From assembly GCA_024637095.1 (NCBI GenBank), contig JAGXFV010000018.1, positions 62,001 through 126,000 of the forward strand: a stretch of DNA of 64,000 nucleotides, read 5' to 3'. This DNA comes from Actinomycetes bacterium (GTDB lineage: Bacteria > Actinomycetota > Thermoleophilia > RBG-16-64-13). The notes under the pieces were generated by a model. That model had not been told where the DNA came from and ran no database searches. It saw nothing but the letters and a program-made list of their open reading frames with translations. Made by a program: the position numbers and the translations under genes. This document shows, one piece after another, positions 1 to 64,000 of this stretch (position 1 is the stretch's first letter; each line of letters begins with the position of its first letter).

Positions 1-180
1 ACCGTGATCCTGATATGCACGGGCCAGCTGCTCGTTGGTGAGGTTCTCGAGGGCTGTCGTGTCCGTCGGATCGATGGCGACTTCGAGACGGGTCCGCCTT
101 GGCTTGAGCACCGCCCGCTTCGCAAGAACCCCCTCAACCGGCGGCAGAGCACGCACGACCGTGTTTGGCAGTGTCGACAA
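1..180 (-). CDS. Partial unknown protein following pilC (3' end outside window)
   Basis: An open minus-strand frame begins 7 nt after the pilC stop codon with a TTG (180-178) and stays open to the window edge. It encodes about 60 residues starting STLPNTVVRALPP, with a basic stretch (AKRAVLKPRR) and then an acidic, helical-looking part. Only a weak ribosome-binding site (GAG) precedes the TTG, and a GTG at about position 156 is an alternative start. It does not look like a prepilin, because no hydrophobic N-terminal helix is visible. Its position right after pilC suggests co-transcription with the pilus motor genes. I do not recognise the family. Confidence 0.35.
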   Translation of the reverse strand, partial: MSTLPNTVVRALPPVEGVLAKRAVLKPRRTRLEVAIDPTDTTALENLTNEQLARAYQDHG

Positions 181-187
181 CTGGGCT

Positions 188-1402
188 CTACTCAACGAGC
201 TGGAAGAGGTTGAAGATAGGCAGGTACATCGCAACCACGATCAGGCCCACCAGGCCGCCAATAAGGATCATCATGATCGGTTCTATGATCGAGGTGAGCG
301 ACTTGACCGAGGAATCCACCTCATCCTCGTAGAAGTCGGCGATCTTGTGCAGCATCGTGTCCAATGCGCCGGTTTCCTCACCGATGGCGATCATCTGGGT
401 CACCATCGGGGGAAACACCTTGACTCGTTCCAGCGGGCGCGCGATCGACTCCCCGCCCTTGACGTTCTCCTTGACCTCTTCCATGGCGTGTTCGACCACC
501 CGGTTGCCCGAGGTTTTGCCCGTAATGTCAATCGCCTGCAGGATGGGGACACCTGAGGAGACCAGAGTGGCAAGCGTGCGGCTAAACCGCGCAACCACGA
601 TCTTCTGAATGATGGGACCAAGCTTCATGGGAAGCTTCAGCTTGATGCGGTCCCACACATTGGTGCCTCTGTCGGAATTCTTGAGCTTCTTCAAGCCATA
701 AGTGGCCAGGAAGAGCGCGGGGAAGATCACGAACCAGAATGATCGGGTGAAGTTGCTGGCTCCCACCATTATCCGGGTGAGCAGCGGGAGTTGACCGCCC
801 AGGTCATTGTACATCTCGGCGAAGATCGGGATCACGAAGAGGATCAGGCCGAGCATGACCATCACGGCAAAGACGCCGATAAGGATCGGGTAAGTCATGG
901 CGGACTTGATCGAGCGGCGCAGGCTGTCATCCTTCTCCAGCTGAGTCGCCAGACGCTCCAGCGTTTGATCGAGCACCCCACCGATCTCGCCGGCACGCAC
1001 CATGCTGACGTACAGGCGATCGAAGGCGACCGGATGGCGCTCGACCGAATCCGAGAGGGGCATGCCCGCCTCGACGTCCTGTCGGACGGCGGCGATGACC
1101 TTACGGAAGCGCTTGTTCTCGGTTTGCTCCTCGAGGATATAGAGCGCCCGCAGCAACGCTAGTCCGGCATTGATCATAGTGGCGAACTGGCGCGAGAACA
1201 CAACCTTGTCGCGCAGCTTGATCTTCGTCATGTTCTCGAGGAGCTCGTTGATGTCCGGGAGCCCCTTCTTCTCGTCGATAGAGAGAACGGTCAACCCTCG
1301 GCGGCGAAGCTCAGCGGAAACCGCCGCTTTGGAGACCCCTTCTATCTGGCCAATGCTCTGTCCGCCCCTCACAGGCCTGGCGGTATAAGTAAAGGTGCTC
1401 AC
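188..1402 (-). CDS. pilC: Type IV pilus inner-membrane platform protein PilC
   Basis: PilC is the membrane platform on which the PilB and PilT motors act during pilus extension and retraction. The 404-residue protein has the usual family length. A short N-terminal region contains the pattern in which a residue segment near 16-30 (GQIEG) precedes RRRGLTVLSI. Two T2SSF repeats follow, at about 70-190 and 270-395. Long hydrophobic helices lie near residues 168-195, 220-238 and 375-400. The gene follows pilT by 16 nt in the order pilB-pilT-pilC, so a shared transcript is likely. Its identity is clear; its substrate pilin is not in the window. Confidence 0.95.
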   Translation of the reverse strand: MSTFTYTARPVRGGQSIGQIEGVSKAAVSAELRRRGLTVLSIDEKKGLPDINELLENMTKIKLRDKVVFSRQFATMINAGLALLRALYILEEQTENKRFRKVIAAVRQDVEAGMPLSDSVERHPVAFDRLYVSMVRAGEIGGVLDQTLERLATQLEKDDSLRRSIKSAMTYPILIGVFAVMVMLGLILFVIPIFAEMYNDLGGQLPLLTRIMVGASNFTRSFWFVIFPALFLATYGLKKLKNSDRGTNVWDRIKLKLPMKLGPIIQKIVVARFSRTLATLVSSGVPILQAIDITGKTSGNRVVEHAMEEVKENVKGGESIARPLERVKVFPPMVTQMIAIGEETGALDTMLHKIADFYEDEVDSSVKSLTSIIEPIMMILIGGLVGLIVVAMYLPIFNLFQLVE

Positions 1403-1418
1403 TCTTCCCTCCTGTTGG

Positions 1419-2483
1419 CTAAGCGGCGCCGGACATCAAGAGCCGGCCTAGATCTTCGGGATTAGAGCTTCGCTGGTCCGCCATCTCCCGACTGATCAGA
1501 TTGCGGCGAACCAGATCCGCCAGTGCGTAATCCATGGTCTGCATGCCGTACTTGGTCCCGGTTTGCATCACGGTGTAGATCTGATGAGTCTTGCCTTCGC
1601 GGATCAGGTTCCGCACAGCGGGAGTGGGCATCAGGATCTCGCAGGCGACGATCCGCCCCCGTCCATCCCGGCGCGGGAGCAGCTGCTGGGTGACGATGCC
1701 CTGAATGGTCGACGCGATCTGCACACGGATCTGCTCCTGCTGATGCGGCGGGAAGACGTCGATCATGCGGTCGATCGTCTGCGGCGCATCCTGGGTGTGC
1801 AGGGTGGCAAACACCAGGTGGCCCGTCTCGGCGGCGGTGAGGGCGGTCTGGATGGTCTCGAGATCTCTCAGCTCGCCGATGAGGATCACGTCGGGATCCT
1901 GCCTGAGCACCGACTTGAGTGCTCGGGCGAAGGACTGAGTGTCCGCCCCGACTTCGCGCTGATTGATCACGCAGCCCTTGTGGGCGTGAAGGAACTCGAT
2001 GGGGTCCTCGATGGTCATGATGTGTTCGTGCCGCGCCTCATTGACCTCATCGATGATCGCGGCCAGCGTCGTGGATTTGCCGGAGCCGGTGGGCCCGGTG
2101 ACAAGGACGAAGCCCCGAGGCTTGGAACAAAATCCCCGCAACGCCTTGGGCAGTCCGAGTTCGTCGAGGCTCTTGATGTCCACCGGGATCAGCCGGAACG
2201 CTGCGCCCAAACTGTTGCGCTGGAAGAAAGCGTTGACGCGAAAACGCGCCTTGCCGGGAATGGAGTAGGAGAAATCGATCTCCCATTCGGTCTCGAGCCG
2301 CTGCCGCTGCTCCTGCGTCAGAATGCTGTAGATGAGTTCGCGTGTGCGATTCGCGCTCATCGGTTCCGCGCTCAAAGCCTGCAGCCTGCCGTTGCTGCGA
2401 ATCATCGGCGGCAGACCCACGGTTATGTGCAGGTCGGACGCTCCTCGTTCGAGGACCTCCAGCAAGATCTCGGCGATGTCCAC
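1419..2483 (-). CDS. pilT: Type IV pilus retraction ATPase PilT
   Basis: This hexameric secretion-type ATPase depolymerises the pilus and drives twitching. I chose the GTG at 2483 because a GAGGAGG ribosome-binding site sits 7 nt upstream and the protein then starts (M)DIAEILLEVLERGASDLH, as PilT proteins usually do. This gives 354 residues, the usual length. The Walker A GPTGSGKST lies near residues 124-132. An Asp box and a His box (GHLVFATLHT) follow. The C-terminal AVRNLIRE variant of the PilT signature AIRNLIRE separates it from PilB. It lies between pilB (64 nt upstream) and pilC (16 nt downstream). Confidence 0.95.
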   Translation of the reverse strand: MDIAEILLEVLERGASDLHITVGLPPMIRSNGRLQALSAEPMSANRTRELIYSILTQEQRQRLETEWEIDFSYSIPGKARFRVNAFFQRNSLGAAFRLIPVDIKSLDELGLPKALRGFCSKPRGFVLVTGPTGSGKSTTLAAIIDEVNEARHEHIMTIEDPIEFLHAHKGCVINQREVGADTQSFARALKSVLRQDPDVILIGELRDLETIQTALTAAETGHLVFATLHTQDAPQTIDRMIDVFPPHQQEQIRVQIASTIQGIVTQQLLPRRDGRGRIVACEILMPTPAVRNLIREGKTHQIYTVMQTGTKYGMQTMDYALADLVRRNLISREMADQRSSNPEDLGRLLMSGAA

Positions 2484-2547
2484 TAAGCAACCTCCTCGGA
2501 GGGTCGTTCCGTCGCTGTCAACGAGCAAGAGCCGACAGAGTCACGAT

Positions 2548-4284
2548 CTAGACGATTACTCGCCCGATCTCCTCGATGCTCGTCCTGCCCTGCAGCACCT
2601 TGTCGATTCCGTCCTCTCGAAGGGTCTTCATTCCCTCCGCCTGAGCAACTCTGCTGATCTCATCGGCGCTTTTGCGCTCGACCGTTAGTCTTTCGATTGC
2701 CTCGGTTACAACCATCACCTCGTAGATCCCCAGCCGGCCTTTGTAGCCGGTTCCGTTGCATCGGGGGCAGCCCACGCCCTTGTAAAGGGTGACTTCCTCC
2801 CAGCTCTCTACGGCTTCCATGGGGAAGTCGCTGCGACGCAGCATCTCTTGCGTGGGCTTGAAGGGTTCTTTGCAGGAGTCACACAACTTGCGGGCCAGGC
2901 GCTGGGCGAGCACGCAATCCACGGCTGAGGCGGTGAGGAAGGGCTCCACCCCCATCTCAGTCAGGCGAGAGAGGGCCCCGGCGGCGTCGTTGGTGTGCAG
3001 CGTGGAAAGCACCAGATGCCCCGTGAGCGCCGATTCGATCGCGATCTGACCCGTCTCGAAGTCCCGGATCTCGCCGATCATGACGATGTCGGGGTCGCAG
3101 CGCAAGATCGACTTGAGCGCCCGGGAGAAGGTCATGCCCGCCTTGACATTGGTCTGCACCTGATTGATGCCGGTCAGTCGGTACTCAACCGGATCCTCTA
3201 CCGTGATGATGTTCTTCTCGGATGAATTCAGGATGTTGAGGGTGGCGTAGAGAGTGGTCGACTTTCCGGAGCCGGTCGGTCCGGTGACCAGGATGGCGCC
3301 GTACGGCTTGGTGAACGACTTACGGAAACGAGCGAGCGACTTCTCGGCGAAACCCAGATCTTCCAGGCGAAGCATCACGTTGGACCTGTCGAGCAGGCGG
3401 AGCACGATCTTCTCGCCGTAGACGGTAGGCAGGCTGGCCACACGCAGGTCGATCGGCTTCGCCCCTACCATCAGCCCGATACGGCCGTCCTGCGGCACGC
3501 GGCGCTCAGCGATGTCAAGATCGGCCATGATCTTCAGGCGTGAGAGCACTCCCTGCTGCATCCGGCGAGGCACCGACATGATCTCGTGCAGGACGCCGTC
3601 GTTGCGGAAGCGGACCACCATCTCCTTGGATTGAGGTTCGAAGTGAACGTCGGAGGCGCCGTCGTCCGCTGCTTGAGCGAGAATACTGTTGACGAGCTTG
3701 ACGATCGGGGCCTCGTCGATAGTCTCGCGGATGTCCCGCACCTGATCGTCGGACAGTTCTCCGTCCTCGATTTGGTCCTCGAGGTTCTCCGCCACCTTCT
3801 CCCGGAGCCGGCTGACTTTGCTGATCTGTTCAAAGATGTCCTCTTCGGTGGCGATGGCCGGCTCGATGTCGTAGCCGGTGAGCATGCGCAGGTCGTCCAC
3901 CGCAAAGATGTTGGCCGGGTCCACCATGGCTACGAGGAGCGTGTTCTCATTGGCGTAGCGGACCGGGATCGCCGCATAACGGCGGGCGTCCCGCTCGCTG
4001 ATCAGACCGGAGACCGAGGGATCCACCTGCATCTCGCTGAGATCGGCGAAGGGGACGTTCAAGCGGACGGCGAGGGCTCGGGTGAGATCGAGCTGGGTCA
4101 GGTGGCCGTTGGCAACCAGGATCTCCCCCACGCGCAGGTGGCTCGTCTCCTGTTCATCGAGGGCCCGCTGAAGCTGTTCCTCGGTGACGAGTTCCAGGTC
4201 GAGCAGAATCTCGCCAAGTCTCTTCTTGCCCGGCCGGCGTTGCTGCATATCTTCTGTTTGCAGCTGCATCAGTCGCGCATCCAC
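2548..4284 (-). CDS. pilB: Type IV pilus extension ATPase PilB with tandem MshEN motifs
   Basis: PilB powers pilus assembly. The 578-residue protein has an N-terminal MshEN/T2SSE-N domain. Two 24-residue MshEN motifs start at about residues 22 (RLGEILL) and 51 (RVGEILV) and are separated by exactly five residues, the spacing known for c-di-GMP-binding MshEN domains. The ATPase core carries Walker A GPTGSGKST and DPD/GEIRD boxes. A four-cysteine zinc site is visible (LCDSC, then GCPRC). The start lies inside the end of aroE; an ATG at 4269 shares a TGATG with the aroE stop and is an equally plausible start. Either way pilB is translationally coupled to aroE. Confidence 0.95.
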   Translation of the reverse strand: MDARLMQLQTEDMQQRRPGKKRLGEILLDLELVTEEQLQRALDEQETSHLRVGEILVANGHLTQLDLTRALAVRLNVPFADLSEMQVDPSVSGLISERDARRYAAIPVRYANENTLLVAMVDPANIFAVDDLRMLTGYDIEPAIATEEDIFEQISKVSRLREKVAENLEDQIEDGELSDDQVRDIRETIDEAPIVKLVNSILAQAADDGASDVHFEPQSKEMVVRFRNDGVLHEIMSVPRRMQQGVLSRLKIMADLDIAERRVPQDGRIGLMVGAKPIDLRVASLPTVYGEKIVLRLLDRSNVMLRLEDLGFAEKSLARFRKSFTKPYGAILVTGPTGSGKSTTLYATLNILNSSEKNIITVEDPVEYRLTGINQVQTNVKAGMTFSRALKSILRCDPDIVMIGEIRDFETGQIAIESALTGHLVLSTLHTNDAAGALSRLTEMGVEPFLTASAVDCVLAQRLARKLCDSCKEPFKPTQEMLRRSDFPMEAVESWEEVTLYKGVGCPRCNGTGYKGRLGIYEVMVVTEAIERLTVERKSADEISRVAQAEGMKTLREDGIDKVLQGRTSIEEIGRVIV

Positions 4285-5129
4285 CGGCGCATCACCTCCA
4301 CCGGCGCCGAGGTGCCGGTCCAGAGCTCGAATGCGAGCGCCGCCTGGCGCACAAGCATTTCACTGCCATCAATGGTAATCGCTCCCCTCTTTCTTGCCTC
4401 GTGGAGGAGCGGCGTAGGGCCGGATCCGTAAACCAGGTCCATGACCACATGCTCCTCGGTCAATTCATCGGCGCGAAGCGGGTATGTCTTGACCCCGTCT
4501 TTGAGCCCGATCGAGGTGGCGTTGACGACGAGTTTCGCCTGCCTGAGCGCTTCGCTCAGCTCCCCGGCGGTGACCGTTTGGCACCGGCCCTCCCCCCAGC
4601 CGACTGCGGTGGAGCAGAGATCCTCGGCTCTTTGGGCGGTGCGATTGTAGAGCAGGACTCGGCCTGCTCCGGCCGCAAGAAGCCCGGCCAAAACCGCTCG
4701 ACCGGCGCCGCCGGCCCCCAGCACCAGGCAGGTCTCGCCCTCGGGCCGGCGCCACCCCGCCTCCAACGCCTGCAGGAATCCGTCGACGTCGGTGTTGTGG
4801 CCCCGTAGGTGCGCGTCCTGGTACACGAGGGTGTTGACCGCACCGACTGTGGCGGCCAGAGGGGCGACCTCGTCGAGGAGGGGCAGCACCGCCTCCTTAT
4901 GGGGGACGGTGACGTTGGCCCCGCGAAAGCCGACCGCCTTGAGGCCTTGCACCGCCGCTTCCAGGTCATCGGGCGGCACGTCGAAGGCCAGGTAGACCAA
5001 GGCGAGGCCACGTTCCCGGAAGGCGGCGTTTTGGATCTGCGGAGAGAGCGAGTGCGACACCGGATGGCCCAGCAGGGCAACCAGGCCGGTCTTTGCGCTG
5101 ATATCTGTCGAGTTGCTCACGTCACACAC
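4269..5129 (-). CDS. aroE: Shikimate dehydrogenase
   Basis: AroE reduces 3-dehydroshikimate to shikimate with NADPH in chorismate synthesis. The 286-residue protein shows the substrate-binding GHPVSHSLSP near residue 21, the catalytic lysine in NVTVPHKEA, NTDVDGF, and the Rossmann motif GAGGAGRAV. The GTG start at 5129 lies 4 nt after AAGAGG; a second in-frame GTG at 5120 is possible. The gene sits between mltG and pilB. The aroE/pilB overlap joins a housekeeping metabolic gene to the pilus genes in one transcript. No other aro gene is present in the window. Confidence 0.94.
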   Translation of the reverse strand: MCDVSNSTDISAKTGLVALLGHPVSHSLSPQIQNAAFRERGLALVYLAFDVPPDDLEAAVQGLKAVGFRGANVTVPHKEAVLPLLDEVAPLAATVGAVNTLVYQDAHLRGHNTDVDGFLQALEAGWRRPEGETCLVLGAGGAGRAVLAGLLAAGAGRVLLYNRTAQRAEDLCSTAVGWGEGRCQTVTAGELSEALRQAKLVVNATSIGLKDGVKTYPLRADELTEEHVVMDLVYGSGPTPLLHEARKRGAITIDGSEMLVRQAALAFELWTGTSAPVEVMRRWMRD

Positions 5130-5193
5130 CGTACCTCTTGTTCGCTCCCGGGGGCGTTAGCCCTTGGTTGGGGCTTGAGGCGGTAACGCGACG

Positions 5194-6258
5194 CTAGGGA
5201 GCGTTCTCCTTGGCCTGCAGAAACTCGTCGTACGAAGCAGTGAAGAAGTGATGCCCCGCTTCGTCCTGCAGGACGTAGTAGAGGTAGTCGACCTCTTCCG
5301 GCTGCAATGCCGCCTCGAGTGCGGCCAGCCCCGGGCTTGCGATGGGGCCCGGTGGGAGACCCATCTCTACACGGGTGTTATACGGAGAATCGACTGCCAG
5401 GTCACTCTGGGTCAGAGAGCCGGTCCACTTCTTGAGGGCGTAGCGGACCGTGGCGTCGATGCCGAGCGTCATCCCCTCTTCGAGGCGATTGTAGATGACC
5501 GCGGAGACCTTGGCCCGTTCCTCCGGAATCCGGGCCTCCTTTTCGATCAACGAGGCGATGATCACCACCTGATAAGGACTGACCCCCAGTTCCGAGGAGC
5601 TCTCCCAGGGAAGCTCGGCCGTCTTCTGGGAAAAGGTCTTCAACTGCTCGGCGATCAAGGTCTCGGCGTTGCCTTCGTCGGGCAAGAGGTAGGTCTCGGG
5701 GAAGAGCAGCCCTTCCAGGCTCTCGGGTTCGATGGCGGTGCCCGCGAGGGCGGGCAACTCAAAGGCATCGGGCGAGTTGGCGAGCTCCACGTAGTTGTCA
5801 GCGTCGACGAGTTCCGCTTCCCGCAATCTGTCCGCGGCCTGGTCTATGCAGAGACCCTCGGGGAGCGTGACGCGGGCCAGGTCTACCGCGGTGCCCCCTT
5901 CGCGAAGAGCCGCAATGATCTCGTCCGCGTCCTCCCCCACTCGGAACTCGTACGTTCCCGGTTTGATCTCGCCGGCCGCGCCCTGCATCCGCAGGCGCGC
6001 GACGAAGGTCCAGCTGGAATCGATGATGCCTTCGCGCTCGAGTAGTTCGGCCACATCGCCGGCAGTGAGGCCCTCGAGCACCTGCACGGTGCGCACCTCA
6101 CCCGTCCCCTCGCCGGTCTCACCGCTTGGGGGGTTGAACCCCTGGTAGACCTTGTAGCCGAAGATGCCTACCACGGTGATCAGCACCAGGAAACCGGTAA
6201 TGGCGAACCAGCGGTGAAACCCGCGCAGCGACCCTTTAGATGGTCGAGGAGTTTTCAC
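5194..6258 (-). CDS. mltG: Endolytic murein transglycosylase MltG (YceG-like)
   Basis: MltG cleaves nascent peptidoglycan strands next to the membrane and helps set glycan length. I chose the GTG at 6258, which overlaps the ruvX stop as GTGA and follows GAGAGGGG; this gives 354 residues. One transmembrane helix lies near residues 18-40. A LysM-like linker includes VLEGLTAGDVAELLEREGI, and the YceG catalytic core follows. The catalytic glutamate is in ASLIEKEARI. Downstream conserved elements are VIYNRLEEGM and LPPGPIASPG. The neighbours alaS-ruvX-mltG-aroE form a widespread bacterial order. Confidence 0.95.
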   Translation of the reverse strand: MKTPRPSKGSLRGFHRWFAITGFLVLITVVGIFGYKVYQGFNPPSGETGEGTGEVRTVQVLEGLTAGDVAELLEREGIIDSSWTFVARLRMQGAAGEIKPGTYEFRVGEDADEIIAALREGGTAVDLARVTLPEGLCIDQAADRLREAELVDADNYVELANSPDAFELPALAGTAIEPESLEGLLFPETYLLPDEGNAETLIAEQLKTFSQKTAELPWESSSELGVSPYQVVIIASLIEKEARIPEERAKVSAVIYNRLEEGMTLGIDATVRYALKKWTGSLTQSDLAVDSPYNTRVEMGLPPGPIASPGLAALEAALQPEEVDYLYYVLQDEAGHHFFTASYDEFLQAKENAP

Positions 6259-6686
6259 GGCCGCCCCTCTCGGCCCAACGAGTCGCGGGAGACCCTCGCG
6301 GACACGGAGTCCAGGTAGTTCTGCAAGAGGTGGCAAGCGGCCACGGAGTCAACCTCCCCCCGGGAACCACGGTCGCGGCGCGCCAGTTTGGTTGTGAAAC
6401 GCTCGTCCCATGTGTGAACGCGAATAGGCGAAGCGTTGGCCAGAGCGGCGGCGAAGGCCTCGGCCTGAGCTAATTGGTCGTTGGTGCCGCCGGAGAGCGG
6501 ATGCGGCAAACCGACCACTATGGCCTCGGCCCCCTCTCTCTCCGCCACCTCGATCACCGCCTCGACCAGCCGCTCGGGATCCCTCTCCCGAAGGATCTCC
6601 ACCGGCCGGCAGATGATCCCCAAAGGATCTGATACCGCGAGCCCGGTGCGGCTCGTCCCGTGATCAACGGCCAGGATCCTGCCCAT
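6255..6686 (-). CDS. ruvX: RuvX/YqgF Holliday-junction-resolvase-like / pre-16S rRNA nuclease
   Basis: This is an RNase H-fold nuclease of the YqgF family, implicated in 16S rRNA 5'-end maturation and possibly recombination. The 143-residue length is typical. The N-terminal strand carries AVDHGTSRTGLAVSD with the first acidic residue. A second acidic site lies after GLPHPLSG, and TWDERFTT precedes a C-terminal Asp in EVDSVAACHLL. Its ATG overlaps the alaS stop as TGATG, and its own stop overlaps the mltG start, so alaS-ruvX-mltG are tightly coupled. Confidence 0.93.
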   Translation of the reverse strand: MGRILAVDHGTSRTGLAVSDPLGIICRPVEILRERDPERLVEAVIEVAEREGAEAIVVGLPHPLSGGTNDQLAQAEAFAAALANASPIRVHTWDERFTTKLARRDRGSRGEVDSVAACHLLQNYLDSVSARVSRDSLGREGRP

Positions 6687-9307
6687 CAGCCGGCGAGCCG
6701 GTCCTCGATGGAGCGCCGCAAGGATTGCAGGCCCTCCTCCAGGCGAGCAGGGTCTCCCCCGCCCCCGCGGCCGAGTGTGGGACTACCGCCGCCACCACCG
6801 CCGATATGCGCACCCAATTCCTTGACCAGGTCTCCGGCGTTGACCGCGCTCACGTCCTTGGTCCGGCTGGCCACGACCAGAGACTTGCCGTCGCTCTCGG
6901 CGGCAAGGACGACTACCGACGGAGCGAGGCGGTCGCGCACCTGGTCGACCAGGGCGATTAGCTGATCCACGTCCCGCGCCGGCACTCGGGCGACCGCAAC
7001 GCTTACACCGTCGTGGTTCTCAGCCGACTCCAGCACGTCCTCGACGACGTTGACGGATTCTCCGCTGAGGAGCTCCCCGACTTCGCCCTCGAGTTCTTTG
7101 ATGCGGTCTTTCAGCCTCTGTATGGAGTTGAGCACCTGGTGGTCATCTCGGGTCCCCAGGGAGGAAGCCGCTTGGTCCACCAAGCGGTCGCGGTCGCGGT
7201 AATACTCGATCGCCTTGCGGCCGGTCACCGCTTCGATGCGGCGGACGTTGGCCCCCACGCTGCCCTCGGAGAGGATCTTGAAGGCTCCGATCTCCCCGGT
7301 TTGGTGGACGTGAGTGCCGCCGCAGAGCTCGCGGCTGAAGTCATTGACTTCCACCACGCGGACGAAGTCGCCGTACTTCTCTCCAAAGAGAGCGACGGCT
7401 CCCAGATCGCGCGCGTGTTCGAAACTGGTCACGAAGGCGCGCACCGGATGATTCTCGATGATCTTACGGTTGACGATCTCCTCCACCTCGCCCAGGCGCT
7501 CAGGGCCCAACGGCTCTGCGAAACTGAAGTCGAAGCGGAACTTCTCCGGGCGCACCGCCGAGCCCGCCTGGGTGGCGTCCTTGCCCAGAACCGTGCGCAG
7601 CGCATAGTGCAGCAGGTGGGTGCCGGTATGATTGGCGGCGACCGAGTGCCGATGGGCCGGGGAGACGATCGCCCTCACGCGGGTGCCGGCCTGAAGTTCG
7701 CCGTCGGTCACGCGCGCCACGATCACCTGAACCGAGCCGTGTAGCTGCACGTCCTCGACTTCGCCGCGGCCGGTGTCCGATTCCAGGTAACCGACATCGG
7801 CGATCTGCCCGCCCCCGGTCGAGTAGAAGGGGCTCTCGCGAAGCGTAAGGAGAATCTGTTTCTCGTCCAGCGGCTCGAGGCGTTCGAGCACGGTGAACAT
7901 GTCTTCCCTCTCGTAACCCATGAACTCCGTGGGCCGCCCTCCCTCCCGGGCGAAACGGATGATTGCTTCCTGCGCCTCGTCCTCTCCCTGCCGAGAAGCG
8001 CGGGCCCGGCGGCGCTGCTCTGCCATCTGGGCCTCAAATGCGGCGTTGTCCAATTCCAGCCCCCGCTCGGCCACGATCTCGCGGGTGACATCGATGGGGA
8101 AGCCGTAAGTGTCGTGCAGCACGAAGGCGGCGCGCCCGGGAAAGACTTTCTCTCCCTTTGCGAGCGCCCGCTCGACCTCGTCGCCCAGGAGCACCAGCCC
8201 CTGGTCCAGCGTGCGGTTGAAACGTTCCTCTTCGGCGCCCACAACACGCAGGATGGTTTCCCGGCGTTCCCTCAATTCGGGGTACGCGTCGGCCAGCAAC
8301 TCGATGGTCCGTTCGGCAAAACGGGCCAGGTAAGGCGGCTCCATTCCGATTCCCCGGCCGAACCGCGCCGCCCGGCGGATCACCCGGCGCAGCACGTAAC
8401 CCCGGCCTTCATTGCTGGGGAGTACGCCGTCTGCCACCAGGAGGGACATCGCCCGGGAGTGGTCGGCCAGCACGCGCAGGGCCACGTCCAGCCGCTCGTC
8501 CTCGCCGAAGCTGACGCCCGCCACCTCTTCGCCCAACTGCAGCAGAGGGTAGAAGACGTCGGTCTCGAACACCGAAGGCACATCCTGTGTTAGCGCTGCG
8601 ATGCGTTCGAGGCCCATCCCCGTGTCGATGTTCTTGCTGGGCAGGGGCGTAAGCCGACCCTCTTCGTCCATGTTGTACTGCATGAAGACCAGATTCCAGT
8701 ACTCCACATAGCGGTCGCACTCGCAGCCGGGGAGGCAATTCTCGTCCCCGCACCCGTAATCGGGTCCCCGGTCGTAGTAGAGCTCGGAGCAGGGCCCACA
8801 AGGGCCGGTGGGGCCCGGAGGCCCCCAGAAATTCTCGCTGCGGGGGAGTTCCACCATACGGACGCGCGGGATTCCGACCCCCACCCACGCCGCGATCGCC
8901 TCTTCGTCCTTCTCCACCTGTTCGTCGCCTTCGAACACCGAGATCCAGATGCGCTCTGGATCGAAGCCGAGCACCTCAGTCGAGAATTCGTAAGCGAAGC
9001 GAACGGCGCCTTCCTTGAAGTAGTCGCCCACAGAGAAGTTGCCGAGCATTTCAAAGAAAGTGCAGTGCCGCGCGGTGAGACCGACGCGGTCGATATCCGT
9101 GGTGCGGAAGCACTTCTGCACGCTGGTCAGCCGCCGGCGCGGAGGTTCCTCCATCCCCAAAAAGTAGGGCTTGAACTGCTGCATGCCGGCGGTGGTCAGC
9201 ATCACCGAGGGGTCTTTATAGGGCACCAGCGACGAGCTGGAGACAAGCAGGTGCTCGCGCTTCACAAAGAATTCGAGAAACAGGCGTCTAAGTTCGGACG
9301 TCTTCAC
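6686..9307 (-). CDS. alaS: Alanyl-tRNA synthetase
   Basis: AlaRS charges tRNA-Ala and edits Ser and Gly mischarging. It is a class II enzyme with the catalytic N-terminal domain (KREHLLVSSSSLVPYKDPS), a tRNA-recognition helical domain, the editing domain (NHTGTHLLH and CGGTHV zinc/editing motifs) and a C-Ala domain with the glycine-rich stretch GGGGGGSP. The frame stays open to a TTG at 9319, but GAGAGG abuts that codon; the GTG at 9307 has 12 nt of spacing and matches usual AlaRS starts, giving 873 residues. It is first in the alaS-ruvX-mltG-aroE-pil string, 80 nt downstream of the sigma gene. Confidence 0.95.
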   Translation of the reverse strand: MKTSELRRLFLEFFVKREHLLVSSSSLVPYKDPSVMLTTAGMQQFKPYFLGMEEPPRRRLTSVQKCFRTTDIDRVGLTARHCTFFEMLGNFSVGDYFKEGAVRFAYEFSTEVLGFDPERIWISVFEGDEQVEKDEEAIAAWVGVGIPRVRMVELPRSENFWGPPGPTGPCGPCSELYYDRGPDYGCGDENCLPGCECDRYVEYWNLVFMQYNMDEEGRLTPLPSKNIDTGMGLERIAALTQDVPSVFETDVFYPLLQLGEEVAGVSFGEDERLDVALRVLADHSRAMSLLVADGVLPSNEGRGYVLRRVIRRAARFGRGIGMEPPYLARFAERTIELLADAYPELRERRETILRVVGAEEERFNRTLDQGLVLLGDEVERALAKGEKVFPGRAAFVLHDTYGFPIDVTREIVAERGLELDNAAFEAQMAEQRRRARASRQGEDEAQEAIIRFAREGGRPTEFMGYEREDMFTVLERLEPLDEKQILLTLRESPFYSTGGGQIADVGYLESDTGRGEVEDVQLHGSVQVIVARVTDGELQAGTRVRAIVSPAHRHSVAANHTGTHLLHYALRTVLGKDATQAGSAVRPEKFRFDFSFAEPLGPERLGEVEEIVNRKIIENHPVRAFVTSFEHARDLGAVALFGEKYGDFVRVVEVNDFSRELCGGTHVHQTGEIGAFKILSEGSVGANVRRIEAVTGRKAIEYYRDRDRLVDQAASSLGTRDDHQVLNSIQRLKDRIKELEGEVGELLSGESVNVVEDVLESAENHDGVSVAVARVPARDVDQLIALVDQVRDRLAPSVVVLAAESDGKSLVVASRTKDVSAVNAGDLVKELGAHIGGGGGGSPTLGRGGGGDPARLEEGLQSLRRSIEDRLAG

Positions 9308-9387
9308 GCGATTAACCAACCTCTCGGATGTGCCGTGGACGACGGGCTGGAGAAACCCGCCCGGTTACCGCCTTCGCCGCGTGGGGC

Positions 9388-10218
9388 CTAATCCTCTTCG
9401 CTGTCCTCGATCTCGCGAAGCTCCCGCTCGTTCAGCATGAACTGACGCAGGAGCTCGATCGACTTGCGGATCAGGCGGGAGACGTGCATCTGAGAGATGC
9501 CCACGCGGGCGGCGATCTGGGTCTGGGTCATGCCCTCGAAGAAGCGCAGGTGCAGGATCAGCCGCTCTCTCTCGTCGAGCTTCTCCATTGCAGGAGCCAA
9601 GAAGCGCCGCTGCTCCACCAGTTCGTACTGAGTCTCTTCCTTGCCCAGGTAGTCGAGCAACTCCATGGAGTCGTCTTCGTCTGATGATCCGCTCGAGTAG
9701 ATGGACAGGGAACTGTAGGCGCGGCCGCTCTCGAGAGCCTCTAGCACCTCTTCCTCGGTCACCCCGGCATGCTCCGCCAGTTCTTGAATGGTCGGGGAGC
9801 GGCTGAGCTCAACGGTGAGCTGCTCGATGACCTTGTTCAAACGGATGTTGAGGTCCTGCAACGCCCGCGGGACCTTGACCGCCCAGCCCTTGTCCCGGAA
9901 GTAGCGCTTGATCTCGCCGAGGACGGTGGGTGTGGCGTAGGTGGAGAGTTCCACTCCGCGAGTGATGTCGAAACGGTCGATCGCTTTGATCAGACCGATC
10001 GAGCCCACCTGAACCAGGTCCTCGACCGCCTGGCCCCGGGAAGCGAAGCGGCGGGCGAGACTGCGAACCAGAGGAAGGTACCGGGTAATGAGCTCCTCAC
10101 GAGCCGCCAGATCTGCTTCCTCATGGACGCGGCGCAGGAGTTCCTTCTCGGGGATCTCGTCTAGTCTTTCCAGCGCGGGGACCGGCCGCCCCGTGCTCGG
10201 AATGCTGCTATCGGCCAT
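9388..10218 (-). CDS. RNA polymerase sigma factor, SigB/SigF/SigG subfamily
   Basis: This is an alternative group 3 sigma-70 factor of the SigB/SigF type, used in stress or developmental transcription. The 276 residues cover region 2 (YLPLVRSLARRF; VQVGSIGLIKAIDRFD; LSTYATPTVLGEIKRYFRDK), region 3 (SRSPTIQELAEHAG) and region 4 (LDERERLILHLRFFEG and the helix-turn-helix GISQMHVSRLIRKS). The loop between regions 3 and 4 is acidic (SSGSSDEDD), and so is the C-terminus. It follows the RsbW-like gene by 4 nt, the classic partner layout. No anti-anti-sigma (STAS) gene is adjacent. The subfamily is clear, but which regulon it serves cannot be told. Confidence 0.92.
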   Translation of the reverse strand: MADSSIPSTGRPVPALERLDEIPEKELLRRVHEEADLAAREELITRYLPLVRSLARRFASRGQAVEDLVQVGSIGLIKAIDRFDITRGVELSTYATPTVLGEIKRYFRDKGWAVKVPRALQDLNIRLNKVIEQLTVELSRSPTIQELAEHAGVTEEEVLEALESGRAYSSLSIYSSGSSDEDDSMELLDYLGKEETQYELVEQRRFLAPAMEKLDERERLILHLRFFEGMTQTQIAARVGISQMHVSRLIRKSIELLRQFMLNERELREIEDSEED

Positions 10219-10222
10219 AGAT

Positions 10223-10630
10223 CTACCGCACCGACTTTCTCATCGTTATGGAGAAGGAGCCTTCTCCACCTTCGGTGACCTCGTAGCCATCGATCAGGGA
10301 GCGCAACAGGAAGCACACGTCTATGCAGCGAGCCTTGGCCTCCGGGAGCACGTGTCCGGCCATCAGCGTTTGCCTGAGGTCGGGATCCTTGAGACCCTCG
10401 AGCACTATCGCCACCTGATCGGGCTCGAGCAATACCGTCATCAACAATTCCTCTCCTGAACCGTTCTGATCACTGCTCAGGATGCTATCCACGGCGAGCT
10501 GCAGGTCGTCCAGCGAATCGTAAGACAGGTTGCGCCGTAGACCGATGCCGCCCAGAAGCATATGCAGAATCGGGACAAACGCGTCGTCCCGAGGAATGCT
10601 GAGTGTGACCCTGTCCGCGGTCTGTGTCAT
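10223..10630 (-). CDS. RsbW/SpoIIAB-like putative anti-sigma protein, degenerate ATP site
   Basis: This 135-residue protein has the size and position of an RsbW/SpoIIAB-type anti-sigma kinase, 4 nt upstream of the SigB/SigF-type gene. The start TLSIPRDDAFVPILHML, the helix DDLQLAVDSIL and the terminal strands around GSFSITMRKSV fit the HATPase_c_2 outline. The helix that should carry the N-box (normally E...N near a conserved His) has no matching Asn, and no DxGxG loop is visible. ATP binding or kinase activity is therefore doubtful. It may act by stoichiometric binding alone. The assignment rests on context and weak fold resemblance. Confidence 0.6.
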   Translation of the reverse strand: MTQTADRVTLSIPRDDAFVPILHMLLGGIGLRRNLSYDSLDDLQLAVDSILSSDQNGSGEELLMTVLLEPDQVAIVLEGLKDPDLRQTLMAGHVLPEAKARCIDVCFLLRSLIDGYEVTEGGEGSFSITMRKSVR

Positions 10631-10649
10631 CGGCCGGAGAAAACCTCCC

Positions 10650-10895
10650 TTAGCGCTCGTCTAGCTGCTCTTCGATTTCGGCCTGCTTCTCGCGCGCGGC
10701 CTGCTTGCCCGCATCGTAGGCCTCGGAGCCGCGGGCGCGCAGTTCCTCCCAATAACGGTGGGCTTCGGCCGGTACCTCTGACAAGGAGTCGGGTAGGCTC
10801 CGCCCGGTTTCTTTGGACATCCGGTAGGCGAGGGCAACTGCCGAACCGACAGCAGTCGCGGTGGCGGTGCCCAGGCCCCAGGCTATCTTGCTCAC
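10650..10895 (-). CDS. Small YtxH-like membrane-anchored protein
   Basis: An 81-residue protein with a hydrophobic N-terminal helix (about residues 5-24, GLGTATATAVGSAVALAYRM) followed by a charged, Ala/Glu-rich helical tail ending EKQAEIEEQLDER. Its GTG start is supported by GGAGG 7 nt upstream. It begins 2 nt after the DUF948 gene and sits 19 nt before the RsbW-like gene. YtxH and DUF948 proteins often occur together in Gram-positive bacteria as poorly understood envelope or stress proteins. The family call is tentative. Confidence 0.6.
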   Translation of the reverse strand: MSKIAWGLGTATATAVGSAVALAYRMSKETGRSLPDSLSEVPAEAHRYWEELRARGSEAYDAGKQAAREKQAEIEEQLDER

Positions 10896-10897
10896 GG

Positions 10898-11266
10898 CTA
10901 AGCCTCCTTCCGGCGACCCTTGAGGAACGTGCTCACGCTCTCGCTGACCCCGGCCGACAGGGCGCCAACCTTCTTGATAGGAGTGCTTACCGCGGAGCCG
11001 ACGGCAGCCGTGGTGTGCTCAATGGTCCCCGTTAGACCCACAATGTTGCCCGTGATCTCCTCGATCTTGCCGAGCTCGGAGTTGACCTCATCGACGGTGG
11101 TCTGCAAGCGGGTGAGGATCGGCACCGTTTCGTCGCTCACGTCATGGATGGTCGTGGTCAGCTGAGCGAAAACCGTGGCGAGCCGGTAAAAGGCCCAGCC
11201 CAAGCCAATTCCCGCCAGCAAGAAGAAGATTCCAACAGCAATATCCATGAAGTCGCCCGCTGTCAC
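10898..11266 (-). CDS. DUF948-family membrane protein
   Basis: The 122-residue protein has one N-terminal transmembrane helix (IAVGIFFLLAGIGLGWAFYRL) followed by a long amphipathic, coiled-coil-like segment rich in Thr, Val and Glu (TTIHDVSDETVPILTRL and on). This is the layout of DUF948 proteins. The GTG at 11266 is backed by GGAGAGGAG 5 nt upstream. A possible -10 (TATATT) lies about 100 nt upstream without a good -35. It probably starts a unit DUF948-YtxH-RsbW-sigma, which would put two envelope proteins under the same control as the stress sigma factor. Function is unknown. Confidence 0.75.
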   Translation of the reverse strand: MTAGDFMDIAVGIFFLLAGIGLGWAFYRLATVFAQLTTTIHDVSDETVPILTRLQTTVDEVNSELGKIEEITGNIVGLTGTIEHTTAAVGSAVSTPIKKVGALSAGVSESVSTFLKGRRKEA

Positions 11267-11434
11267 ACCGACTCCTCTCCTAGGTCATTCACGTGTCACA
11301 CCGCCATCGTCGTACCAGCGCACGAAACAACGTGAAAGGGCGCCCGTGCGCCCAGCCACCTCAATATACCATAGGGGTTACCCGCCGAATCCTAAGCGCG
11401 AAGCGGGCTTTCGAGGGGGCAGGACGGCCCCACC

Positions 11435-12895
11435 CTAGTCCGTCCCGATGATGGTGCCCGCCGCGACAACCCGGTTCTGGGAATAGAGCACGGCTACCTG
11501 ACCGGGGGCAACCCCGCGGACGGGCCGGGACAAACTCAGGATCAGCCGGTCTTCCGGCCCGGTCTCCACCTCGGCCCTCGTCGAGCCGCCGGAAGAACGC
11601 AGTTGCACCTCAGCCTGCGCCGGCAGGCTCTTCCGATGAAGGACCACCTCCCCCACCACCACTCGGTGAACGTCGGCGGCTTCGCCCGGTCCCACCACCA
11701 CCGTCTGCTGCTCCGGACGCAACGCAACCACGTACTGGGGCTGTGAAGCGGAAATGCCCAGACCCCGCCGCTGCCCAATGGTGAAGCCGTAGAGACCCTC
11801 GTGGCTTCCCAGTCGGCGCCCTTCGCGGTCCACGATTGGACCAGGAGCCTCGGGTAGCCGTTCGCGAAGGAACCGGCGATAGTCGTCGTCGGGAACGAAG
11901 CAGATTTCCTGGCTCTCCGGGCGATCGTGCACAGTGAGGCCCCTTTCCCTGGCGAGTTCACGCACGGCCGGCTTGGTCAGCTCACCCAGGGGGAAGAGCA
12001 TCCTTCGGAGAAGTCCAGGATCCACCAGGGCGAGCACGTAGGATTGATCCTTGTCCGGGTCCTGGCCCCGAGCGAGGCTTCCCTCCGGCTGCAGCATGCG
12101 GGCGTAGTGGCCGGTCGCGCCCCACTCGGCGCCCAGACGGTCCGCCAATTCGAGCAACTCCCCGAAGCGGACCGCGGCGTTGCAGCGCGCGCAGGGATTG
12201 GGCGTCCGGGCTTGGCCATATTCGGCCACGAAGTACTCCACGACCTCGGCGTAGAACTTCTGGCTGAGATCGACAACGAAGTGCGCCAATCCCAGTTGAT
12301 GGGCCAGGTCGCGGGCGTCTCTGACCGCCTCGGGCGAACAGCAGGCGTTGTCCAGACCGCAGGCGGGGTCACTCCAGAGGCGAAAGGTGACGCCGATGGG
12401 GTGCAGCCCGTCTTCCAGCAGACGGACTGCGGCCACCGCGCTGTCCACGCCTCCGCTCATGCCCACCACGACTCCTCGGGGGTCCCGGGCGCCACCCTGG
12501 GGCGTGAGGGGTACGTCCCGGGAGATCAGGGACTGTAGGGCCTGATGCAGGGCGTCGACACCGGCTTCCACGCAGCTGCGTCTCTCGGGGGGGAGTTCGA
12601 GGTCGGCGAGCAGGGAGGCCCAGCCCACCCGGGCCGCGTCCAGCACGGTGCGGCCCCGGATTCTGCGAACAACCTCACTCGCTCCGGCGATCGCTGCCGG
12701 GCAACCGTACGCCCTGAAACCGGCGTCGGTGGCCACACCGTTTCTCACCTGCAGGTCGATGCGGACAAGGTCGCCGCAGCGACGACTGCCCGCCTCTCCG
12801 GTGACGTCAGGGGCGCTCAGCCCGCCCGCCCCTGCGGGATTGGCGAAGTTCTCGAGCAGAAGTTGACTGTAATAGGGGGATCGATAGGCGGACAT
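11435..12895 (-). CDS. mnmA: IscU/NifU-like scaffold domain fused to tRNA 2-thiouridylase MnmA
   Basis: MnmA makes the s2 group of U34 in Lys, Glu and Gln tRNAs. From the ATG at 12895 the protein has 486 residues. Residues 1-125 form an IscU-like domain with all three cluster cysteines (C40 in CGD, C65 in YGC, C108 in RSCVEAG). The MnmA part starts near 140 with the PP-loop SGGVDS (147-152). It has NPCARCN (C235, C238) where E. coli-type enzymes have NPDxxCN, and QEIC (C332). Three cysteines are thus available for an Fe-S cluster. In-frame TTG 12907 and ATG 12904 are alternative starts. No ribosome-binding site is seen; a TAGAAT lies at 12907-12912. No iscS is in the window. Confidence 0.9.
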   Translation of the reverse strand: MSAYRSPYYSQLLLENFANPAGAGGLSAPDVTGEAGSRRCGDLVRIDLQVRNGVATDAGFRAYGCPAAIAGASEVVRRIRGRTVLDAARVGWASLLADLELPPERRSCVEAGVDALHQALQSLISRDVPLTPQGGARDPRGVVVGMSGGVDSAVAAVRLLEDGLHPIGVTFRLWSDPACGLDNACCSPEAVRDARDLAHQLGLAHFVVDLSQKFYAEVVEYFVAEYGQARTPNPCARCNAAVRFGELLELADRLGAEWGATGHYARMLQPEGSLARGQDPDKDQSYVLALVDPGLLRRMLFPLGELTKPAVRELARERGLTVHDRPESQEICFVPDDDYRRFLRERLPEAPGPIVDREGRRLGSHEGLYGFTIGQRRGLGISASQPQYVVALRPEQQTVVVGPGEAADVHRVVVGEVVLHRKSLPAQAEVQLRSSGGSTRAEVETGPEDRLILSLSRPVRGVAPGQVAVLYSQNRVVAAGTIIGTD

Positions 12896-12939
12896 CAGAA
12901 GCATCAATTCTACGGCATTCGCCCGGCGCGCAACGAAAC

Positions 12940-12963
12940 GGGGCCGGCGTCGCCGCCGGCCCC
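12940..12963 (-). terminator. Strong GC hairpin after the lipoprotein gene
   Basis: A perfect 10-bp stem (GGGGCCGGCG with its complement) closes a 4-nt loop. It lies 28 nt past the stop of the thioredoxin-fold lipoprotein gene. On the minus strand it is followed by GTTTCGTTG, a moderately T-rich stretch. It probably ends the lipoprotein transcript and isolates the fused mnmA downstream. Confidence 0.65.
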
Positions 12964-12991
12964 GAGGGAGTTCGCCATCCGTTCGGCCGGG

Positions 12992-13531
12992 TCAGCTGAT
13001 GTTGGCCACGCTCTGGAAGAGGGTGCCCTGGTCCACGTAGCCGGAGATCACCTTGTTGATGAGACCTTCATCGTTGATGAACATGAGCTGGGGCGGGTAG
13101 TCCACCCGGAGCTTGCGGCCCAGGTTGCCATAGGACTCAGGGTCCTTGAAGTCGTAACTGAGAAAGCGGATCTCCGGATAGTCGGTCGCCACCGCATCGA
13201 CGGACTCGCGGACCCGCATGTCGTCTTCGCCGCCACTGACATAGAACAGGATCACCATCGGTTGGCCCTGCTCGGCCGCTTCCTGCACCTCGAGTGGCGT
13301 CTCTTCATTTAGTTCCAGATAGGAGCCGGCCAGTTCCTCATGGGGGATCACCTCGGCGGCCGGTTCCGTGGGAACCGCTGCTGCGGCCAGAGTGGTTGTA
13401 GTCTCCTGAGCCTCGGCCCCACCACCGCAACCCGAAGCCGCGACGGCTCCTGTGAGGAGGGTGAGGAGGATGAGCGCGAGGAAGAGGAGTCGGAATGTTC
13501 CGAGACGCCCGCGGTCAACGGATGCAGCCAT
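12992..13531 (-). CDS. Thioredoxin-fold lipoprotein lacking the CXXC active site
   Basis: I chose the ATG at 13531, 6 nt after GGAGG; the frame extends upstream into the RNA gene, but that part is unlikely to be translated. The 179-residue protein has a signal peptide (TFRLLFLALILLTLLTGAV) and a lipobox ending ASGC, so it should be lipid-anchored outside the membrane. After a Thr/Ala-rich linker comes a thioredoxin-like domain: VILFYVSGGEDD where WCxxC is expected, LSYDFKDPE, then YPPQLMFIN with the cis-Pro position. The redox cysteines are absent, so a binding or structural role is more likely than disulfide exchange. The partner is unknown. Confidence 0.75.
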   Translation of the reverse strand: MAASVDRGRLGTFRLLFLALILLTLLTGAVAASGCGGGAEAQETTTTLAAAAVPTEPAAEVIPHEELAGSYLELNEETPLEVQEAAEQGQPMVILFYVSGGEDDMRVRESVDAVATDYPEIRFLSYDFKDPESYGNLGRKLRVDYPPQLMFINDEGLINKVISGYVDQGTLFQSVANIS

Positions 13532-13544
13532 AGTGTGCCTCCAC

Positions 13545-13700
13545 AAAAAAATGCTCCACCTTGCCGTGTCTGACATGTTCCTGAACCTGCTTTAGCAGGT
13601 GGGTGGCGCCTCGCCGGAGGGCATTGCCGCCCGGAAAAATTCGCCTCCCGTTCAGAATGTGTTGGCTCAAGAAGTAGCCAGCTCACGTACAAGGTCGAGC
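13545..13700 (-). ncRNA. ssrS: 6S-like RNA (SsrS candidate)
   Basis: 6S RNA mimics an open promoter and binds the housekeeping RNA polymerase holoenzyme. Here a roughly 156-nt RNA is predicted from a promoter 7 nt upstream. The 5' arm (13690-13700) pairs with the 3' arm (13553-13563) over 11 positions with one mismatch, and a run of seven T follows. Further inward, CGTG pairs with CACG and CTGGC with GTCAG, extending the closing stem. An open bubble then precedes a terminal stem (CTGAA with TTCAG) and a small hairpin ACCTGC-TAAA-GCAGGT. The 3' part contains GGTTCAGG and CGGCA, as in many 6S RNAs. From memory, B. subtilis bsrA also lies next to aspS. Identification is by eye. Confidence 0.7.
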
Positions 13701-13706
13701 GCAGAT

Positions 13707-13735
13707 ATTCTACCCCACGCCACCCAGTCCGACAA
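13707..13735 (-). promoter_or_regulatory. Sigma-70-type promoter of the 6S-like RNA
   Basis: TTGTCG (13730-13735) and TAGAAT (13707-13712) are separated by exactly 17 nt. Transcription would start about 7 nt downstream, at the base of the RNA closing stem. The fit between promoter and stem start supports both calls. Confidence 0.6.
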
Positions 13736-13849
13736 ACCCGGCCGGCCCTCCCGAACGCTCCCATTCCTGCCCAACAATCCCTCTATCGGCCAATGAACCG
13801 AAGAAGTGTAGTGGTTCCAACGAAGACGCCGGCAGAAGGTTCCGAAAAC

Positions 13850-15607
13850 CTACTTCGAGGTGCGGATGTGAAGCTCGCGCAACTGCTCGTCCGCGACGGC
13901 CGAAGGAGCGCCGCTCATGGGATCCGAACCACTCTGGGTCTTGGGGAAGGCGATCACTTCGCGGATAGAGCTCTCTCCGGCCATGAGGGCCACCATGCGG
14001 TCGAGCCCTAGAGCCATGCCTCCGTGCGGGGGCATGCCGTATTCCATCGCTTCGACCAGGAAGCCGAACTTGGCCTGAATCTCCTCTTCGTCCAGGCCCA
14101 GTACGTGGAAGACGGCCTCCTGCAGATCCGGAGTCGAAATCCTGATAGAGCCGCTTCCCAGCTCGACTCCGTTCAGCACCAGATCATAGGCGTAGGTGCC
14201 CAGGGAAAACGGGTGCTCCTCGAGTTCCTCCAGTCGCTCCAGCCGCGGTTGAGTGAAGGGATGGTGAACCGCCTTGGCCCGTCCTTCCCGTTCGTCCTGC
14301 TCGAACATGGGAGGATCGACAATCCAGAGGAACTCCCAGCCGTGTCGCTCGACGCCGAGGCGCGAAGCCAGCGAGAGGCGAAGCGCGCCAAGACTCGGCT
14401 CGACCACACTCAGACGGTCGGCCACGAAGAGAAGCAGGTCGCTCGGTTGCGCCTCCAGCCGCTCCAGCAGCGCCGACATCTGCTCTTCGGTGAAGAACTT
14501 GGCGATGGGCGAACGCACGCCTTCGGCCTCCACCCAGACGGGGGCCAGGCCCTTGGCGCCAAAGACCGCCGCCTCGCCCGCCAGATCGTCCACGTCCTTG
14601 CGGGAGAAGCCCGAGGCTCCGGGCACCCGGATACCGCGCACGGCACCGCCGCCGCCGACGGCCTGCGAGAAGACCTTGAAGTCGACCTCCCCAACCAGAT
14701 CGGACACGTCCACGATCTCCAGGCCAAAACGGACGTCGGGTTTGTCACTGCCGTAACGCAGCATGGCCTCGGCGTAGGTCATGCGCGGGAAAGGCCGATC
14801 GAGCTTCACCCCGAGCGCTTCGCGCCAGACGTGGGCCATCATCCCTTCGACCAGATCCTGGACCTCGGGCTCGCCCACGAAGGCCATTTCCAGATCGATC
14901 TGCGTGTGCTCCAGTTGCCGGTCGGCCCTCAGGTCCTCGTCGCGAAAAGCGCGGGCCATCTGGTAGTAACGCTCGAAGCCCGCGGTCATCAGCAGCTGCT
15001 TGAAGAGCTGCGGGGACTGAGGCAGGGCGTAAAACTCACCCGGCTGTAGGCGGCTGGGGACCAGGAAGTCCCGCGCTCCTTCGGGCGTGCTCTTGGTGAG
15101 AATGGGGGTCTCGATCTCCAGGAAGCCGCCGGCCTCCAGGTACCGACGGGCACTCTGCACCGCTCGGTCCCGCAAAATGAGGTTGCGCTGCATGCGTTCT
15201 CGGCGTAGATCGATATAGCGGTAGCGAAGCCTCAGGGTCTCGTCGACGTCAACCCTCTCCTCGGGGAAGAAAGGAGGCGTCTCGGAGCGCGCGAGCACTT
15301 GGACGCCGGAAACAGACACCTCGACAGCGCCGGTGGCGAGATTTGGGTTTACCTGATCCTCCGCCCGCGGCACCACCTTGCCCGCAACCGAGACAACGAA
15401 CTCACCCCGCAGCTTCTCCGCGGCATCGTGGGCCTGGGCATCAACTTGAGGATCGAACACCAGCTGGAGCAGACCGCTGCGGTCTCGAAGGTCGATGAAG
15501 ATGAGGCCGCCGTGGTCGCGACGGCGGTGAACCCAGCCGGCGACGAGCACGTTTTGGTCCACCGATCCCGGCCCGATCTCGCCACACCAGTGAGTCCTAT
15601 AGGTCAT
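13850..15607 (-). CDS. aspS: Aspartyl-tRNA synthetase, bacterial type (probably non-discriminating)
   Basis: This class II synthetase of 585 residues has the bacterial layout: an N-terminal OB anticodon-binding domain (VAGWVHRRRDHGG), motif 2 around FRDEDLRADRQ, a GAD insertion domain (about residues 280-420) and motif 3 (ALGLDRMVAL). The residue after RRRD is His (H32) rather than the Leu of E. coli AspRS. His here is known from enzymes that also charge tRNA-Asn. The start ATG follows AAGGGG by about 5 nt. hisS lies 27 nt upstream, the usual hisS-aspS pair. The 6S-like RNA gene follows. Confidence 0.96.
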   Translation of the reverse strand: MTYRTHWCGEIGPGSVDQNVLVAGWVHRRRDHGGLIFIDLRDRSGLLQLVFDPQVDAQAHDAAEKLRGEFVVSVAGKVVPRAEDQVNPNLATGAVEVSVSGVQVLARSETPPFFPEERVDVDETLRLRYRYIDLRRERMQRNLILRDRAVQSARRYLEAGGFLEIETPILTKSTPEGARDFLVPSRLQPGEFYALPQSPQLFKQLLMTAGFERYYQMARAFRDEDLRADRQLEHTQIDLEMAFVGEPEVQDLVEGMMAHVWREALGVKLDRPFPRMTYAEAMLRYGSDKPDVRFGLEIVDVSDLVGEVDFKVFSQAVGGGGAVRGIRVPGASGFSRKDVDDLAGEAAVFGAKGLAPVWVEAEGVRSPIAKFFTEEQMSALLERLEAQPSDLLLFVADRLSVVEPSLGALRLSLASRLGVERHGWEFLWIVDPPMFEQDEREGRAKAVHHPFTQPRLERLEELEEHPFSLGTYAYDLVLNGVELGSGSIRISTPDLQEAVFHVLGLDEEEIQAKFGFLVEAMEYGMPPHGGMALGLDRMVALMAGESSIREVIAFPKTQSGSDPMSGAPSAVADEQLRELHIRTSK

Positions 15608-15634
15608 CGTCGCCCCTTCGCTTAAGTCCGCTAT

Positions 15635-16954
15635 TCACTGCGCCGGTCCGTCCGGGAAGCCCCCCGAGTTTGCGGGCTTGGCGGGCTCCGCCGGACCAGA
15701 CCCTATCTTGGCCTTCGCCTGCTCCCAAAGCAGGCGCTCTTCCGCTCCCGTGCTCATGTCGCGCACCGTCACCGAGCCTTCTGCGAGTTCCTGCTCGCCG
15801 AGGATGGCGGCGTAGCGGGCTCTCGTGCCCGCCGCCTGCTTCATCTGCCCTTTGACGCTCCTTCCCACGTAGTCCAACTCCACCTTGGCCCCGGTGGTGC
15901 GGAGCTCGTGGGCCAACCGGAAGGCTTCAGGCCGGGATGCGTCGTCCACCGCCACGACGTAGGCGGCCGGCCGGGGAGATTCGGGGACCGCGACACCGGA
16001 GCGCTCGAGGGCGAGCAGAATGCGCTCCACCCCTGTGCCGAATCCGACCCCGGGGACGTCAGTCCCGCCGATGGACTCGACCAGGTTGTCGTAGCGGCCT
16101 CCCCCTCCCACGCCGGACTGGGCCCCGAGCACCTGGGACTGAAATTCGAAAGTGGTCCGGGTGTAGTAGTCCATGCCCCGCACCAGGGTGTGGTCCTCAA
16201 GGTAGTCGATCCCCTGCAGGGTCAGGTAGCCCTTCACCGTGTCATGGTGCTCCTTGCAGGCGGGACACAGCGAGTCGGGCAGCCGGGGAGCCGCGGTCAA
16301 TACCTGGCGGCAGCCCTCGACCTTGCAGTCGAAGGTGCGCAGGGGATTCAGCGCCGTGCGCTCGCGGCAATCCGCGCAGAGCTCGGAGCCGCGTTCCCGT
16401 AGGAACCCGCGTAGGCTTTCGAGGTACCCCGGCCGGCATTCTCGGCAGCCCATGGAATTGAGCCGAAGTTCTACCTGGCTCAGGCCGATCTCCCGATACA
16501 GGGTGGCCAGCACGCCGATGGCCTCCGCGTCCAGGGCCGGCGAGTCCGAACCGAAGGCCTCGATGCCGAACTGATAGTGCTGCCGGTAGCGGCCGGACTG
16601 CGGGCTTTCATAGCGAAACATGGGCCAGTGGTACCAGAACTTGACCGGCTGCGGCTTGGTTTTGAAGCCGTGCTCCACGTAGGCGCGGGCGGCGGGAGCC
16701 GTGCCCTCAGGGCGTAGGGTCATGCTGCGGCCGCCCAGGTCCTGGAAGGTGTACATCTCCTTGCGAACGATGTCGGTGGACTCCCCCACTCCGCGGGTGA
16801 AGAGCCGGGTTTCCTCGAACATCGGCGTGTCAAGACGGCCGTAACCGTATCTCTGGAAAACATCCGCCGCTTTGCTGGCGAGCCATCGCCGACGCGGCTG
16901 GTCGTCGGGAAGGATGTCGTAGGTGCCCTTGGGCGCGGTCATTTTTTTCGCCAC
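15635..16954 (-). CDS. hisS: Histidyl-tRNA synthetase
   Basis: HisRS charges tRNA-His. The 439-residue protein begins near APKGTYDILPDD, shows motif 2 (FRYESPQSGRYRQHYQFG), the histidine-specific motifs LVRGMDYYTRT and GGGGRYDNL, motif 3 (GVGFGTGVERI) and a C-terminal anticodon domain (AAYVVAVDD, DYVGRSVKGQMKQA). The GTG start lies 2 nt after the stop of the metallo-hydrolase gene and follows AGGGG. An insertion around residues 165-235 carries several cysteine pairs (CRECRPG, CADC, CPAC) that could bind zinc. Confidence 0.96.
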   Translation of the reverse strand: MAKKMTAPKGTYDILPDDQPRRRWLASKAADVFQRYGYGRLDTPMFEETRLFTRGVGESTDIVRKEMYTFQDLGGRSMTLRPEGTAPAARAYVEHGFKTKPQPVKFWYHWPMFRYESPQSGRYRQHYQFGIEAFGSDSPALDAEAIGVLATLYREIGLSQVELRLNSMGCRECRPGYLESLRGFLRERGSELCADCRERTALNPLRTFDCKVEGCRQVLTAAPRLPDSLCPACKEHHDTVKGYLTLQGIDYLEDHTLVRGMDYYTRTTFEFQSQVLGAQSGVGGGGRYDNLVESIGGTDVPGVGFGTGVERILLALERSGVAVPESPRPAAYVVAVDDASRPEAFRLAHELRTTGAKVELDYVGRSVKGQMKQAAGTRARYAAILGEQELAEGSVTVRDMSTGAEERLLWEQAKAKIGSGPAEPAKPANSGGFPDGPAQ

Positions 16955-16956
16955 GG

Positions 16957-17580
16957 CTACATCCCCTTGAGGAAGGGATTGGCCTGGATCTCCGCCCCCA
17001 GCGTGGTCGGCTGCATGTGACCGGGATAGACCACGGTCTCAGGGGGAAAGAGCTCGCTCAGCCGGCGAACCGAAGCGAGAAGTGTGGCGTGGTCTCCCCC
17101 GGGAAAATCCGTGCGCCCGATTGAGCGATAGAAGAGCAGATCCCCACAGAAGAGGGCGTCGCCGGCGGCAAATGTCAGGTCACCGGGGCCGTGCCCGGGC
17201 GTGGCTACAGAGGTGAAAATGAGCTCTCCCACCGGCACCTGCTGCCCGTCTTCCAACAGTTGCTCGGGTACATGGCCAGGTATGCCTTCAAAACCAGGAA
17301 AGAGGAGGAATCGGTCGGGATCCTCTATCATCTCTTTGACGTAAGGCGAACAGCCGACGCGTGCCCCGGTGCGTTCGGCCAGGTGCGCAGTGCCCGCCAT
17401 GTGATCGAAGTGGCCATGGGTGAGCAGGATCTGCACCAGGTCCAGTTCCCGCTCCTCGAGGGCGTGCACCAGCCGCTCCGGTTCGCCTCCGGGGTCGAGG
17501 ATGCAGGCCGAGCCGTGGCCATCGTCTACCAGGTAGCAGTTGGCCTGCAGCGGGCCAACCGGAATGCAGAGGACCTCCAT
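16957..17580 (-). CDS. Metallo-beta-lactamase-fold hydrolase (glyoxalase II-like)
   Basis: The 207-residue protein is a compact metallo-beta-lactamase-fold hydrolase. The metal motif THGHFDHMAG lies near residues 54-63. A second ligand His is in ATPGHGPGD, an Asp in ALFCGDLLF, and a final His in VYPGHMQPT. The length and the lack of a glutathione-binding C-terminal domain match the YcbL/glyoxalase II-like group commonly found beside hisS and relA. The substrate is unknown; a small thioester is one possibility. It is the first gene after the 92-nt gap downstream of relA/spoT and leads into hisS. Confidence 0.85.
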   Translation of the reverse strand: MEVLCIPVGPLQANCYLVDDGHGSACILDPGGEPERLVHALEERELDLVQILLTHGHFDHMAGTAHLAERTGARVGCSPYVKEMIEDPDRFLLFPGFEGIPGHVPEQLLEDGQQVPVGELIFTSVATPGHGPGDLTFAAGDALFCGDLLFYRSIGRTDFPGGDHATLLASVRRLSELFPPETVVYPGHMQPTTLGAEIQANPFLKGM

Positions 17581-17672
17581 AGCCGCCTCTTTGGGTAGTG
17601 TGACCGAGCCCGAGGATTGTAACAGAGGCGGGAGGGCCCGCGGTTAGGCGGTGCCGCTCGGTCGGGCGCGTC

Positions 17673-19955
17673 TCAGTGGGGCGTCACCCGGTACGCGTCG
17701 AAGACCGTGTCGATCCGCCTGAGCTTCTGCAGGAGCATATCTAGGTGGCGGAAGTCCGGCACTTCAAAGACGAAACGGTCCTTGACCACGTTGTCCTCGG
17801 TGGTCTGGATGCGCGCTCCGATTATGCTGACTCCGTTCTCGCTGAGCGTGCGCGAGATGTCCTCGAGCAGCCGGTCGCGGTCGTGGGCCTCCACCTGGAT
17901 CTCCACCCGGAACGGCGTTATCGAGCCCTTGTCCCAGCTGACGTTGATGAAGCGGGCGGGGTCCCGCGAGAGAGAGCGCACGTTCGGGCAGTCACGCCGG
18001 TGGACGGCGACGCCCCGTCCGAGCGAGATGTATCCGACCACGTCATCCCCCGGGACCGGGCGGCAGCAGGACGGGACGCGCACAGCTACGTCTTCGACCC
18101 CGTCGACGCGGATACCGAGCGAAGACGAGGTGGACTCCGAGGCTCGGCGGGCCTTCTTGCTCTTCTCGGTCTCCTGGGTTTCCGGTTCCTCGCGGGGCTC
18201 GGTTTTGATTTTGGGCTGCAGGCGGGTGAGAACCTGCTGCGGAGTGGTCTTGCCCGAGCCCACGCCGACGAAGAACTCCTCCCGCTTGTGGAAGTTCATC
18301 TCGCGCATCACTTCAGCGAGGGCATCCGAGCCCATCAGGCGCTGGGCGGGCAGTCCCTGCTTGCGGAAGAAGTTGAGCAGAGCCTCTTTGCCCATGTGCT
18401 CGAAGTCCTCCCGGCGCTCGCGCTTGAACCATTGCCGGATCTTCTGGCGGGCGGAGGAACTGCGGACGAAATTGAGCCAGTCGCGGGAGGGCCCGGTGGC
18501 GGTCTTCGAGGTGAGAACCTCAACGATGTCCCCGGACTGCAGGCGGTACGTGAGAGGAACGATCCTCCCGTTGACCTTGCCCCCCACGCACTTGTGCCCG
18601 ACCTCGGTGTGGATGGCATAGGCAAAATCGACCGGAGTCGCCCCGATGGGCAGGCTCTTGACTTCTCCCTTGGGCGTGAAAACGTAGACTTCCTCCTGAA
18701 AGAGGTCGATGCGCAAGGACTCCATAAACTCCGAGGGGTCCCGGGTCTCCGACTGCCACTCGAGCATTTGGCGCAGCCACTGGAGCTTGTCGGACGCATT
18801 GGCCCCGACGCCGTCGCCGAACTTGTCCTTGTAGAGCCAGTGAGCGGCGATGCCGTACTCGGCGGTTTCGTGCATCTCACGCGTGCGAATCTGGATCTCG
18901 AGCGGCTTGCCCTGCGGGCCGATCACCGTGGTGTGCAGGGATTGGTACATGTTGAACTTGGGCATGGCGATGTAATCTTTGAACCGCCCGGGGAGTGGTT
19001 TCCAGAGCGAGTGAATGATGCCCAAGGCGCCGTAGGTGTCCTTGATCGAATCGACCAGCACGCGCAGCGCAGTCAGGTCGTAGATCTCGTTGAATTCCTT
19101 GCCCTTGCGGGTCATCTTGTCGTAGATCGAGTAGAAGTGCTTGGCGCGCCCCTGGATCTCCGCCTCGATCTTGACCTTGGCGAGTTCCTCTATTAGGTAG
19201 GTGCGCGCCTCGTCGATGTACTCCTCGCGGTCGGCGCGCCGCTGGGACACCATCTGCTGGATCTCCGCGTACTTGCGGGGATGGAGCGTGGCGAAGGCCA
19301 GGTCCTCGAGCTCCCAGCGGATGGACTCGATCCCCAGGCGATGCGCCAACGGTGCGTAGATCTCGAGGGTTTCCTTGGCCTTTTGGATCTGCTTTTCTTT
19401 GCCCAGGTAGCGCAGGGTGCGCATGTTGTGCAGCCTGTCCGCCAGTTTGATCAGAATGACCCGGATGTCCTTGGCCATCGCGATGATCATCTTGCGGTAG
19501 TTCTCGGCCTGCTCCTCCTCCACCGTGGAGAAAGCCATCTGCGTCAGCTTGGTCACCCCGTCGACCAGGAGGGCGACTTCTTGCCCGAACTCGTCGCGGA
19601 TCTCTTCCGTGGTGATCTCGGTGTCTTCCACCAGGTCGTGCAGCAGCGCGGCGGCGATCGTGGCTGAGTCAAGGCGCAGATCGGCGCAGATGGTGGCCGT
19701 CCCCAGCGGATGCAGAACATACTCCTCGCCGCTGGCCCGGTACTGATGGTGATGGCCCGAGACTGCCCGGTCGTACGCTCGGCGGATCAGATCCCTCTCG
19801 AAGGAGGGGTTGTAGCGGGCGATCTGGCGAAAGAGATCGTCCAGCAAGTGCTCGTGCTGCCTGCCGCTGATCCCCGCCTCGACCGCACGGCCGCCGTTAC
19901 CCTCGGCCTCGGGCTCGACCTTCGATTGAGATCTGGTGTCTAGTGGGTCCGGCAA
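17673..19955 (-). CDS. relA: Bifunctional (p)ppGpp synthetase/hydrolase (RelA/SpoT, Rel)
   Basis: Rel makes and degrades (p)ppGpp. The 760-residue protein has an intact HD hydrolase domain (HDLVEDT at 106-112), a synthetase domain with RFKDYIAMPKFNMYQSLHTT and EIQIRTREMHE, a TGS domain (VFTPKGEVKSLPIGATPVDFAY), a conserved CC region (CCRPVPGDDVVGYIS) and a C-terminal ACT domain. The start is a TTG at 19955, well supported by GGAGGAGG 10 nt upstream inside the end of recJ. It overlaps recJ by 16 nt. Both catalytic sites look complete, so the protein should be bifunctional. Confidence 0.95.
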   Translation of the reverse strand: MPDPLDTRSQSKVEPEAEGNGGRAVEAGISGRQHEHLLDDLFRQIARYNPSFERDLIRRAYDRAVSGHHHQYRASGEEYVLHPLGTATICADLRLDSATIAAALLHDLVEDTEITTEEIRDEFGQEVALLVDGVTKLTQMAFSTVEEEQAENYRKMIIAMAKDIRVILIKLADRLHNMRTLRYLGKEKQIQKAKETLEIYAPLAHRLGIESIRWELEDLAFATLHPRKYAEIQQMVSQRRADREEYIDEARTYLIEELAKVKIEAEIQGRAKHFYSIYDKMTRKGKEFNEIYDLTALRVLVDSIKDTYGALGIIHSLWKPLPGRFKDYIAMPKFNMYQSLHTTVIGPQGKPLEIQIRTREMHETAEYGIAAHWLYKDKFGDGVGANASDKLQWLRQMLEWQSETRDPSEFMESLRIDLFQEEVYVFTPKGEVKSLPIGATPVDFAYAIHTEVGHKCVGGKVNGRIVPLTYRLQSGDIVEVLTSKTATGPSRDWLNFVRSSSARQKIRQWFKRERREDFEHMGKEALLNFFRKQGLPAQRLMGSDALAEVMREMNFHKREEFFVGVGSGKTTPQQVLTRLQPKIKTEPREEPETQETEKSKKARRASESTSSSLGIRVDGVEDVAVRVPSCCRPVPGDDVVGYISLGRGVAVHRRDCPNVRSLSRDPARFINVSWDKGSITPFRVEIQVEAHDRDRLLEDISRTLSENGVSIIGARIQTTEDNVVKDRFVFEVPDFRHLDMLLQKLRRIDTVFDAYRVTPH

Positions 19956-22447
19956 AGTCGAAGTGCCTCCTCCAGCCTGCCGATAGCGGCGGCGTATGCG
20001 GCTACTTCCTCTACCGATATTGTAGCCTCTTGGGCCCCGGAGCCACTATGTCCGGCCGTCCTCAGGATGTCGGCCGCTCTGCCCACCTCTTCCGCGGAGC
20101 CGAGCACCCCGTAGCGCTCGTGCACGGCTTCGATCGTCCGCTCCCAGGCTTCGGCGTCCCGCAATCCCCCTTCGTAGGCACGATAGAGCTCTACCATCCA
20201 GGGCCGGGGATGCTCGAGCAGCTTGAGCGCCCGTTCGGTGAACCTGCGCTCCTCGTCGCCGTAAAGGAGGTGCACCTGCAGCCCTTTGCGGCGCAACTCC
20301 CGTAACAGCACGGTTTGTCCCGCCCGGTAGGGGGGATCCAGCACGAACACGTGCCGCTTTTCGAGCAGCAGTGAGGCGCGTCTTTCGGCCGCGGTCCAGT
20401 CGACGAAGAGCAGTGCGTCGGAGCGAAGTTCGCCCAGGCGCGTGCGCCAGCAGGAGCGGCTAACGCAGTCCACTCCCGAAACTCCGAGTTCGGCCAGCGG
20501 CAAACGGCTGGTAAGCACGGGCAATCGGTGAGACACGGTCATCCCCACCACGGACGCCGGTTCGCCGCTGGAGAGAACCTGCGCGATGTAGGACATGTAG
20601 CCGCCGGAGCCGCGCAGGTCGTTGCCTTCCAAGGGATAGGCCCGGTCGGCGGAGCCGAACGGGTCCGCACAGCTCTCGCAGGGCGCGGCCGCGGTCAGAT
20701 CGTCGCGGAAGGGGCAGGCGGGCGTGCAGCCCAGCGACTCCTCTCCGAGCACTTTGGGGCGGTAGAGACTATGCAGGCGAACCTCCGGGCGGGTGTAACC
20801 CTGCCACTCCGCCACCTCGAGAAAGAGGCCGGCGTGGCAAACCGGATCCTTCTGAATCTCGGGCAACACGTGACCGAAGCGGAAACCGATGCCCTTCGCC
20901 CCCACGCCGTCGACCTCCAAGGTGCAGCGGAGGTGCTCGCCTGTGCGTGTGAGGGCCGGGTCGGACAGGGTCCCGGCCAGAGCGAGCAACCTGACCGGAG
21001 GGTTGCCCTGACCGAAAGGAGCCAGCCGCTCAAGAGCCTCGGCCACTTCTAACGTCAACTCCCTGCCCCGCACGACGGCGTCCGGCGCGAACGACTTCAG
21101 CAGGTCTTCCTCGGTCACGTGCTCCTCGACTCGGGCGAGGAAAGCCTCACGAAACGCGGGTATGTCCGCACGTTCAAGAGTCAAACCCGCGGCTTGGGGG
21201 TGACCGCCGTACTGCTGAAGCAGCGCGTCACAGGCTCGCAGGCCGGCTACTAGGTCGAAGGCGGGGATGCTACGCCCCGAGCCGCGGGCCGTATCGCCGG
21301 TCACCGACAGCAGGATGGTGGGCCGGTGGAAGCGCTCCACCAGGCGGGAGGCCACGATTCCCACCACACCTTCGTGCCATCCCTCGCCCGCCAGAACCAG
21401 AGCGCGCGGCAACTCGGGCAGAGCCTCCACTTCCTGCAGCGCCTCCTGGAAGATGCGGCGCTCGACCTCTTGACGCTGCCGGTTCATCTCGTCCAACTCT
21501 GCGGCCAGCCGCTCGGCTTCGGCGTCATCGTCGGTGAGAAGCAGGCGCAGGGGCTTTTCGGCGTCGCTGATGCGGCCGGCCGCGTTCAGTCGCGGTCCCA
21601 GGCGAAAGCCTAGGGTCTCCGCCGACAGGCGGCCCGCGCTGCCCGACACCTGCACCAGGCGGGTGAGGCCGACTTTGTGTGTCATCCCGAGCCGCACCAG
21701 GCCTTCACGCACGTAGTAGCGGTTCTCCCCCACCAGGGGAACCAAGTCGGCCACGGTCCCCAGCGCGACCAGGTCGAGGTGCTCCTCGAGTTCGGGGGGG
21801 AGCCTATCGGGCGCCGCCCGGTCCCGGTGAACGTAGAGGCCATGCAGCAACTTGAGGGCGATACCAACGCCGGCGAGATGTCCGTCGGGGTATTCGCCAA
21901 CCGAGGGATGAATGACCGGGCCCGGCGGCATCTCCAGACCCGGACGGTGATGATCGGTCACTATCACGCTGAGGCCGAGATCGCCGGCCAGCTTGACCTC
22001 CTCCGGGTAGGCAACCCCGCAATCGACCGTGATGAGTAGCGCTTCGCCGCCGCCGGCTATCTTTTCGACCGATTGCCGGGACAGGCCGTAGCCCTCGCGG
22101 AAGCGGCTGGGCAGGAAGCCCTCGGCCTGAAGACCGAAGGAGGCGAGTCCCCGGATCAATAGAGCAGTCGCAGTGATGCCGTCGGCGTCGTAGTCTCCGT
22201 GCACGACCACCCGGCGCCCTTTCGTCAGAGCCTCCTCGAGCAGTTCGACCGCCTGCCCCATATCGGCGAAAGCGAAGGGATCGGGAACCTGGTTGTCCAC
22301 TTCGAGAAAGCGTCGAGCCTTCTCAGGATCGGTGATTCCTCTCCTCGCGAGCACGATGCCGACCAGCAGCGGCAGGTCGAGTTCTGCGGCTACCCTCTGC
22401 GCGGCTTCCGTGGAATAAGCCGCCGCGCGCCAAATATACGAATCCAT
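19940..22447 (-). CDS. recJ: Single-stranded-DNA exonuclease RecJ, long form
   Basis: RecJ is a 5'-3' ssDNA exonuclease in recombination and mismatch repair. DHH motifs are present: HGDYDADGITATALL, LITVDCG, IVTDHHRPG. The DHHA1 part has GWHEGVVGIVASRLVERF and GSGRSIPAFDL, followed by an OB domain (LERLAPFGQGNPPVRLLALA). At 835 residues it is about 260 longer than the E. coli protein. The extension starts with a cysteine-rich segment (CTPACPF, CESC) and continues with an alpha/beta region like the C-terminal domain of long Gram-positive RecJ. There is no ribosome-binding site before the ATG, and a TATACT lies 7 nt upstream. Confidence 0.93.
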   Translation of the reverse strand: MDSYIWRAAAYSTEAAQRVAAELDLPLLVGIVLARRGITDPEKARRFLEVDNQVPDPFAFADMGQAVELLEEALTKGRRVVVHGDYDADGITATALLIRGLASFGLQAEGFLPSRFREGYGLSRQSVEKIAGGGEALLITVDCGVAYPEEVKLAGDLGLSVIVTDHHRPGLEMPPGPVIHPSVGEYPDGHLAGVGIALKLLHGLYVHRDRAAPDRLPPELEEHLDLVALGTVADLVPLVGENRYYVREGLVRLGMTHKVGLTRLVQVSGSAGRLSAETLGFRLGPRLNAAGRISDAEKPLRLLLTDDDAEAERLAAELDEMNRQRQEVERRIFQEALQEVEALPELPRALVLAGEGWHEGVVGIVASRLVERFHRPTILLSVTGDTARGSGRSIPAFDLVAGLRACDALLQQYGGHPQAAGLTLERADIPAFREAFLARVEEHVTEEDLLKSFAPDAVVRGRELTLEVAEALERLAPFGQGNPPVRLLALAGTLSDPALTRTGEHLRCTLEVDGVGAKGIGFRFGHVLPEIQKDPVCHAGLFLEVAEWQGYTRPEVRLHSLYRPKVLGEESLGCTPACPFRDDLTAAAPCESCADPFGSADRAYPLEGNDLRGSGGYMSYIAQVLSSGEPASVVGMTVSHRLPVLTSRLPLAELGVSGVDCVSRSCWRTRLGELRSDALLFVDWTAAERRASLLLEKRHVFVLDPPYRAGQTVLLRELRRKGLQVHLLYGDEERRFTERALKLLEHPRPWMVELYRAYEGGLRDAEAWERTIEAVHERYGVLGSAEEVGRAADILRTAGHSGSGAQEATISVEEVAAYAAAIGRLEEALRLCRTH

Positions 22448-22454
22448 AGGCGAG

Positions 22455-22460
22455 AGTATA
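22455..22460 (-). promoter_or_regulatory. -10-like hexamer TATACT upstream of recJ (possible leaderless start)
   Basis: TATACT matches the sigma-70 -10 consensus at five of six positions. It ends 7 nt before the recJ ATG, so transcription would start at or next to the A of the start codon. No -35 match and no ribosome-binding site are visible. Confidence 0.4.
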
Positions 22461-22528
22461 CCGGGGAGGCCGGACAGAGACGCGCGGCGATCACACCCGC
22501 GGACGACCCGAGCAGGGCCCCGCGCGGG

Positions 22529-24208
22529 CTACAGCCTCCCCGAGCGGATGATGGCCCACATCAACCACACCCCGAAAAACGCCGCCGCCGCCAAACCGGG
22601 CAGCCCCCAAACGGACAGGCCGAGCAACTGAGGCCCGCCCTCGACGAACACGCCGATCATCGCGCTGCCCACTCCCATGGAGATGGCAATCATCGCCACC
22701 ACCACCCGGTTGGTCATGACGTCGATGCGATTGATGAAACCGTCCAAGCCCTCGTGCACGAACCTAACGGCCAGTTCCCCATCCTTCATCTCCTCGAAGA
22801 TCGAGTGGAGCTGGAAGGGGTAGTCGCGAATGACGTCCATGTATGCAGCCGCCGATCTGGCAGTGCGCGAACGCACCTCTCCAGGCCAGAACCGGTGCTG
22901 GAGCAGCCGCCGGGCGTAAGGTCGCGCGACTTCGAAGACGTTGAACTCCTCGTACACCCCGCTGACAGCGCCTTCGAGCAACAGCAGGGTCTTGTCCAAC
23001 ATCAGGAAGCGGGTGGGGAGCTCCACGTGCATCGAGTAGATGATGTCGAAGATCTCGCGCAGGAGAACGCGCGGGTCGATCTCCGCCAAGGAAACCCCAA
23101 AGTAGCGGTTGAACCCTTCTTCCAGAGCCTGCGTCATCTCGTCGTCTCGGGAGTTGTGCCATACCACGCCCAGCCGGCGCAGACGCCGCTTCACCGCGGA
23201 GATGTCCTCGTCCATTATCGCCAGGAACAGGCGCGTGCCCTCCTCCAGGTCCTCGCGCGAGAGGTGCCCGACTATGCCGAAGTCCAGTAGCGCTATCGAG
23301 CCGTCCGCCCGATAGAGAATGTTGGAGGGGTGCGGATCGGCATGGAAGAAGCCGTCCTCCAGAATCTGCTTGAACCAAGCGCGTGCCAGTACGTCCGCGA
23401 GAGCCCGCTTGTCTCCCAGAGTGAGGCCGCGCAGGTCCAAACGCTTCAGCGTGGTCCCCTCGACGTACTCCATGGTCAGCACGCGGTTTCTCGTGTAGCG
23501 CCAGTAGACCCTGGGCACCAGCACATCCTCGACGCCGGCGAAGTTGGCCCGGACGCGCTCGATGTTTCGCGCCTCGAGCAGATAATCGAGCTCGCGGGTG
23601 ATGGAATTCGCGAACTCGTCCACGACTTTCCCCGGATGGACGAACAGCCGGTCGGCGAGATGGTCCTGCATGAACTCGGCCACCTGATACATCAACTCGA
23701 TATCCCGCTCTATCTGCCGAGCGGCCTCGGGTCGCTGCACCTTGACCACGACCGCGTATCCTCCGGGAAGGATGGCGCGGTGCACTTGGCCAATGGAGGC
23801 GGCCGCCACCGGTTCTGGGTCGAAGGAGACGAACAGGCGTTCCAGGCTGAGATCAAGCTCCGTTTCGATGACCTCTCGGGCCTGTTCAGCGGAAAAGCCC
23901 GGAACCTCGTCCTGGAGTTTGATCAACTCCTCGATCACGTCCGCGGGCACCAAGTCCGGGCGTGTGCTCAGCAATTGGCCCAGCTTGACGAAGGTGGGTC
24001 CCAGCTCCTCGAGCATCTCCCGGATGTGCCGTCCGCGCTGGCCCGGTTCCGGCCGCACGTGGTGGCGGCGGATGCGGAGGACCTCCAACAGGTTGTGGCG
24101 TTCGAAGAAGTAGCCGAAGCCGTGACGCACGGCGACCTCGGAGATCTGCCGAACCCGGTCTAGGTTTCGCGCTCGGGTGAGAAGTGTGGTGTGATGGCGG
24201 GTCGGCAT
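22529..24208 (-). CDS. ABC1/UbiB (AarF) family atypical kinase
   Basis: This is a membrane-associated kinase-like protein of the UbiB/ABC1 family, linked to quinone or other isoprenoid lipid homeostasis. The 559 residues show the family hallmarks: the KxGQ motif (VKLGQLLSTRPDLVP), the Ala-rich nucleotide loop AAASIGQVH, the lysine in VVVKVQRP, the catalytic-loop FHADPHPSNI and the metal motif LLDFGIVG. Two C-terminal hydrophobic helices (about 490-512 and 530-552) anchor it. No quinone biosynthesis gene is nearby, so the substrate is open. The next gene upstream encodes a phasin-like protein. Confidence 0.9.
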   Translation of the reverse strand: MPTRHHTTLLTRARNLDRVRQISEVAVRHGFGYFFERHNLLEVLRIRRHHVRPEPGQRGRHIREMLEELGPTFVKLGQLLSTRPDLVPADVIEELIKLQDEVPGFSAEQAREVIETELDLSLERLFVSFDPEPVAAASIGQVHRAILPGGYAVVVKVQRPEAARQIERDIELMYQVAEFMQDHLADRLFVHPGKVVDEFANSITRELDYLLEARNIERVRANFAGVEDVLVPRVYWRYTRNRVLTMEYVEGTTLKRLDLRGLTLGDKRALADVLARAWFKQILEDGFFHADPHPSNILYRADGSIALLDFGIVGHLSREDLEEGTRLFLAIMDEDISAVKRRLRRLGVVWHNSRDDEMTQALEEGFNRYFGVSLAEIDPRVLLREIFDIIYSMHVELPTRFLMLDKTLLLLEGAVSGVYEEFNVFEVARPYARRLLQHRFWPGEVRSRTARSAAAYMDVIRDYPFQLHSIFEEMKDGELAVRFVHEGLDGFINRIDVMTNRVVVAMIAISMGVGSAMIGVFVEGGPQLLGLSVWGLPGLAAAAFFGVWLMWAIIRSGRL

Positions 24209-24235
24209 TGTCGGGGCTCAGCCCCCAGTCGTCGA

Positions 24236-24643
24236 CTACTCGGTGGAGGTATCGGTGTCCTGGGTCTGCTCCAGGAGCCCGAGGCGGTGCTCGAGCTGCC
24301 TAAGCCGAAAGTCCAAGTCCTCGATTTCGCGCCGGGTGGCCAGACCGAGTTCCTTGTAAGTGCCCTGTAGAGAGCCCTCCAGCCGTTGGGCCGTCCCGCG
24401 CGCCTGCTTCCGGCTGCGGTCTCCCAGGTCCTCCACCATCTCGCGGCCCTCTTCCGCCGTGAGCTGGCCCCGTTGGACAAACTCGTCGACCACGGCCTGC
24501 ACGCGGTCCGCCGTCAGTGCTGCCGCCCCCACACCCAGCATGAGCGTGCGGTTGATGACATCACGGATGCCCCCGCCGGCGGCTTCGGATTTACCTTGCG
24601 GAGTCTTGCCCTCGGCCTCGTACTCGTCTTTGCGCTCGGTCAC
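24236..24643 (-). CDS. Phasin-like coiled-coil protein
   Basis: The 135-residue protein has a hydrophobic patch around residues 33-45 (TLMLGVGAAALTA). A helix-turn-helix outline with GQLTAEEGREMVEDL follows, then a C-terminal heptad-type helix (EIEDLDFRLRQLEHRLGLLE). This is the layout of the PhaF/PhaI-like family annotated as polyhydroxyalkanoate-regulator phasins. In many bacteria such proteins sit beside UbiB genes and need not involve polyhydroxyalkanoate. The GTG start is supported by GGGGAGG 5 nt upstream. No PHA synthase is in the window. Confidence 0.65.
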   Translation of the reverse strand: MTERKDEYEAEGKTPQGKSEAAGGGIRDVINRTLMLGVGAAALTADRVQAVVDEFVQRGQLTAEEGREMVEDLGDRSRKQARGTAQRLEGSLQGTYKELGLATRREIEDLDFRLRQLEHRLGLLEQTQDTDTSTE

Positions 24644-24750
24644 GGAGACCTCCCCTCGCTCGCGTGCTAACCGAACAAGTCTTCCCGGCCCGGGACGGAT
24701 GAAAACCGCAAGCTACGGAACCGCGCGGCAACTAGGGGCTCATCCCTCGG

Positions 24751-25641
24751 CTATGCCTGCTCTGCCAGCGCCCGTTTTCTGTATCGGGGCTCGCGTTCCT
24801 TCCAGATGACCAGCAGCGGCGAAGCCACGAAGATCGAGGAGTAGGTTCCGGCGGCGATGCCAACAAAGAGCGCGAAAGCGAAGTCCTGCAGAGTCGCTCC
24901 GCCGAATAGCAGAATGGCGCCCACGGGAAGCAGGGTCGAGAGGCTGGTGTTGATCGAACGGATCAGGGTCTGCCGGATCGAACGATCCACCATTCGGGCG
25001 TAGCTCTCCTTACGCATCAAGGGCGTGTTCTCCCGAATGCGGTCGAAGACGATGATGGTGTCGTTGATCGAGTAACCCAGCACGGTAAGCACCGCGGCCA
25101 TGGTAGCCGTGGTCACCAAGCGCCCGGTGACCGCGTAGAGACCCAGGGTGAGCCCGACGTCGTGTACCAGGGCGGCGATGGCCGGCAGCGCGTACTTGAA
25201 TTCGAACCGCCAGGTTATGTAGAGAATGATCGCGATGATGGCCGCCAGCACGGCTATAAACGCCTTGTCTGCGGTCTCGTTGCCGAAGCTGGGTCCCACC
25301 CGCTCTATACCAGTGGCGCCCCGCTGCGCCCCGAACTCTCCCAGACCGCTAAGGGCGCCATCGAACTCCTCGTCGGTGACCTCCTCGGCGGTGACGACGA
25401 AGGAACCGTCACCCACCGCCTGGACGCGGGGAGATCCGACCCCCGCAGTCTCGAAGGCTTCGCGGACGATCGCGGTGTTGGGTTCGCCCTGATCCAGGAT
25501 GACCTCGAGCCGGGCGCCACCGTCGAACTCGATGCCGAGATCGAGCCCCACCACGAACACCGCAACAAAGGCGAATAGGGTTATGACGCCCAGCAGGGCA
25601 ACCAGCCAGTATCGGTATTTCATCAGGGGATAGATGGTCAT
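24751..25641 (-). CDS. secF: Protein translocase accessory subunit SecF
   Basis: SecF works with SecD to use the proton gradient in the late steps of Sec export. The 296-residue protein has six predicted membrane helices. It shows the periplasmic start LGIEFDGGARLEV, the conserved GYSINDTIIVFDRIREN in the middle and a final membrane block (FVGIAAGTYSSIFVASPLLV). Its ATG overlaps the secD stop as ATGA. A 107-nt gap to the phasin-like gene holds only a weak hairpin before a TTTT run. Confidence 0.96.
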   Translation of the reverse strand: MTIYPLMKYRYWLVALLGVITLFAFVAVFVVGLDLGIEFDGGARLEVILDQGEPNTAIVREAFETAGVGSPRVQAVGDGSFVVTAEEVTDEEFDGALSGLGEFGAQRGATGIERVGPSFGNETADKAFIAVLAAIIAIILYITWRFEFKYALPAIAALVHDVGLTLGLYAVTGRLVTTATMAAVLTVLGYSINDTIIVFDRIRENTPLMRKESYARMVDRSIRQTLIRSINTSLSTLLPVGAILLFGGATLQDFAFALFVGIAAGTYSSIFVASPLLVIWKEREPRYRKRALAEQA

Positions 25642-27044
25642 ACGGGCCGCTCCTGAGTTCGCGCGGGCAGTCCGAGCAAGGTGTGGTTACGGAAAGGCCG
25701 CCAACCGCTGAGCAACGCGAGGAACGACCGGGTGACGACGATGGCCGTCAGCATCGAGAGGACCACGCCGATACCGAGCGTCAGGGCGAAGCCCCGGACT
25801 CCGCCGGTCGCGGCCCAGAACAGAATGCCGGCGGTGATCAGCGTGGTGACGTTGGCATCCAGGATGGTTCTGATCGCCTTGCGGAAGCCTACGTCGACGG
25901 CGGTGCGCACCGTCTTACCCGCCGCGACCTCCTCCCGGATTCGCGCGAAGATTATGATGTTGGCGTCCACCGCCATGCCCAGGGTAAGGATCGCTCCGGC
26001 GATGCCGGGGAGTGTGAGGGTGGCGCCGATGGCGTTGAGCGCTCCCCAGAAGAGTATGCCGAAGATGATGAGGGCAATGTCGGCGACGACCCCCAAGAGC
26101 CGGTAGTAGAGCAGCATGAAGACGAGCACAGCTGCAAAGCCGAGGGCTCCGGCGTACAGCGCCTGGTCGAGCGAAGCCTTGCCCAGAGTGGCCCCCACGC
26201 TGCGTTGGTCGATGACCTCGAGTTCCACGGGTAAGGCACCGGTCTGGAGAACCAGGGCCAAATTCTCCGCCTCTTGGAGAGTGAAGTTGCCGGTGATCTC
26301 GGCCCGGCCGCCGTCGATTCTTTCCTGAACCCGCGGCGCCGACTGCACGATGCCGTCCAGTACGATGGCGAACAACTGATCCTGACCGGTGACCTGGGCC
26401 TGCTGGGCGAGGTCACCGGTGATCTGGCCGAAAAGGGCGGCGCCCTCGGAGGTGAAGGCCATGTCGACTTTGGGTTGGTTATTTTGGTCGATGCCCACGT
26501 CGGCACTCTCCAGGGCCGTCCCGGTCAACGGAGGCGCCCCCTCGACCAGGTACCAGCGGTCGGCGGCGAACCCGCTTTCCGCGGCCGGCCACAGCACCAG
26601 CGACTGTTCGGCGGGCAGGGAATTCTCATCCTCGACGCCGGCAGCGTCGAGTGCTTCCTGCTCAGTGGCGTAGGATTCGCCGAACTGCTCGACCTTATAG
26701 AACTCGAGCACGGCGGTCTTGCCCACCAGTGCTAGGGCTTCTTCCGGATTGTCGATCCCCGGCAGCTGAACGCTGATCTTCCATTCGCCCTGCCGCTGAA
26801 TCTCGGGCTCGGCCACACCCAGGCGGTCGACCCGCTCCTGAATGATGTTGAGCGCCTGCGCCATGCTCTCTTCGGTGCGCGGAGCTTTGGCGGTGTCCTG
26901 CGCCTCGAGAATCACGGCAAGACCACCCTGCAGGTCGAGACCCAGCCGGGTGCTCTCCCCGGGGGGGTAGATGAAGTAGACCGCCGCCGCCAGCAGGGCG
27001 ACGAGCAGCACGAGCACGATGACGTTCCGCACAGTTTTCGACAA
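25638..27044 (-). CDS. secD: Protein translocase accessory subunit SecD
   Basis: SecD is the larger partner of SecF. The 468-residue protein starts with a membrane helix and the D1 motif LGLDLQGGLAVILEA. A periplasmic P1 region includes VQLPGIDNPEEA, and the C-terminal membrane domain contains GMAVDANIIIFARIREE. The start is TTG, 7 nt after GGAAGG. It lies downstream of a terminator that separates it from yajC, so secDF may have its own promoter in the intervening 165 nt. Confidence 0.96.
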   Translation of the reverse strand: MSKTVRNVIVLVLLVALLAAAVYFIYPPGESTRLGLDLQGGLAVILEAQDTAKAPRTEESMAQALNIIQERVDRLGVAEPEIQRQGEWKISVQLPGIDNPEEALALVGKTAVLEFYKVEQFGESYATEQEALDAAGVEDENSLPAEQSLVLWPAAESGFAADRWYLVEGAPPLTGTALESADVGIDQNNQPKVDMAFTSEGAALFGQITGDLAQQAQVTGQDQLFAIVLDGIVQSAPRVQERIDGGRAEITGNFTLQEAENLALVLQTGALPVELEVIDQRSVGATLGKASLDQALYAGALGFAAVLVFMLLYYRLLGVVADIALIIFGILFWGALNAIGATLTLPGIAGAILTLGMAVDANIIIFARIREEVAAGKTVRTAVDVGFRKAIRTILDANVTTLITAGILFWAATGGVRGFALTLGIGVVLSMLTAIVVTRSFLALLSGWRPFRNHTLLGLPARTQERPV

Positions 27045-27150
27045 GGAGGTACCTTCCTGGAAAACGTTACTCGTGGTCGTAGGCCCTATATCGGCTGAGG
27101 GCCGGAAAGCGCACCGGGGAAGGATAGGTCAACCCACGAGCGGTGTCAAC

Positions 27151-27193
27151 GAAGAAAAAGGGGTGGTCCGCGCTCAACAAGCGCGGGCCACCC
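27151..27193 (-). terminator. Intrinsic terminator between yajC and secD
   Basis: A 14-bp stem with one mismatch (27161-27174 with 27180-27193, loop of five) is followed on the minus strand by CTTTTTCTTC. It is 17 nt past the yajC stop. It is a textbook intrinsic terminator and would also attenuate read-through into secDF. Confidence 0.85.
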
Positions 27194-27209
27194 TGTTACC
27201 GCAATTACT

Positions 27210-27623
27210 CTAGACGCGGGTGGTGCCGGAGGTATCTTCGGGTTCGAGATCAGGTTCGAGATCAGGTTCGAGATCAGGTTCGACGTCAGCATACTCCTCC
27301 GACTCGATCTCCTCGAAGTCCGCGGCCTCGTCTTCAATCAGCACCGGTTCGTCATCGAGAGGCGTGGGATTGACGATCTCTGCAACCGCACGCTTGGTCA
27401 TTTTCAACTCGACGCCCTTGGCGACCTCGACCAACATGAACTGCTCGTCAACCCCGCGGATGACGCCGTTGATCCCGCCGACGGTCATGACCTCGTCGCC
27501 GGGCCGCAGGGAACTCACCATCTCTTCATGGCCCCGTCGTTGCTTCTGCTGGGGCCGGATAGCGAGGAAGTAAAATACCGCGATGAAGCCGACGACGTAA
27601 ATCGCAAGCAGAGGAAAGGACAC
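27210..27623 (-). CDS. yajC: Preprotein translocase accessory protein YajC with an acidic repeat tail
   Basis: YajC is a small single-span partner of SecDF. The N-terminal helix (LLAIYVVGFIAVFYFLAIRPQ) and the conserved block SLRPGDEVMTVGGINGVI are typical. The 137-residue length exceeds the usual 90-110 because of an acidic C-terminus. That tail ends in a threefold EPDL repeat encoded by a 12-bp DNA repeat. The GTG start follows GGAGAGAGG. It sits between tgt and secD, the conserved tgt-yajC-secD order. Confidence 0.92.
   Translation of the reverse strand: MSFPLLAIYVVGFIAVFYFLAIRPQQKQRRGHEEMVSSLRPGDEVMTVGGINGVIRGVDEQFMLVEVAKGVELKMTKRAVAEIVNPTPLDDEPVLIEDEAADFEEIESEEYADVEPDLEPDLEPDLEPEDTSGTTRV
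27241..27283. repeat. 12-bp tandem repeat inside yajC
   Basis: Three perfect copies of ggttcgagatca (plus strand, 27241-27276) and a 7-nt partial fourth copy encode the repeated EPDL residues of the YajC tail. Because the unit is 12 bp, copy-number change would keep the reading frame. Confidence 0.9.
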
Positions 27624-27692
27624 GGCCTCTCTCCTTCGGTTTGGATTGTTCCCTATAGTTCCATGGGAGCGCCTGCCCCCGTTGGCGGCATA

Positions 27693-28832
27693 TTACCACC
27701 CCGCGCTTACAGAACGGCGATACTCCCCGAAGCGCCGCTCACGAATGGCCTCGCGGGCGCCATCAACCAGGCGGAAGAGGTGCCTGAGATTGTGTTCGGT
27801 GAGTAATTGGGCGCCCAACATCTCCTTCTGGCTGACGAAGTGGCGGATGGCCCCCCGCGAGAAGGACCGGCAGGCGGTGCAGTCGCAGTCATCCTCCAGC
27901 GGGTCCGGGTCGGCTTTGAAGCGCGCGTTGCGCAGGTTGAGTCTGCCCTCCTTGGTGAAGGCGGTGCCCATCCGCGCCACCCGGGTGGGAAGCACGCAAT
28001 CGAAGAGGTCGACTCCGAGCGCGATCATGTCCATGATGCCTATCGGATCGCCGATGCCCATGAAGTAGCGGATGCGTTCCCAGGGAAGCAGGTCCACCGT
28101 AGACTTGGTGGATTGCAGCATCGACTCGCGATCCTCGCCCACAGAGAGGCCACCCACGGCGTAGCCGGGAAAGTCGATTTCGAGAAGCGCCTCGGCGCTC
28201 CGTCGCCTCAGGTCGGCGAAGGTGCCGCCCTGGACGATCCCCAAGAGCATTTGCGGGCCGCCGGCGCCCTGCCCCCCCGCGCCCAGGTGGGCCTCGCGGC
28301 AGCGGCGGGCCCAATCGGTGGTTCTTAGCACCGCGCGCTCCACCAGGGAACGGTCCCGGGTGGCCGGCGGGCACTCATCGAAGCACATGATGAAATCCGC
28401 CCCCAGCGCCTGTTGCTCGGCGATCGCCCGCTCGGGCGTGAAGAGGTGCCGCGAGCCGTCGTAGACCGAGCGAAAAGCCACCCCTTCGTCCTGGACGTCG
28501 GCCGTGTCCAGCAGGCTGAACACCTGGAAGCCGCCGCTGTCGGTGAGGATCGGTCCCTCCCAGCCCATGAAGCGGTGCAGGCCGCCCAGATCGCGCACCA
28601 CAGCGCTGCCCGGGCGGAGCGCCAGGTGATAGGTATTGGCCAGGATGATCTGCGCGCCCAGGCGCTCAAGGTCGGTGGGCAGCATCCCCTTTACCGTGCC
28701 TTTGGTGCCCACCGGCATGAAGCACGGGGTGGTCACCGCGCCGTGCGGCGTTTCGAGACGGCCCACCCGGGCCCGTCCGTCGGTGGCTTCCAGAGAAAAG
28801 GGAAAGGCGGGAAGACCGCCGTTGTTGCTCAT
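27693..28832 (-). CDS. tgt: Queuine tRNA-ribosyltransferase
   Basis: Bacterial TGT exchanges G34 of GUN-anticodon tRNAs for preQ1. The 379-residue protein has the substrate motif LTDSGGFQVFSL containing an active-site Asp, MCFDECPP, the GIVQGG base-recognition loop and the zinc site CDCTAC followed by a His ligand in LTEHNLRH. It overlaps queA by 4 nt (ATGA). Together with queA and queH it covers the tRNA-level steps of queuosine formation; no preQ1 synthesis genes are in the window. Confidence 0.96.
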   Translation of the reverse strand: MSNNGGLPAFPFSLEATDGRARVGRLETPHGAVTTPCFMPVGTKGTVKGMLPTDLERLGAQIILANTYHLALRPGSAVVRDLGGLHRFMGWEGPILTDSGGFQVFSLLDTADVQDEGVAFRSVYDGSRHLFTPERAIAEQQALGADFIMCFDECPPATRDRSLVERAVLRTTDWARRCREAHLGAGGQGAGGPQMLLGIVQGGTFADLRRRSAEALLEIDFPGYAVGGLSVGEDRESMLQSTKSTVDLLPWERIRYFMGIGDPIGIMDMIALGVDLFDCVLPTRVARMGTAFTKEGRLNLRNARFKADPDPLEDDCDCTACRSFSRGAIRHFVSQKEMLGAQLLTEHNLRHLFRLVDGAREAIRERRFGEYRRSVSAGW

Positions 28833-29890
28833 GTCACCAGCATGGCGTCGCCGAAGCTGAAGAAACGGTAGTGCCCGGCCACGGCCTCGGCGTAGGCCCG
28901 GCGGGTGGAGTCCACGCCGGCAAAGGCCATGACCAGCGCCAGGAGCGAGGTCCGCGGCAGATGGAAGTTCGTGAGCAGGGCGCCGACCGCGCGGAACCTG
29001 TACCCCGGGGTTATGTAGAGGCTGGTCCAGCCGCGGGGATCGGCGGGAGCAGGCTCTCCCGGGGAAGCGGCGCGGAAGAGGGTCTCCAGCACCCTCACCG
29101 AGGTGGTGCCCACCGCCACCAGCCGGCGATTCTCACGGCGGGCGAGGTTCAGTGTCCGCAGGGCCTCTTCGGGGACCGAGTACCACTCCTGATGGATGGG
29201 GTGGGCTTCAACCTCCTCCACCTGTATGGGACGAAAGGTGTCGAGTCCGACATGAAGCGTGACCGAGGCGGTTTCGACACCTCCGGCTTGTAGGTCGGAC
29301 AGCAGTTCGGGAGTGAAGTGCAGGCCCGCGGTGGGCGCCGCGGCCGAACCCGGATCACGCGCATAGACCGTTTGGTAGAGCTCGGGGTCGCCTGGGTCCT
29401 CGGTTATGTATGGCGGAAGCGGCGTCTTGCCCTGTCGTTCGAGAATCTCGGGGATGGATAGCAATCCCGCGGCGGCGACCACCCAGCGTCCCTCTCCCAG
29501 ATACCGATCCAGAAGGACCACCTCGTCCAGGTCGGCGCCCACGGCCAACTCCAGGCCGGCGCGCAGGCGTGACGAGGGCCGGGCAAGTGCCTCCCATCGC
29601 AGACCGGAGGGTGCATTGCCCACCTGCCCGGTGAACGGTGACAGGAAGAGGAGCTCCACCCTGCCCCCCGTGGGCTTGCGCGCGATGAGTCTTGCCGGAA
29701 GCACCCGGGAATCGTTGAGCACCAGGACGTCCCCCTCGCGGAGCATTTGGGGAAGTTGACGGAATTGGCGGTGCCCGATCCGGTCGGCCTTGCGGTCGAG
29801 GTGAAGCAGGCGGCAGGCGTCCCGCGGCTCCGTGGGATGCTGCGCGATGAGTTCCGGCGGTATCTCGAGATCGAGTTCTTCGATCCGCAC
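28829..29890 (-). CDS. queA: S-adenosylmethionine:tRNA ribosyltransferase-isomerase
   Basis: QueA transfers the ribosyl part of SAM to preQ1-modified tRNA to give epoxyqueuosine. The 353 residues include the typical N-terminus ELDLEIPPELIAQHP, VLNDSRVLPARL, YQTVYARDPGSAAAPTAGLH and SLYITPGYRF. The GTG start is preceded closely by the stop of the DUF2905 gene (TGACGTG). It is the middle of the tgt-queA-DUF2905-queH string, so the product passes directly to the reductase QueH encoded upstream. Confidence 0.96.
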   Translation of the reverse strand: MRIEELDLEIPPELIAQHPTEPRDACRLLHLDRKADRIGHRQFRQLPQMLREGDVLVLNDSRVLPARLIARKPTGGRVELLFLSPFTGQVGNAPSGLRWEALARPSSRLRAGLELAVGADLDEVVLLDRYLGEGRWVVAAAGLLSIPEILERQGKTPLPPYITEDPGDPELYQTVYARDPGSAAAPTAGLHFTPELLSDLQAGGVETASVTLHVGLDTFRPIQVEEVEAHPIHQEWYSVPEEALRTLNLARRENRRLVAVGTTSVRVLETLFRAASPGEPAPADPRGWTSLYITPGYRFRAVGALLTNFHLPRTSLLALVMAFAGVDSTRRAYAEAVAGHYRFFSFGDAMLVT

Positions 29891-29891
29891 G

Positions 29892-30110
29892 TCAGCGGCG
29901 AAAGATCAGGTTGAGCAGGACGGTCAGGGTGAGACTAACCAGGATCGAAAGGCCCAGGGGCACGTAGATGGTGGTCCGGCCCCCCCGCCAAACGATGTCC
30001 CCGGGCAGCCGTTCGAGGCCAAAGCGCCCCAGGAGGAGGAAGAGGGCTCCGACCAGGAGCAGCACCGCGCCGGCCACGAGTAAGAGGCGCCCCACAGTCT
30101 CGAAGCTCAT
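29892..30110 (-). CDS. DUF2905-family small membrane protein
   Basis: The frame extends further upstream, but the ATG at 30110, 4 nt after the queH stop, gives the typical 72-residue protein. It has two hydrophobic helices (VGRLLLVAGAVLLLVGALFLLLG and YVPLGLSILVSLTLTVLLNLIF). These flank the family signature LGRFGLERLPGDIVWRGGR. DUF2905 genes are often found among queuosine and ruv genes. Function is unknown. Confidence 0.85.
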   Translation of the reverse strand: MSFETVGRLLLVAGAVLLLVGALFLLLGRFGLERLPGDIVWRGGRTTIYVPLGLSILVSLTLTVLLNLIFRR

Positions 30111-30114
30111 CGTC

Positions 30115-30651
30115 TCAACCGGATTTCTGTCGGTAGCGCTCCCACTCGGAGAGCACGCAGCCGCAGTACTTCTGGCGGTAGAGTCCGGTCTGTTTCGCGG
30201 TCTCGCGCGAGGCCCGGTAGCGCGGGCGCAGATCCTCATAGAGGAAGGCAACACCGAAGGCCTGGGCGGCCTTCTGTCCCTCTTCGGCGATGGCGGTGTG
30301 GTCCTGCCAGGGACTGATGGCTAGGCTCGTGGTGAAGGAGTCGCAACCGGCGGCGGCGGCTTCGCGCGCCGCCCTATCCATCCGGGCGCCGATGCAGCGC
30401 CGGCACCGGTCGGCCTCCTGGGGCCGCACCTCGGTGAACCAACGGGCCGGGTCGTAGGTCGCGTCCAGCCGCAGCTCGAAGTCGGCGTTATCGGCCAATT
30501 CCTCCGCCCCCGTCAGCCGCCGCTGGTGTTCCATGAAGGGGTGAATATTGGGATTGTAAAAGAAACCGGTCACGTCGTGCCCGGCCTCGCGCCAGTGCGC
30601 CACCGTCTCGGTGGCGCAGGGCCCGCAACAGATGTGAATCAGAGTACGCAT
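30115..30651 (-). CDS. queH: Epoxyqueuosine reductase QueH
   Basis: QueH reduces epoxyqueuosine in tRNA to queuosine and replaces the cobalamin enzyme QueG. The 178-residue protein has the adjacent-cysteine motif CCGPC near residues 9-13, CRRC near 93 and YCGC near 162. These are the ligands and active-site cysteines known for QueH. FFYNPNIHPF and TTSLAISPWQ are also characteristic. It follows ruvB by 48 nt and precedes DUF2905 and queA, completing the tRNA queuosine branch. Confidence 0.95.
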   Translation of the reverse strand: MRTLIHICCGPCATETVAHWREAGHDVTGFFYNPNIHPFMEHQRRLTGAEELADNADFELRLDATYDPARWFTEVRPQEADRCRRCIGARMDRAAREAAAAGCDSFTTSLAISPWQDHTAIAEEGQKAAQAFGVAFLYEDLRPRYRASRETAKQTGLYRQKYCGCVLSEWERYRQKSG

Positions 30652-30699
30652 TGCCCGGGGAATTGTCTCAGATATGAGCGGGTTCCACCGCCGGTGGGA

Positions 30700-31809
30700 T
30701 TAGAACAGCTGCCCGGCATCGGTCGGGGGCTTGACCCCGCAGTGCTCGTATCCCAGGCGCGTGAGCACCCGGCCGCGAGGGGTTCTCTTGAGAAAGCCCC
30801 GCTGCAGCAGGTAGGGCTCGTAGACGTCCTCGATGGTGTCGGGCTCCTCGCCAATGGCCACCGCCAGAGTCGAAAGCCCGACCGGTCCCCCATCGAACTT
30901 CTCCAGGATAAGCGTCAGAATCTCCCGGTCCACCCGGTCGAGTCCCTCGTCGTCGACCTCGAAGAGACGCAACGCCTCCCGGGCGACCTCCGCGGAGATC
31001 TCGCCTTCGTGCCGCACCTGCGCATAGTCGCGCACCCGTTTCAGCAGGCGATTCGCGATCCGCGGGGTACCCCGGGCGCGCAGAGCGATCTCGGCAGCGG
31101 CCCCCTCGTCGATGCCCACCTCGAGGATCCGGGCGGCGCGGTGCACGATCGCCCCCAGTTCTTCCGTCGAGTAATAGTCCAGCCGGTGACTGAAAACGAA
31201 GCGGTCGCGCAGCGGGGTGGTGATCAGTCCCGAACGGGTGGTGGCGCCAATAAGAGTGAAATGGGGAAGGTCCAGGCGAATGCTGCGCGCGCTGGGGCCC
31301 TGCCCGATGATGATGTCGATCTCGAAGTCCTCCATCGCGGGATAGAGGATCTCTTCGATGGCCCGGTTCAGTCGGTGGATCTCGTCAATGAAGAGGACAT
31401 CGCCATCACCGAGATTGGTGAGAATGGCCGCCATGTCCGCCTTCTTTTCGAGAGCGGGCCCCGACGTGGTGTGGATCTCGACCTCCATCTCGACTGCGAT
31501 GATGTTGGCCAGCGTGGTCTTGCCCAATCCGGGGGGACCCGCGAGCAGCACGTGATCAAGCGCATCGCCGCGGGATTTGGCCGCCTCGATGAAGATCGAA
31601 AGTTGTTCTTTGAGTAAGGGCTGGCCGCGAAATGTGAGCAGAGAACGCGGCCGCAGTGAGCGCTCGATCTCCTGATCGTCGCCCGATTCCTCAGGGTCGG
31701 CCAGGCGGTCGGCCTCGAATTCCCCTGCGGCCGGCAGGTCTTCTGCGGAGTCAGCCTGATCTGCCAACTCCGCGCACTGCTCGTCCTCGGGATAGCTCAA
31801 ATCGGCCAC
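30700..31809 (-). CDS. ruvB: Holliday junction branch-migration motor RuvB, acidic N-terminal extension
   Basis: RuvB is the AAA+ hexamer that drives branch migration with RuvA. The 369 residues include [15 protein letters not shown] (Walker A), [10 protein letters not shown] (Walker B), sensor 1 GATTRSGL, the arginine finger region PLRDRFVF, and a winged-helix C-terminus ([20 protein letters not shown]). Usual RuvB proteins start near the [14 protein letters not shown] segment; here about 50 acidic residues ([18 protein letters not shown] and on) precede it. The tail could modulate RuvA binding, or the true start could be internal. Confidence 0.95.
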
Positions 31810-31812
31810 TCC

Positions 31813-32403
31813 TTAGCCCCGCCTCTTCGAAAGGGCCTGACGCACCATTTCGTTGACCGAGCCTGCGGGGTCTTGCCCGGCGAGCAGTCCCTCCGCTTCC
31901 GCCGGAGTCAGGCCGAGTTCCTCGAGAGCGGCCCGCGCGGTGGCGAGATTGCCGGTAGAGTCGGCCAACTCCTCCGCGGTGACGCCGGCGGCCACGGCCG
32001 CCACCTCTCCGACCTTCTCACGCAGTTCGAGAATCACCCGTTCCGCGGTCTTCTTGCCGATCCCGGGAATCGACTGAAACAGGGCGACGTCGCCAGAAGC
32101 GATCGCGCGGCGGAGTTCCGCCGGTCGCCGCGAAAGCGTGGTGAGGGCCAGTCGAGGGCCGATCTTGCTCACACCGATCAGCAGGCGAAAGAGGTTCCGC
32201 TCCTCCTCGCTGGTAAAGCCGTAGAGCTGCAGGTCGTCCTCGCGTACGTGCAAGTAGGTGAGCAGGGCGGCGTCTTCGCCCACAGGACCGGCTTGGCGCA
32301 GGCTGTAGGACGACATCTCCAGGCGCAGTCCAATGCCGCCCACCTCGACCACCGCCGATTCCTGTCCCTTTGCCACCAGGGTTCCGCGGATGCGATCGAT
32401 CAC
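31813..32403 (-). CDS. ruvA: Holliday junction DNA-binding protein RuvA
   Basis: RuvA tetramers hold the four-way junction and load RuvB. The 196-residue protein shows the N-terminal OB fold (MIDRIRGTLVAKG), a tandem helix-hairpin-helix region (FRLLIGVSKIGPRLALTTLS and FQSIPGIGKKTAERVI) and a C-terminal RuvB-binding helix bundle (ALEELGLTPAEAEGLL). It overlaps ruvC by 4 nt and ruvB follows after 3 nt: a compact ruvC-ruvA-ruvB unit. Confidence 0.96.
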   Translation of the reverse strand: MIDRIRGTLVAKGQESAVVEVGGIGLRLEMSSYSLRQAGPVGEDAALLTYLHVREDDLQLYGFTSEEERNLFRLLIGVSKIGPRLALTTLSRRPAELRRAIASGDVALFQSIPGIGKKTAERVILELREKVGEVAAVAAGVTAEELADSTGNLATARAALEELGLTPAEAEGLLAGQDPAGSVNEMVRQALSKRRG

Positions 32404-32966
32404 GCGTTGCCCTTTTCCCGGCTGCGTTGTGCGGCGTTCAGCATCGCCATGCTGTTGGCCAGGCAGATGGCGACGGCCAGAGCGTCGGCGGCGTCATCGG
32501 GCCGCGGAACCTCCCGCAGCCCCAGGAGAGTCGTCACCATGCGCTGCACCTGTTGTTTCTCCGCCTTACCGTAGCCGACCACCGCCTGTTTCACCTGCTG
32601 CGGCGTGTACTCGTAGAGCCCACAGCCGGCTTGGGAGCAGGCCAGTAGGCAGACTCCGCGGGCGTGGCCCACGGCCAGAGCGGTGCGCACGTTAACGTTG
32701 AAGAAAAGCGACTCCACCGCCGCCACCGTGGGCTGATAGCGGGCGAGCAACGCCGAGAGCTCATCGAAGAGCAGCGCGAGCCGTTCATGAAGGTCAAGAC
32801 CCGCGGGAGTGCGAACGACGCCGTAGCTGAGCGCGGCCAAGCGGTTGCCCGTCTTCTCGACGATACCGTAACCGGTGAGAGCGGTGCCCGGATCGATACC
32901 CAGGATCACCCGGCCGTGCCCTTGGGGCCGACCGTTTCCGCGGCCCGCTGTTTCTTGTGTCGTCAT
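32400..32966 (-). CDS. ruvC: Holliday junction endonuclease RuvC
   Basis: RuvC cuts Holliday junctions symmetrically. After a roughly 19-residue polar extension, the RNase H fold begins with ILGIDPGTALTGYG (first catalytic Asp), AVESLFF (Glu), the segment YTPQQVKQAVVGYGKAEK, and the terminal acidic pair in RPDDAADALAVA. At 188 residues it is slightly longer than usual because of the extension. The yebC gene precedes it by 3 nt. Confidence 0.95.
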   Translation of the reverse strand: MTTQETAGRGNGRPQGHGRVILGIDPGTALTGYGIVEKTGNRLAALSYGVVRTPAGLDLHERLALLFDELSALLARYQPTVAAVESLFFNVNVRTALAVGHARGVCLLACSQAGCGLYEYTPQQVKQAVVGYGKAEKQQVQRMVTTLLGLREVPRPDDAADALAVAICLANSMAMLNAAQRSREKGNA

Positions 32967-32969
32967 CCG

Positions 32970-33722
32970 CTACTCGGCGAGCGCCTCCATCACTTCGTCG
33001 GGAATGTCGTAGTTGGCGTAGACGTCCTGGACGTCGTCCTGCTCCTCCAGGTTCTCGAGCAGCCGCAGCGTCTTCTTGGCGTCGCTTTCTCCGAGCGCCA
33101 CCGTGGTCGAGGGGATCATCGTCAGTTCAGCTCCTTCAATGTCGATCCCGGCCTCGGCAAGCGCTTGACGCACGCCCATGAAATCGGTGGGCTCGGTCCT
33201 GATTTCGTAGACAGAGTTTTCCACCAACACGTCCTCGGCTCCGGCCTCGATGGCCGCCAGCATCACCTCGTCTTCGTCGAACTCCTCAGTACCGACGAAG
33301 ATCACTCCTTTGCGTTCGAATATCCAGCCCACCGAACCGTCGGTGCCGAGTTTGCCGCCCGACTTGTCGAAGATGTGGCGCACGTCGGCGGCGGTGCGGT
33401 TCCGGTTGTCTGTGAGCGCAGTAACGTAAACCGCGACGCCACTGGGCCCATAGCCCTCGTAGGTGAGGTGCATGAAGGTCTCGCCTTCGGAGCCTTCACC
33501 AGTGCCTTTCTTGACCGCCCGCTCGATGTTGTCGTTGGGCATGTTGGCGTCTTTGGCCTTTTGCACGGCCTGCGCCAACGCGGCGTTCATCTCGGGGTCG
33601 CCGCCCCCCTCGCGCGCAGCCACGGTGATGGCTCGCGAGAGCTTGCCGAAGAGGTTGCCGCGCTTGGCATCCACCGCCGCTTTCTTGTGCTTGATACTGG
33701 CCCATTTGGAATGGCCTGACAT
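32970..33722 (-). CDS. YebC/PmpR family protein (TACO1-like)
   Basis: YebC proteins act as transcriptional regulators in some bacteria and, more broadly, help ribosomes through difficult sequences such as proline stretches. The 250-residue protein has the invariant start MSGHSKWASIKHKKAA, the conserved NMPNDNIERAVKKGTG, YEGYGPSGVA, and IFERKGVIF. It sits directly upstream of ruvC (3 nt), the common yebC-ruvC-ruvA-ruvB order, and 15 nt after the pdxT stop. Confidence 0.94.
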   Translation of the reverse strand: MSGHSKWASIKHKKAAVDAKRGNLFGKLSRAITVAAREGGGDPEMNAALAQAVQKAKDANMPNDNIERAVKKGTGEGSEGETFMHLTYEGYGPSGVAVYVTALTDNRNRTAADVRHIFDKSGGKLGTDGSVGWIFERKGVIFVGTEEFDEDEVMLAAIEAGAEDVLVENSVYEIRTEPTDFMGVRQALAEAGIDIEGAELTMIPSTTVALGESDAKKTLRLLENLEEQDDVQDVYANYDIPDEVMEALAE

Positions 33723-33737
33723 CGCTACCTCCGCTAC

Positions 33738-34361
33738 CTACGCCACCTCTGTCTCCACCGTATTCGAACGGGGCGCCTCGGCGACCAACTCGAGAAAGTA
33801 CCGGTGGATCCGATTGTCGTCCGTCAGTTCGGGATGAAAGGCCACGCCCATGAGATTTCCTTGGCGCACGCCGACGATCCGGTCCTCGTACGTCGCTATG
33901 GTTTCGACACCCGGCCCGGTCTGTTCCACCCAGGGCGAACGAATGAACACGCCTGGAAACGTCACCGCCGGCCTGCCGGGTAACCGCAGTTGCACCGGCC
34001 CCTCGAAGCTGTGCAGCTGTCGCCCAAAGGCATTCCGCCTCACGGTGATGTCCATGGCCCCCAACAGCGGTTGCGACCCCTCCGCCGTGCGGCGCGAAAG
34101 CATGATAAGGCCGGCACAGCTACCAAGCACCGGATGGTCGACGGCAAAGCGGCGAAGCGGCTCGGTCAGCCCGTTGCTTTTCATTAGCTTCCCCATGGTC
34201 GTGCTCTCGCCGCCCGGGATAACCAGGGCATCCAGTCCCTGTAGCTGAGCGGCAAGCCTGACCTCGCGCACCTCTGCGCCCAGACCGCTCAACATCCGGC
34301 CGTGCTCACGGAAGGCGCCCTGCAGTGCAAGGACGCCGACTGTCGGGCTCGTTACTACCAT
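33738..34361 (-). CDS. pdxT: Pyridoxal 5'-phosphate synthase glutaminase subunit PdxT
   Basis: PdxT hydrolyses glutamine and channels ammonia to PdxS. The frame is open far upstream, but the ATG at 34361, which overlaps the pdxS stop by 7 nt, gives the normal 207 residues starting next to [13 protein letters not shown]. The triad is complete: nucleophile Cys in [10 protein letters not shown], and His and Glu in [15 protein letters not shown] and the loop RRNAFGRQ are also typical. It is encoded directly after pdxS. Confidence 0.95.
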
Positions 34362-35239
34362 CCCCGGTTCTGAATGAGGTTCTCCGCGCCTAGGGTGCCG
34401 ATTTCGAGGCCAACCATGGCCGACTTCAAGCCGCGTGAGACTCTCGCGAGGATCTCGGGATCTTCGAAGTGAGTCACGGCCTCTACCATGGCCTTCGCCC
34501 GCCCCGATGGATCCTCGCTCTTGAAGATACCGGAGCCCACGAAGACGCCTTCGGCGCCCAGTTGCATCATCAGCGCAGCGTCCGCGGGCGTAGCAAGGCC
34601 GCCCGCGGAGAAATTCACCACCGGCAACTTGCCGTTCTCGGCCACCCATCTGACCAATTCGTAAGGGGCCTGCAGCTCCTTGGCCGCGCGGAAGAGCTCC
34701 GACTCCTCGAGGCCGCCCAGCCAACGGACCTGTCCCATGATGGTCCGCATGTGCCGGACCGCCTCGACCACGTTGCCCGTACCCGCTTCGCCCTTGGTAC
34801 GGATCATGGCCGCGCCTTCGCCCACCCGGCGCAGCGCCTCACCCAGGTTGAGCGCCCCACAGACAAAGGGCACATCGAAAGCCCACTTGTCGATGTGGTT
34901 GGCGTCGTCCGCCGGCGTCAGCACCTCGCTTTCGTCTATGTAGTCCACCTCGAGCGCCTGAAGCACCTGCGCCTCGACGAAGTGTCCGATACGCGCCTTG
35001 GCCATGACCGGGATGCTCACGGTCTCCTGGATCTCCATGATCTTCTCCGGATCGGCCATGCGGGCAACGCCGCCATCCGCGCGGATGTCGGCCGGCACCC
35101 GTTCGAGGGCCATCACCGCCACGGCTCCCGCATCTTCGGCTACCTTCGCCTGCTCCGCGTTGGTGACGTCCATGATGACGCCGCCTTTGAGCATCTCGGC
35201 AAGGCCGGTTTTAACCTTCAAAGTGCCGATTTCCTTCAT
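34355..35239 (-). CDS. pdxS: Pyridoxal 5'-phosphate synthase subunit PdxS
   Basis: PdxS is the TIM-barrel synthase of the DXP-independent PLP pathway; it condenses ribose 5-phosphate, glyceraldehyde 3-phosphate and ammonia. The 294 residues show [37 protein letters not shown] (active-site Lys), the phosphate loop [16 protein letters not shown] and [19 protein letters not shown]. The start ATG follows GGAGG by 5 nt. A 90-nt gap separates it from the RpiR-type regulator upstream, which may control it. Confidence 0.96.
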
Positions 35240-35329
35240 ATTGTCCTCCGTGGAAAAGTAAGTGCCGATAGAGTTTAGCTTAGCCCCCGGACGGCGCCAA
35301 ATCCGAAGCCCTCCCCTAGGCGGCCGCTC

Positions 35330-36223
35330 CTACTTGAGCCAACCGGACTCGTCGATCCTACCTCTGATCGCCTGCAAACCCGAGTCGTACCGCTCGCGGT
35401 CCCGCGAGTAGAGGGCGGCGGCGAGGGCCGTCACCAGGCTGAGCGGTCCCACCAGGGAGTGCGCGAAGAAGGTAGAGTCGATGTCGGCGTAGAGGGTGAG
35501 ATCGGCCTTGCCCGCGAGTTCGGACAGGCTGTTGTCGGTGATGGCCACCGTATTAGCCCCCACCGAGCTGGCGTTCCTGACGGCCGAGAGAGTCACCGGG
35601 TGTGCGCGGCGGAAGCCGACAGCGATCAGCAGGTCATCGGGTAGCAGGCGGGTGATGCGTGCGACGTGGGCCTCGGATGCCTCCGACATGGCCAGCGTGG
35701 TCTTGCCCAGCAGTTCGAACAGATACACAGCCTGGGCCGCGACCACCTCGGCCTCGTGCGGCCCCACCACCACCACCTGCTCGGCCTTTTCCAGCATGTC
35801 CACGGCTTCGTTGAAGACGGCCAGAGCATTCTTCGCCAGGGTCTCCTCGAGGCTGAGGATGTCGGTGCGCAGTGCCCGCGTGAGGAAGTCTTCTTCGACC
35901 ACGAAGAGCAACTGGTCGTCGTGCACAACCGGCCGCGAGGCGGCGCCCAGACGATGCTCGTCGCGCGCCGCCCTCTGCAGATCGGGATAGCCGGAAAATC
36001 CCAAGGACTGAGCGAAACGAACCACCGTGGAGCTGGAGGTGTTGCCCATTCGAGCCAACTCTTCCGCACTCAGATAGCCCGTTTCCTCCAAGTGATCGAC
36101 GATGTAACGGGCTATGGCCTTCTGCGAGCGGGAAAAGGTGTCGAAACCCTCGCGCAACAGTTCGCTCAACCGTCTCGGTCGATTCGGCTCTCGCTGGTTG
36201 TCCTCTTTGCCGGTGAATTGCAT
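35330..36223 (-). CDS. MurR/RpiR-family transcriptional regulator
   Basis: This 297-residue regulator has an N-terminal HTH_6 domain (FSRSQKAIARYIVDH, LARMGNTSSSTVVRFAQSLG, the recognition region before YPDLQ) and a C-terminal SIS sugar-phosphate-binding domain (about residues 125-260). The SIS region VVVGPHEAEVVAAQAVYLFELL and NTVAITDNSLSELAGKA fits, though the usual GxGxS loop is weak. The gene lies upstream of pdxS on the same strand. It has no ribosome-binding site and a TATCAT ends 7 nt before the ATG. A 19-bp inverted repeat just upstream could be its operator. The ligand is unknown. Confidence 0.88.
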   Translation of the reverse strand: MQFTGKEDNQREPNRPRRLSELLREGFDTFSRSQKAIARYIVDHLEETGYLSAEELARMGNTSSSTVVRFAQSLGFSGYPDLQRAARDEHRLGAASRPVVHDDQLLFVVEEDFLTRALRTDILSLEETLAKNALAVFNEAVDMLEKAEQVVVVGPHEAEVVAAQAVYLFELLGKTTLAMSEASEAHVARITRLLPDDLLIAVGFRRAHPVTLSAVRNASSVGANTVAITDNSLSELAGKADLTLYADIDSTFFAHSLVGPLSLVTALAAALYSRDRERYDSGLQAIRGRIDESGWLK

Positions 36224-36230
36224 CTATCTA

Positions 36231-36236
36231 ATGATA
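36231..36236 (-). promoter_or_regulatory. -10-like hexamer TATCAT upstream of the RpiR-type gene
   Basis: TATCAT ends 7 nt before the ATG, the same spacing as at recJ, so the message could be leaderless. No -35 consensus is seen at the expected distance. Confidence 0.35.
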
Positions 36237-36260
36237 CAACCCACGTTGCACGACTCCTTC

Positions 36261-36279
36261 CCGCGGGACTATCCCGCGG
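36261..36279. promoter_or_regulatory. 19-bp inverted repeat between the TPR and RpiR-type genes
   Basis: CCGCGGGA and TCCCGCGG flank a 3-nt centre (CTA). It lies about 40 nt upstream of the RpiR-type start codon and 30 nt past the TPR stop. It could be an operator for the regulator or a rho-independent-like structure ending the EF-G2-TPR transcript. The lack of a T run downstream speaks against a normal terminator. Confidence 0.5.
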
Positions 36280-36308
36280 CTAAGCCTATCCGGCAAACCG
36301 TCGTGGGG

Positions 36309-36875
36309 CTATCCCTGGTGCGTGCCCGCGCCGCCGTAACGGGTGTCGCCCGGCCGCATGGCCCGGGCGAGCTTCAGATGGACTCGGGCCTGCTCGTGCT
36401 GCCCCTGCCGTTGCAGAGACTTGGCCAAACAGTAGTGGGCGTAATCGTTGGTGGGCGCGGCCTCGATAACCGCGCGGAACTCGCCCTCGGCTTCGGTCCA
36501 GCGCCCCACGGCGAAGTACGCCCGGCCGAGAGCCTCGCGTATGCTGTTCTTTGCCGGGGAAAGCGCCCGTGCCTTCTCCAGCCGAGTCGCGGCCTGAGCG
36601 GGGTTACCGGACTCCAGGAGCTCCAGGCCGGTCTGAAAGTGCCGGTAGAGGTCGCCGGCCTCGGGCGGCTGCTCGTCGAGGGTCTCGGCGGCGGCGAGAA
36701 CGCCGCCGCCTGGCCTAGGGCGGTCGCGCCCCGCCTTGCCCGGCGACTCACTGCGCCGCCGAAGCAGGGGCAGGAGAGCGAGAAGCGCTCCCACTCCCCA
36801 GACAAACAGCAGGAGCCGTTGCAGAGGCTTGATCTTCGCCGGGACTCTCTTGCTGAGATTAGTGCTGCCGGGAAT
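36309..36875 (-). CDS. Membrane-anchored TPR protein
   Basis: This protein has one N-terminal membrane helix (LQRLLLFVWGVGALLALLPLL), a Pro/Gly/Arg-rich linker, then about three TPR helices pairs (GLELLESGNPAQAATRLEKA, EALGRAYFAVGRWTEAEGEF, YCLAKSLQRQGQHEQARVHL). The frame lacks a normal start after the EF-G2 stop. An ATT at 36875, 4 nt past that stop and 7 nt after GGGGAG, is the best-placed initiation codon; the upstream ATG at 36944 would overlap EF-G2 by 65 nt and adds an implausible arginine-rich segment. It is probably a scaffold protein with unknown partners. Confidence 0.65.
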   Translation of the reverse strand: MPGSTNLSKRVPAKIKPLQRLLLFVWGVGALLALLPLLRRRSESPGKAGRDRPRPGGGVLAAAETLDEQPPEAGDLYRHFQTGLELLESGNPAQAATRLEKARALSPAKNSIREALGRAYFAVGRWTEAEGEFRAVIEAAPTNDYAHYCLAKSLQRQGQHEQARVHLKLARAMRPGDTRYGGAGTHQG

Positions 36876-36879
36876 GGTG

Positions 36880-38961
36880 CTACTCCCCTTCCCTGCGCTT
36901 GTTCGTCTCCTCGACGATCTTCTCCACCATGTGCGAGGGGACATCGGCGTAGTGATCGAACTCCATGGTATAGGAACCCCGACCGCCCGTCATAGACCGA
37001 AGCTGGGGCGCGTAGGTCAGCATCTCGGACAGCGGAACCTGCGCGCGGATCACCTGCATCTCCCCCATGGTCTCGCTGCCCGAGGGACGACCTCTGCGGC
37101 TCGAGAGGTCTCCCATGATGTCGCCCATGTTCTCCTCGGGCACCACCGCTTCCACATTCATGATGGGCTCGAGCAGTACGGGTCCTGACTTCTCCATGGC
37201 CTTCTGGAAGGCGAGGCTCCCGGCGATCTTGAACGCCATCTCCGAGGAATCCACCGCGTGGTACGAGCCGTCGTAGAGCTTCACCTTGATGTCGACCACC
37301 GGATAGCCGGCGACGGTGCCCCGCTCCATGGCTTCTACAATGCCCTTCTCCACTGCGGGGATGAAACCTCGGGGAATGGCCCCCCCTACGATGGCGTCGT
37401 CGAACTCGAAGCCGGACCCGCTGGGGAGGGGCGAGAGCTCGATCCAGGCGTCGCCGAACTGCCCGCGGCCGCCGGTCTGTTTCTTGTGCCGACCCTGGGC
37501 CGTTGCCGCCTTGCGGACTGTCTCACGGTAGGGAACCTGGGGCGGCTGCAGATCCACCTCCACGCCGAAGCGGCGTTTCATCTTGTCCAGCATCACCTCG
37601 ACATGGACCTGAGTGGTGCCCGATATGATCATCTCTTTGGTCTCCGGGTCGATCCGCATCTGCATGGCGGGATCCTCCTCGGACAACCTTCGCAGGGCGT
37701 TCGAGACCTTCTCCTCTTCGCCCTTGTTCTTGGGTTCGATGGCGAAGGAGATCGCCGGAGGCGGGAACTCGTAGTGCTTGAACTTGACCGGTCGCGAGGC
37801 GTCGGCCAGAGTGTCTCCCGTGCTGACGTCCTTCAGCTTGGCAAGCGCCACGATGTCTCCCGGGCCCGCGTCATCCACCGGGCTCGTTTCCTTGCCCTGC
37901 ACGGCAAGGATATTGCCGGTCCGCTCCTTGTCGTTCGTGCGGGTGTTGACCAGATGGCTGTCGCTCGAGATCTTGCCCGAGAAGATGCGGGCCAGGTTGA
38001 TGCGGCCGGCAAACTGATCGGAGATCGTCTTAAAGACGTACAGGGCGACCGGTTGGGCATCGTCCGGCAGCACCTCGACCTCGCCGTCGTCGCCGGTCGG
38101 CACCATCCTCCCGCCGAAGCGGGCCGGTGAAGGCAGGGCGAACTCGATGAAATCGAGAAGCTCATCGGTGCCGATGTTCTTGGTGGAAGACATGGCCACG
38201 ATCGGAAAGAGCCGGCCTTCCTCCACCGCCTGTTTCATGGCCTTGAGCAGCTCCTCCTGGGTGATTGCCTCTCCCTCGAGGTATTTTTCGATCAGCTCAT
38301 CGTCCGCCTCGGCCACCACGTCGATCAGCGCGTCGCGCGCGCTCTCCGCCTCTGCCTGCAGCTCGGCGGGAATGTCCTGTTCCTTGCTCCGGCCCGAACT
38401 ATCCTCGTAGATGTGGGCTTTCATCTGCAGCAGGTCGACCACGCCCCGAAACTCGTGCTCCTTGCCCACCGGGATCTGCACGGGCACGGCGCCGGAGCCG
38501 AATCGGTCCTGCAGGGACGCGACGTTCTCCTCGAAACTGGCCCGCTCGCGATCCATCATGTTGACCACGATCATGCGGGCAACGCCCAGTTCCTCGGCCC
38601 GCCGCCAGAGCCGCTCGGTCTGGACCTCCACCTTGTTCTGCGAGTTGATTACGAACAGGGCGCCTTCGACGACCGAGAGAGTCGCCATCGACTCGTTGAT
38701 GAAGGAGGCCTCGCCGGGAGTATCCAGCAGGTTGAACTTGCGCTTGTCCCAGTCGACGTGAGCCAGCCCGGTGGCGATGGTCATCTGCCGCTTGACTTCG
38801 TCCTCGTCATAGTCGGTGGTGGCAGTCCCGTCGGTCACGCTTCCCAAACGGTTCTTGGCTCCGCTCGTGAAGAGCACCGCCTCGACTAGCGACGTCTTTC
38901 CCGAGCCGCGGTGACCGAGCGCGGCAACATTCCGAATCTTCGCTGGATCCCAAACCGTCAT
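36880..38961 (-). CDS. Elongation factor G-like GTPase (EF-G2 type)
   Basis: This EF-G paralogue belongs to the group called EF-G2 or FusA2. The 693 residues follow domain order I-V: G1 GHRGSGKTS, the switch I region (TDGTATTDYDEDEVKRQ), G3 LDTPGE, then G4 as NMMDRE in place of NKxD. Domains II-V carry FRNDGV-less EF-G elements such as RIDPETKEMIISGTTQVHVEV and VPEENMGDIMGDLSSRRGR. The paralogue is known to be a weak or non-standard translocase. The ATG follows GGAGG by about 4 nt and lies behind a strongly structured leader. Confidence 0.88.
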   Translation of the reverse strand: MTVWDPAKIRNVAALGHRGSGKTSLVEAVLFTSGAKNRLGSVTDGTATTDYDEDEVKRQMTIATGLAHVDWDKRKFNLLDTPGEASFINESMATLSVVEGALFVINSQNKVEVQTERLWRRAEELGVARMIVVNMMDRERASFEENVASLQDRFGSGAVPVQIPVGKEHEFRGVVDLLQMKAHIYEDSSGRSKEQDIPAELQAEAESARDALIDVVAEADDELIEKYLEGEAITQEELLKAMKQAVEEGRLFPIVAMSSTKNIGTDELLDFIEFALPSPARFGGRMVPTGDDGEVEVLPDDAQPVALYVFKTISDQFAGRINLARIFSGKISSDSHLVNTRTNDKERTGNILAVQGKETSPVDDAGPGDIVALAKLKDVSTGDTLADASRPVKFKHYEFPPPAISFAIEPKNKGEEEKVSNALRRLSEEDPAMQMRIDPETKEMIISGTTQVHVEVMLDKMKRRFGVEVDLQPPQVPYRETVRKAATAQGRHKKQTGGRGQFGDAWIELSPLPSGSGFEFDDAIVGGAIPRGFIPAVEKGIVEAMERGTVAGYPVVDIKVKLYDGSYHAVDSSEMAFKIAGSLAFQKAMEKSGPVLLEPIMNVEAVVPEENMGDIMGDLSSRRGRPSGSETMGEMQVIRAQVPLSEMLTYAPQLRSMTGGRGSYTMEFDHYADVPSHMVEKIVEETNKRREGE

Positions 38962-38985
38962 GCGTCCTCCTCGAATGGAACGTAT

Positions 38986-39013
38986 CGCGGCGGCCGCCTA
39001 CGCGGCGGCCGCC
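38986..39013 (-). promoter_or_regulatory. Duplicated palindrome forming a leader hairpin upstream of EF-G2
   Basis: A 13-mer, cgcggcggccgcc, occurs twice with only TA between. Because GGCGGCCGCC is its own complement, the copies can pair as a 10-bp stem with a 5-nt loop. It lies about 25 nt upstream of the EF-G2 start codon on the message and just downstream of an intrinsic terminator. Confidence 0.6.
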
Positions 39014-39020
39014 TTCGGCC

Positions 39021-39059
39021 AAAACAAAAGGACGCCGCCCCTTACGGGACAGCGTCCTT
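39021..39059 (-). terminator. Intrinsic terminator upstream of EF-G2
   Basis: AAGGACGC and GCGTCCTT (39028-39035 with 39052-39059) form an 8-bp stem, with an inner TCCC/GGGG helix. TTGTTTT follows on the minus strand. It either ends the transcript of the 81-residue gene 168 nt upstream or acts as an attenuator in the EF-G2 leader. Confidence 0.8.
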
Positions 39060-39226
39060 CAAGCACCTATGTGCGCAGATACAATGCCGGTGTACTTGGA
39101 GATCACGCCTGCTCTCACCTCATATAGTGGTGGCTGCGCAGAGAATACCCTCCTCGTCGGGCGCAGTCTACCGGACCGCGACCCGCAATAGAAGATAGAA
39201 GCTTCTCACCCGGCCGGCCGCTCGGG
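39060..39226 (-). other. Gene-free leader region between the 81-residue gene and EF-G2
   Basis: Together with the terminator and palindrome this is a 265-nt stretch without a gene. I found no tRNA, T-box or known riboswitch signature. A poor promoter-like pair (TAGACT, 17 nt, TATTCT on the minus strand) and small inverted repeats such as CACC/GGTG are present. It may be an untranslated leader of EF-G2. Confidence 0.4.
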
Positions 39227-39472
39227 CTATTCCCCGACCTTGAGCCGGTACCGCCTCCCCTTTGCCAACCAGAAGAGACCGGAAAGGCCCGCGGGCAGGA
39301 TCTCCATGTTCCCTTCTTTGGCTTCCACTCTGATGATCTCGTAATCGCGGTAGAACACCTTCACCTGATCGGTGATCTCTTGTAGAGCCGTGCTCCGCAG
39401 GGCTTCGTCATGGGCCTGAATCGATTCTTTGAGGCTGAGAATCGCGGTTCCTTCTTGCACGATCAGCTGCAT
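39227..39472 (-). CDS. Unrecognised 81-residue protein
   Basis: The protein begins MQLIVQEGTAILSLKESIQ, is mixed helix and strand, and ends with the basic stretch LAKGRRYRLKVGE. It has no Cys, no membrane helix and no motif I recognise. It follows the zinc-ribbon gene by 25 nt and precedes an intrinsic terminator, so the two form a two-gene unit. The pairing of acidic and basic patches could suit binding to a nucleic acid or a ribosomal partner, but that is speculation. Confidence 0.6.
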   Translation of the reverse strand: MQLIVQEGTAILSLKESIQAHDEALRSTALQEITDQVKVFYRDYEIIRVEAKEGNMEILPAGLSGLFWLAKGRRYRLKVGE

Positions 39473-39497
39473 GAGACCTCCATCAGTCTTGCGCGGG

Positions 39498-39785
39498 CTA
39501 CCAGTACTCGGATCCCTGTATCAACCGGACGCTGGGACCAGAGCAGCGGGGACAGCCGTAGGCATCCCGGCGGTCGATGAAATCGACCTCGCCGCCGCAC
39601 AGCTTGCAGGTGAACTGGTCGACCACCATGTCCGCACCGGTTAAGTCGACTTCGACATACTCGTTGCAGGAGGGGCAGAGGGCCGGCATAAAGCGGCGGC
39701 TGGGGTTGTGGACTCCTACGCCCCAACGGGCCGGCCGGGATTGGTATTCGCAGGAGTTGCACTGAAATGTGGTCCACTCACCCAT
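39498..39785 (-). CDS. Small double zinc-ribbon protein
   Basis: From the ATG at 39785 the protein has 95 residues and four CxxC pairs: C9/C12, C37/C40, C60/C63 and C78/C81. Their spacing fits two successive zinc ribbons. Further upstream extension of the frame gives a low-complexity Ser/Pro segment and is unlikely to be coding. The start has only a weak ribosome-binding site (GGAAG). Zinc-ribbon proteins of this size often bind RNA polymerase, ribosomes or nucleic acids; no specific family was recognised. It lies between rpmF and EF-G2. Confidence 0.7.
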   Translation of the reverse strand: MGEWTTFQCNSCEYQSRPARWGVGVHNPSRRFMPALCPSCNEYVEVDLTGADMVVDQFTCKLCGGEVDFIDRRDAYGCPRCSGPSVRLIQGSEYW

Positions 39786-39840
39786 GAGCTTCCGTCCCAA
39801 CGATCGGCATCGACAAACTGCATGCTCTATCGGAGAGGAC

Positions 39841-39864
39841 GGCCTCGGGCTTAAGCCGGAGGCC
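39841..39864. promoter_or_regulatory. 24-bp imperfect palindrome upstream of the zinc-ribbon gene
   Basis: ggcctc-g-ggctt and aagcc-g-gaggcc form a 24-bp palindrome with one mismatched pair, centred on TTAA. It sits 56-79 nt before the start codon, near a possible -10 (GATAAT, minus strand). It could be an operator or an RNA hairpin in the leader. Confidence 0.5.
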
Positions 39865-39935
39865 GCGGGCGAGAGGCGGATTATCGGCGGGCCTCCCGGG
39901 TGCTCCGCGCAAGAGGAGTAGCGGAAGAAGCGCGA

Positions 39936-39980
39936 GAAGGAAGGAAGGAAGGAAGGAAGTGCCGCCGGTATCGGCGGCAC
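39936..39980 (-). terminator. rpmF terminator followed by a (GAAG)6 tract
   Basis: A perfect 9-bp stem (39959-39967 with 39972-39980, loop of four) lies 13 nt past the rpmF stop. On the transcribed strand it is followed by six CTTC units (39936-39959) in place of a pure U tract. The plus strand shows exactly six copies of GAAG. Confidence 0.7.
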
Positions 39981-39993
39981 GACGGCTACGCCT

Positions 39994-40173
39994 TTACTCC
40001 TCGACCTCTACGATCTGCCGGCCACGATAGCTTCCACAGGTCGGGCAGACTCGGTGAGGGAGCCGAGGTCCGTGGCACTGCGGGCAGGTGCCCACCGTGG
40101 CGCCTTCGATGCGGTGCGTCGCGCGGCGCTTGTCACGCCGGGACTTGGATGTCTTCTTCTTGGGAACGGCCAC
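39994..40173 (-). CDS. rpmF: 50S ribosomal protein L32, zinc-binding type
   Basis: The 59-residue protein begins [18 protein letters not shown], the invariant L32 start, and has the zinc pairs CPQC and CPTC. It ends [11 protein letters not shown]. The GTG start is supported by AAGGGG about 5 nt upstream. It follows yceD, as in most bacteria, but across a 134-nt gap with its own promoter. The four-cysteine form contrasts with the zinc-free paralogues induced on zinc starvation. Confidence 0.95.
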
Positions 40174-40216
40174 GTGGACCCCTTAAATCGAAAAACGTTG
40201 TCTGCGTCGATGGGTT

Positions 40217-40232
40217 CGCGGGGTCACCCGCG
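40217..40232 (-). promoter_or_regulatory. Hairpin at the predicted 5' end of the rpmF message
   Basis: CGCGGG and CCCGCG enclose a 4-nt loop. The predicted rpmF transcription start lies within a few bases, so the hairpin would sit at the extreme 5' end of the message. Such hairpins can protect messages from decay. Confidence 0.4.
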
Positions 40233-40241
40233 CACCGTGAT

Positions 40242-40270
40242 GTTTTACCCTAAACTACGGGGACTTTCAA
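40242..40270 (-). promoter_or_regulatory. Promoter of rpmF
   Basis: TTGAAA (40265-40270) and TAAAAC (40242-40247) are separated by exactly 17 nt between the yceD stop and rpmF. The -35 matches consensus at five of six positions and the -10 at four. Confidence 0.55.
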
Positions 40271-40307
40271 GCCAACAGCCGCAGAGCCCCCGCCGAGCGG
40301 TCGCCGA

Positions 40308-40892
40308 TCACTCTTCCCCCCCGGGCACATCCTCTCCGTCGGCCTCGCTCACCCCCAACTCCTCGCCCCCGCCAAGCCCCAGCTCCCTCAGCTTCTCCCA
40401 GCGCGGATCGAGCTGCTCGATGTGGCAGTGGCACTCCTCGAGATTAAGGTCCTTGCCGCACTGCGGACAGATACCCAGGCAGTCCTCGCGGCAGAGGAGT
40501 TTCTCGGGCAGAGCGAGGATAACGGCCTCCCTCGTCAGGCCCACGAGATCCACCATCAAATCGTCGACGAAGGGCGAGATGTCGTCTTCATCCCACTTTT
40601 CGGGATTGCTGGGAACGAATTCCTGCTGCCTTGCCTCCACCTGCTGCTCGAGTTCCCGCAGACAGCGGTAACACGCGCCGAAAACGGAGGCTTCCATCAC
40701 CACAGTCACCAGGTAACCCCCGGACAGCCGTTCGATAACGACGTCGGCGCCCTCGCCTTGAGGGACCACCTGATAACGCTGACCCCCAAGAAAGATGGGA
40801 TAGGGCTCGATGGCGACGACGCGTTCCGTGCGCTCGCCGGATTTCAGGGGCAGTTCGCGAAGGTCGAGCGAAGGGGATGTTGTGCGTGCCAT
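40308..40892 (-). CDS. DUF177/YceD family protein
   Basis: YceD proteins are linked to 23S rRNA accumulation and accompany rpmF almost everywhere. From the ATG at 40892 (GGAG about 6 nt upstream) the protein has 194 residues. It shows the YceD core VFGACYRCLRELEQQVEAR and the cysteine-rich segment LLCREDCLGICPQCGKDLN, which probably binds zinc. The acidic C-terminus (EADGEDVPGGEE) is typical. The frame stays open further upstream but that part overlaps the coiled-coil gene and is not coding. Confidence 0.88.
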   Translation of the reverse strand: MARTTSPSLDLRELPLKSGERTERVVAIEPYPIFLGGQRYQVVPQGEGADVVIERLSGGYLVTVVMEASVFGACYRCLRELEQQVEARQQEFVPSNPEKWDEDDISPFVDDLMVDLVGLTREAVILALPEKLLCREDCLGICPQCGKDLNLEECHCHIEQLDPRWEKLRELGLGGGEELGVSEADGEDVPGGEE

Positions 40893-40939
40893 GACGATCT
40901 CCGTTCTACCGTCCGTCACGGCGGAACTATGTGCCGGGA

Positions 40940-41389
40940 CTATTCGTCCCGGCCCTGCAGGCGCTCCCGCCCTCTCTGGACGGCGGACAGGAACTTGTCC
41001 AGGTTCGTTTCTAGGGTCCCCAGCACCTCGTCCGCATAATCTTCGGCTCCCAGGCGGATCTCCCGCTCGCGGTTCTCCGCGTCGCGCAGGATCTCCTCGG
41101 CCCGCCGATGCGCCTGCCTGACCACTTCCTGCTCCCCGGTCAGGCGCTCGGACTCCTCTTTGGCCTCGGCGACGATGCGCTCCGACTCCTCCCGGGCCTC
41201 CTGGAGCATCTCCTGTCTCTCCTTGACGATCCAACGGGCCTGCTTGATCTCCTCGGGTATGGTGGTCCGCATCTGATCGAGCAGTTCGTATATCTCATCG
41301 CGATCGATCATGACCTTGTCGGTCATGGGGAGCGTGCTGGCGTTGTGCACCAGATCGTCCAGCTTGTCGATTAGTACTAGAACGTCCAT
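40940..41389 (-). CDS. DivIVA-like coiled-coil protein (Rv2927c type)
   Basis: The 149-residue protein is almost wholly helical. A short N-terminal region (DVLVLIDKLDDLVHN) precedes a long Glu/Arg-rich coiled coil (QEMLQEAREESERIVAEA and on) and a terminal helix (ADEVLGTLETNLDKFLSAVQ). It matches in size and place the actinobacterial coiled-coil gene between coaD and yceD (Mycobacterium Rv2927c), often annotated as DivIVA-like. A role in cell-pole or envelope organisation is only inferred. It starts 3 nt after the coaD stop. Confidence 0.75.
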   Translation of the reverse strand: MDVLVLIDKLDDLVHNASTLPMTDKVMIDRDEIYELLDQMRTTIPEEIKQARWIVKERQEMLQEAREESERIVAEAKEESERLTGEQEVVRQAHRRAEEILRDAENREREIRLGAEDYADEVLGTLETNLDKFLSAVQRGRERLQGRDE

Positions 41390-41392
41390 TGC

Positions 41393-41884
41393 CTACGCCT
41401 CCACGCGGGGATAGATGTCTGCGAACCTCTCAGCCACATGCCCGGGAACGAGGTCGTCCACGCATCCTCCAAACCGGGCGATCTCTTTTACCCCGCTCGA
41501 GCTGAGAAAGCTATAGGCCGGAGAGGCCATCATATAAACCGTCTCCAGTGACGGGTCGAGCTTCTTGTTGAGTTGCGCCATCTGAAATTCGTACTCAAAG
41601 TCGGTAACAGCTCTCAGTCCCTTTACCATGGCGTCGGCTCCAAGCTCTTGCGCCAGTTTGACCACCAGGCCCTCCAGTATCACCACGAATACGTTCGGCA
41701 GGGCCGCGGTGGATTCCTCCAGGAACTCCACGCGCTCTTCAATGGAAAACAGCGTGTTCTTGCGGAAGGCATCGCGGATGACCGCAACGTATACCGCCTC
41801 GAACTTCTTCGCGCAACGGCTGATAATGTCCAGATGGCCCACCGTGACGGGGTCATAAGTACCGGGACATATGGCCGTCCTCAC
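41393..41884 (-). CDS. coaD: Phosphopantetheine adenylyltransferase
   Basis: CoaD makes dephospho-CoA from 4'-phosphopantetheine and ATP. The 163-residue protein starts TAICPGTYDPVTVGHLDII, the nucleotidyltransferase TxGH motif. VKGLRAVTDFEYEFQMAQLNK and SSSGVKEIARFGG are conserved family segments. The GTG start overlaps the rsmD stop as GTGA, the common rsmD-coaD pair. Confidence 0.96.
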   Translation of the reverse strand: MRTAICPGTYDPVTVGHLDIISRCAKKFEAVYVAVIRDAFRKNTLFSIEERVEFLEESTAALPNVFVVILEGLVVKLAQELGADAMVKGLRAVTDFEYEFQMAQLNKKLDPSLETVYMMASPAYSFLSSSGVKEIARFGGCVDDLVPGHVAERFADIYPRVEA

Positions 41885-42465
41885 TCCGCCTCGCCTTCCG
41901 TTTTCGCCATGGTGACTAACGTATCCCCGTACTTCCGCTCGAAAACGATCTCGAGGGGAAGGTCCGGGCTTACTCCTGCCGGGCCTTCAACGACCACTAG
42001 GCCGTTTTTGGAAAGAAGCCGGGGCAGGACGGACGTCAACGGAACGGTGACGTCCGCGAGCATTCTATAGGGAGGGTCGAGGAAGAGCAAATCGTAGGCA
42101 TCCCGCCTCCCGAGCAGCTTGAGAGCGGCTCGGTAGTCCAAGCGCAGAACCTCGGACCGCTCCGCGAAGCCCAAATGCTCGACGTTTCGGGCAAGCACCC
42201 GCGCGACCCGCGCGTCGGATTCGACAAAGGTACAGCTGCGGGCGCCTCGCGAGAGCGCCTCGAGACCCAGCGCACCCGAACCCGCGAAAAGATCGAGTAC
42301 CCGCGTTCCCTGAAGCGGACCCGCGCTGAGTAGCGCGGCAAAGATCGCCTCGCGCACCCGGTCTCCGGTGGGGCGGACCTCGCCCTGACGCGGCACCTCG
42401 ATCCGGTGTCCCCGGCGGCTGCCGGCGATGATGCGCAGCCTACCGCTGCCTTGGCCCGCGGGCAT
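41881..42465 (-). CDS. rsmD: 16S rRNA (guanine-966-N2)-methyltransferase
   Basis: RsmD methylates G966 in the 30S subunit. The 194 residues include RIIAGSRRGHRIEVP, RPTGDRVREAIFAAL, the SAM-binding LDLFAGSGALGLEALSRG and the catalytic DPPY in LLFLDPPYRML. The gene lies 3 nt after recG and overlaps coaD by 4 nt. Confidence 0.95.
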   Translation of the reverse strand: MPAGQGSGRLRIIAGSRRGHRIEVPRQGEVRPTGDRVREAIFAALLSAGPLQGTRVLDLFAGSGALGLEALSRGARSCTFVESDARVARVLARNVEHLGFAERSEVLRLDYRAALKLLGRRDAYDLLFLDPPYRMLADVTVPLTSVLPRLLSKNGLVVVEGPAGVSPDLPLEIVFERKYGDTLVTMAKTEGEAE

Positions 42466-42468
42466 CCC

Positions 42469-44661
42469 CTACACTCGGTCCAGCCAGCCGGTGATGGCGC
42501 CGAAGCGGGCTTCCGCGGCATCGCGCAGCATGCTGTGCTCTGGCCGTTCGAGGTTGCGGTCCTCTGCCAGCAGAGCAAGGGCCCAGCGCCGGGCCCTGTA
42601 CAGCAGCTTACCGTCGGTCAGTAGTCGGGCGATGCGCAGATCGCCCATCCCGGATTGGCGGCTGCCGAAAAGTTGACCCTCTCCCCGAAGGCGCAGGTCC
42701 GCTTCGGCAAGAGCGAATCCGTCCGAGGTCTTGGCGAAGAGCCTTAGGCGCTTCTGGGCGTCCTCGTCTCCCCCACCGGGTAGCAGCAGGCAGTAGGACT
42801 CGGCGGTACCCCGACCCACACGCCCCCGCAACTGATGCAGTTGCGAAAGCCCGAAGCGGTGGGCTCCCTGAATCACCATGACCGACGCGTTGGCCACGTC
42901 GACGCCGACCTCGATCACGCTGGTGCTGACCAGGGCCTGCAGCCCGCCCTCTTGGAAATCGTTCATCACCCGTTGTTTCTCCGCCGAGGCCAGCTTCCCG
43001 TGCAACAGGCCCAGCCGATAACCGGCGAGCGGCCCGGCGCTGAGCTCGGCGAACACCGACCGGGCCGAGGCCACGCATAGGGAGTCGCTCTCCTCGATCA
43101 GGGGACAGACGACGTAGACCTGCCGGCCGGAGTCCAGTTCCCCGCGCACGAATTCCCACATGCCCGCGGTGCGTTCGTCGGGCACCACCCAGGTCTTCAC
43201 CGGCGTCCGGCCCGGGGGCAACTCGTCGATCACGCTGACGTCGAGGTCCCCGTAGACGGTCAGGCTGAGCGTGCGCGGTATCGGCGTCGCCGTCATGTGC
43301 AGCACGTGCGGGGCGGCCCCATGCGCGCCGGCCCCGGCCAAGGCCTCCCTCTGACTCACCCCGAAGCGATGCTGCTCGTCCACCACGGCAACCAGAAGGT
43401 CACGGAAGCGCACGGCCTCCTGGATCAGCGCGTGCGTACCCACCAGCACCTGGATCTCTCCCGCCGCCACCCCGGCGAGGAGCGCCCTCCGTTCGGCGGC
43501 GGAACAGCTTCCGGTAAGCAAGGCCAGGCGCACTCCCAGGTCGGCGAGCTGAGGTCCTAGGCGGGCTGCGTGTTGCTCAGCGAGGACTTCCGTGGGAGCC
43601 ATGAGCGCGGCTTGTCCCCCGGCCTCCACGGCCCGAAGAAGCGCATAGGTCGCCACCAGCGTCTTGCCCGAGCCGACGTCGCCCTGAAGCAGGCGGCGCA
43701 TGGGGACCGCCTTTGTCAGATCGCCGTCGATCTCGTCGAGGGATCGCCGTTGGGCCGCGGTGGGGACGAAGGCCAGTTGCTCGAAGAGCCGCCGTGACTG
43801 TTGGGCGGCGGGCGGCAGCGGCCGCGCTCGGGTGGAGGTCTCCTCGCGCCTTCGACGCAGGAGCAGGGCGACCTGAAGCAGTAGGAGCTCCTCGAAGGCG
43901 AGGCGGTTACGGGCAGCGCGGCCTTCGGCGGCGGTCCCCGGGAAGTGCACCGTTGCCACCGCCTCTGCAGCAAACGGCATCCCTTCGGCGGCAAGGATGC
44001 GGGCGGGCACCGGGTCGATCAGGTGGGCCGCGTAAGGCAGGGCCCGATGCAACAGGCTGCGGATCAGCCGGACGCTCAGTTCGCCTGTCGCCGGGTACAC
44101 CGGCACCGGTCCCAGGGTGTGGATGCCGTCCCACTTCTCCTCCTCGCCGGAGAGGATTTCGTGACTCTTGATGCGGAACGAGCAGTCGGCACCGCGGCGC
44201 ACCAGGCTACCCCGCAAGAGCACCTCCGGTCGGTGGGAAAAGGGTTCTTCCAGATACTGCTGGTTGTACCAAATCGCGCGGATGCTCCCGGTTCCGTCGC
44301 CGATGATCGCCTCCAGAACCTTCAGCCCCGGTCGGCGGGTGCGCCTAACCGAGACCGACAGGACCCGGCCCCGCACGCTGACCGGCTGTCCCTCCCGCAG
44401 GCTGCCTATGTCGACCAGGTCGGCCGCCACCTCATAGCGAAAAGGCACGTGGAAGAGCAGGTCGCCGATGCTTTCCAGTCCCAGGGCGGAGAGACGCTCC
44501 GCGGTTCTCCGCCCCACGCCGGTCAGGTCCGTGACCGGCCGCTCCAATTCACCGGGACGCCGGTCGGTCGAGGAGGTGATGGGCAGGACGGCACTTCCCG
44601 GAGTCAGGGGTTCTTTGGAGCCGAGAGGGAAGTAGGACTCGGCTCCTTGCCCCGGGATCAT
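42469..44661 (-). CDS. recG: ATP-dependent DNA helicase RecG
   Basis: RecG remodels stalled forks and Holliday junctions. At 730 residues it shows the N-terminal wedge OB domain (HVPFRYEVAADLVDIGSL, VRGRVLSV), Walker A GDVGSGKTLVATYA, the DEQH box VDEQHRFGVSQREAL, TATPIPRTLSLTVYGDLDVS, and the C-terminal motifs QGAHRFGLSQLHQLRGRVGR. The ATG overlaps the degV stop as ATGA. The short N-terminus lacks the long leucine-rich region of chloroplast-type RecG but is normal for Gram-positive proteins. Confidence 0.96.
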   Translation of the reverse strand: MIPGQGAESYFPLGSKEPLTPGSAVLPITSSTDRRPGELERPVTDLTGVGRRTAERLSALGLESIGDLLFHVPFRYEVAADLVDIGSLREGQPVSVRGRVLSVSVRRTRRPGLKVLEAIIGDGTGSIRAIWYNQQYLEEPFSHRPEVLLRGSLVRRGADCSFRIKSHEILSGEEEKWDGIHTLGPVPVYPATGELSVRLIRSLLHRALPYAAHLIDPVPARILAAEGMPFAAEAVATVHFPGTAAEGRAARNRLAFEELLLLQVALLLRRRREETSTRARPLPPAAQQSRRLFEQLAFVPTAAQRRSLDEIDGDLTKAVPMRRLLQGDVGSGKTLVATYALLRAVEAGGQAALMAPTEVLAEQHAARLGPQLADLGVRLALLTGSCSAAERRALLAGVAAGEIQVLVGTHALIQEAVRFRDLLVAVVDEQHRFGVSQREALAGAGAHGAAPHVLHMTATPIPRTLSLTVYGDLDVSVIDELPPGRTPVKTWVVPDERTAGMWEFVRGELDSGRQVYVVCPLIEESDSLCVASARSVFAELSAGPLAGYRLGLLHGKLASAEKQRVMNDFQEGGLQALVSTSVIEVGVDVANASVMVIQGAHRFGLSQLHQLRGRVGRGTAESYCLLLPGGGDEDAQKRLRLFAKTSDGFALAEADLRLRGEGQLFGSRQSGMGDLRIARLLTDGKLLYRARRWALALLAEDRNLERPEHSMLRDAAEARFGAITGWLDRV

Positions 44662-45518
44662 TCCTGAATGAAGAAGAGGCCGATGGCCCCCGGACCGACG
44701 TAGGTTCCGATGACCGAGCCCAGATGGCCTCTAACCCGAACATCGAGGGTGCGGTCGGTTTCGCGCAGGACCTCCAACATGGCCTCCGCCTTGCCGGGTG
44801 CGGCGGCGTGGGCCATCGCCAAGAAGACCGGTTTGTCGGGTGTGGTGCGCTCGAGAAAGTAACCTTGGACGGCAGAAAGCGCTTTGCGCTCTCCCCTGAC
44901 TTTCTTGTAGAGATCTACCTCGCCCTGCCTCATGGTAAGGAGCGGTTTGACGCTGAGAAGGCTGCCCGCAATCCGGCTTGCTCGTCCGATCCGGCCGCCC
45001 TTTTGCAGGTATTCCAGCGTATCGACCATGAAGAGAAAGCCCACCCGCTCGGAGTAGCCCTGAATGTAATCGAGGAAGATCTCTTCCTCCACGCCCTCGT
45101 CCAACATGAGCAGAAGCCGATCGGCCAGAAGGGCGAGGCCCACGCTGGCACTGCCCGAATCGATTGGAACCACTCCCGGCACCTCTTCAGCGGCAGTGTT
45201 CGCGCTCCCCACAGTCCCGCTGAGGCCCGCGCTGATGTGAATCGAGTAGACCCGCTCGAAATCCTTGCGCGCCTCCCGATAGACCTGGAGGAATTGCCCC
45301 ACCGATGGCTGTGAGGTGGTTGGCAGCTTGGAGGTCTCTTGCAGCCGAGGGTAGAACTGCTCGGGGTGAATCTCCTCCCAGTCCCTCAGGCTCTCGTCGC
45401 CGAAGTGCACCAGCAGCGGGACCACCCGGATATTGGGGTCCGCGCGAAGCTCCGGGGAGAGATCGGAGGTGGAATCGAGCACCAGCATGGTGTTGGTTCG
45501 GGTCAACTCCACGTTCAC
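44658..45518 (-). CDS. DegV family fatty-acid-binding protein (FakB-like)
   Basis: DegV/FakB proteins present a bound fatty acid to the kinase FakA. The 286 residues show MLVLDSTSDLSPEL, SQPSVGQFLQVYREA, HISAGLSGTVGSANTAAEE (the loop binding the carboxylate), LEYLQKGGRIGRAS and the terminal HLGSVIGTYVGPGAIGLFF. The GTG start overlaps the fakA stop as GTGA, so donor and kinase are translated together. Confidence 0.93.
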   Translation of the reverse strand: MNVELTRTNTMLVLDSTSDLSPELRADPNIRVVPLLVHFGDESLRDWEEIHPEQFYPRLQETSKLPTTSQPSVGQFLQVYREARKDFERVYSIHISAGLSGTVGSANTAAEEVPGVVPIDSGSASVGLALLADRLLLMLDEGVEEEIFLDYIQGYSERVGFLFMVDTLEYLQKGGRIGRASRIAGSLLSVKPLLTMRQGEVDLYKKVRGERKALSAVQGYFLERTTPDKPVFLAMAHAAAPGKAEAMLEVLRETDRTLDVRVRGHLGSVIGTYVGPGAIGLFFIQE

Positions 45519-47179
45519 TCGACCGCCATTAGTAGGGGATAGTGGGGTTGATCACCCTTGTGCACCTCGATCTCGAGATCGGGGTAGCGCTCGGCAAGCC
45601 CTTTCAGCACCGCGGCCGGCCGCTCACCGAGTTCGGACTCGCCCAGAAGGACGGTCAGCACCTCAGCAGGTTGCTCTAGCAGCCGCTCCACCAGCGCAGT
45701 CACCGCGTCCTCGAACTCCCCTTCGGCCACTATCAGCTCGCCATCGAGCAGGCCCAGGAACTGTCCCTCGCGGATCTGGAGGCCGTTCAGTTGGGAGTCC
45801 CGCACCGCCCGAGTCACCTCCGCGGTGCGCAGTCCATCGAGAGCGTCCTCCATCGCCTCCACGTTGATTTCCGCGGGCGACTCAGGATCATAAGCGACCA
45901 TGGCCATGATCCCTGCCTGTATGGATTTGGTGCGCACCACGTGAACTTCCCGGTCTGCCATCTGCCGGGCCTGCTCCGCCGCCAGGATGACGTTGCTGTT
46001 GTTCGGCAGGATCAGCACGGCGTCCGCGGTGGCGGCCTCCAACGCCGAAGCCAATTCTTCCGCCGACGGATTCATGGTCTGACCCCCTTCAACCAGCAGA
46101 TGGGCGCCCATGCTCTGGAAGAGCCGTTTGTTGCCCTCGCCGGCGACCACGGCCACCACCTGCGTGGCGGGCTTCGGGGCCTTCCTCGAGTTAAGCGGGG
46201 CGATCCGGGCGGCTGCGTGCTCGTGTGCGCTCAGGCGGGCCTCGCGCTCCGCCGTCTGCACCAGCATGTTGTCGATCTCCACCTCGCGAAGGCTGCCTTT
46301 GGCCGTGGCCAGACTAAGTACCGCCCCGGGGTCGTTCGTATGGATGTGGACCTTGACCTGTCCGCGGTCACCCACGACGAGAAGGCTGTCCCCCAGGTTC
46401 TCCAGGGAGCCCTCCAGAGGTCTGGGCTCCACTCCTTCGCCGAGGAGCAGGAAGCTGGTGCAGTAGGCGAACTCACCCACGTTCTCTTCGCGCATGCCAC
46501 CTCGGCCGGACTCGGGCTTTCCCGCCAAGATGTCCAAGTCGATGCCGGCCGTGAGCTCGGGTCCTTCTGCTCCGCCCACCATTCCTTCAAGTAACACCAG
46601 CAAGCCGAAGCCGCCCGCGTCCACAACGCCCGCATCGGCCAGTACCGAGAGCAGCGTGGGAGTGCGGTGCACGCTATCCCAGCCCGCCCGCAGGACCGCG
46701 GTGATCAACTGACGGTGGTCTTCGCCCTGATGATCGTCGGCGGCTTCGCTCATCTCGCGCAGAACCGTGAGCATGGTTCCTTCGACGGGCTTGCGGATCG
46801 CTCGGTAGGCCGCCTTGTTCGCGGCGGAGAAGGCCCCGACGATCGCCCGATCATTGAAAGCGTCCGCGTCAGCGAGAGCGTCCATGGCGCCGCGGACCAT
46901 CTGGGAGAGGATCACCCCGCTGTTCCCACGGGCGCCCATCAAGGCTGCGCGTGACACCGAGGCGGCGACTCTGTCCGCGGGGGAATCGTCGGGCAGGCTG
47001 CGCAGGTCCTCCAAGACGGCACGAACGGTGAGGGCCAGGTTGTTGCCTGTGTCACCGTCGGGAACCGGATAGACGTTCAGGTCGTTGATCTCGTCCCGCC
47101 GCTCCTCTAGAGCTTGATAGCCGGCGGTCACGACGGCCCGGACCCTGGGAGCGGTGAAGAGGGAGTCAGTGATCGCCAA
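45515..47179 (-). CDS. fakA: Fatty acid kinase catalytic subunit FakA (DAK2 domain)
   Basis: FakA phosphorylates fatty acids held by DegV/FakB proteins for entry into phospholipid synthesis. The 554 residues have the N-terminal DhaL/DAK2 domain with the metal and ADP motif VYPVPDGDTGNNLA and GARGNSGVILSQMVRG. A middle domain (KVHIHTNDPGAVLSLA) and a C-terminal DegV-like domain follow. It overlaps asp23 by 14 nt. The asp23-fakA-degV-recG order is common in Firmicutes. Confidence 0.93.
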   Translation of the reverse strand: MAITDSLFTAPRVRAVVTAGYQALEERRDEINDLNVYPVPDGDTGNNLALTVRAVLEDLRSLPDDSPADRVAASVSRAALMGARGNSGVILSQMVRGAMDALADADAFNDRAIVGAFSAANKAAYRAIRKPVEGTMLTVLREMSEAADDHQGEDHRQLITAVLRAGWDSVHRTPTLLSVLADAGVVDAGGFGLLVLLEGMVGGAEGPELTAGIDLDILAGKPESGRGGMREENVGEFAYCTSFLLLGEGVEPRPLEGSLENLGDSLLVVGDRGQVKVHIHTNDPGAVLSLATAKGSLREVEIDNMLVQTAEREARLSAHEHAAARIAPLNSRKAPKPATQVVAVVAGEGNKRLFQSMGAHLLVEGGQTMNPSAEELASALEAATADAVLILPNNSNVILAAEQARQMADREVHVVRTKSIQAGIMAMVAYDPESPAEINVEAMEDALDGLRTAEVTRAVRDSQLNGLQIREGQFLGLLDGELIVAEGEFEDAVTALVERLLEQPAEVLTVLLGESELGERPAAVLKGLAERYPDLEIEVHKGDQPHYPLLMAVE

Positions 47180-47546
47180 CCTTCACCCCCTGCACGTGAA
47201 TGTGGATCTCATCCACCCGCCGGCCGGCCAACTTCTTCACGTTGTAGGCCACCTGCGCCCTTGCGTTGCCGGCGACCTCGGCCACATTGAGTCCGTATTC
47301 GACCACCAGGTAGAGCTCCAGCTTGAGGTGGTCGTCTATTCTTTCCAGGCGAATTCCCTGGTGAAGTTTATCTCGGGTCAGCAGGCGGGCGACACCGCTA
47401 TAGAGATTGGGCGAAGCCATGCCCACGACCCCGTAGCATTCGAGTACCGTCCAGCCGATCAGATCGGACAGCGCGCGGTCGCTGATCACGACCCGTCCCC
47501 CCACCCGCTCTGCGGGCCGGTCAGCTCTCGGCCTGGACTGCGCCAT
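47166..47546 (-). CDS. Asp23/Gls24 family envelope stress protein
   Basis: This 126-residue protein has the Asp23 core: VVISDRALSDLIGWTVLECYGVVGMA, then two strands (LELYLVVEYGLNVAEVAGN) and VAYNVKKLAGRRVDEIHIHVQGV. Family members organise envelope or cell-wall stress functions in Firmicutes and sit beside fakA. It overlaps the fakA start and lies 12 nt after the DUF1858 gene. Confidence 0.9.
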   Translation of the reverse strand: MAQSRPRADRPAERVGGRVVISDRALSDLIGWTVLECYGVVGMASPNLYSGVARLLTRDKLHQGIRLERIDDHLKLELYLVVEYGLNVAEVAGNARAQVAYNVKKLAGRRVDEIHIHVQGVKVGDH

Positions 47547-47558
47547 GGTCGAGCTGCT

Positions 47559-47783
47559 CTACCCCTCGCCTTCCCGCGCCTCTTGGAGCGGGCCGAGGCG
47601 ATTCAGCTCGCCAATCACGACCTCGGGGTCGATGCCGTGCATTTTGGCCCCGCTCGCGATGGACTCCATGGTGGCGCCCAGGCAGCCAATGCAGCCCATC
47701 CCGTGTGCGGCAAAGATCTCGCGCGCCCTTGGGTCGGCCTGCAAGGCCTCGAGGATGGACATCTCTTTGGTGAAGGTTGCCAT
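47559..47783 (-). CDS. DUF1858 domain protein
   Basis: The 74-residue protein has the DUF1858 pattern: MSILEALQADPRAREIFAAHGMGCIGC, with the GMGCxxC pair near residues 31-34, followed by SIASGAKMHGIDPEVVIGELN. Such domains are thought to bind a metal or cofactor through the paired cysteines, but no function is proved. It probably starts the long operon that ends at coaD or beyond. There is no clear ribosome-binding site, and a -10-like element lies 9 nt upstream. Confidence 0.88.
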   Translation of the reverse strand: MATFTKEMSILEALQADPRAREIFAAHGMGCIGCLGATMESIASGAKMHGIDPEVVIGELNRLGPLQEAREGEG

Positions 47784-47792
47784 AGTGATCTC

Positions 47793-47803
47793 ATTTTATA
47801 TCA
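47793..47803 (-). promoter_or_regulatory. Extended -10 promoter element upstream of the DUF1858 gene
   Basis: The minus strand reads TGATATAAAAT, offering TAAAAT (47793-47798) or the extended form TGnTATAAA (47795-47803). The start codon is 9-11 nt downstream, so the leader would be only a few nucleotides. No -35 consensus is seen. Confidence 0.45.
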
Positions 47804-47959
47804 CAGGCCGGACATACTCCGCGATCGCGGCGGGGCGGCCGGACGGAGAACTAAGCCGCGCCTGGCCGGATCTGCCGACCATGGCCCCTTGCTCTGGACA
47901 GAACCTTGGTGCATACTACGGTGTTCTGTCGACTTCTCCGCTTTGACAAAGGGTTAGAT

Positions 47960-48151
47960 ATGTCTCGAGTTTGCTCTATATGCGGTCGCCAGCCGAGCTT
48001 CGGCCACAACCGGAGCCACTCCATGCGGGCCACCAAGCGCCGCTGGAACCCCAACGTACAAAAGGTGCGCCTCTATCTCCAAGGCAAGCCCACCCGCGCC
48101 TACGTCTGCACCAAGTGCCTGAAGGCGAACAAGGTGCAGAAGGTCGGCTAA
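47960..48151 (+). CDS. rpmB: 50S ribosomal protein L28, zinc-binding type
   Basis: The 63-residue protein begins SRVCSICGRQPSFGHNRSHS, with the zinc pair CSIC, then TKRRWNPNVQKVR and a second pair CTKC. I chose the ATG at 47960 because it gives the usual L28 length; AAAGGG lies upstream. It is the only plus-strand gene in the window, divergent from the DUF1858-asp23-fakA operon and convergent with ribH. Confidence 0.95.
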   Translation: MSRVCSICGRQPSFGHNRSHSMRATKRRWNPNVQKVRLYLQGKPTRAYVCTKCLKANKVQKVG

Positions 48152-48152
48152 C

Positions 48153-48166
48153 CGGCCTTCTGGCCG
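48153..48166. terminator. Short hairpin between convergent rpmB and ribH
   Basis: CGGCC and GGCCG enclose TTCT, 2 nt past the rpmB stop and 8 nt past the ribH stop. It could act from both sides but has no T run, so it is a weak candidate. Confidence 0.3.
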
Positions 48167-48173
48167 CCGACTC

Positions 48174-48671
48174 TCAATCCCGGGCACCCTCCGCCATAGC
48201 GCGGTAGAGGTTGCCCATCTCGACCGCCGCGAGCGCCGCGTCCCAACCCTTGTTCCCCGCCTTGGTTCCGGCGCGCTCCACCGCCTGCTCAATGGTGTCG
48301 CTGGTGATCACGCCAAAGATCACCGGCAGTCCCGAGTCCAGCCCCACCTTGGCCACCCCCTTGGAGACCTCGGCGGCCACATAGTCGAAGTGCGGGGTGG
48401 CGCCCCGGATGATCGCGCCCAGGCAGATCACCGCGTCGTAGCGACCCGAGCCCGCCATCTTTCCCGCCAGAACGGGGATCTCGAAGGCACCGGGAACCCA
48501 GGCCACTTCCACCTTGGCCAGGTCGGTCCCGTGGCGGCTGAGGCAATCGAGCGCCCCGGAGAGCAGCTTGCTCGAGATGAACTCGTTGAACCGGGACACC
48601 ACGATGCCTACCGCCAGGTCATCTCCCTTGAGAGCGCCTTCATACACTTTGCCCGGACGCAGGTCGCTCAT
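48174..48671 (-). CDS. ribH: 6,7-dimethyl-8-ribityllumazine synthase
   Basis: RibH joins the pyrimidine intermediate and 3,4-dihydroxybutanone 4-phosphate to give lumazine. The 165-residue protein has [31 protein letters not shown], the phosphate loop [18 protein letters not shown] and [23 protein letters not shown]. The ATG overlaps the ribBA stop as ATGA. It is last in the riboswitch-controlled operon. Confidence 0.96.
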
Positions 48672-49966
48672 TCCGCGGTCTCCTTTCGCACTTCGTCTTT
48701 CTTGAGCAGGTTCTCAGGGACTTCGATCGGCTCGAACCCCTCGAGGTCGAGTCCCTGATGATGAAGGATATGGCCCATCTTGCTTCGTTTGGCCTGCAGA
48801 TACCGCAGATTCTGAAGGCGCGGGGGCACCTCGACCTGAACCCGGTCGGTGACTTCGAGCCCATAGCCTTCGAGACCCACCAGCTTGCGCGGGTTGTTGG
48901 TCATCAACCGGATCGAAGTCAGACCCAGGTCCACCAGGATCTGCGCCCCAATGCCGTAGTCGCGCATGTCGGGAGCGAAGCCCAGTTCCACGTTGGCTTC
49001 GACCGTGTCGCGCCCCGCCTCCTGTAGTTCATAGGCGCGCAACTTATTCAGCAGTCCGATGCCGCGGCCCTCCTGCGCCATGTAGAGCAGGACGCCCTCG
49101 CCCTCCTCTTCGATCTTCTCCATGGAAGCGTCGAGTTGTTCCCCGCAGTCGCAGCGCAGCGAATGAAACACGTCTCCGGTGAGGCATTCCGAATGCACCC
49201 GGACCAGCACGTTCTCCTTGCCGGCAACCTCGCCTTTGACCAGCACCAGGTGCTGCTCGCCGTCCAGCAGGCTCTCGTAGCCGTGCGCCAGGAAATCGCC
49301 CCACTCGGTGGGCAACTTCACCGTGGCCACCCGCCGCACCAGACGCTCGTTTTGGCGACGATACTCGATGAGATCAGCCACCGTGACCATTTTGACGTCG
49401 TGCCGCCGAGAGTACTCGACCAGGTCGGGCACCCGAGCCATGGTGCCGTCTTCGTTCATCACCTCGCAGATCACCCCGGCCGGGTTCAGGCCGGCCAGGC
49501 GGGCGAGGTCGACGGCGGCTTCTGTTTGACCCGAGCGCTCCAGCACGCCGCCCGGCTTGGCCCGGAGCGGAAAAACGTGCCCCGGCTGAACAAGATCTCC
49601 GGGCTTTATGCGCGGATCGATGGCCACCTGAATGGTGCGGGCGCGGTCCGCGGCGGAGATGCCGGTGGTGACGCCCTCCCGGGCTTCGATCGACACCGTG
49701 AAAGCGGTCTCGAAACGGGAGCGGTTGTCCTGAGCCATGGGATAAAGCCCGAGCCGATCGGCGCGCTGCTCGGTGAGAGCCAGGCAGATCAATCCTCGAC
49801 CAAACTTGGCCATGAAGTTGATCGCATCCGGCGTGACGAACTGAGCGGCCATGGTCAGGTCACCCTCGTTCTCACGGTCCTCGTCGTCCACCACCACGAC
49901 CATCCGGCCCTGCCTGATCTCATCCAGAGCCTCTTCGATAGATGCGAAGGGGGATCGATCGTTCAT
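48668..49966 (-). CDS. ribBA: Bifunctional 3,4-DHBP synthase / GTP cyclohydrolase II
   Basis: RibBA provides both starting materials of riboflavin. The N-terminal RibB half has [14 protein letters not shown] and [14 protein letters not shown]; the C-terminal RibA half has the zinc motif [35 protein letters not shown] and [17 protein letters not shown]. At 432 residues both halves look complete. It follows ribE by 27 nt. Confidence 0.96.
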
Positions 49967-49993
49967 GCTTCCTCCTGACTCGGGTCTACGAAG

Positions 49994-50686
49994 CTAGTAT
50001 CCGTGCCGGCGCAAGAAATCCTCGGTGAGTCCCGCCCCGTCGGTGCCGTTTGCCCACCCAGATCCCGGTGAGGGCCCCTCTCGCGACGGCGAGCCTTCCG
50101 CGAAGCCCAGCGCACGGTGGACGTACCGGGCGATGAGGTCTGATTCCAGATTCACCCTTTGCCCCGGCGCGACCTCGGCCAGCGTGGTGACCGAAAGCGT
50201 GTGCGGGATGATCCCCACGACGAAGTCGGTCTGCCCCACCTCGACCACCGTCAGTGAGATCCCGTCGACGGCGACCGATCCCTTGGGGGCAATAAAGGGG
50301 AGTAGGACGGCGGGCAGGGAGATGCGCAGTTCGCTCGAAATGCCCCTCGGAGAAACCGCCAGCACCTCGCCGACCGCGTCCACGTGACCCGCAACCATAT
50401 GACCGCCCAGCCGGTCGCCAAGAGCCAACGCCCGCTCCAGGTTCACCGGAGCACCCGGGCGAAGCTCTCCCAGGGTCGAGCGCGCCAGCGTCTCCGGCAT
50501 GCAGTCGGCCACGAAGTGCTGCTCCCCCAATTCGACCACGGTCAGACAGGGACCGCTCACGGCGATCGAGTCCCCGATGGCTACGCCCTGCAGGACCCTG
50601 GTGGCTGCGATGTGCAGATGGGCGCCGGTTTCGCGCCGGACCTTCCGCCGCAACACTCCAACCTCCTCGATGAGCCCAGTGAACAT
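49994..50686 (-). CDS. ribE: Riboflavin synthase alpha chain
   Basis: RibE dismutates two lumazines to riboflavin. Two lumazine-binding repeats are visible: MFTGLIEEVGVLRR with SIAVSGPCLTVVE, and GHMVAGHVDAVGEVLA with SVAVDGISLTVVEV. The 230 residues exceed the usual 200-215 because of a Gly/Ser/Pro-rich tail (about residues 198-230). Its ATG overlaps the ribD stop (TGATG). Confidence 0.95.
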   Translation of the reverse strand: MFTGLIEEVGVLRRKVRRETGAHLHIAATRVLQGVAIGDSIAVSGPCLTVVELGEQHFVADCMPETLARSTLGELRPGAPVNLERALALGDRLGGHMVAGHVDAVGEVLAVSPRGISSELRISLPAVLLPFIAPKGSVAVDGISLTVVEVGQTDFVVGIIPHTLSVTTLAEVAPGQRVNLESDLIARYVHRALGFAEGSPSREGPSPGSGWANGTDGAGLTEDFLRRHGY

Positions 50687-51822
50687 CAGTCGGGCTCCCG
50701 AAGATAGCCGGTGATCAGCACGTCCTCACCGATGGTCTCCGCGCGTGCATCGCGCAGGCGGAGGGCCCGATCCATGGTGGTGAGCGGTGCGATGGGTAGC
50801 GGTTCCCGGCCCGCACGCCCCACGCCCAGAAGCGGCGCCACGAAGACGGCCACCTTGTCGATCTGCTCCGCCTCCCACCAGGCCGCGGCTAGGCGCGGCC
50901 CCCCTTCGAGCAAGAGGCTCTGGACGCCACGCTCGGTCAACAGTCGGGCTACGGCTTTCGGATCGAGAAGGCCGTCCGCTCCTGCGGGCACCGTGCCCAC
51001 CTCGACTCCCCAACCGCTGACTTCGTCGATGCGCTCGGACGGCACATCTTCCGCCGCCAGCAGCAAAACCGGCCCTTGCTTCGCCGTGCGGACTATGGCC
51101 GCCTCGGGCGAGATCTCAAGGCGGGCGTCCAGCACCACGCGCAGCGGTTGGATGTCGGTCGCCACCTCACGGACGTCCAGCCGGGGATCGTCCTGCCGCA
51201 GGGTTCCGGTGCCCACCAGCACGGCGTCGGCCTGCATGCGCATCTGGTGAGCGCGGCGGCGGCTCTCTTCGCCCGAGATCCAACGAGAGTGGCCCGAGGA
51301 GGTGGCCACCCGGCCGTCCAGAGTCATTGCGTACTTGTAGGTGACGAAAGGACGGCCCCGGGTGGCGGAGGTGCGGAAGGCGTCGTTCTGGCGGCGAAGC
51401 CGGCGCTCTAGCTCGCCATCGGCCAGGTCCACCGTGAGTTCGTTGGCCCGCAGGCGCTCGATCCCCCTCCCGTTGACGCGAGCCGAGGGATCGCGGCTGC
51501 CCACCACTACCCGCGAAACCCCCGAGGCCAGCAGAGCGTCGGTGCAGGGGGGCGTCCGCCCGTGGTGACAGCACGGCTCGAGGGTGACGTAGACGGTTGC
51601 GCCGGGGAGCCGTCCGCGATAGTCCTCGCCCACCGCGGCTTTTAGCGCCGCCACCTCGGCGTGATCGCGTCCCGGGGCAGCGTGAAAGCCTTCGCCCAGC
51701 ACGGTGCCTTCGCGAACGACGAGCGCACCCACCAGGGGATTCGGCCGAGTGCGGCCGCGGCCGGACTCCGCAAGCTCCATGGCCCGCTCGAGATAGGTCT
51801 GGTCACGCTCGTCCAACGACAA
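50686..51822 (-). CDS. ribD: Bifunctional riboflavin deaminase/reductase RibD
   Basis: RibD deaminates and reduces the pyrimidine intermediate. The deaminase half has GRGRTRPNPLVGALV, HAE in GRDHAEVAAL and the zinc motif PCCHHGRTPPCTDAL. The reductase half has KYAMTLDGRVATSSGHSRWI and SLLLEGGPRLAAAWWE. The 378 residues are typical. The start is TTG at 51822 (or TTG 51816); AAGGGG lies 9 nt upstream, inside the 3' arm of the terminator hairpin. First gene of the operon. Confidence 0.95.
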   Translation of the reverse strand: MSLDERDQTYLERAMELAESGRGRTRPNPLVGALVVREGTVLGEGFHAAPGRDHAEVAALKAAVGEDYRGRLPGATVYVTLEPCCHHGRTPPCTDALLASGVSRVVVGSRDPSARVNGRGIERLRANELTVDLADGELERRLRRQNDAFRTSATRGRPFVTYKYAMTLDGRVATSSGHSRWISGEESRRRAHQMRMQADAVLVGTGTLRQDDPRLDVREVATDIQPLRVVLDARLEISPEAAIVRTAKQGPVLLLAAEDVPSERIDEVSGWGVEVGTVPAGADGLLDPKAVARLLTERGVQSLLLEGGPRLAAAWWEAEQIDKVAVFVAPLLGVGRAGREPLPIAPLTTMDRALRLRDARAETIGEDVLITGYLREPD

Positions 51823-51859
51823 AGAAAAAGCCCCTTCCGGAAAGCGGCCTTCCAGGGGC
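51821..51859 (-). terminator. Expression-platform terminator of the FMN riboswitch
   Basis: GCCCCT and AGGGGC (51830-51835 with 51854-51859) close an interrupted stem with an inner GGAA/TTCC helix, followed by TTTTTCTTT. The 3' arm contains the AAGGGG ribosome-binding site of ribD, and the T run reaches its TTG start codon. Confidence 0.85.
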
Positions 51860-51907
51860 GATCGGGCGCGAATCGGCGCGTCTCTTGAGCACGCCGTCGC
51901 CGTACCC

Positions 51908-52019
51908 GGTCTTCTCCCTTCCAGACTGTGACTGTCGGCCCAGGAATCTCACCTGATCGACCCCGAAGGGCTCGCGGGCTCTTACCGCCGGTAGGGAATT
52001 TCACCCAACCCCGAAGACC
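51908..52019 (-). promoter_or_regulatory. FMN riboswitch (RFN element)
   Basis: A 112-nt leader segment contains the RFN signatures GGGTGAAATTCCC, ACCGGCGGTA, AGCCCGCGA, GGTGAGATTCC and GGGCCGACAGTCACAGTC. P1 pairs GGTCTTC (52013-52019) with GAAGACC (51908-51914) perfectly. It senses FMN and shuts off the ribD-ribE-ribBA-ribH operon through the terminator downstream. Confidence 0.96.
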
Positions 52020-52087
52020 TATATGCAACAAAGAAAATCTACCACACCTGGGGAAGGACCACACCGGGGCCCCGCCGCCACCCCAGC

Positions 52088-52783
52088 TTAGACGGCGATA
52101 CCGCCCAGCGCCAGAGCCTGCAACTCGGCCGCTTCCCGTCCTGGGTCGGCCGCCCCAAAAACCGCCGAACCCGATACGAACCAGTTGGCCCCCGCCTGCC
52201 GCAGGGGGCCAATGGTGTCGCGTCCGACACCACCATCAACCTCCAAGGCCACCCCGGGAGGCAGCGTGCGGGCCAGTCCCGCCAGTTTGTCCAGCGCCCC
52301 CGAGATGAACTTCTGACCGCCGAAGCCGGGGTTTACCGTCATCGCCAGGACGTAGTCCGCATACTTGACGGCCTCGGAGACGGCGGATGCGGGCGTCGCC
52401 GGGTTTAGCACCACTCCGGGTGAGGCTCCCAACTCGCGGATGCCGGTGAGTGTACGGTGCAGGTGAGGCAGAATCTCCACATGCACGCTTAAGGCGTCCG
52501 CGCCGGCCTGCACGAAGTCCTCGATGAAGGCGTCGGGGTCCTCGATCATCAGGTGCACATCGACCCAACCACCCCGTTCGTGAATCCTCGGTGCCAGAGC
52601 GGCGACCACAGCGGGGCCGATGGTCAGATTGGGCACGAAGTGCCCGTCCATGACGTCGAAGTGGATCACCCGCATACCCGCGTCCAGCATGCGGTCCACG
52701 TCGGCGCCTAGTCGAGAGAAGTCGGCTGAGAGCACCGAAGGCAGCAGCAGCACCTGGCTACGGATGTCGGTGGGAATGCCCAT
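52088..52783 (-). CDS. rpe: Ribulose-phosphate 3-epimerase
   Basis: Rpe interconverts ribulose 5-phosphate and xylulose 5-phosphate. The 231-residue TIM barrel has LLPSVLSADFSRLGADVD, VIHFDVMDGHFVPNLT (metal ligands), VDVHLMIEDPD, NPGFGGQKFI and LEVDGGVGRDTIGPLRQAGA. It starts 3 nt after the fmt stop. It lies upstream of the riboflavin operon; the 68-nt gap to the riboswitch holds a possible -10 (CATATA). Confidence 0.96.
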   Translation of the reverse strand: MGIPTDIRSQVLLLPSVLSADFSRLGADVDRMLDAGMRVIHFDVMDGHFVPNLTIGPAVVAALAPRIHERGGWVDVHLMIEDPDAFIEDFVQAGADALSVHVEILPHLHRTLTGIRELGASPGVVLNPATPASAVSEAVKYADYVLAMTVNPGFGGQKFISGALDKLAGLARTLPPGVALEVDGGVGRDTIGPLRQAGANWFVSGSAVFGAADPGREAAELQALALGGIAV

Positions 52784-52786
52784 CGC

Positions 52787-53758
52787 TCACGCTCCTTCCC
52801 CATTCGCGCCGGTATGTAGGCCCGCCTCGACCCGGGAAAGGTATCCTCGCAGGAACTCGTCCGGGCCCATCCGTCGCTTGCCCGCCGCCTGCAACTCGAG
52901 CAGTTCGAGCGCACCTTCCCCGCAGCCCACGAACATGCGCTGCTTGGTGAGGGAAACTCTTCCCGGGTAGCCCGCAACCTTCTCGGCTTCGGCCGGAATC
53001 GCGATTCCCTGGACCCCGAGGGGCCAAGTGCGCAAGATCTTGAGCCGGAGACCGCCGGCCTGCGTTTCGGCGCCTATGTCCGGAGCCAGCGCCCTGACCT
53101 GATCGTGGGCAGAGCGTGCGCTCCTGTCCAGGCGAAGCCGGCGGTCCGCTGTGGTCAACTTCGAGGCGTATATGGCCTCGCCCACCTGTTCCCGCCATTC
53201 TAGGTTGTCGTGCTTGGCGCCTATCAGCACCTCTTCCACCCCCAATGCGCCCAGGAAGGCCAGAGCCCGGCCCAAAGACAGGTGGTCGTCTCGCAGGTCT
53301 ATGGACAGACGACGACTATGCGCGATCGGACCTTCGTCTAGTCCCGGGCTCATCCGCATGATGCAGACTCCGGTCTCGTTGCAGCCGTCCATCAACGCGC
53401 GGCGAATGGGGGCGGCACCGCGGTACAGAGGCAGCAATGAGGGATGGACGTTCAGACAGAGAAAGCGCTCGAGAAGCTCGGATTTGAGCAGCTGGCCAAA
53501 GGCCGCCACCACCAGGGTCCCGGCTCCGCTCCGGGTCAGCCGTTCGAGCACATCGGGAAGGTTGATGCTGGGGGTCTGCACGCAGTCGATACCTTCGCGT
53601 TCGGCCAGATCGACCACCGGCGGCCGTCGGGCGTGCCTTCCCCTTCCCGCCGGACGATCGGGCTGGGAGATCACCAGCTCAGGGCGCATTCCCCGAGCGA
53701 GCAGATCGCCGAGCACCCAAGCCCCAATCTCCGGGGTTCCCGCGAAAGCGAATTTCAC
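52787..53758 (-). CDS. fmt: Methionyl-tRNA formyltransferase
   Basis: Fmt formylates initiator Met-tRNA. The 323 residues include the N-terminal FAGTPEIGAWVL, VVAAFGQLLK, the catalytic block NVHPSLLPLYRGAAPI with Asn and His, MSPGLDEGPI with the catalytic Asp, and a C-terminal OB-like domain (AIPAEAEKVAGYPGRV). It overlaps def by 4 nt; def-fmt is the classic pair controlling N-formyl-Met. Confidence 0.95.
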   Translation of the reverse strand: MKFAFAGTPEIGAWVLGDLLARGMRPELVISQPDRPAGRGRHARRPPVVDLAEREGIDCVQTPSINLPDVLERLTRSGAGTLVVAAFGQLLKSELLERFLCLNVHPSLLPLYRGAAPIRRALMDGCNETGVCIMRMSPGLDEGPIAHSRRLSIDLRDDHLSLGRALAFLGALGVEEVLIGAKHDNLEWREQVGEAIYASKLTTADRRLRLDRSARSAHDQVRALAPDIGAETQAGGLRLKILRTWPLGVQGIAIPAEAEKVAGYPGRVSLTKQRMFVGCGEGALELLELQAAGKRRMGPDEFLRGYLSRVEAGLHTGANGEGA

Positions 53759-54264
53759 AGACCCAGGGTCTGTTCGCGTATCTCCCGCAGAATCCGTTTG
53801 CGCTCGTCCTGCGTGGTGCGGTCCAGGATCAGCTTGCCCTGTAGATGATCCACCTCGTGCTGGCAGATGCGCGCCACAAACCCCGAGACCTCGATCCTGC
53901 GCAGCTCACCCGTCAGATCCTGACCCTCGACCACGATCCTGAGCGAACGCGACACAGGCATGAGATGCCCGGGCAGGGAAAGACAGCCCTCGTCGTCGAT
54001 CTCCTCGTCTTCGGATCTCTCCACGATGCGCGGGTTTGCCAGGGCGCCTCGCTCCTCGGTCTCGGGGTCCTGCCAAACCATGAAGGACTTATTCATGCCT
54101 ATCTGCGTCGCGGCCAGGCCCACGCCATGCTCGCGCTCCATGACCTGGTACATCATCTCGGCCAATTCGCGCAGGTCCTCGTCAAAACGCTCTACCGGAC
54201 GAGGCGGCTGCTTGAGCAGCGGATCGCCGAAGATGCGCACTTTGTCTATCGGTAACCCGGCCAT
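53755..54264 (-). CDS. def: Peptide deformylase
   Basis: Def removes the formyl group from new proteins. The 169-residue enzyme has the three signature motifs: GVGLAATQIG near residue 47, EGCLSLPG near 92, and QHEVDHLQG near 134. Cys and both His are the metal ligands. A 60-nt gap separates it from priA, so def-fmt-rpe may follow from the priA transcript. Confidence 0.96.
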   Translation of the reverse strand: MAGLPIDKVRIFGDPLLKQPPRPVERFDEDLRELAEMMYQVMEREHGVGLAATQIGMNKSFMVWQDPETEERGALANPRIVERSEDEEIDDEGCLSLPGHLMPVSRSLRIVVEGQDLTGELRRIEVSGFVARICQHEVDHLQGKLILDRTTQDERKRILREIREQTLGL

Positions 54265-54324
54265 AAGTCCCTCCTCTCCTGCCGGTCGCTGTCTGCATTC
54301 CCTACGCTTCTCTGCCGCCCGCGC

Positions 54325-56574
54325 CTACCCAAACGACTGCGGTTCGACGTCCACCATCACATCGATGCCCCGCCGCAAATAGGGCCCCCGCAGTTGGGCG
54401 AGCGCACGCTCGACGAGATGCCTGCCCCGTTCCGAATCCTCCACCCGCAGCAGCAAATGCCAGCGGCTGCGCCGGCGAATAACCGGCAGCCGTGCGGGCC
54501 CCAGCAGTTCATCGTCGGCCAAGTACTTCGTGAATCTCTCGAAGAGGTACACCGCCCCAGCCCGGACCTGCTTCTCATCCTTACCCGACAGCAGAATCCT
54601 GATCAGTTCGGCGTAGGGAGGATAGCCGAGTCTGCGGCGGATGGCGGACTCCTCGCGGTAGAAGGCCTCTCCTCGCTGATCGAGCGCCATCCTAATACAG
54701 CCCACCTCGGGATTCCAGGTCTGCACCAGCACCCTGCCCGGGTTCTTGCCCCTGCCCGCCCGCCCGGCAACCTGCGCCAGCAGTTGGAAGGTGCGCTCCC
54801 CGGCGCGGAAGTCCGGCAGATAGAGCGCCGTGTCGGAGTCGGCCACCACCACCAGGGTCACTCCGGGGAAGTCGTGGCCCTTGGCTACCATTTGCGTACC
54901 CACCAAGAGAGAGGGCCGCGTGCCGGCAAACCCCTCGAGGACTTCCTGAACCCGGCCCGTGCTGGTGACGGTGTCGGAGTCCAGTCGGAAAAGGCCGTTG
55001 CGGGGCACGATCTGCAGCAGTTCGTCGCTCAGCCGCTCGGTACCCGGACTCCCCCGCTCGAGGGCGGCCCGGCCGCAGGAAGGACAGAGTTCGGGCGCCT
55101 CGGCCCCGTGACCGCAGTGATGGCAGCGAACCACCCCTTCCCGGCGAAAGTAGGTGAGAGAGATCTCGCAGCGGGGGCAGAGAACCACCTCGCCGCAAGA
55201 AGGACAGCGCAGGAACGAGGCGTAGCCGCGCCGGTTGAGCAGCACGATGGCCTGCTCCCCGCGGCGCATCACATCGCGAAGGGCCTCGCTCGCCGCCGGG
55301 GAGAGCACCCCACGGCCGCCCCGCGAGCGCAAATCGATAACCTCTACCTGGGGCAGCTTCTGACCGGTGGGGCGCTCCTTGAGCCGCAACACCAGGCGGG
55401 AATCGTGCAGCGACTCGAGGCGGGGAGTGGCGCTTCCCTCGAGGTGGAGGCCACCACCCTGCCGGATCCGCCACCAGGCCACGGTACGGGCGTCGTAGCG
55501 GGGCTCCTCCTCCTGCTTGTAGGAGGCGTCGTGGGCCTCGTCCACGATGATCATTCGCAGGTCCCTCACCGGAGCGAAGACCGCCGAGCGCGCACCCACC
55601 ACGACGCGTGCCTCCCCCGAGAAGACCCGAGCCGACTCCTTCAGCCTGCGCCCTTCGGGGAGCGCGCTGTGCAAGACGGCCACTTGGTCGCCGAAACGCT
55701 CTCTCACCCGGTTGACGGTTTGCAGGGTAAGGGCGATCTCGGGCACCAGCACGATGGCCCCGCCATCCTGGCCGAGCACCAGTTCGAGCAGGCGCAGGTA
55801 AACCTCGGTCTTGCCGCTACCGGTCACTCCCCAGAGCAAGGCCCGTGAGGCCTCGCCCTCCTCCAGCGCTTCGGTCAAACGCGTGAGGGCGGCGGCCTGT
55901 TCTTGGGTCAGGGCAAGCGGAGGTGGGGGCTCCAGCGCGTCCTCGGGTTCGAGGTCGGCCGACTCGCGCGGCGCCCGGAGAAGCTGACGCAGATAGCCCT
56001 TCTCCACCAGAGCCGCCACCACGGCGCGGGTAGTGCCGAGGCGGCGGGTCAACTCGGCCACCGGCTCACCCTCCGGAAGAAGCTGCTCGAAGACCTCCCT
56101 CTGGCGGGGAGTAAGCGCTGCGCGCTCCGGCTCCGCCTCCGGGTCCCGCCCGCCGGAGTCGGTCCCATTTGCGTCTTCCGGCACCGCGCTGCCTTCGGAC
56201 AAGACGGGCTCGACCCAGGAGACCTCGCGCTCCGGTGCAGGCTCCTTGAGGAGGTGAACCGGGGTCACGGCCCGCAGGCTGGCCCCCGCCGGCGCCAGAT
56301 AGTGCTCGCTGAGAAAGCCGGCGAGGTCGAGCAGTTCCGGAGGCAGCACCACGCCGCTCATCGAATCGAGAGGGGCCAAGCGCGCGAAGGCGACCTCCCC
56401 GCTGGCGCCGATCGCCGTCACCACGCCGCGTACCCGGCGGCGGCCGAAGGGAACGGTGACCAGTTCCCCGACCAGGGGCTCGCGTTCAGCCCCCTCGGGG
56501 ACCCGGTAGTCGAACGCCCGGCTCTGCAGCGAGCGGGGCCTAAGGAGCGGTATGACCTGAACGGCGGGGATCAA
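54325..56574 (-). CDS. priA: Primosomal replication-restart helicase PriA
   Basis: PriA reloads the replicative helicase at rescued forks. The 749 residues contain the N-terminal DNA-binding part (FDYRVPEG, VTVPFGRRRVRGVV), Walker A WGVTGSGKTEVYL, the box IIVDEAHDASYKQEE, a binuclear zinc region with eight cysteines (CPSC, CPRC, CHHC, CPSC) and helicase motifs VGTQMVAKGHDFPGVTLV and QVAGRAGRG. The insertion around residues 125-170 is acidic and poorly conserved. It lies 18 nt after metK. Confidence 0.95.
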   Translation of the reverse strand: MIPAVQVIPLLRPRSLQSRAFDYRVPEGAEREPLVGELVTVPFGRRRVRGVVTAIGASGEVAFARLAPLDSMSGVVLPPELLDLAGFLSEHYLAPAGASLRAVTPVHLLKEPAPEREVSWVEPVLSEGSAVPEDANGTDSGGRDPEAEPERAALTPRQREVFEQLLPEGEPVAELTRRLGTTRAVVAALVEKGYLRQLLRAPRESADLEPEDALEPPPPLALTQEQAAALTRLTEALEEGEASRALLWGVTGSGKTEVYLRLLELVLGQDGGAIVLVPEIALTLQTVNRVRERFGDQVAVLHSALPEGRRLKESARVFSGEARVVVGARSAVFAPVRDLRMIIVDEAHDASYKQEEEPRYDARTVAWWRIRQGGGLHLEGSATPRLESLHDSRLVLRLKERPTGQKLPQVEVIDLRSRGGRGVLSPAASEALRDVMRRGEQAIVLLNRRGYASFLRCPSCGEVVLCPRCEISLTYFRREGVVRCHHCGHGAEAPELCPSCGRAALERGSPGTERLSDELLQIVPRNGLFRLDSDTVTSTGRVQEVLEGFAGTRPSLLVGTQMVAKGHDFPGVTLVVVADSDTALYLPDFRAGERTFQLLAQVAGRAGRGKNPGRVLVQTWNPEVGCIRMALDQRGEAFYREESAIRRRLGYPPYAELIRILLSGKDEKQVRAGAVYLFERFTKYLADDELLGPARLPVIRRRSRWHLLLRVEDSERGRHLVERALAQLRGPYLRRGIDVMVDVEPQSFG

Positions 56575-56592
56575 CGCCCCCGCTCCGGTCGG

Positions 56593-57804
56593 CTAGCCGA
56601 GTCCCGCCTCGCGGCGCAGGTCCTCGGCCTTGTCGGTCCGCTCCCATGTGAAATCGTGATCTTCGCGCCCGAAGTGCCCATAGGCCGCGGTCTTTCTGTA
56701 GATGGGGCGACGCAGGTCGAGTTCCCTAATGATCGCGGCGGGACGCAGATCGAAGTGCTCGAGCACCAGGTCTTTGATGGTGTCGCTGCCGACCCGCTCG
56801 GTGCCGAAGCACTCGATGGCAAGGCTCACGGGTTGCGCCACACCGATGGCATACGCGACCTGCACCTCGCAGCGGTCGGCCAGTTCGGCGGCCACGATGT
56901 TCTTGGCGACGTAACGGGCGGCGTAGGCTCCGGAGCGGTCGACCTTGCTCGGGTCCTTGCCGGAGAAAGCTCCTCCCCCGTGCCGGCCCATGCCGCCATA
57001 GGTGTCCACGATTATCTTGCGGCCGGTGAGACCGGTATCCCCCATGGGACCGCCGATCACGAACTTCCCCGTGGGGTTCACGTAGAGCTTGGTGTCCTTG
57101 AAGTTCGAGTCGTACAGGCCTTCCGGCAGGACCGGCTTGATCACATGCTCGATGAGGTCGGGGCGCATCAAGGTGTCGATGTCGATCCCGTCCTTGTGCT
57201 GGCTGGAAATCACCACCGCCGTGATGAACTCCGGACGGCCATGACTGTAACGCACGGTGACCTGACTCTTCGCGTCCGGGCGCAGGTAGGGCATGATCTC
57301 GGCTTTGCGCACCTCCGACGCCCGGTGAATCAGCCGGTGGGCCATCTGAATGGGAAGCGGCATCAATTCATCGGTGTCGCGGCAGGCATAACCGAACATC
57401 ATGCCCTGGTCGCCGGCACCCTGCTGATCGCAGGCATCTTCGTCGCCAGGATCGGTGCGCATCTCGTACGCCGTCTCCACACCCTGAGCGATATCGGGTG
57501 ACTGCTCGTGGATGGCGGTGATCACCCCGCAGGTGTCGGCGTCGAAACCGTACTTGGCCCGGGTGTAGCCGATCTCCCTTACGGTGTTTCGGGCGACCTC
57601 GGGAATGTCGACGTAGGTGCAGGTGGTGATCTCGCCGGAGACCACGATCAGTCCGGTGGTCACCAGGGTCTCGCAGGCCACCCGGCCCTTCGGATCGTCC
57701 GTCAGCACAGCGTCGAGCACGGCGTCCGAAATCTGGTCGGCGATCTTGTCCGGATGACCCTCGCTGACCGATTCGGACGTGAAAAGGAAGTCGTGGTTCT
57801 CCAC
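56593..57804 (-). CDS. metK: S-adenosylmethionine synthetase
   Basis: MetK makes SAM from methionine and ATP. The 403 residues include [20 protein letters not shown], the nucleotide loop [12 protein letters not shown] and the catalytic [20 protein letters not shown] chose the GTG at 57804, 6 nt after GGAGG; a TTG one codon earlier is possible. No SAM riboswitch signature was found in the 108-nt region upstream. Confidence 0.96.
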
Positions 57805-57915
57805 CAAGGTCCTCCCAGGGAAGTTGTTGTGTTGGGCGCGGAAGCGCCGCCGAGACCGCGCGTGGCGAAGCTCAAAAAACCGACAGCGGGTCTATCTCCC
57901 AGAGCGGACGGTAGT

Positions 57916-58230
57916 CTACCAGTTCTGGGGCAGAGTGGCGGTTCCCTCGTTGGCCGCCTGAGGCTTCTCCGCCTGGCCTTCGAAGGGGACCAGGAACTGA
58001 ATGTCGTCGATGCGGACCATGGCCGTGGTCGAGCGCCGCGCCTGGCTCTCATCCCCCGAGCGGGGGCGGAAACTGACGTCGGTGACAATCAGGAAGCGGC
58101 CGGTGGGATCGTTGAGGATGTCGGATACCCTCTCCTTGCAGCCGCCCGGCTTGGTGTGCACGAACCCGCTGAACACGAAGTCCTTGGTATAGAGCTTGAC
58201 CCTCACCGGGGCGGTCTGTACTCGCGCCAC
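57916..58230 (-). CDS. Unrecognised 104-residue protein upstream of metK
   Basis: The protein begins MARVQTAPVRVKLYTKDFVFSGFVHTKPGG, a beta-strand-rich start, and continues RVSDILNDPTGRFLIVTDVSF. A second strand region (AMVRIDDIQFLVPFEG) precedes a polar tail. The pattern suggests a small all-beta protein with a repeated strand-turn unit, perhaps PilZ- or Sm-sized, but no family was identified with certainty. It lies 32 nt after the thioesterase gene and 108 nt before metK, with a short T-run hairpin in that gap. Confidence 0.65.
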   Translation of the reverse strand: MARVQTAPVRVKLYTKDFVFSGFVHTKPGGCKERVSDILNDPTGRFLIVTDVSFRPRSGDESQARRSTTAMVRIDDIQFLVPFEGQAEKPQAANEGTATLPQNW

Positions 58231-58262
58231 TTCGAGTCCCCTTCGCGTCTGCTTCTGTCGGC

Positions 58263-58652
58263 TCAGTTGCCGCGGGCGGCAATCTTCTCTTCGAACGAGG
58301 AAAGCTCGATTATGAAACGTTCGTGGCGGCCACTGCCGATTTCTCCCACCTCGTCCTCCGCGACGACCGAGAAGACCAGACGCCGACGGTCGACCTCCTC
58401 CAACTCGGCGCGCACTCGAACGAGCATGCCCACCGGCGTGGGCGCCAGATGCGTGACGTCCAGTTTGGTGCCCACCGTCGACTGACCCTCCTCCAACTCG
58501 GGCGCGACCGCCTCCACCGAAGCCTGCTCCATGAGCGCGATCATCATCGGGGTGGCCAGGCCGTTCACCAGCCCGGAGCCGAATGCGCGCGCGGTGAGTT
58601 CGGGGGTGACACGTCGTTCTATCCGGGCGGAAAGTCCAGGCTCTAAGGTCAT
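58263..58652 (-). CDS. Hotdog-fold thioesterase (FlK-like)
   Basis: The ATG at 58652, 7 nt after GAGAGG, gives 129 residues; the open frame upstream overlaps paaK and is not coding. The hotdog fold is seen as GSGLVNGLATPMMIALMEQA (central helix with the catalytic-type Glu), TKLDVTHLAPTPVGM (His), and RRLVFSVVAEDEVGEIGSG. It resembles the fluoroacetyl-CoA thioesterase-like group, which acts on small acyl-CoAs. It lies 16 nt after paaK, so an acyl-CoA clearing role beside that ligase is plausible. Confidence 0.8.
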   Translation of the reverse strand: MTLEPGLSARIERRVTPELTARAFGSGLVNGLATPMMIALMEQASVEAVAPELEEGQSTVGTKLDVTHLAPTPVGMLVRVRAELEEVDRRRLVFSVVAEDEVGEIGSGRHERFIIELSSFEEKIAARGN

Positions 58653-58668
58653 TATCGAACCTCTCTCG

Positions 58669-59967
58669 TCATCGGTTGTCCACCACACGCCGGGCCTTGC
58701 CCGAGAAGCGGGGTATGCCCCTGGGCTCCACCAGGCGGACCCGGGCGCGGACTCCGAGCTCTTCCTGCAGCCTGTCGGCCACCTCGCGCTCGAACTCAAC
58801 CAGTTTGCGCATCTGATCCGGGAAGATAGCGGGCTCAACCTCCACCTGCACTTCCATCTGGTCGAGCGCATCCTCCCGCGTCAGCAGGATCTGGAAGTGC
58901 GGCTCGACCCCCTCGATGCGGCAGAGCACCTGCTCCACCTGGGAGGGAAAGACGTTCACCCCGCGGACGATGAGCATGTCGTCGGTCCGCGCGAAGACCT
59001 TGGTGTGCCGCGCGAAGGTGCGGCCGCAGGCACAGGGCCGTAGGTTCAAGCTGGCCAGATCACCGGTGCGGTAACGCAGTACCGGCAGCGCCTCCTTGGT
59101 CAACGAGGTGAAGACCAGCTCGCCCTCCTTACCCTCGGGCACCCGCTCGCCGGTTTCGGGGTCGACCACCTCGACGATGAAGTGGTCCTCGTTCACGTGC
59201 AGGCCTTCCTTCATCTGGCACTCGCCCGACACTCCCGGCCCCATGAGCTCGGAGAGCCCGTAATTGTCGGTGGCGCTGAGGCCCAGCCGAGCCTCGAGCT
59301 GCTCGCGGACCTCGGTGGTCCAGGGTTCGGCACCAAACAGCCCAACCCGCAGCTTGAGCTCCTGGGGATCGAAGCCCATCTCCTCGATCGAGCCGGCGAT
59401 GTACATGGCATAGCTCGGAGTGCAGACCAAAACCGTGGTGTGGAAGTCGCGCATGATGGTGAGCTGGCGCCGGGTGTTTCCCGTCGAGGCGGGGATCACC
59501 GTGGCTCCCAACCGCTCCAGACCGGCGTGCAAGCCGAATCCGCCGGTGGGCAGGCCGTAGCCGAAGGCGATCTGGGCCACGTCGTGGGCGTGCGCTCCCC
59601 CGGCGGAGGCCACGCGGGCGGTGAGTTCGGCCCAGGTATTCAGGTCTCCCCGGGTGTAGCCCACCACTGTCGGCCGGCTGGTGGTCCCGGTCGAGGAGTG
59701 AATGCGCACCACCTGCTCCAAGGGCACGGCGAAAAGCCCATAGGGATAGGCCCGGCGGAAGTCGTCCTTGACCGTGAAGGGGATGTTCTCCAGGTCGTCC
59801 AAGGAGCCGATGTCCTGTGGCCTCAGACGTGCCTGCTCCCACTGTTCCCGGTAGAAAGGGACGTTGTTGTACGCCCAGCGCACCGTCATCTGCAGCCGCT
59901 CGAACTGCAGCTCTCGCAGACGGTCGCGCTCCATGGTCTCGTACTCGGGGTTCCATATCCCGTTCAC
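58669..59967 (-). CDS. paaK: Phenylacetate-CoA ligase family enzyme
   Basis: PaaK-type ligases activate aryl acids (typically phenylacetate) to CoA thioesters through an acyl-adenylate. The 432-residue length is typical. It shows the phosphate loop [55 protein letters not shown] and the C-terminal [20 protein letters not shown]. The GTG start lies 9 nt after AAGGA. It follows the liv genes by 42 nt. Indolepyruvate oxidoreductase or other paa genes are not in the window, so catabolic or salvage use is open. Confidence 0.93.
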
Positions 59968-60009
59968 AAATGCGGTCCTTTCTCTAAGGCTCTCAAAGCG
60001 CGGGGCCGG

Positions 60010-60774
60010 CTATCCGGCTCCGCGCCGACCAAAGTAGATAGCCTGGACGTCGGGATTGTTCAAGAGCTCCGCCCCCGAACCTTCGAGCACCACGCAGCCA
60101 CGTTCCAACACCAGACCACGGTGGGCCACGCGCAGCGCCAGCCGGGCGTCCTGTTCCACCAGAACCATGGGGAGTCCTTCCCGGTTCAGTCGCGCCAGCA
60201 CCTCGAAGATCTCGCGAACGATGAGAGGCGCGAGTCCCATCGAGGGTTCATCCAGTAGCAGCAGTTGAGGCTCGGCCACGAGCGCCCGGCCAATGGCGAG
60301 CATCTGCTGTTCGCCGCCCGAGAGCGTGCCCGCAGCCTGCGCTCGGCGTTCGGCCAGCCGGGGAAAGAGCTCATAGACCTCCTCCAGCCGCTTAGCCTGG
60401 CCGCCGTCGCGGCCGCGCAGATAACCGCCCAGCTCGAGATTCTCGGCCACGCTCAGCGGCGCGAAGAGCTGCCTGCCCTCAGGGATCTGCACCACTCCCC
60501 GGCAGGCGATCGCCTCCACCGAGCGGCCGACGAGGGGTTCACCTTTGAACATCACCCTGCCGGCGGATGTCGCCACCACTCCCGAGATGGCTTTGAGCAG
60601 AGTGCTCTTGCCCGAGCCATTGGCGCCCACGATGGTGAGGATCTCGCCGGCGCCGACCTCGAAGTCGATGCCGTGGAGCACGGGAACGCGGCCGTAGGCC
60701 ACGCGCAGACCGGCGACCTGAAGAAGCGGTTTCGCATCCGCCGCAGGAACCGCACGTTCGCCGGAAGGGCTCAC
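60010..60774 (-). CDS. livF: Branched-chain amino acid-type ABC transporter ATPase LivF
   Basis: LivF is one of two ATPases of the HAAT-type importer. The 254 residues have LTIVGANGSGKSTLLKAISG (Walker A), the LivF-specific GRQLFAPLSVAENLELGG, the signature LSGGEQQMLAIGRALVAEP and Walker B LLLLDEPSMGLAP. It overlaps livG by 4 nt. The substrate may be branched-chain amino acids or, given paaK next door, aromatic acids. Confidence 0.94.
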   Translation of the reverse strand: MSPSGERAVPAADAKPLLQVAGLRVAYGRVPVLHGIDFEVGAGEILTIVGANGSGKSTLLKAISGVVATSAGRVMFKGEPLVGRSVEAIACRGVVQIPEGRQLFAPLSVAENLELGGYLRGRDGGQAKRLEEVYELFPRLAERRAQAAGTLSGGEQQMLAIGRALVAEPQLLLLDEPSMGLAPLIVREIFEVLARLNREGLPMVLVEQDARLALRVAHRGLVLERGCVVLEGSGAELLNNPDVQAIYFGRRGAG

Positions 60775-61577
60775 CGGGGTTCCTCCTCGGCCAGGTAGTC
60801 CTCGCCCAGATACGCCCGGATCACTTCCGGATTGCTGCGGATCATCAGGGGCGAACCCTCCGCGATCTTTTCGCCGTAGTCCAACACCACCACCTCGTCC
60901 GAGACCTCCATGACGAACCCCATGTCGTGCTCCACCAGCAGCACGGTGACGCCATCGTCGCGTATGCGGCGCACGGTCTCTGCCAGGCGCTCGGTCTCCT
61001 CGTTGTTGAGACCGGCGGCAGGCTCGTCCAGCAGTAGCAGACCGGGCTCGGTGGCGAGAGCCCGGGCGATTTCCAGCAGATGGCGCTCGCCCAGCGGGAG
61101 CGAATCCGCCTCGATCTCCGTCTTGTCGCCGAGCCCTGCGCGCTGCAGGGCGCGACGGGCGGCCTCTTCGGCCGCCGCCTCCTCCCGACGCTGCCGGGGA
61201 AGGGTCAGAAAGGCGGAGAACAGCCCCGCCCGTCCGTGGGCGTGCCGGCCCACCTTGACGTTGTCGAGCACGCTCAGCTCTTCGAAAATCTGGCTGTGCT
61301 GGAAGGTGCGGCCGATGCCCGCCCGACTCGCCCGATGAGGACTAGTGCGGGCCAGGTCGATCTGCGCGTCGCCGGTCCGAATCGGGTTGCGAAAGAGTAT
61401 GCGCCCGTCGTCCGGACGGTCGATCGCGGACACCAGGTTGAACAGTGTAGTCTTGCCCGCGCCGTTCGGTCCGATGAGGGCCTTGATCTGGGCCTCGTGC
61501 ACCTGAAAGGAAACTTCCTTGACCGCGGTCACCCCCCCGAAGCGGCGGGTGACCCCCTCCACTCTCAGGACCGGCAC
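60771..61577 (-). CDS. livG: Branched-chain amino acid-type ABC transporter ATPase LivG
   Basis: LivG pairs with LivF. The 268 residues contain RRFGGVTAVKEVSF, Walker A ALIGPNGAGKTTLFNLVS, the LivG marker GIGRTFQHSQIF, the signature LPLGERHLLEIARALA (LSGGQ replaced, as usual for LivG), Walker B LLLLDEPAAGL and VLLVEHDMGFVM. The GTG start overlaps the livM stop by 13 nt. Confidence 0.94.
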   Translation of the reverse strand: MPVLRVEGVTRRFGGVTAVKEVSFQVHEAQIKALIGPNGAGKTTLFNLVSAIDRPDDGRILFRNPIRTGDAQIDLARTSPHRASRAGIGRTFQHSQIFEELSVLDNVKVGRHAHGRAGLFSAFLTLPRQRREEAAAEEAARRALQRAGLGDKTEIEADSLPLGERHLLEIARALATEPGLLLLDEPAAGLNNEETERLAETVRRIRDDGVTVLLVEHDMGFVMEVSDEVVVLDYGEKIAEGSPLMIRSNPEVIRAYLGEDYLAEEEPR

Positions 61578-62686
61578 TCGCTCCCCCTATCCTCGACCGG
61601 TTCCCCCTGGCTGCGGCGGGCGACCGTGTCGGGAAGTGTCCGGCGCAGGCCAAGCAGCCTTGCGGGCGCGCCGGCCAGACCCTCGGGCAGGAAAATCATC
61701 ACCACGATCACCAGGAGGCCGAAGACCAGCAGAGTGTAGTCCTCGTTATACCGGGCGAGGACCTCCGGCAGCAGCACCATGAGACCGGCTCCCCAGACCG
61801 CCCCCCAAACGGTGGCCAGTCCACCGATGACCGCGCCGGCCACCAACAGCACCGAGAGGGTCACGCCGAAGCCCTCCGGGCTGATGAACATCACGTAATG
61901 GGCCAGAAAGCTGCCGGCGATGCTGGCAAAGATCGCGGACACCACGAACACCTGCAGTTTATGGAAGGCCACGTCTATGCCCAGAGAAGAAGCCGCGATC
62001 TCGGTGCGGTGCAGGGCGATCAAAGCCCGGCCCGTCCGCGTCCGGGGAAGGTTGAGCGCCATGCGCAGCATGATGAGGGCCGCGCTCCAGACGACCACGT
62101 GAAACAGGCGCGGATCGGCGAGGCTCCAACCTCCCAACTCCAGGGGAGGGATGCTCACCACTCCGTCAGTGCCCCCGGTCAATCCCTTCAGCTGAACCAA
62201 CAGGATGAGCACGATCTCCCCAAAGCCCAACGTCGCCATAGCCAGGTAGTGTCCTTTGAGCCGCAGCGCGGGGACGCCGATCAAGACCGCCACCAGAGCC
62301 GAGAGCAAAGCCGCCAGGAACACCGCCGCCCAGGGGTCGAGACCCCAGCGGGTCGTCAACAGCGCAGAGCCGTAGGCGCCCAACCCGATGAAGGCGGCGT
62401 GCCCCAGGCTGATCTGCCCGGCCTGCCCGAGCAGCAGGTTGAGCCCGATGGTGGGCATCAACCGGATGGCAAAGAAGGCCAGGATGGAGAGGTAGTAGCT
62501 GTTGGTCAAATAGAGGGGGACGGTGAGCGCGACGAGCGAGAACAGCAGAAAAGCGAGGTTGCCGCGCGCCCAGCTCCAAGCCCTCCCGCGGCCGCGACGT
62601 TCCCAGCCCCCCGGACCGACCTCGCCCGCTTTGACAGCCTCGCCGGTGGCACTCCCCGCGCGCTCTCCTTGTCCGAACCGCGGCAA
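61565..62686 (-). CDS. livM: Branched-chain amino acid-type ABC permease LivM
   Basis: LivM is the second permease. Conserved segments are LNLLLGQAGQISLGHAAFIG, RLKGHYLAMATLGFGEI, GGTDGVVSIP and SPEGFGVTLSVLLV; about nine membrane helices are visible. The frame is open far into livH, but the nearest credible start after the livH stop is TTG 62686, weakly supported by AAGG, giving 373 residues with a roughly 40-residue polar, Gly/Arg-rich N-terminus. The start is therefore uncertain. Confidence 0.9.
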   Translation of the reverse strand: MPRFGQGERAGSATGEAVKAGEVGPGGWERRGRGRAWSWARGNLAFLLFSLVALTVPLYLTNSYYLSILAFFAIRLMPTIGLNLLLGQAGQISLGHAAFIGLGAYGSALLTTRWGLDPWAAVFLAALLSALVAVLIGVPALRLKGHYLAMATLGFGEIVLILLVQLKGLTGGTDGVVSIPPLELGGWSLADPRLFHVVVWSAALIMLRMALNLPRTRTGRALIALHRTEIAASSLGIDVAFHKLQVFVVSAIFASIAGSFLAHYVMFISPEGFGVTLSVLLVAGAVIGGLATVWGAVWGAGLMVLLPEVLARYNEDYTLLVFGLLVIVVMIFLPEGLAGAPARLLGLRRTLPDTVARRSQGEPVEDRGSECRS

Positions 62687-62691
62687 AGAAC

Positions 62692-63582
62692 CTACACCTT
62701 CTGCGCGGAGACTTGCCCCAGGAGACCCTGAGGCCGAGCGAAGAGAACGAGCAGGAGAATCAAGAAGGCGATCGCGTCTTTGTACCCTGAGGCGCCCGAC
62801 CAGGGCAGGAGCCCCACGCTGAGCGACTCGAGCAGACCAAGCGCCAGTCCGCCGGCGACGGCTCCCGCCGGGCTGCCCAGACCACCCAGAATGGCGGCGG
62901 CGAAGCCTTTGAGACCGATCAGCGCTCCGGAGCTGTAGCTCATGAAGCTGATCGGCGTGATCAGCACGCCGCCGGCCGCGGCCACGGCCGCGCTGGCGCC
63001 GAAGGTGAGCAGTACCACTCGGCCGTAAGGAATGCCCAACAGGCGCGCTGCCATCGGGTTGACGGCACAGGCGCGGACCGCCTTGCCCAGCAATGTCCGC
63101 CGGTAGAAGACCTGCAGAGCGATGACGATCAGCGCGGTGACCCCCAGAACCCACACGGTCTGCGGTACCACGGTGGCTCCGAACACCGAGAGGGGCGCCC
63201 CCTCGGTGAATGCCGGCAGCGCCACCGCCTCCCTGCCCCAGATGAGCATGGCCGCGGTCCGCAGGGCCAGCGAGGCGCCGACGGTGACGATGATCTGTGC
63301 GAGTACCGAGGCATTCAACAACGGACGGATGGCGAGCAACTCGAAGAGCAGGCCCACCACGGTGACCACGGCGACGGCCCCGATGGCGGCAAGCGCCAGC
63401 GGGGCCCCGCCGGAATGCAGACTGACCGCGGCCAGTCCACCCAGCATCACGAACTCACCCTGGGCGAAGTTGATGATGCCGGTTGCGTTGTAGATCAGGG
63501 TGAATCCCAAAGCCGTCAAGGCATACACGCTGCCGCTCGTGATGCCGGCAAAGACGAACTGCAGGAAATCCTGAAGACTCAC
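62692..63582 (-). CDS. livH: Branched-chain amino acid-type ABC permease LivH
   Basis: LivH is the first permease. The 296 residues show GITSGSVYALTALGFTLIYN, the family mark GIINFAQGEFVMLGG, QVFYRRTLLGKAVRACAVNP and GLKGFAAAILGGLGSPAGA. About eight hydrophobic helices are evident. The GTG start lies 4 nt after the binding-protein stop. Confidence 0.94.
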   Translation of the reverse strand: MSLQDFLQFVFAGITSGSVYALTALGFTLIYNATGIINFAQGEFVMLGGLAAVSLHSGGAPLALAAIGAVAVVTVVGLLFELLAIRPLLNASVLAQIIVTVGASLALRTAAMLIWGREAVALPAFTEGAPLSVFGATVVPQTVWVLGVTALIVIALQVFYRRTLLGKAVRACAVNPMAARLLGIPYGRVVLLTFGASAAVAAAGGVLITPISFMSYSSGALIGLKGFAAAILGGLGSPAGAVAGGLALGLLESLSVGLLPWSGASGYKDAIAFLILLLVLFARPQGLLGQVSAQKV

Positions 63583-63586
63583 CTCG

Positions 63587-64000
63587 CTACTCGGCCAGCA
63601 CCCAAGATCCGCCCTCGATCCGCACCATGATCAGATCGTCGACCTCGAGGCCATCATGATCGGTCTCGGAGTAGTTGAAGATGCCATCCGGTCCCGCCCA
63701 GCCAGTGGTCTCGTTGAGCGCCTGCTGAATGTCACCGGGTTCCGTGGTGCCGGCACGCTCGATGGCGTCCGCGAGGAGGCCCACCGAGTCAAAGGCATGT
63801 CCGGCGAAAGTGTTGGGCTTCTGGCCGGTGGCCTCTTCGAAGGCCGCGATGAAACCCTCGACCACTTCTTTCTGCGCCGGGTCGGTGATCGTCTCCGGGA
63901 TCAACATCTTGCCCGCGGGAAACACCACGCCCTCCGCTGCTTCGCCGGCGAGATCAATGAAGGTCATATTGGCGATCCCGTGGCTGCCGACGTAGGGAAT
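63587..64000 (-). CDS. livK: Substrate-binding protein of the Liv-type importer (partial, N-terminus outside window)
   Basis: This is the C-terminal 137 residues of a periplasmic-binding type I protein; the frame is open to the window end. It contains MLIPETITDPAQKEVVEGF, FAGHAFDSVGLLADAIERAG, EPGDIQQALNETTGWAGPDG and FNYSETDHDGLEVDDLIMV, all typical of LivJ/LivK-like proteins. It lies 4 nt before livH. The signal peptide and much of the ligand site are outside the window, so specificity cannot be judged. Confidence 0.9.
   Translation of the reverse strand: MPYVGSHGIANMTFIDLAGEAAEGVVFPAGKMLIPETITDPAQKEVVEGFIAAFEEATGQKPNTFAGHAFDSVGLLADAIERAGTTEPGDIQQALNETTGWAGPDGIFNYSETDHDGLEVDDLIMVRIEGGSWVLAE

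What the first reader, a model, noticed from the sequence alone, without database searches (positions are those of the whole stretch)
11435..12895. IscU-type Fe-S scaffold fused to a three-cysteine MnmA
The N-terminal 125 residues keep all three IscU cluster cysteines (C40, C65, C108, with Asp after the first). The MnmA half carries C235, C238 and C332, replacing the Asp of the usual NPDxxCN by Cys. TtuA/NcsA-type thiolases bind a [4Fe-4S] cluster with three cysteines, and Fe-S-dependent MnmA has been proposed. A scaffold joined to such an enzyme would deliver the cluster in cis. Domain assignment is from motifs I can see; the delivery role is inference.
Basis: partly seen in the sequence, partly recalled or inferred. 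Interest (0 to 1): 0.7.

Follow-up and report, generated by a model that had tools for sequence, protein, structure and literature searches.

The report
Altered IscU domain fused to tRNA thiolase
A bacterial enzyme that puts sulfur on tRNA (MnmA) carries, as one protein, a changed copy of an iron-sulfur assembly protein (IscU); the fusion is real and common in its bacterial class, but the IscU half has nearly always lost part of its cluster-building site, so it more likely passes on sulfur or docks the sulfur donor than builds clusters.

Summary
It is no assembly join: it recurs at 89% identity in a congener, in at least 82 of 143 same-class genomes with a match, and in four other families of the phylum. 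The class is probably Thermoleophilia. The three-cysteine MnmA half is the already described C-type (CC-CxxC-C), reported as [4Fe-4S]-dependent, and it also occurs without the fusion. The delivery idea fares worse. IscU has Cys-Asp-Cys-His-Cys. None of 97 readable fused domains has all five: 58 keep the His and lose the third Cys, 14 (this one included) keep the third Cys and lose the His, the rest lose more. Separate IscU proteins encoded beside mnmA are nearly all intact. In one family the operon's IscU-like protein lacks its third Cys even where unfused. The genome has a normal IscS-IscU pair elsewhere. Best reading: a specialised desulfurase-docking and sulfur-relay module from the iscS-iscU-mnmA operon, fused to C-type MnmA. 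In-cis cluster delivery is not excluded for this protein.

The parts
11435..12895 (-). NifU_N::MnmA fusion gene, 486 aa, with stop (possible earlier starts at 12904 ATG and 12907 TTG)
12530..12871 (-). IscU/NifU_N domain, residues 9-122
   Evidence: Pfam PF01592 71 bits; IscU fold in the predicted model
12770..12778 (-). C40-G41-D42, first cluster-site motif (E. coli IscU C37/D39)
12701..12703 (-). C65 (E. coli IscU C63)
12572..12577 (-). S107-C108: the IscU His105 position is Ser, the third Cys is kept
12473..12529 (-). linker, residues 123-141, without cysteines
11450..12472 (-). MnmA: PP-loop domain and two C-terminal barrels, residues 142-482
12338..12343 (-). C185-C186, CC of the C-type MnmA motif
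   Evidence: sequence
12182..12193 (-). C235-x-x-C238 in NPCARCN
11900..11902 (-). C332 in ESQEICF

Best explanation
The gene encodes a C-type MnmA, the [4Fe-4S]-type tRNA U34 2-thiolase, with an N-terminal domain derived from the IscU of an iscS-iscU-mnmA operon. The domain most likely no longer builds clusters for general use. It keeps the IscU fold and usually a four-ligand metal site (Cys, Asp, Cys plus either His or the third Cys). It most likely docks the cysteine desulfurase, takes its persulfide sulfur and hands it in cis to the cluster-bearing MnmA site. Shown here: the fusion, its spread, the operon it most simply descends from, the changed ligand set, both folds (predicted), and purifying selection. 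Inferred: metal binding, desulfurase docking, sulfur transfer, and the direction of flow.
For: (1) Gene order IscS - IscU - MnmA is found as separate genes in several families of the phylum and in Clostridia, Syntrophaceae, Brocadiaceae, Patescibacteria and Latescibacterota; in one family (f18) the fused gene lies right behind IscS in 17 of 17 loci. This ties the domain to the desulfurase that feeds MnmA. (2) Site residues (checked): 58 of 97 readable fused domains are C-D-C-H-[A/G/V], 14 are C-D-C-x-C (this protein: C40, D42, C65, S107, C108), none is C-D-C-H-C. The first pattern is the metal-ligand set of free ISCU (Cys69, Asp71, Cys95, His137) without the persulfide acceptor Cys138 (PMC11021402). 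The second is like zinc SufU, where the His is replaced and the first Cys of the C-G-D motif accepts the sulfur (PMC10216065). (3) In f18 three unfused IscU-like proteins of this operon also lack the third Cys, so the change does not depend on fusion. (4) A canonical IscU with its IscS sits elsewhere in the genome. In the domain tree the separate operon IscUs outside f18 and this genome's own IscU form a clade apart from the fused domains except two f68 rows (98/94). (5) dN/dS of the IscU half is 0.19.
Against: No binding or activity data. In part of the window's own family, in f3 and in f11 the metal site is lost; in f6 the domain is cut to about 75 residues without the cysteines; five family members lack it. 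A sulfur-transfer role therefore cannot be general, and docking or structure alone could suffice. No desulfurase gene is next to the fusion in this window. The genome has a TusA-like protein, a possible alternative relay. This protein keeps all three Cys and the Asp, so it might still hold a cluster.
Confidence: 0.48

Rival explanations
1. The N-terminal domain is mainly a docking or structural module (IscS binding, tRNA binding or enzyme stability) with no metal or sulfur chemistry of its own; the cysteines are leftovers.
For: Site residues are lost while the domain stays in f3, f11 and four of ten fused members of the window's family. f6 keeps a compacted remnant of about 75 residues without the site cysteines. 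The two halves are placed with good confidence in the model (pTM 0.88).
Against: Most fused domains (72 of 97) keep Cys, Asp, Cys and exactly one of His/Cys, unexpected if the site were idle.
Confidence: 0.27
2. One reading: the IscU half assembles an Fe-S cluster and delivers it in cis to the three-cysteine site of MnmA.
For: This protein keeps C40, D42, C65 and C108. C-type MnmA is reported to need a [4Fe-4S] cluster. IscU variants changed at the His have solved structures of the same fold (7c8n, 7cnv), so its loss need not destroy the domain.
Against: None of 97 readable fused domains has the full IscU site; 58 lack the third Cys and others more, although their MnmA keeps its CxxC and distal Cys. 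Unfused C-type MnmAs manage without the domain. The genome has a normal IscU.
Confidence: 0.17
3. A frameshift, assembly join or chance fusion without function.
For: None found beyond in-frame stops in three relatives' assemblies (G186, G250, G055).
Against: Same frame in a congener at 89% identity and across the class and phylum; purifying selection on both halves.
Confidence: 0.02

Closest known systems
C-type MnmA (Shigi et al. 2020, RNA; cited in PMC11784392, PMC10067955 and PMC9821441)
   Same: PP-loop, CC-CxxC-C motif, full-length MnmA match
   Different: carries an extra N-terminal IscU-like domain
IscU / NifU N-terminal scaffold
   Same: fold, length between the second and third Cys, C-G-D and GC motifs, an LPP stretch before the third Cys
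   Different: fused to MnmA; His before the third Cys lost (third Cys lost in most relatives); far below the IscU/NifU equivalog cut-offs
SufU zinc sulfurtransferase
   Same: three Cys and Asp without the His before the third Cys, as in M. tuberculosis SufU
   Different: lacks the 21-23 residue SufU insertion; weak SufU match, 33 bits against a cut-off of 92.5; sulfur acceptance untested
iscS-iscU-mnmA operon with separate genes (for example in Clostridia)
   Same: same three partners, C-type MnmA
   Different: IscU is a separate, intact protein

Membership tests
C-type MnmA | PP-loop SGGVDS and full-length MnmA match above the curated cut-off | tested here: met
   NF001138 367 bits, cut-off 284
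C-type MnmA | CC-CxxC-C motif | tested here: met
   C185-C186, C235xxC238, C332
C-type MnmA | catalytic [4Fe-4S] cluster | not testable with these tools
   needs anaerobic biochemistry
IscU/NifU_N scaffold | NifU_N domain above gathering score and IscU fold | tested here: met
   71 bits; many IscU structures with TMt 0.8-0.9 and Z about 18-21
IscU/NifU_N scaffold | complete site Cys-Asp-Cys-His-Cys | tested here: not met
   His is Ser107 here; none of 97 readable fused domains is complete
IscU/NifU_N scaffold | equivalog cut-off of IscU, NifU or clostridial NifU models | tested here: not met
   63, 58 and 70 bits against 192, 273 and 188
IscU/NifU_N scaffold | assembles a cluster | not testable with these tools
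   experiment needed
SufU | three Cys and Asp, no His before the third Cys | tested here: met
   C40, D42, C65, S107-C108 (compare)
SufU | insertion of 21-23 residues between the second and third Cys | tested here: not met
   43 residues from C65 to C108, as in E. coli IscU
SufU | zinc binding and persulfide acceptance | not testable with these tools
   experiment needed

The most novel reading that the evidence does not exclude
An iron-sulfur scaffold that was turned, perhaps repeatedly, into a dedicated sulfur-relay domain: in these bacteria the IscU of the mnmA operon gave up cluster building, kept a single-metal site with alternative fourth ligands, and was fused to a cluster-bearing tRNA thiolase, making an in-cis desulfurase-to-tRNA sulfur channel.
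Probability: 0.4. Interest if true: 0.6.

Novelty: new variant of a known kind. Interest (0 to 1): 0.45.

Why it matters
How sulfur reaches MnmA, as a protein persulfide or through a [4Fe-4S] cluster, is openly disputed (PMC11784392). A natural fusion that ties an IscU-derived domain to a C-type MnmA, with natural variants that lack one or more site residues, offers a direct test: which cysteines of the extra domain matter, and whether sulfur or a cluster moves between the halves.

Tried and rejected
Assembly join or frameshift: rejected by the class-wide survey. The idea that the three Cys of MnmA came with the fusion: rejected, all 37 unfused C-type rows in the set have the CxxC and the distal Cys (the one D-type row is a gammaproteobacterial outgroup). 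The idea that the fused IscU is the genome's only scaffold: rejected, a canonical IscU sits next to a NifS/IscS desulfurase. The genome has no SufB/SufD match. A single fusion event could not be settled: f50/f68 and f11 lie apart in the MnmA tree while f76 has separate genes inside the class, and the domain tree has few columns. The genome-contig scan used a pattern in the MnmA part and so gave mostly unfused loci. The first broad alignment for folding misplaced the NifU rows; A4 was used instead. The Shigi 2020 and Zhou 2021 papers are not held in the library and are known here only through papers that cite them. No paper found in the held library describes the fusion (titles and abstracts read, not all full texts).

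Full report
WHAT IS THERE. The open frame lies on the minus strand, window 12895 to 11435. Its 486 residues hold a NifU_N domain (9-122), a linker without cysteines (123-141) and a full MnmA (142-482). PF03054 gives two further weak, partial hits in the genome, so this is its only convincing MnmA. A predicted structure from a 12-row alignment is confident nearly throughout (mean pLDDT 90.7, pTM 0.88). Its halves match MnmA (2hma, 2deu: Z about 40) and IscU (several entries, Z about 18-21).

IS IT REAL. The same frame exists in a congener at 89% identity and, with the match starting within the first 35 query residues, in at least 82 of the 143 same-class genomes with a match (my count of the rows). 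It is also found in families f18, f50, f68 and f11 of the same phylum. A named relative, L144, is Solirubrobacterales and falls inside the class in the MnmA tree, so the class is probably Thermoleophilia. Between the window's gene and the congener, dN/dS is 0.19 for the IscU half and 0.17 for the MnmA half.

THE MnmA HALF IS A KNOWN TYPE. MnmAs are divided into D-type (C-DxxC-C) and C-type (CC-CxxC-C) (PMC11784392). Published work cited there and in PMC10067955 and PMC9821441 reports [4Fe-4S]-dependent MnmA, while the E. coli D-type case is disputed. The window protein has C185-C186, C235xxC238 and C332. In the set of 136 MnmA halves, all 98 fused ones have the CxxC and the distal Cys, and 97 of them have the CC. 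All 37 unfused C-type rows have the CxxC and distal Cys too, including relatives of the same family that lack the extra domain. The three cysteines therefore do not depend on the fusion.

WHERE THE IscU HALF COMES FROM. Separate genes in the order IscS - IscU - MnmA occur in families f24, f62, f46, f36 and f76 (in the f36 loci MnmA is not immediately adjacent) and in genomes of Clostridia, Syntrophaceae, Brocadiaceae, Latescibacterota and Patescibacteria. In f18 the fused gene follows IscS directly in 17 of 17 loci. The fusion is thus most simply a joining of the last two genes of this operon. Whether it happened once or several times is open. In this window no desulfurase is adjacent; the genome has an IscS/NifS next to a canonical IscU on contig 42, a second, SclA/EF2568-like desulfurase, one TusA-like protein, and no SufB/SufD or DsrC/TusE match.

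THE SITE IS CHANGED. I compared the residues aligned to E. coli IscU C37, D39, C63, H105 and C106 (checked). Of 97 readable fused domains none is complete. Fifty-eight (f2, f4, f5, f18, f77, f78, L144) are C-D-C-H with A, G or V at the last place. Fourteen (six of f1 including this one, five f50, one f68, two f7) are C-D-C-x-C. The remaining ones lose the Asp or more (four of f1, f3, f11) or the first Cys (one f68). Family f6 keeps only about 75 residues of the domain without these cysteines. Of the separate operon IscUs outside f18, 11 of 12 are complete and one is cut short; of 22 from other phyla I read 21 as complete, L147 lacking the first Cys and Asp. Three unfused f18 proteins are C-D-C-H-A. 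In the domain tree the separate IscUs outside f18, including this genome's own, form one clade that leaves out the fused domains except two f68 rows (98/94).

WHAT THIS SUGGESTS. In human ISCU2, free metal is held by Cys69, Asp71, Cys95 and His137, while Cys138 takes the persulfide and the C138S variant takes none (PMC11021402). In mycobacterial SufU, a zinc sulfurtransferase, a Lys stands in place of that His, and Cys40, the first Cys of the C-G-D motif, is the acceptor (PMC10216065). So the two common patterns of the fused domains resemble, respectively, the ISCU metal site without its acceptor and the SufU site. I therefore infer a one-metal, desulfurase-docking, sulfur-passing module that feeds the attached MnmA. 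The inference is moderate: several lineages have lost the site and keep the domain, so pure docking or structure is a serious rival. Cluster delivery remains possible for this protein, which has three Cys and Asp, but it is not supported by the pattern in its relatives.

LIMITS. Everything functional is inference. Counts come from sampled genomes with unnamed handles and from alignment positions, and related genomes are not independent. The tree of the short IscU domain is weak. The library holds only open-access papers, so absence of a report of the fusion is not proof that it is undescribed.

Noticed in passing
window 12992-13576, minus strand: A thioredoxin-fold, lipoprotein-like protein just upstream of the fusion; the weak Thioredoxin_2 match and the sequence show no CxxC (VSGGED at that place), so its redox cysteines seem lost.
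   Followed up: no
window 27693-30651, minus strand: Cluster that reads as tgt, queA and a QueH-like cysteine-rich protein, i.e. queuosine synthesis, from sequence reading only.
   Followed up: no
L105-L110, L112-L115: Family f6: the IscU half fused to MnmA has shrunk to about 75 residues without the cluster cysteines, yet is still present.
   Followed up: partly
L120-L124: Five genomes of the window's own family carry MnmA without the IscU domain, so it can be lost.
   Followed up: partly
L189-L191: Unfused IscU-like genes of the f18 operon, lying against or overlapping MnmA, also lack the third Cys.
   Followed up: partly
PDB 9hln against 9hlv and 2hma: A solved MnmA chain, nearly identical to S. 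pneumoniae MnmA (2hma), has NPCVMCN where the others have NPDVMCN, apparently a made D-to-C variant.
   Followed up: no
L204, 16085-17248, minus strand: A second desulfurase, near selenocysteine lyase SclA/EF2568, beside an AAA-type (MoxR-like) ATPase gene in the same genome.
   Followed up: no
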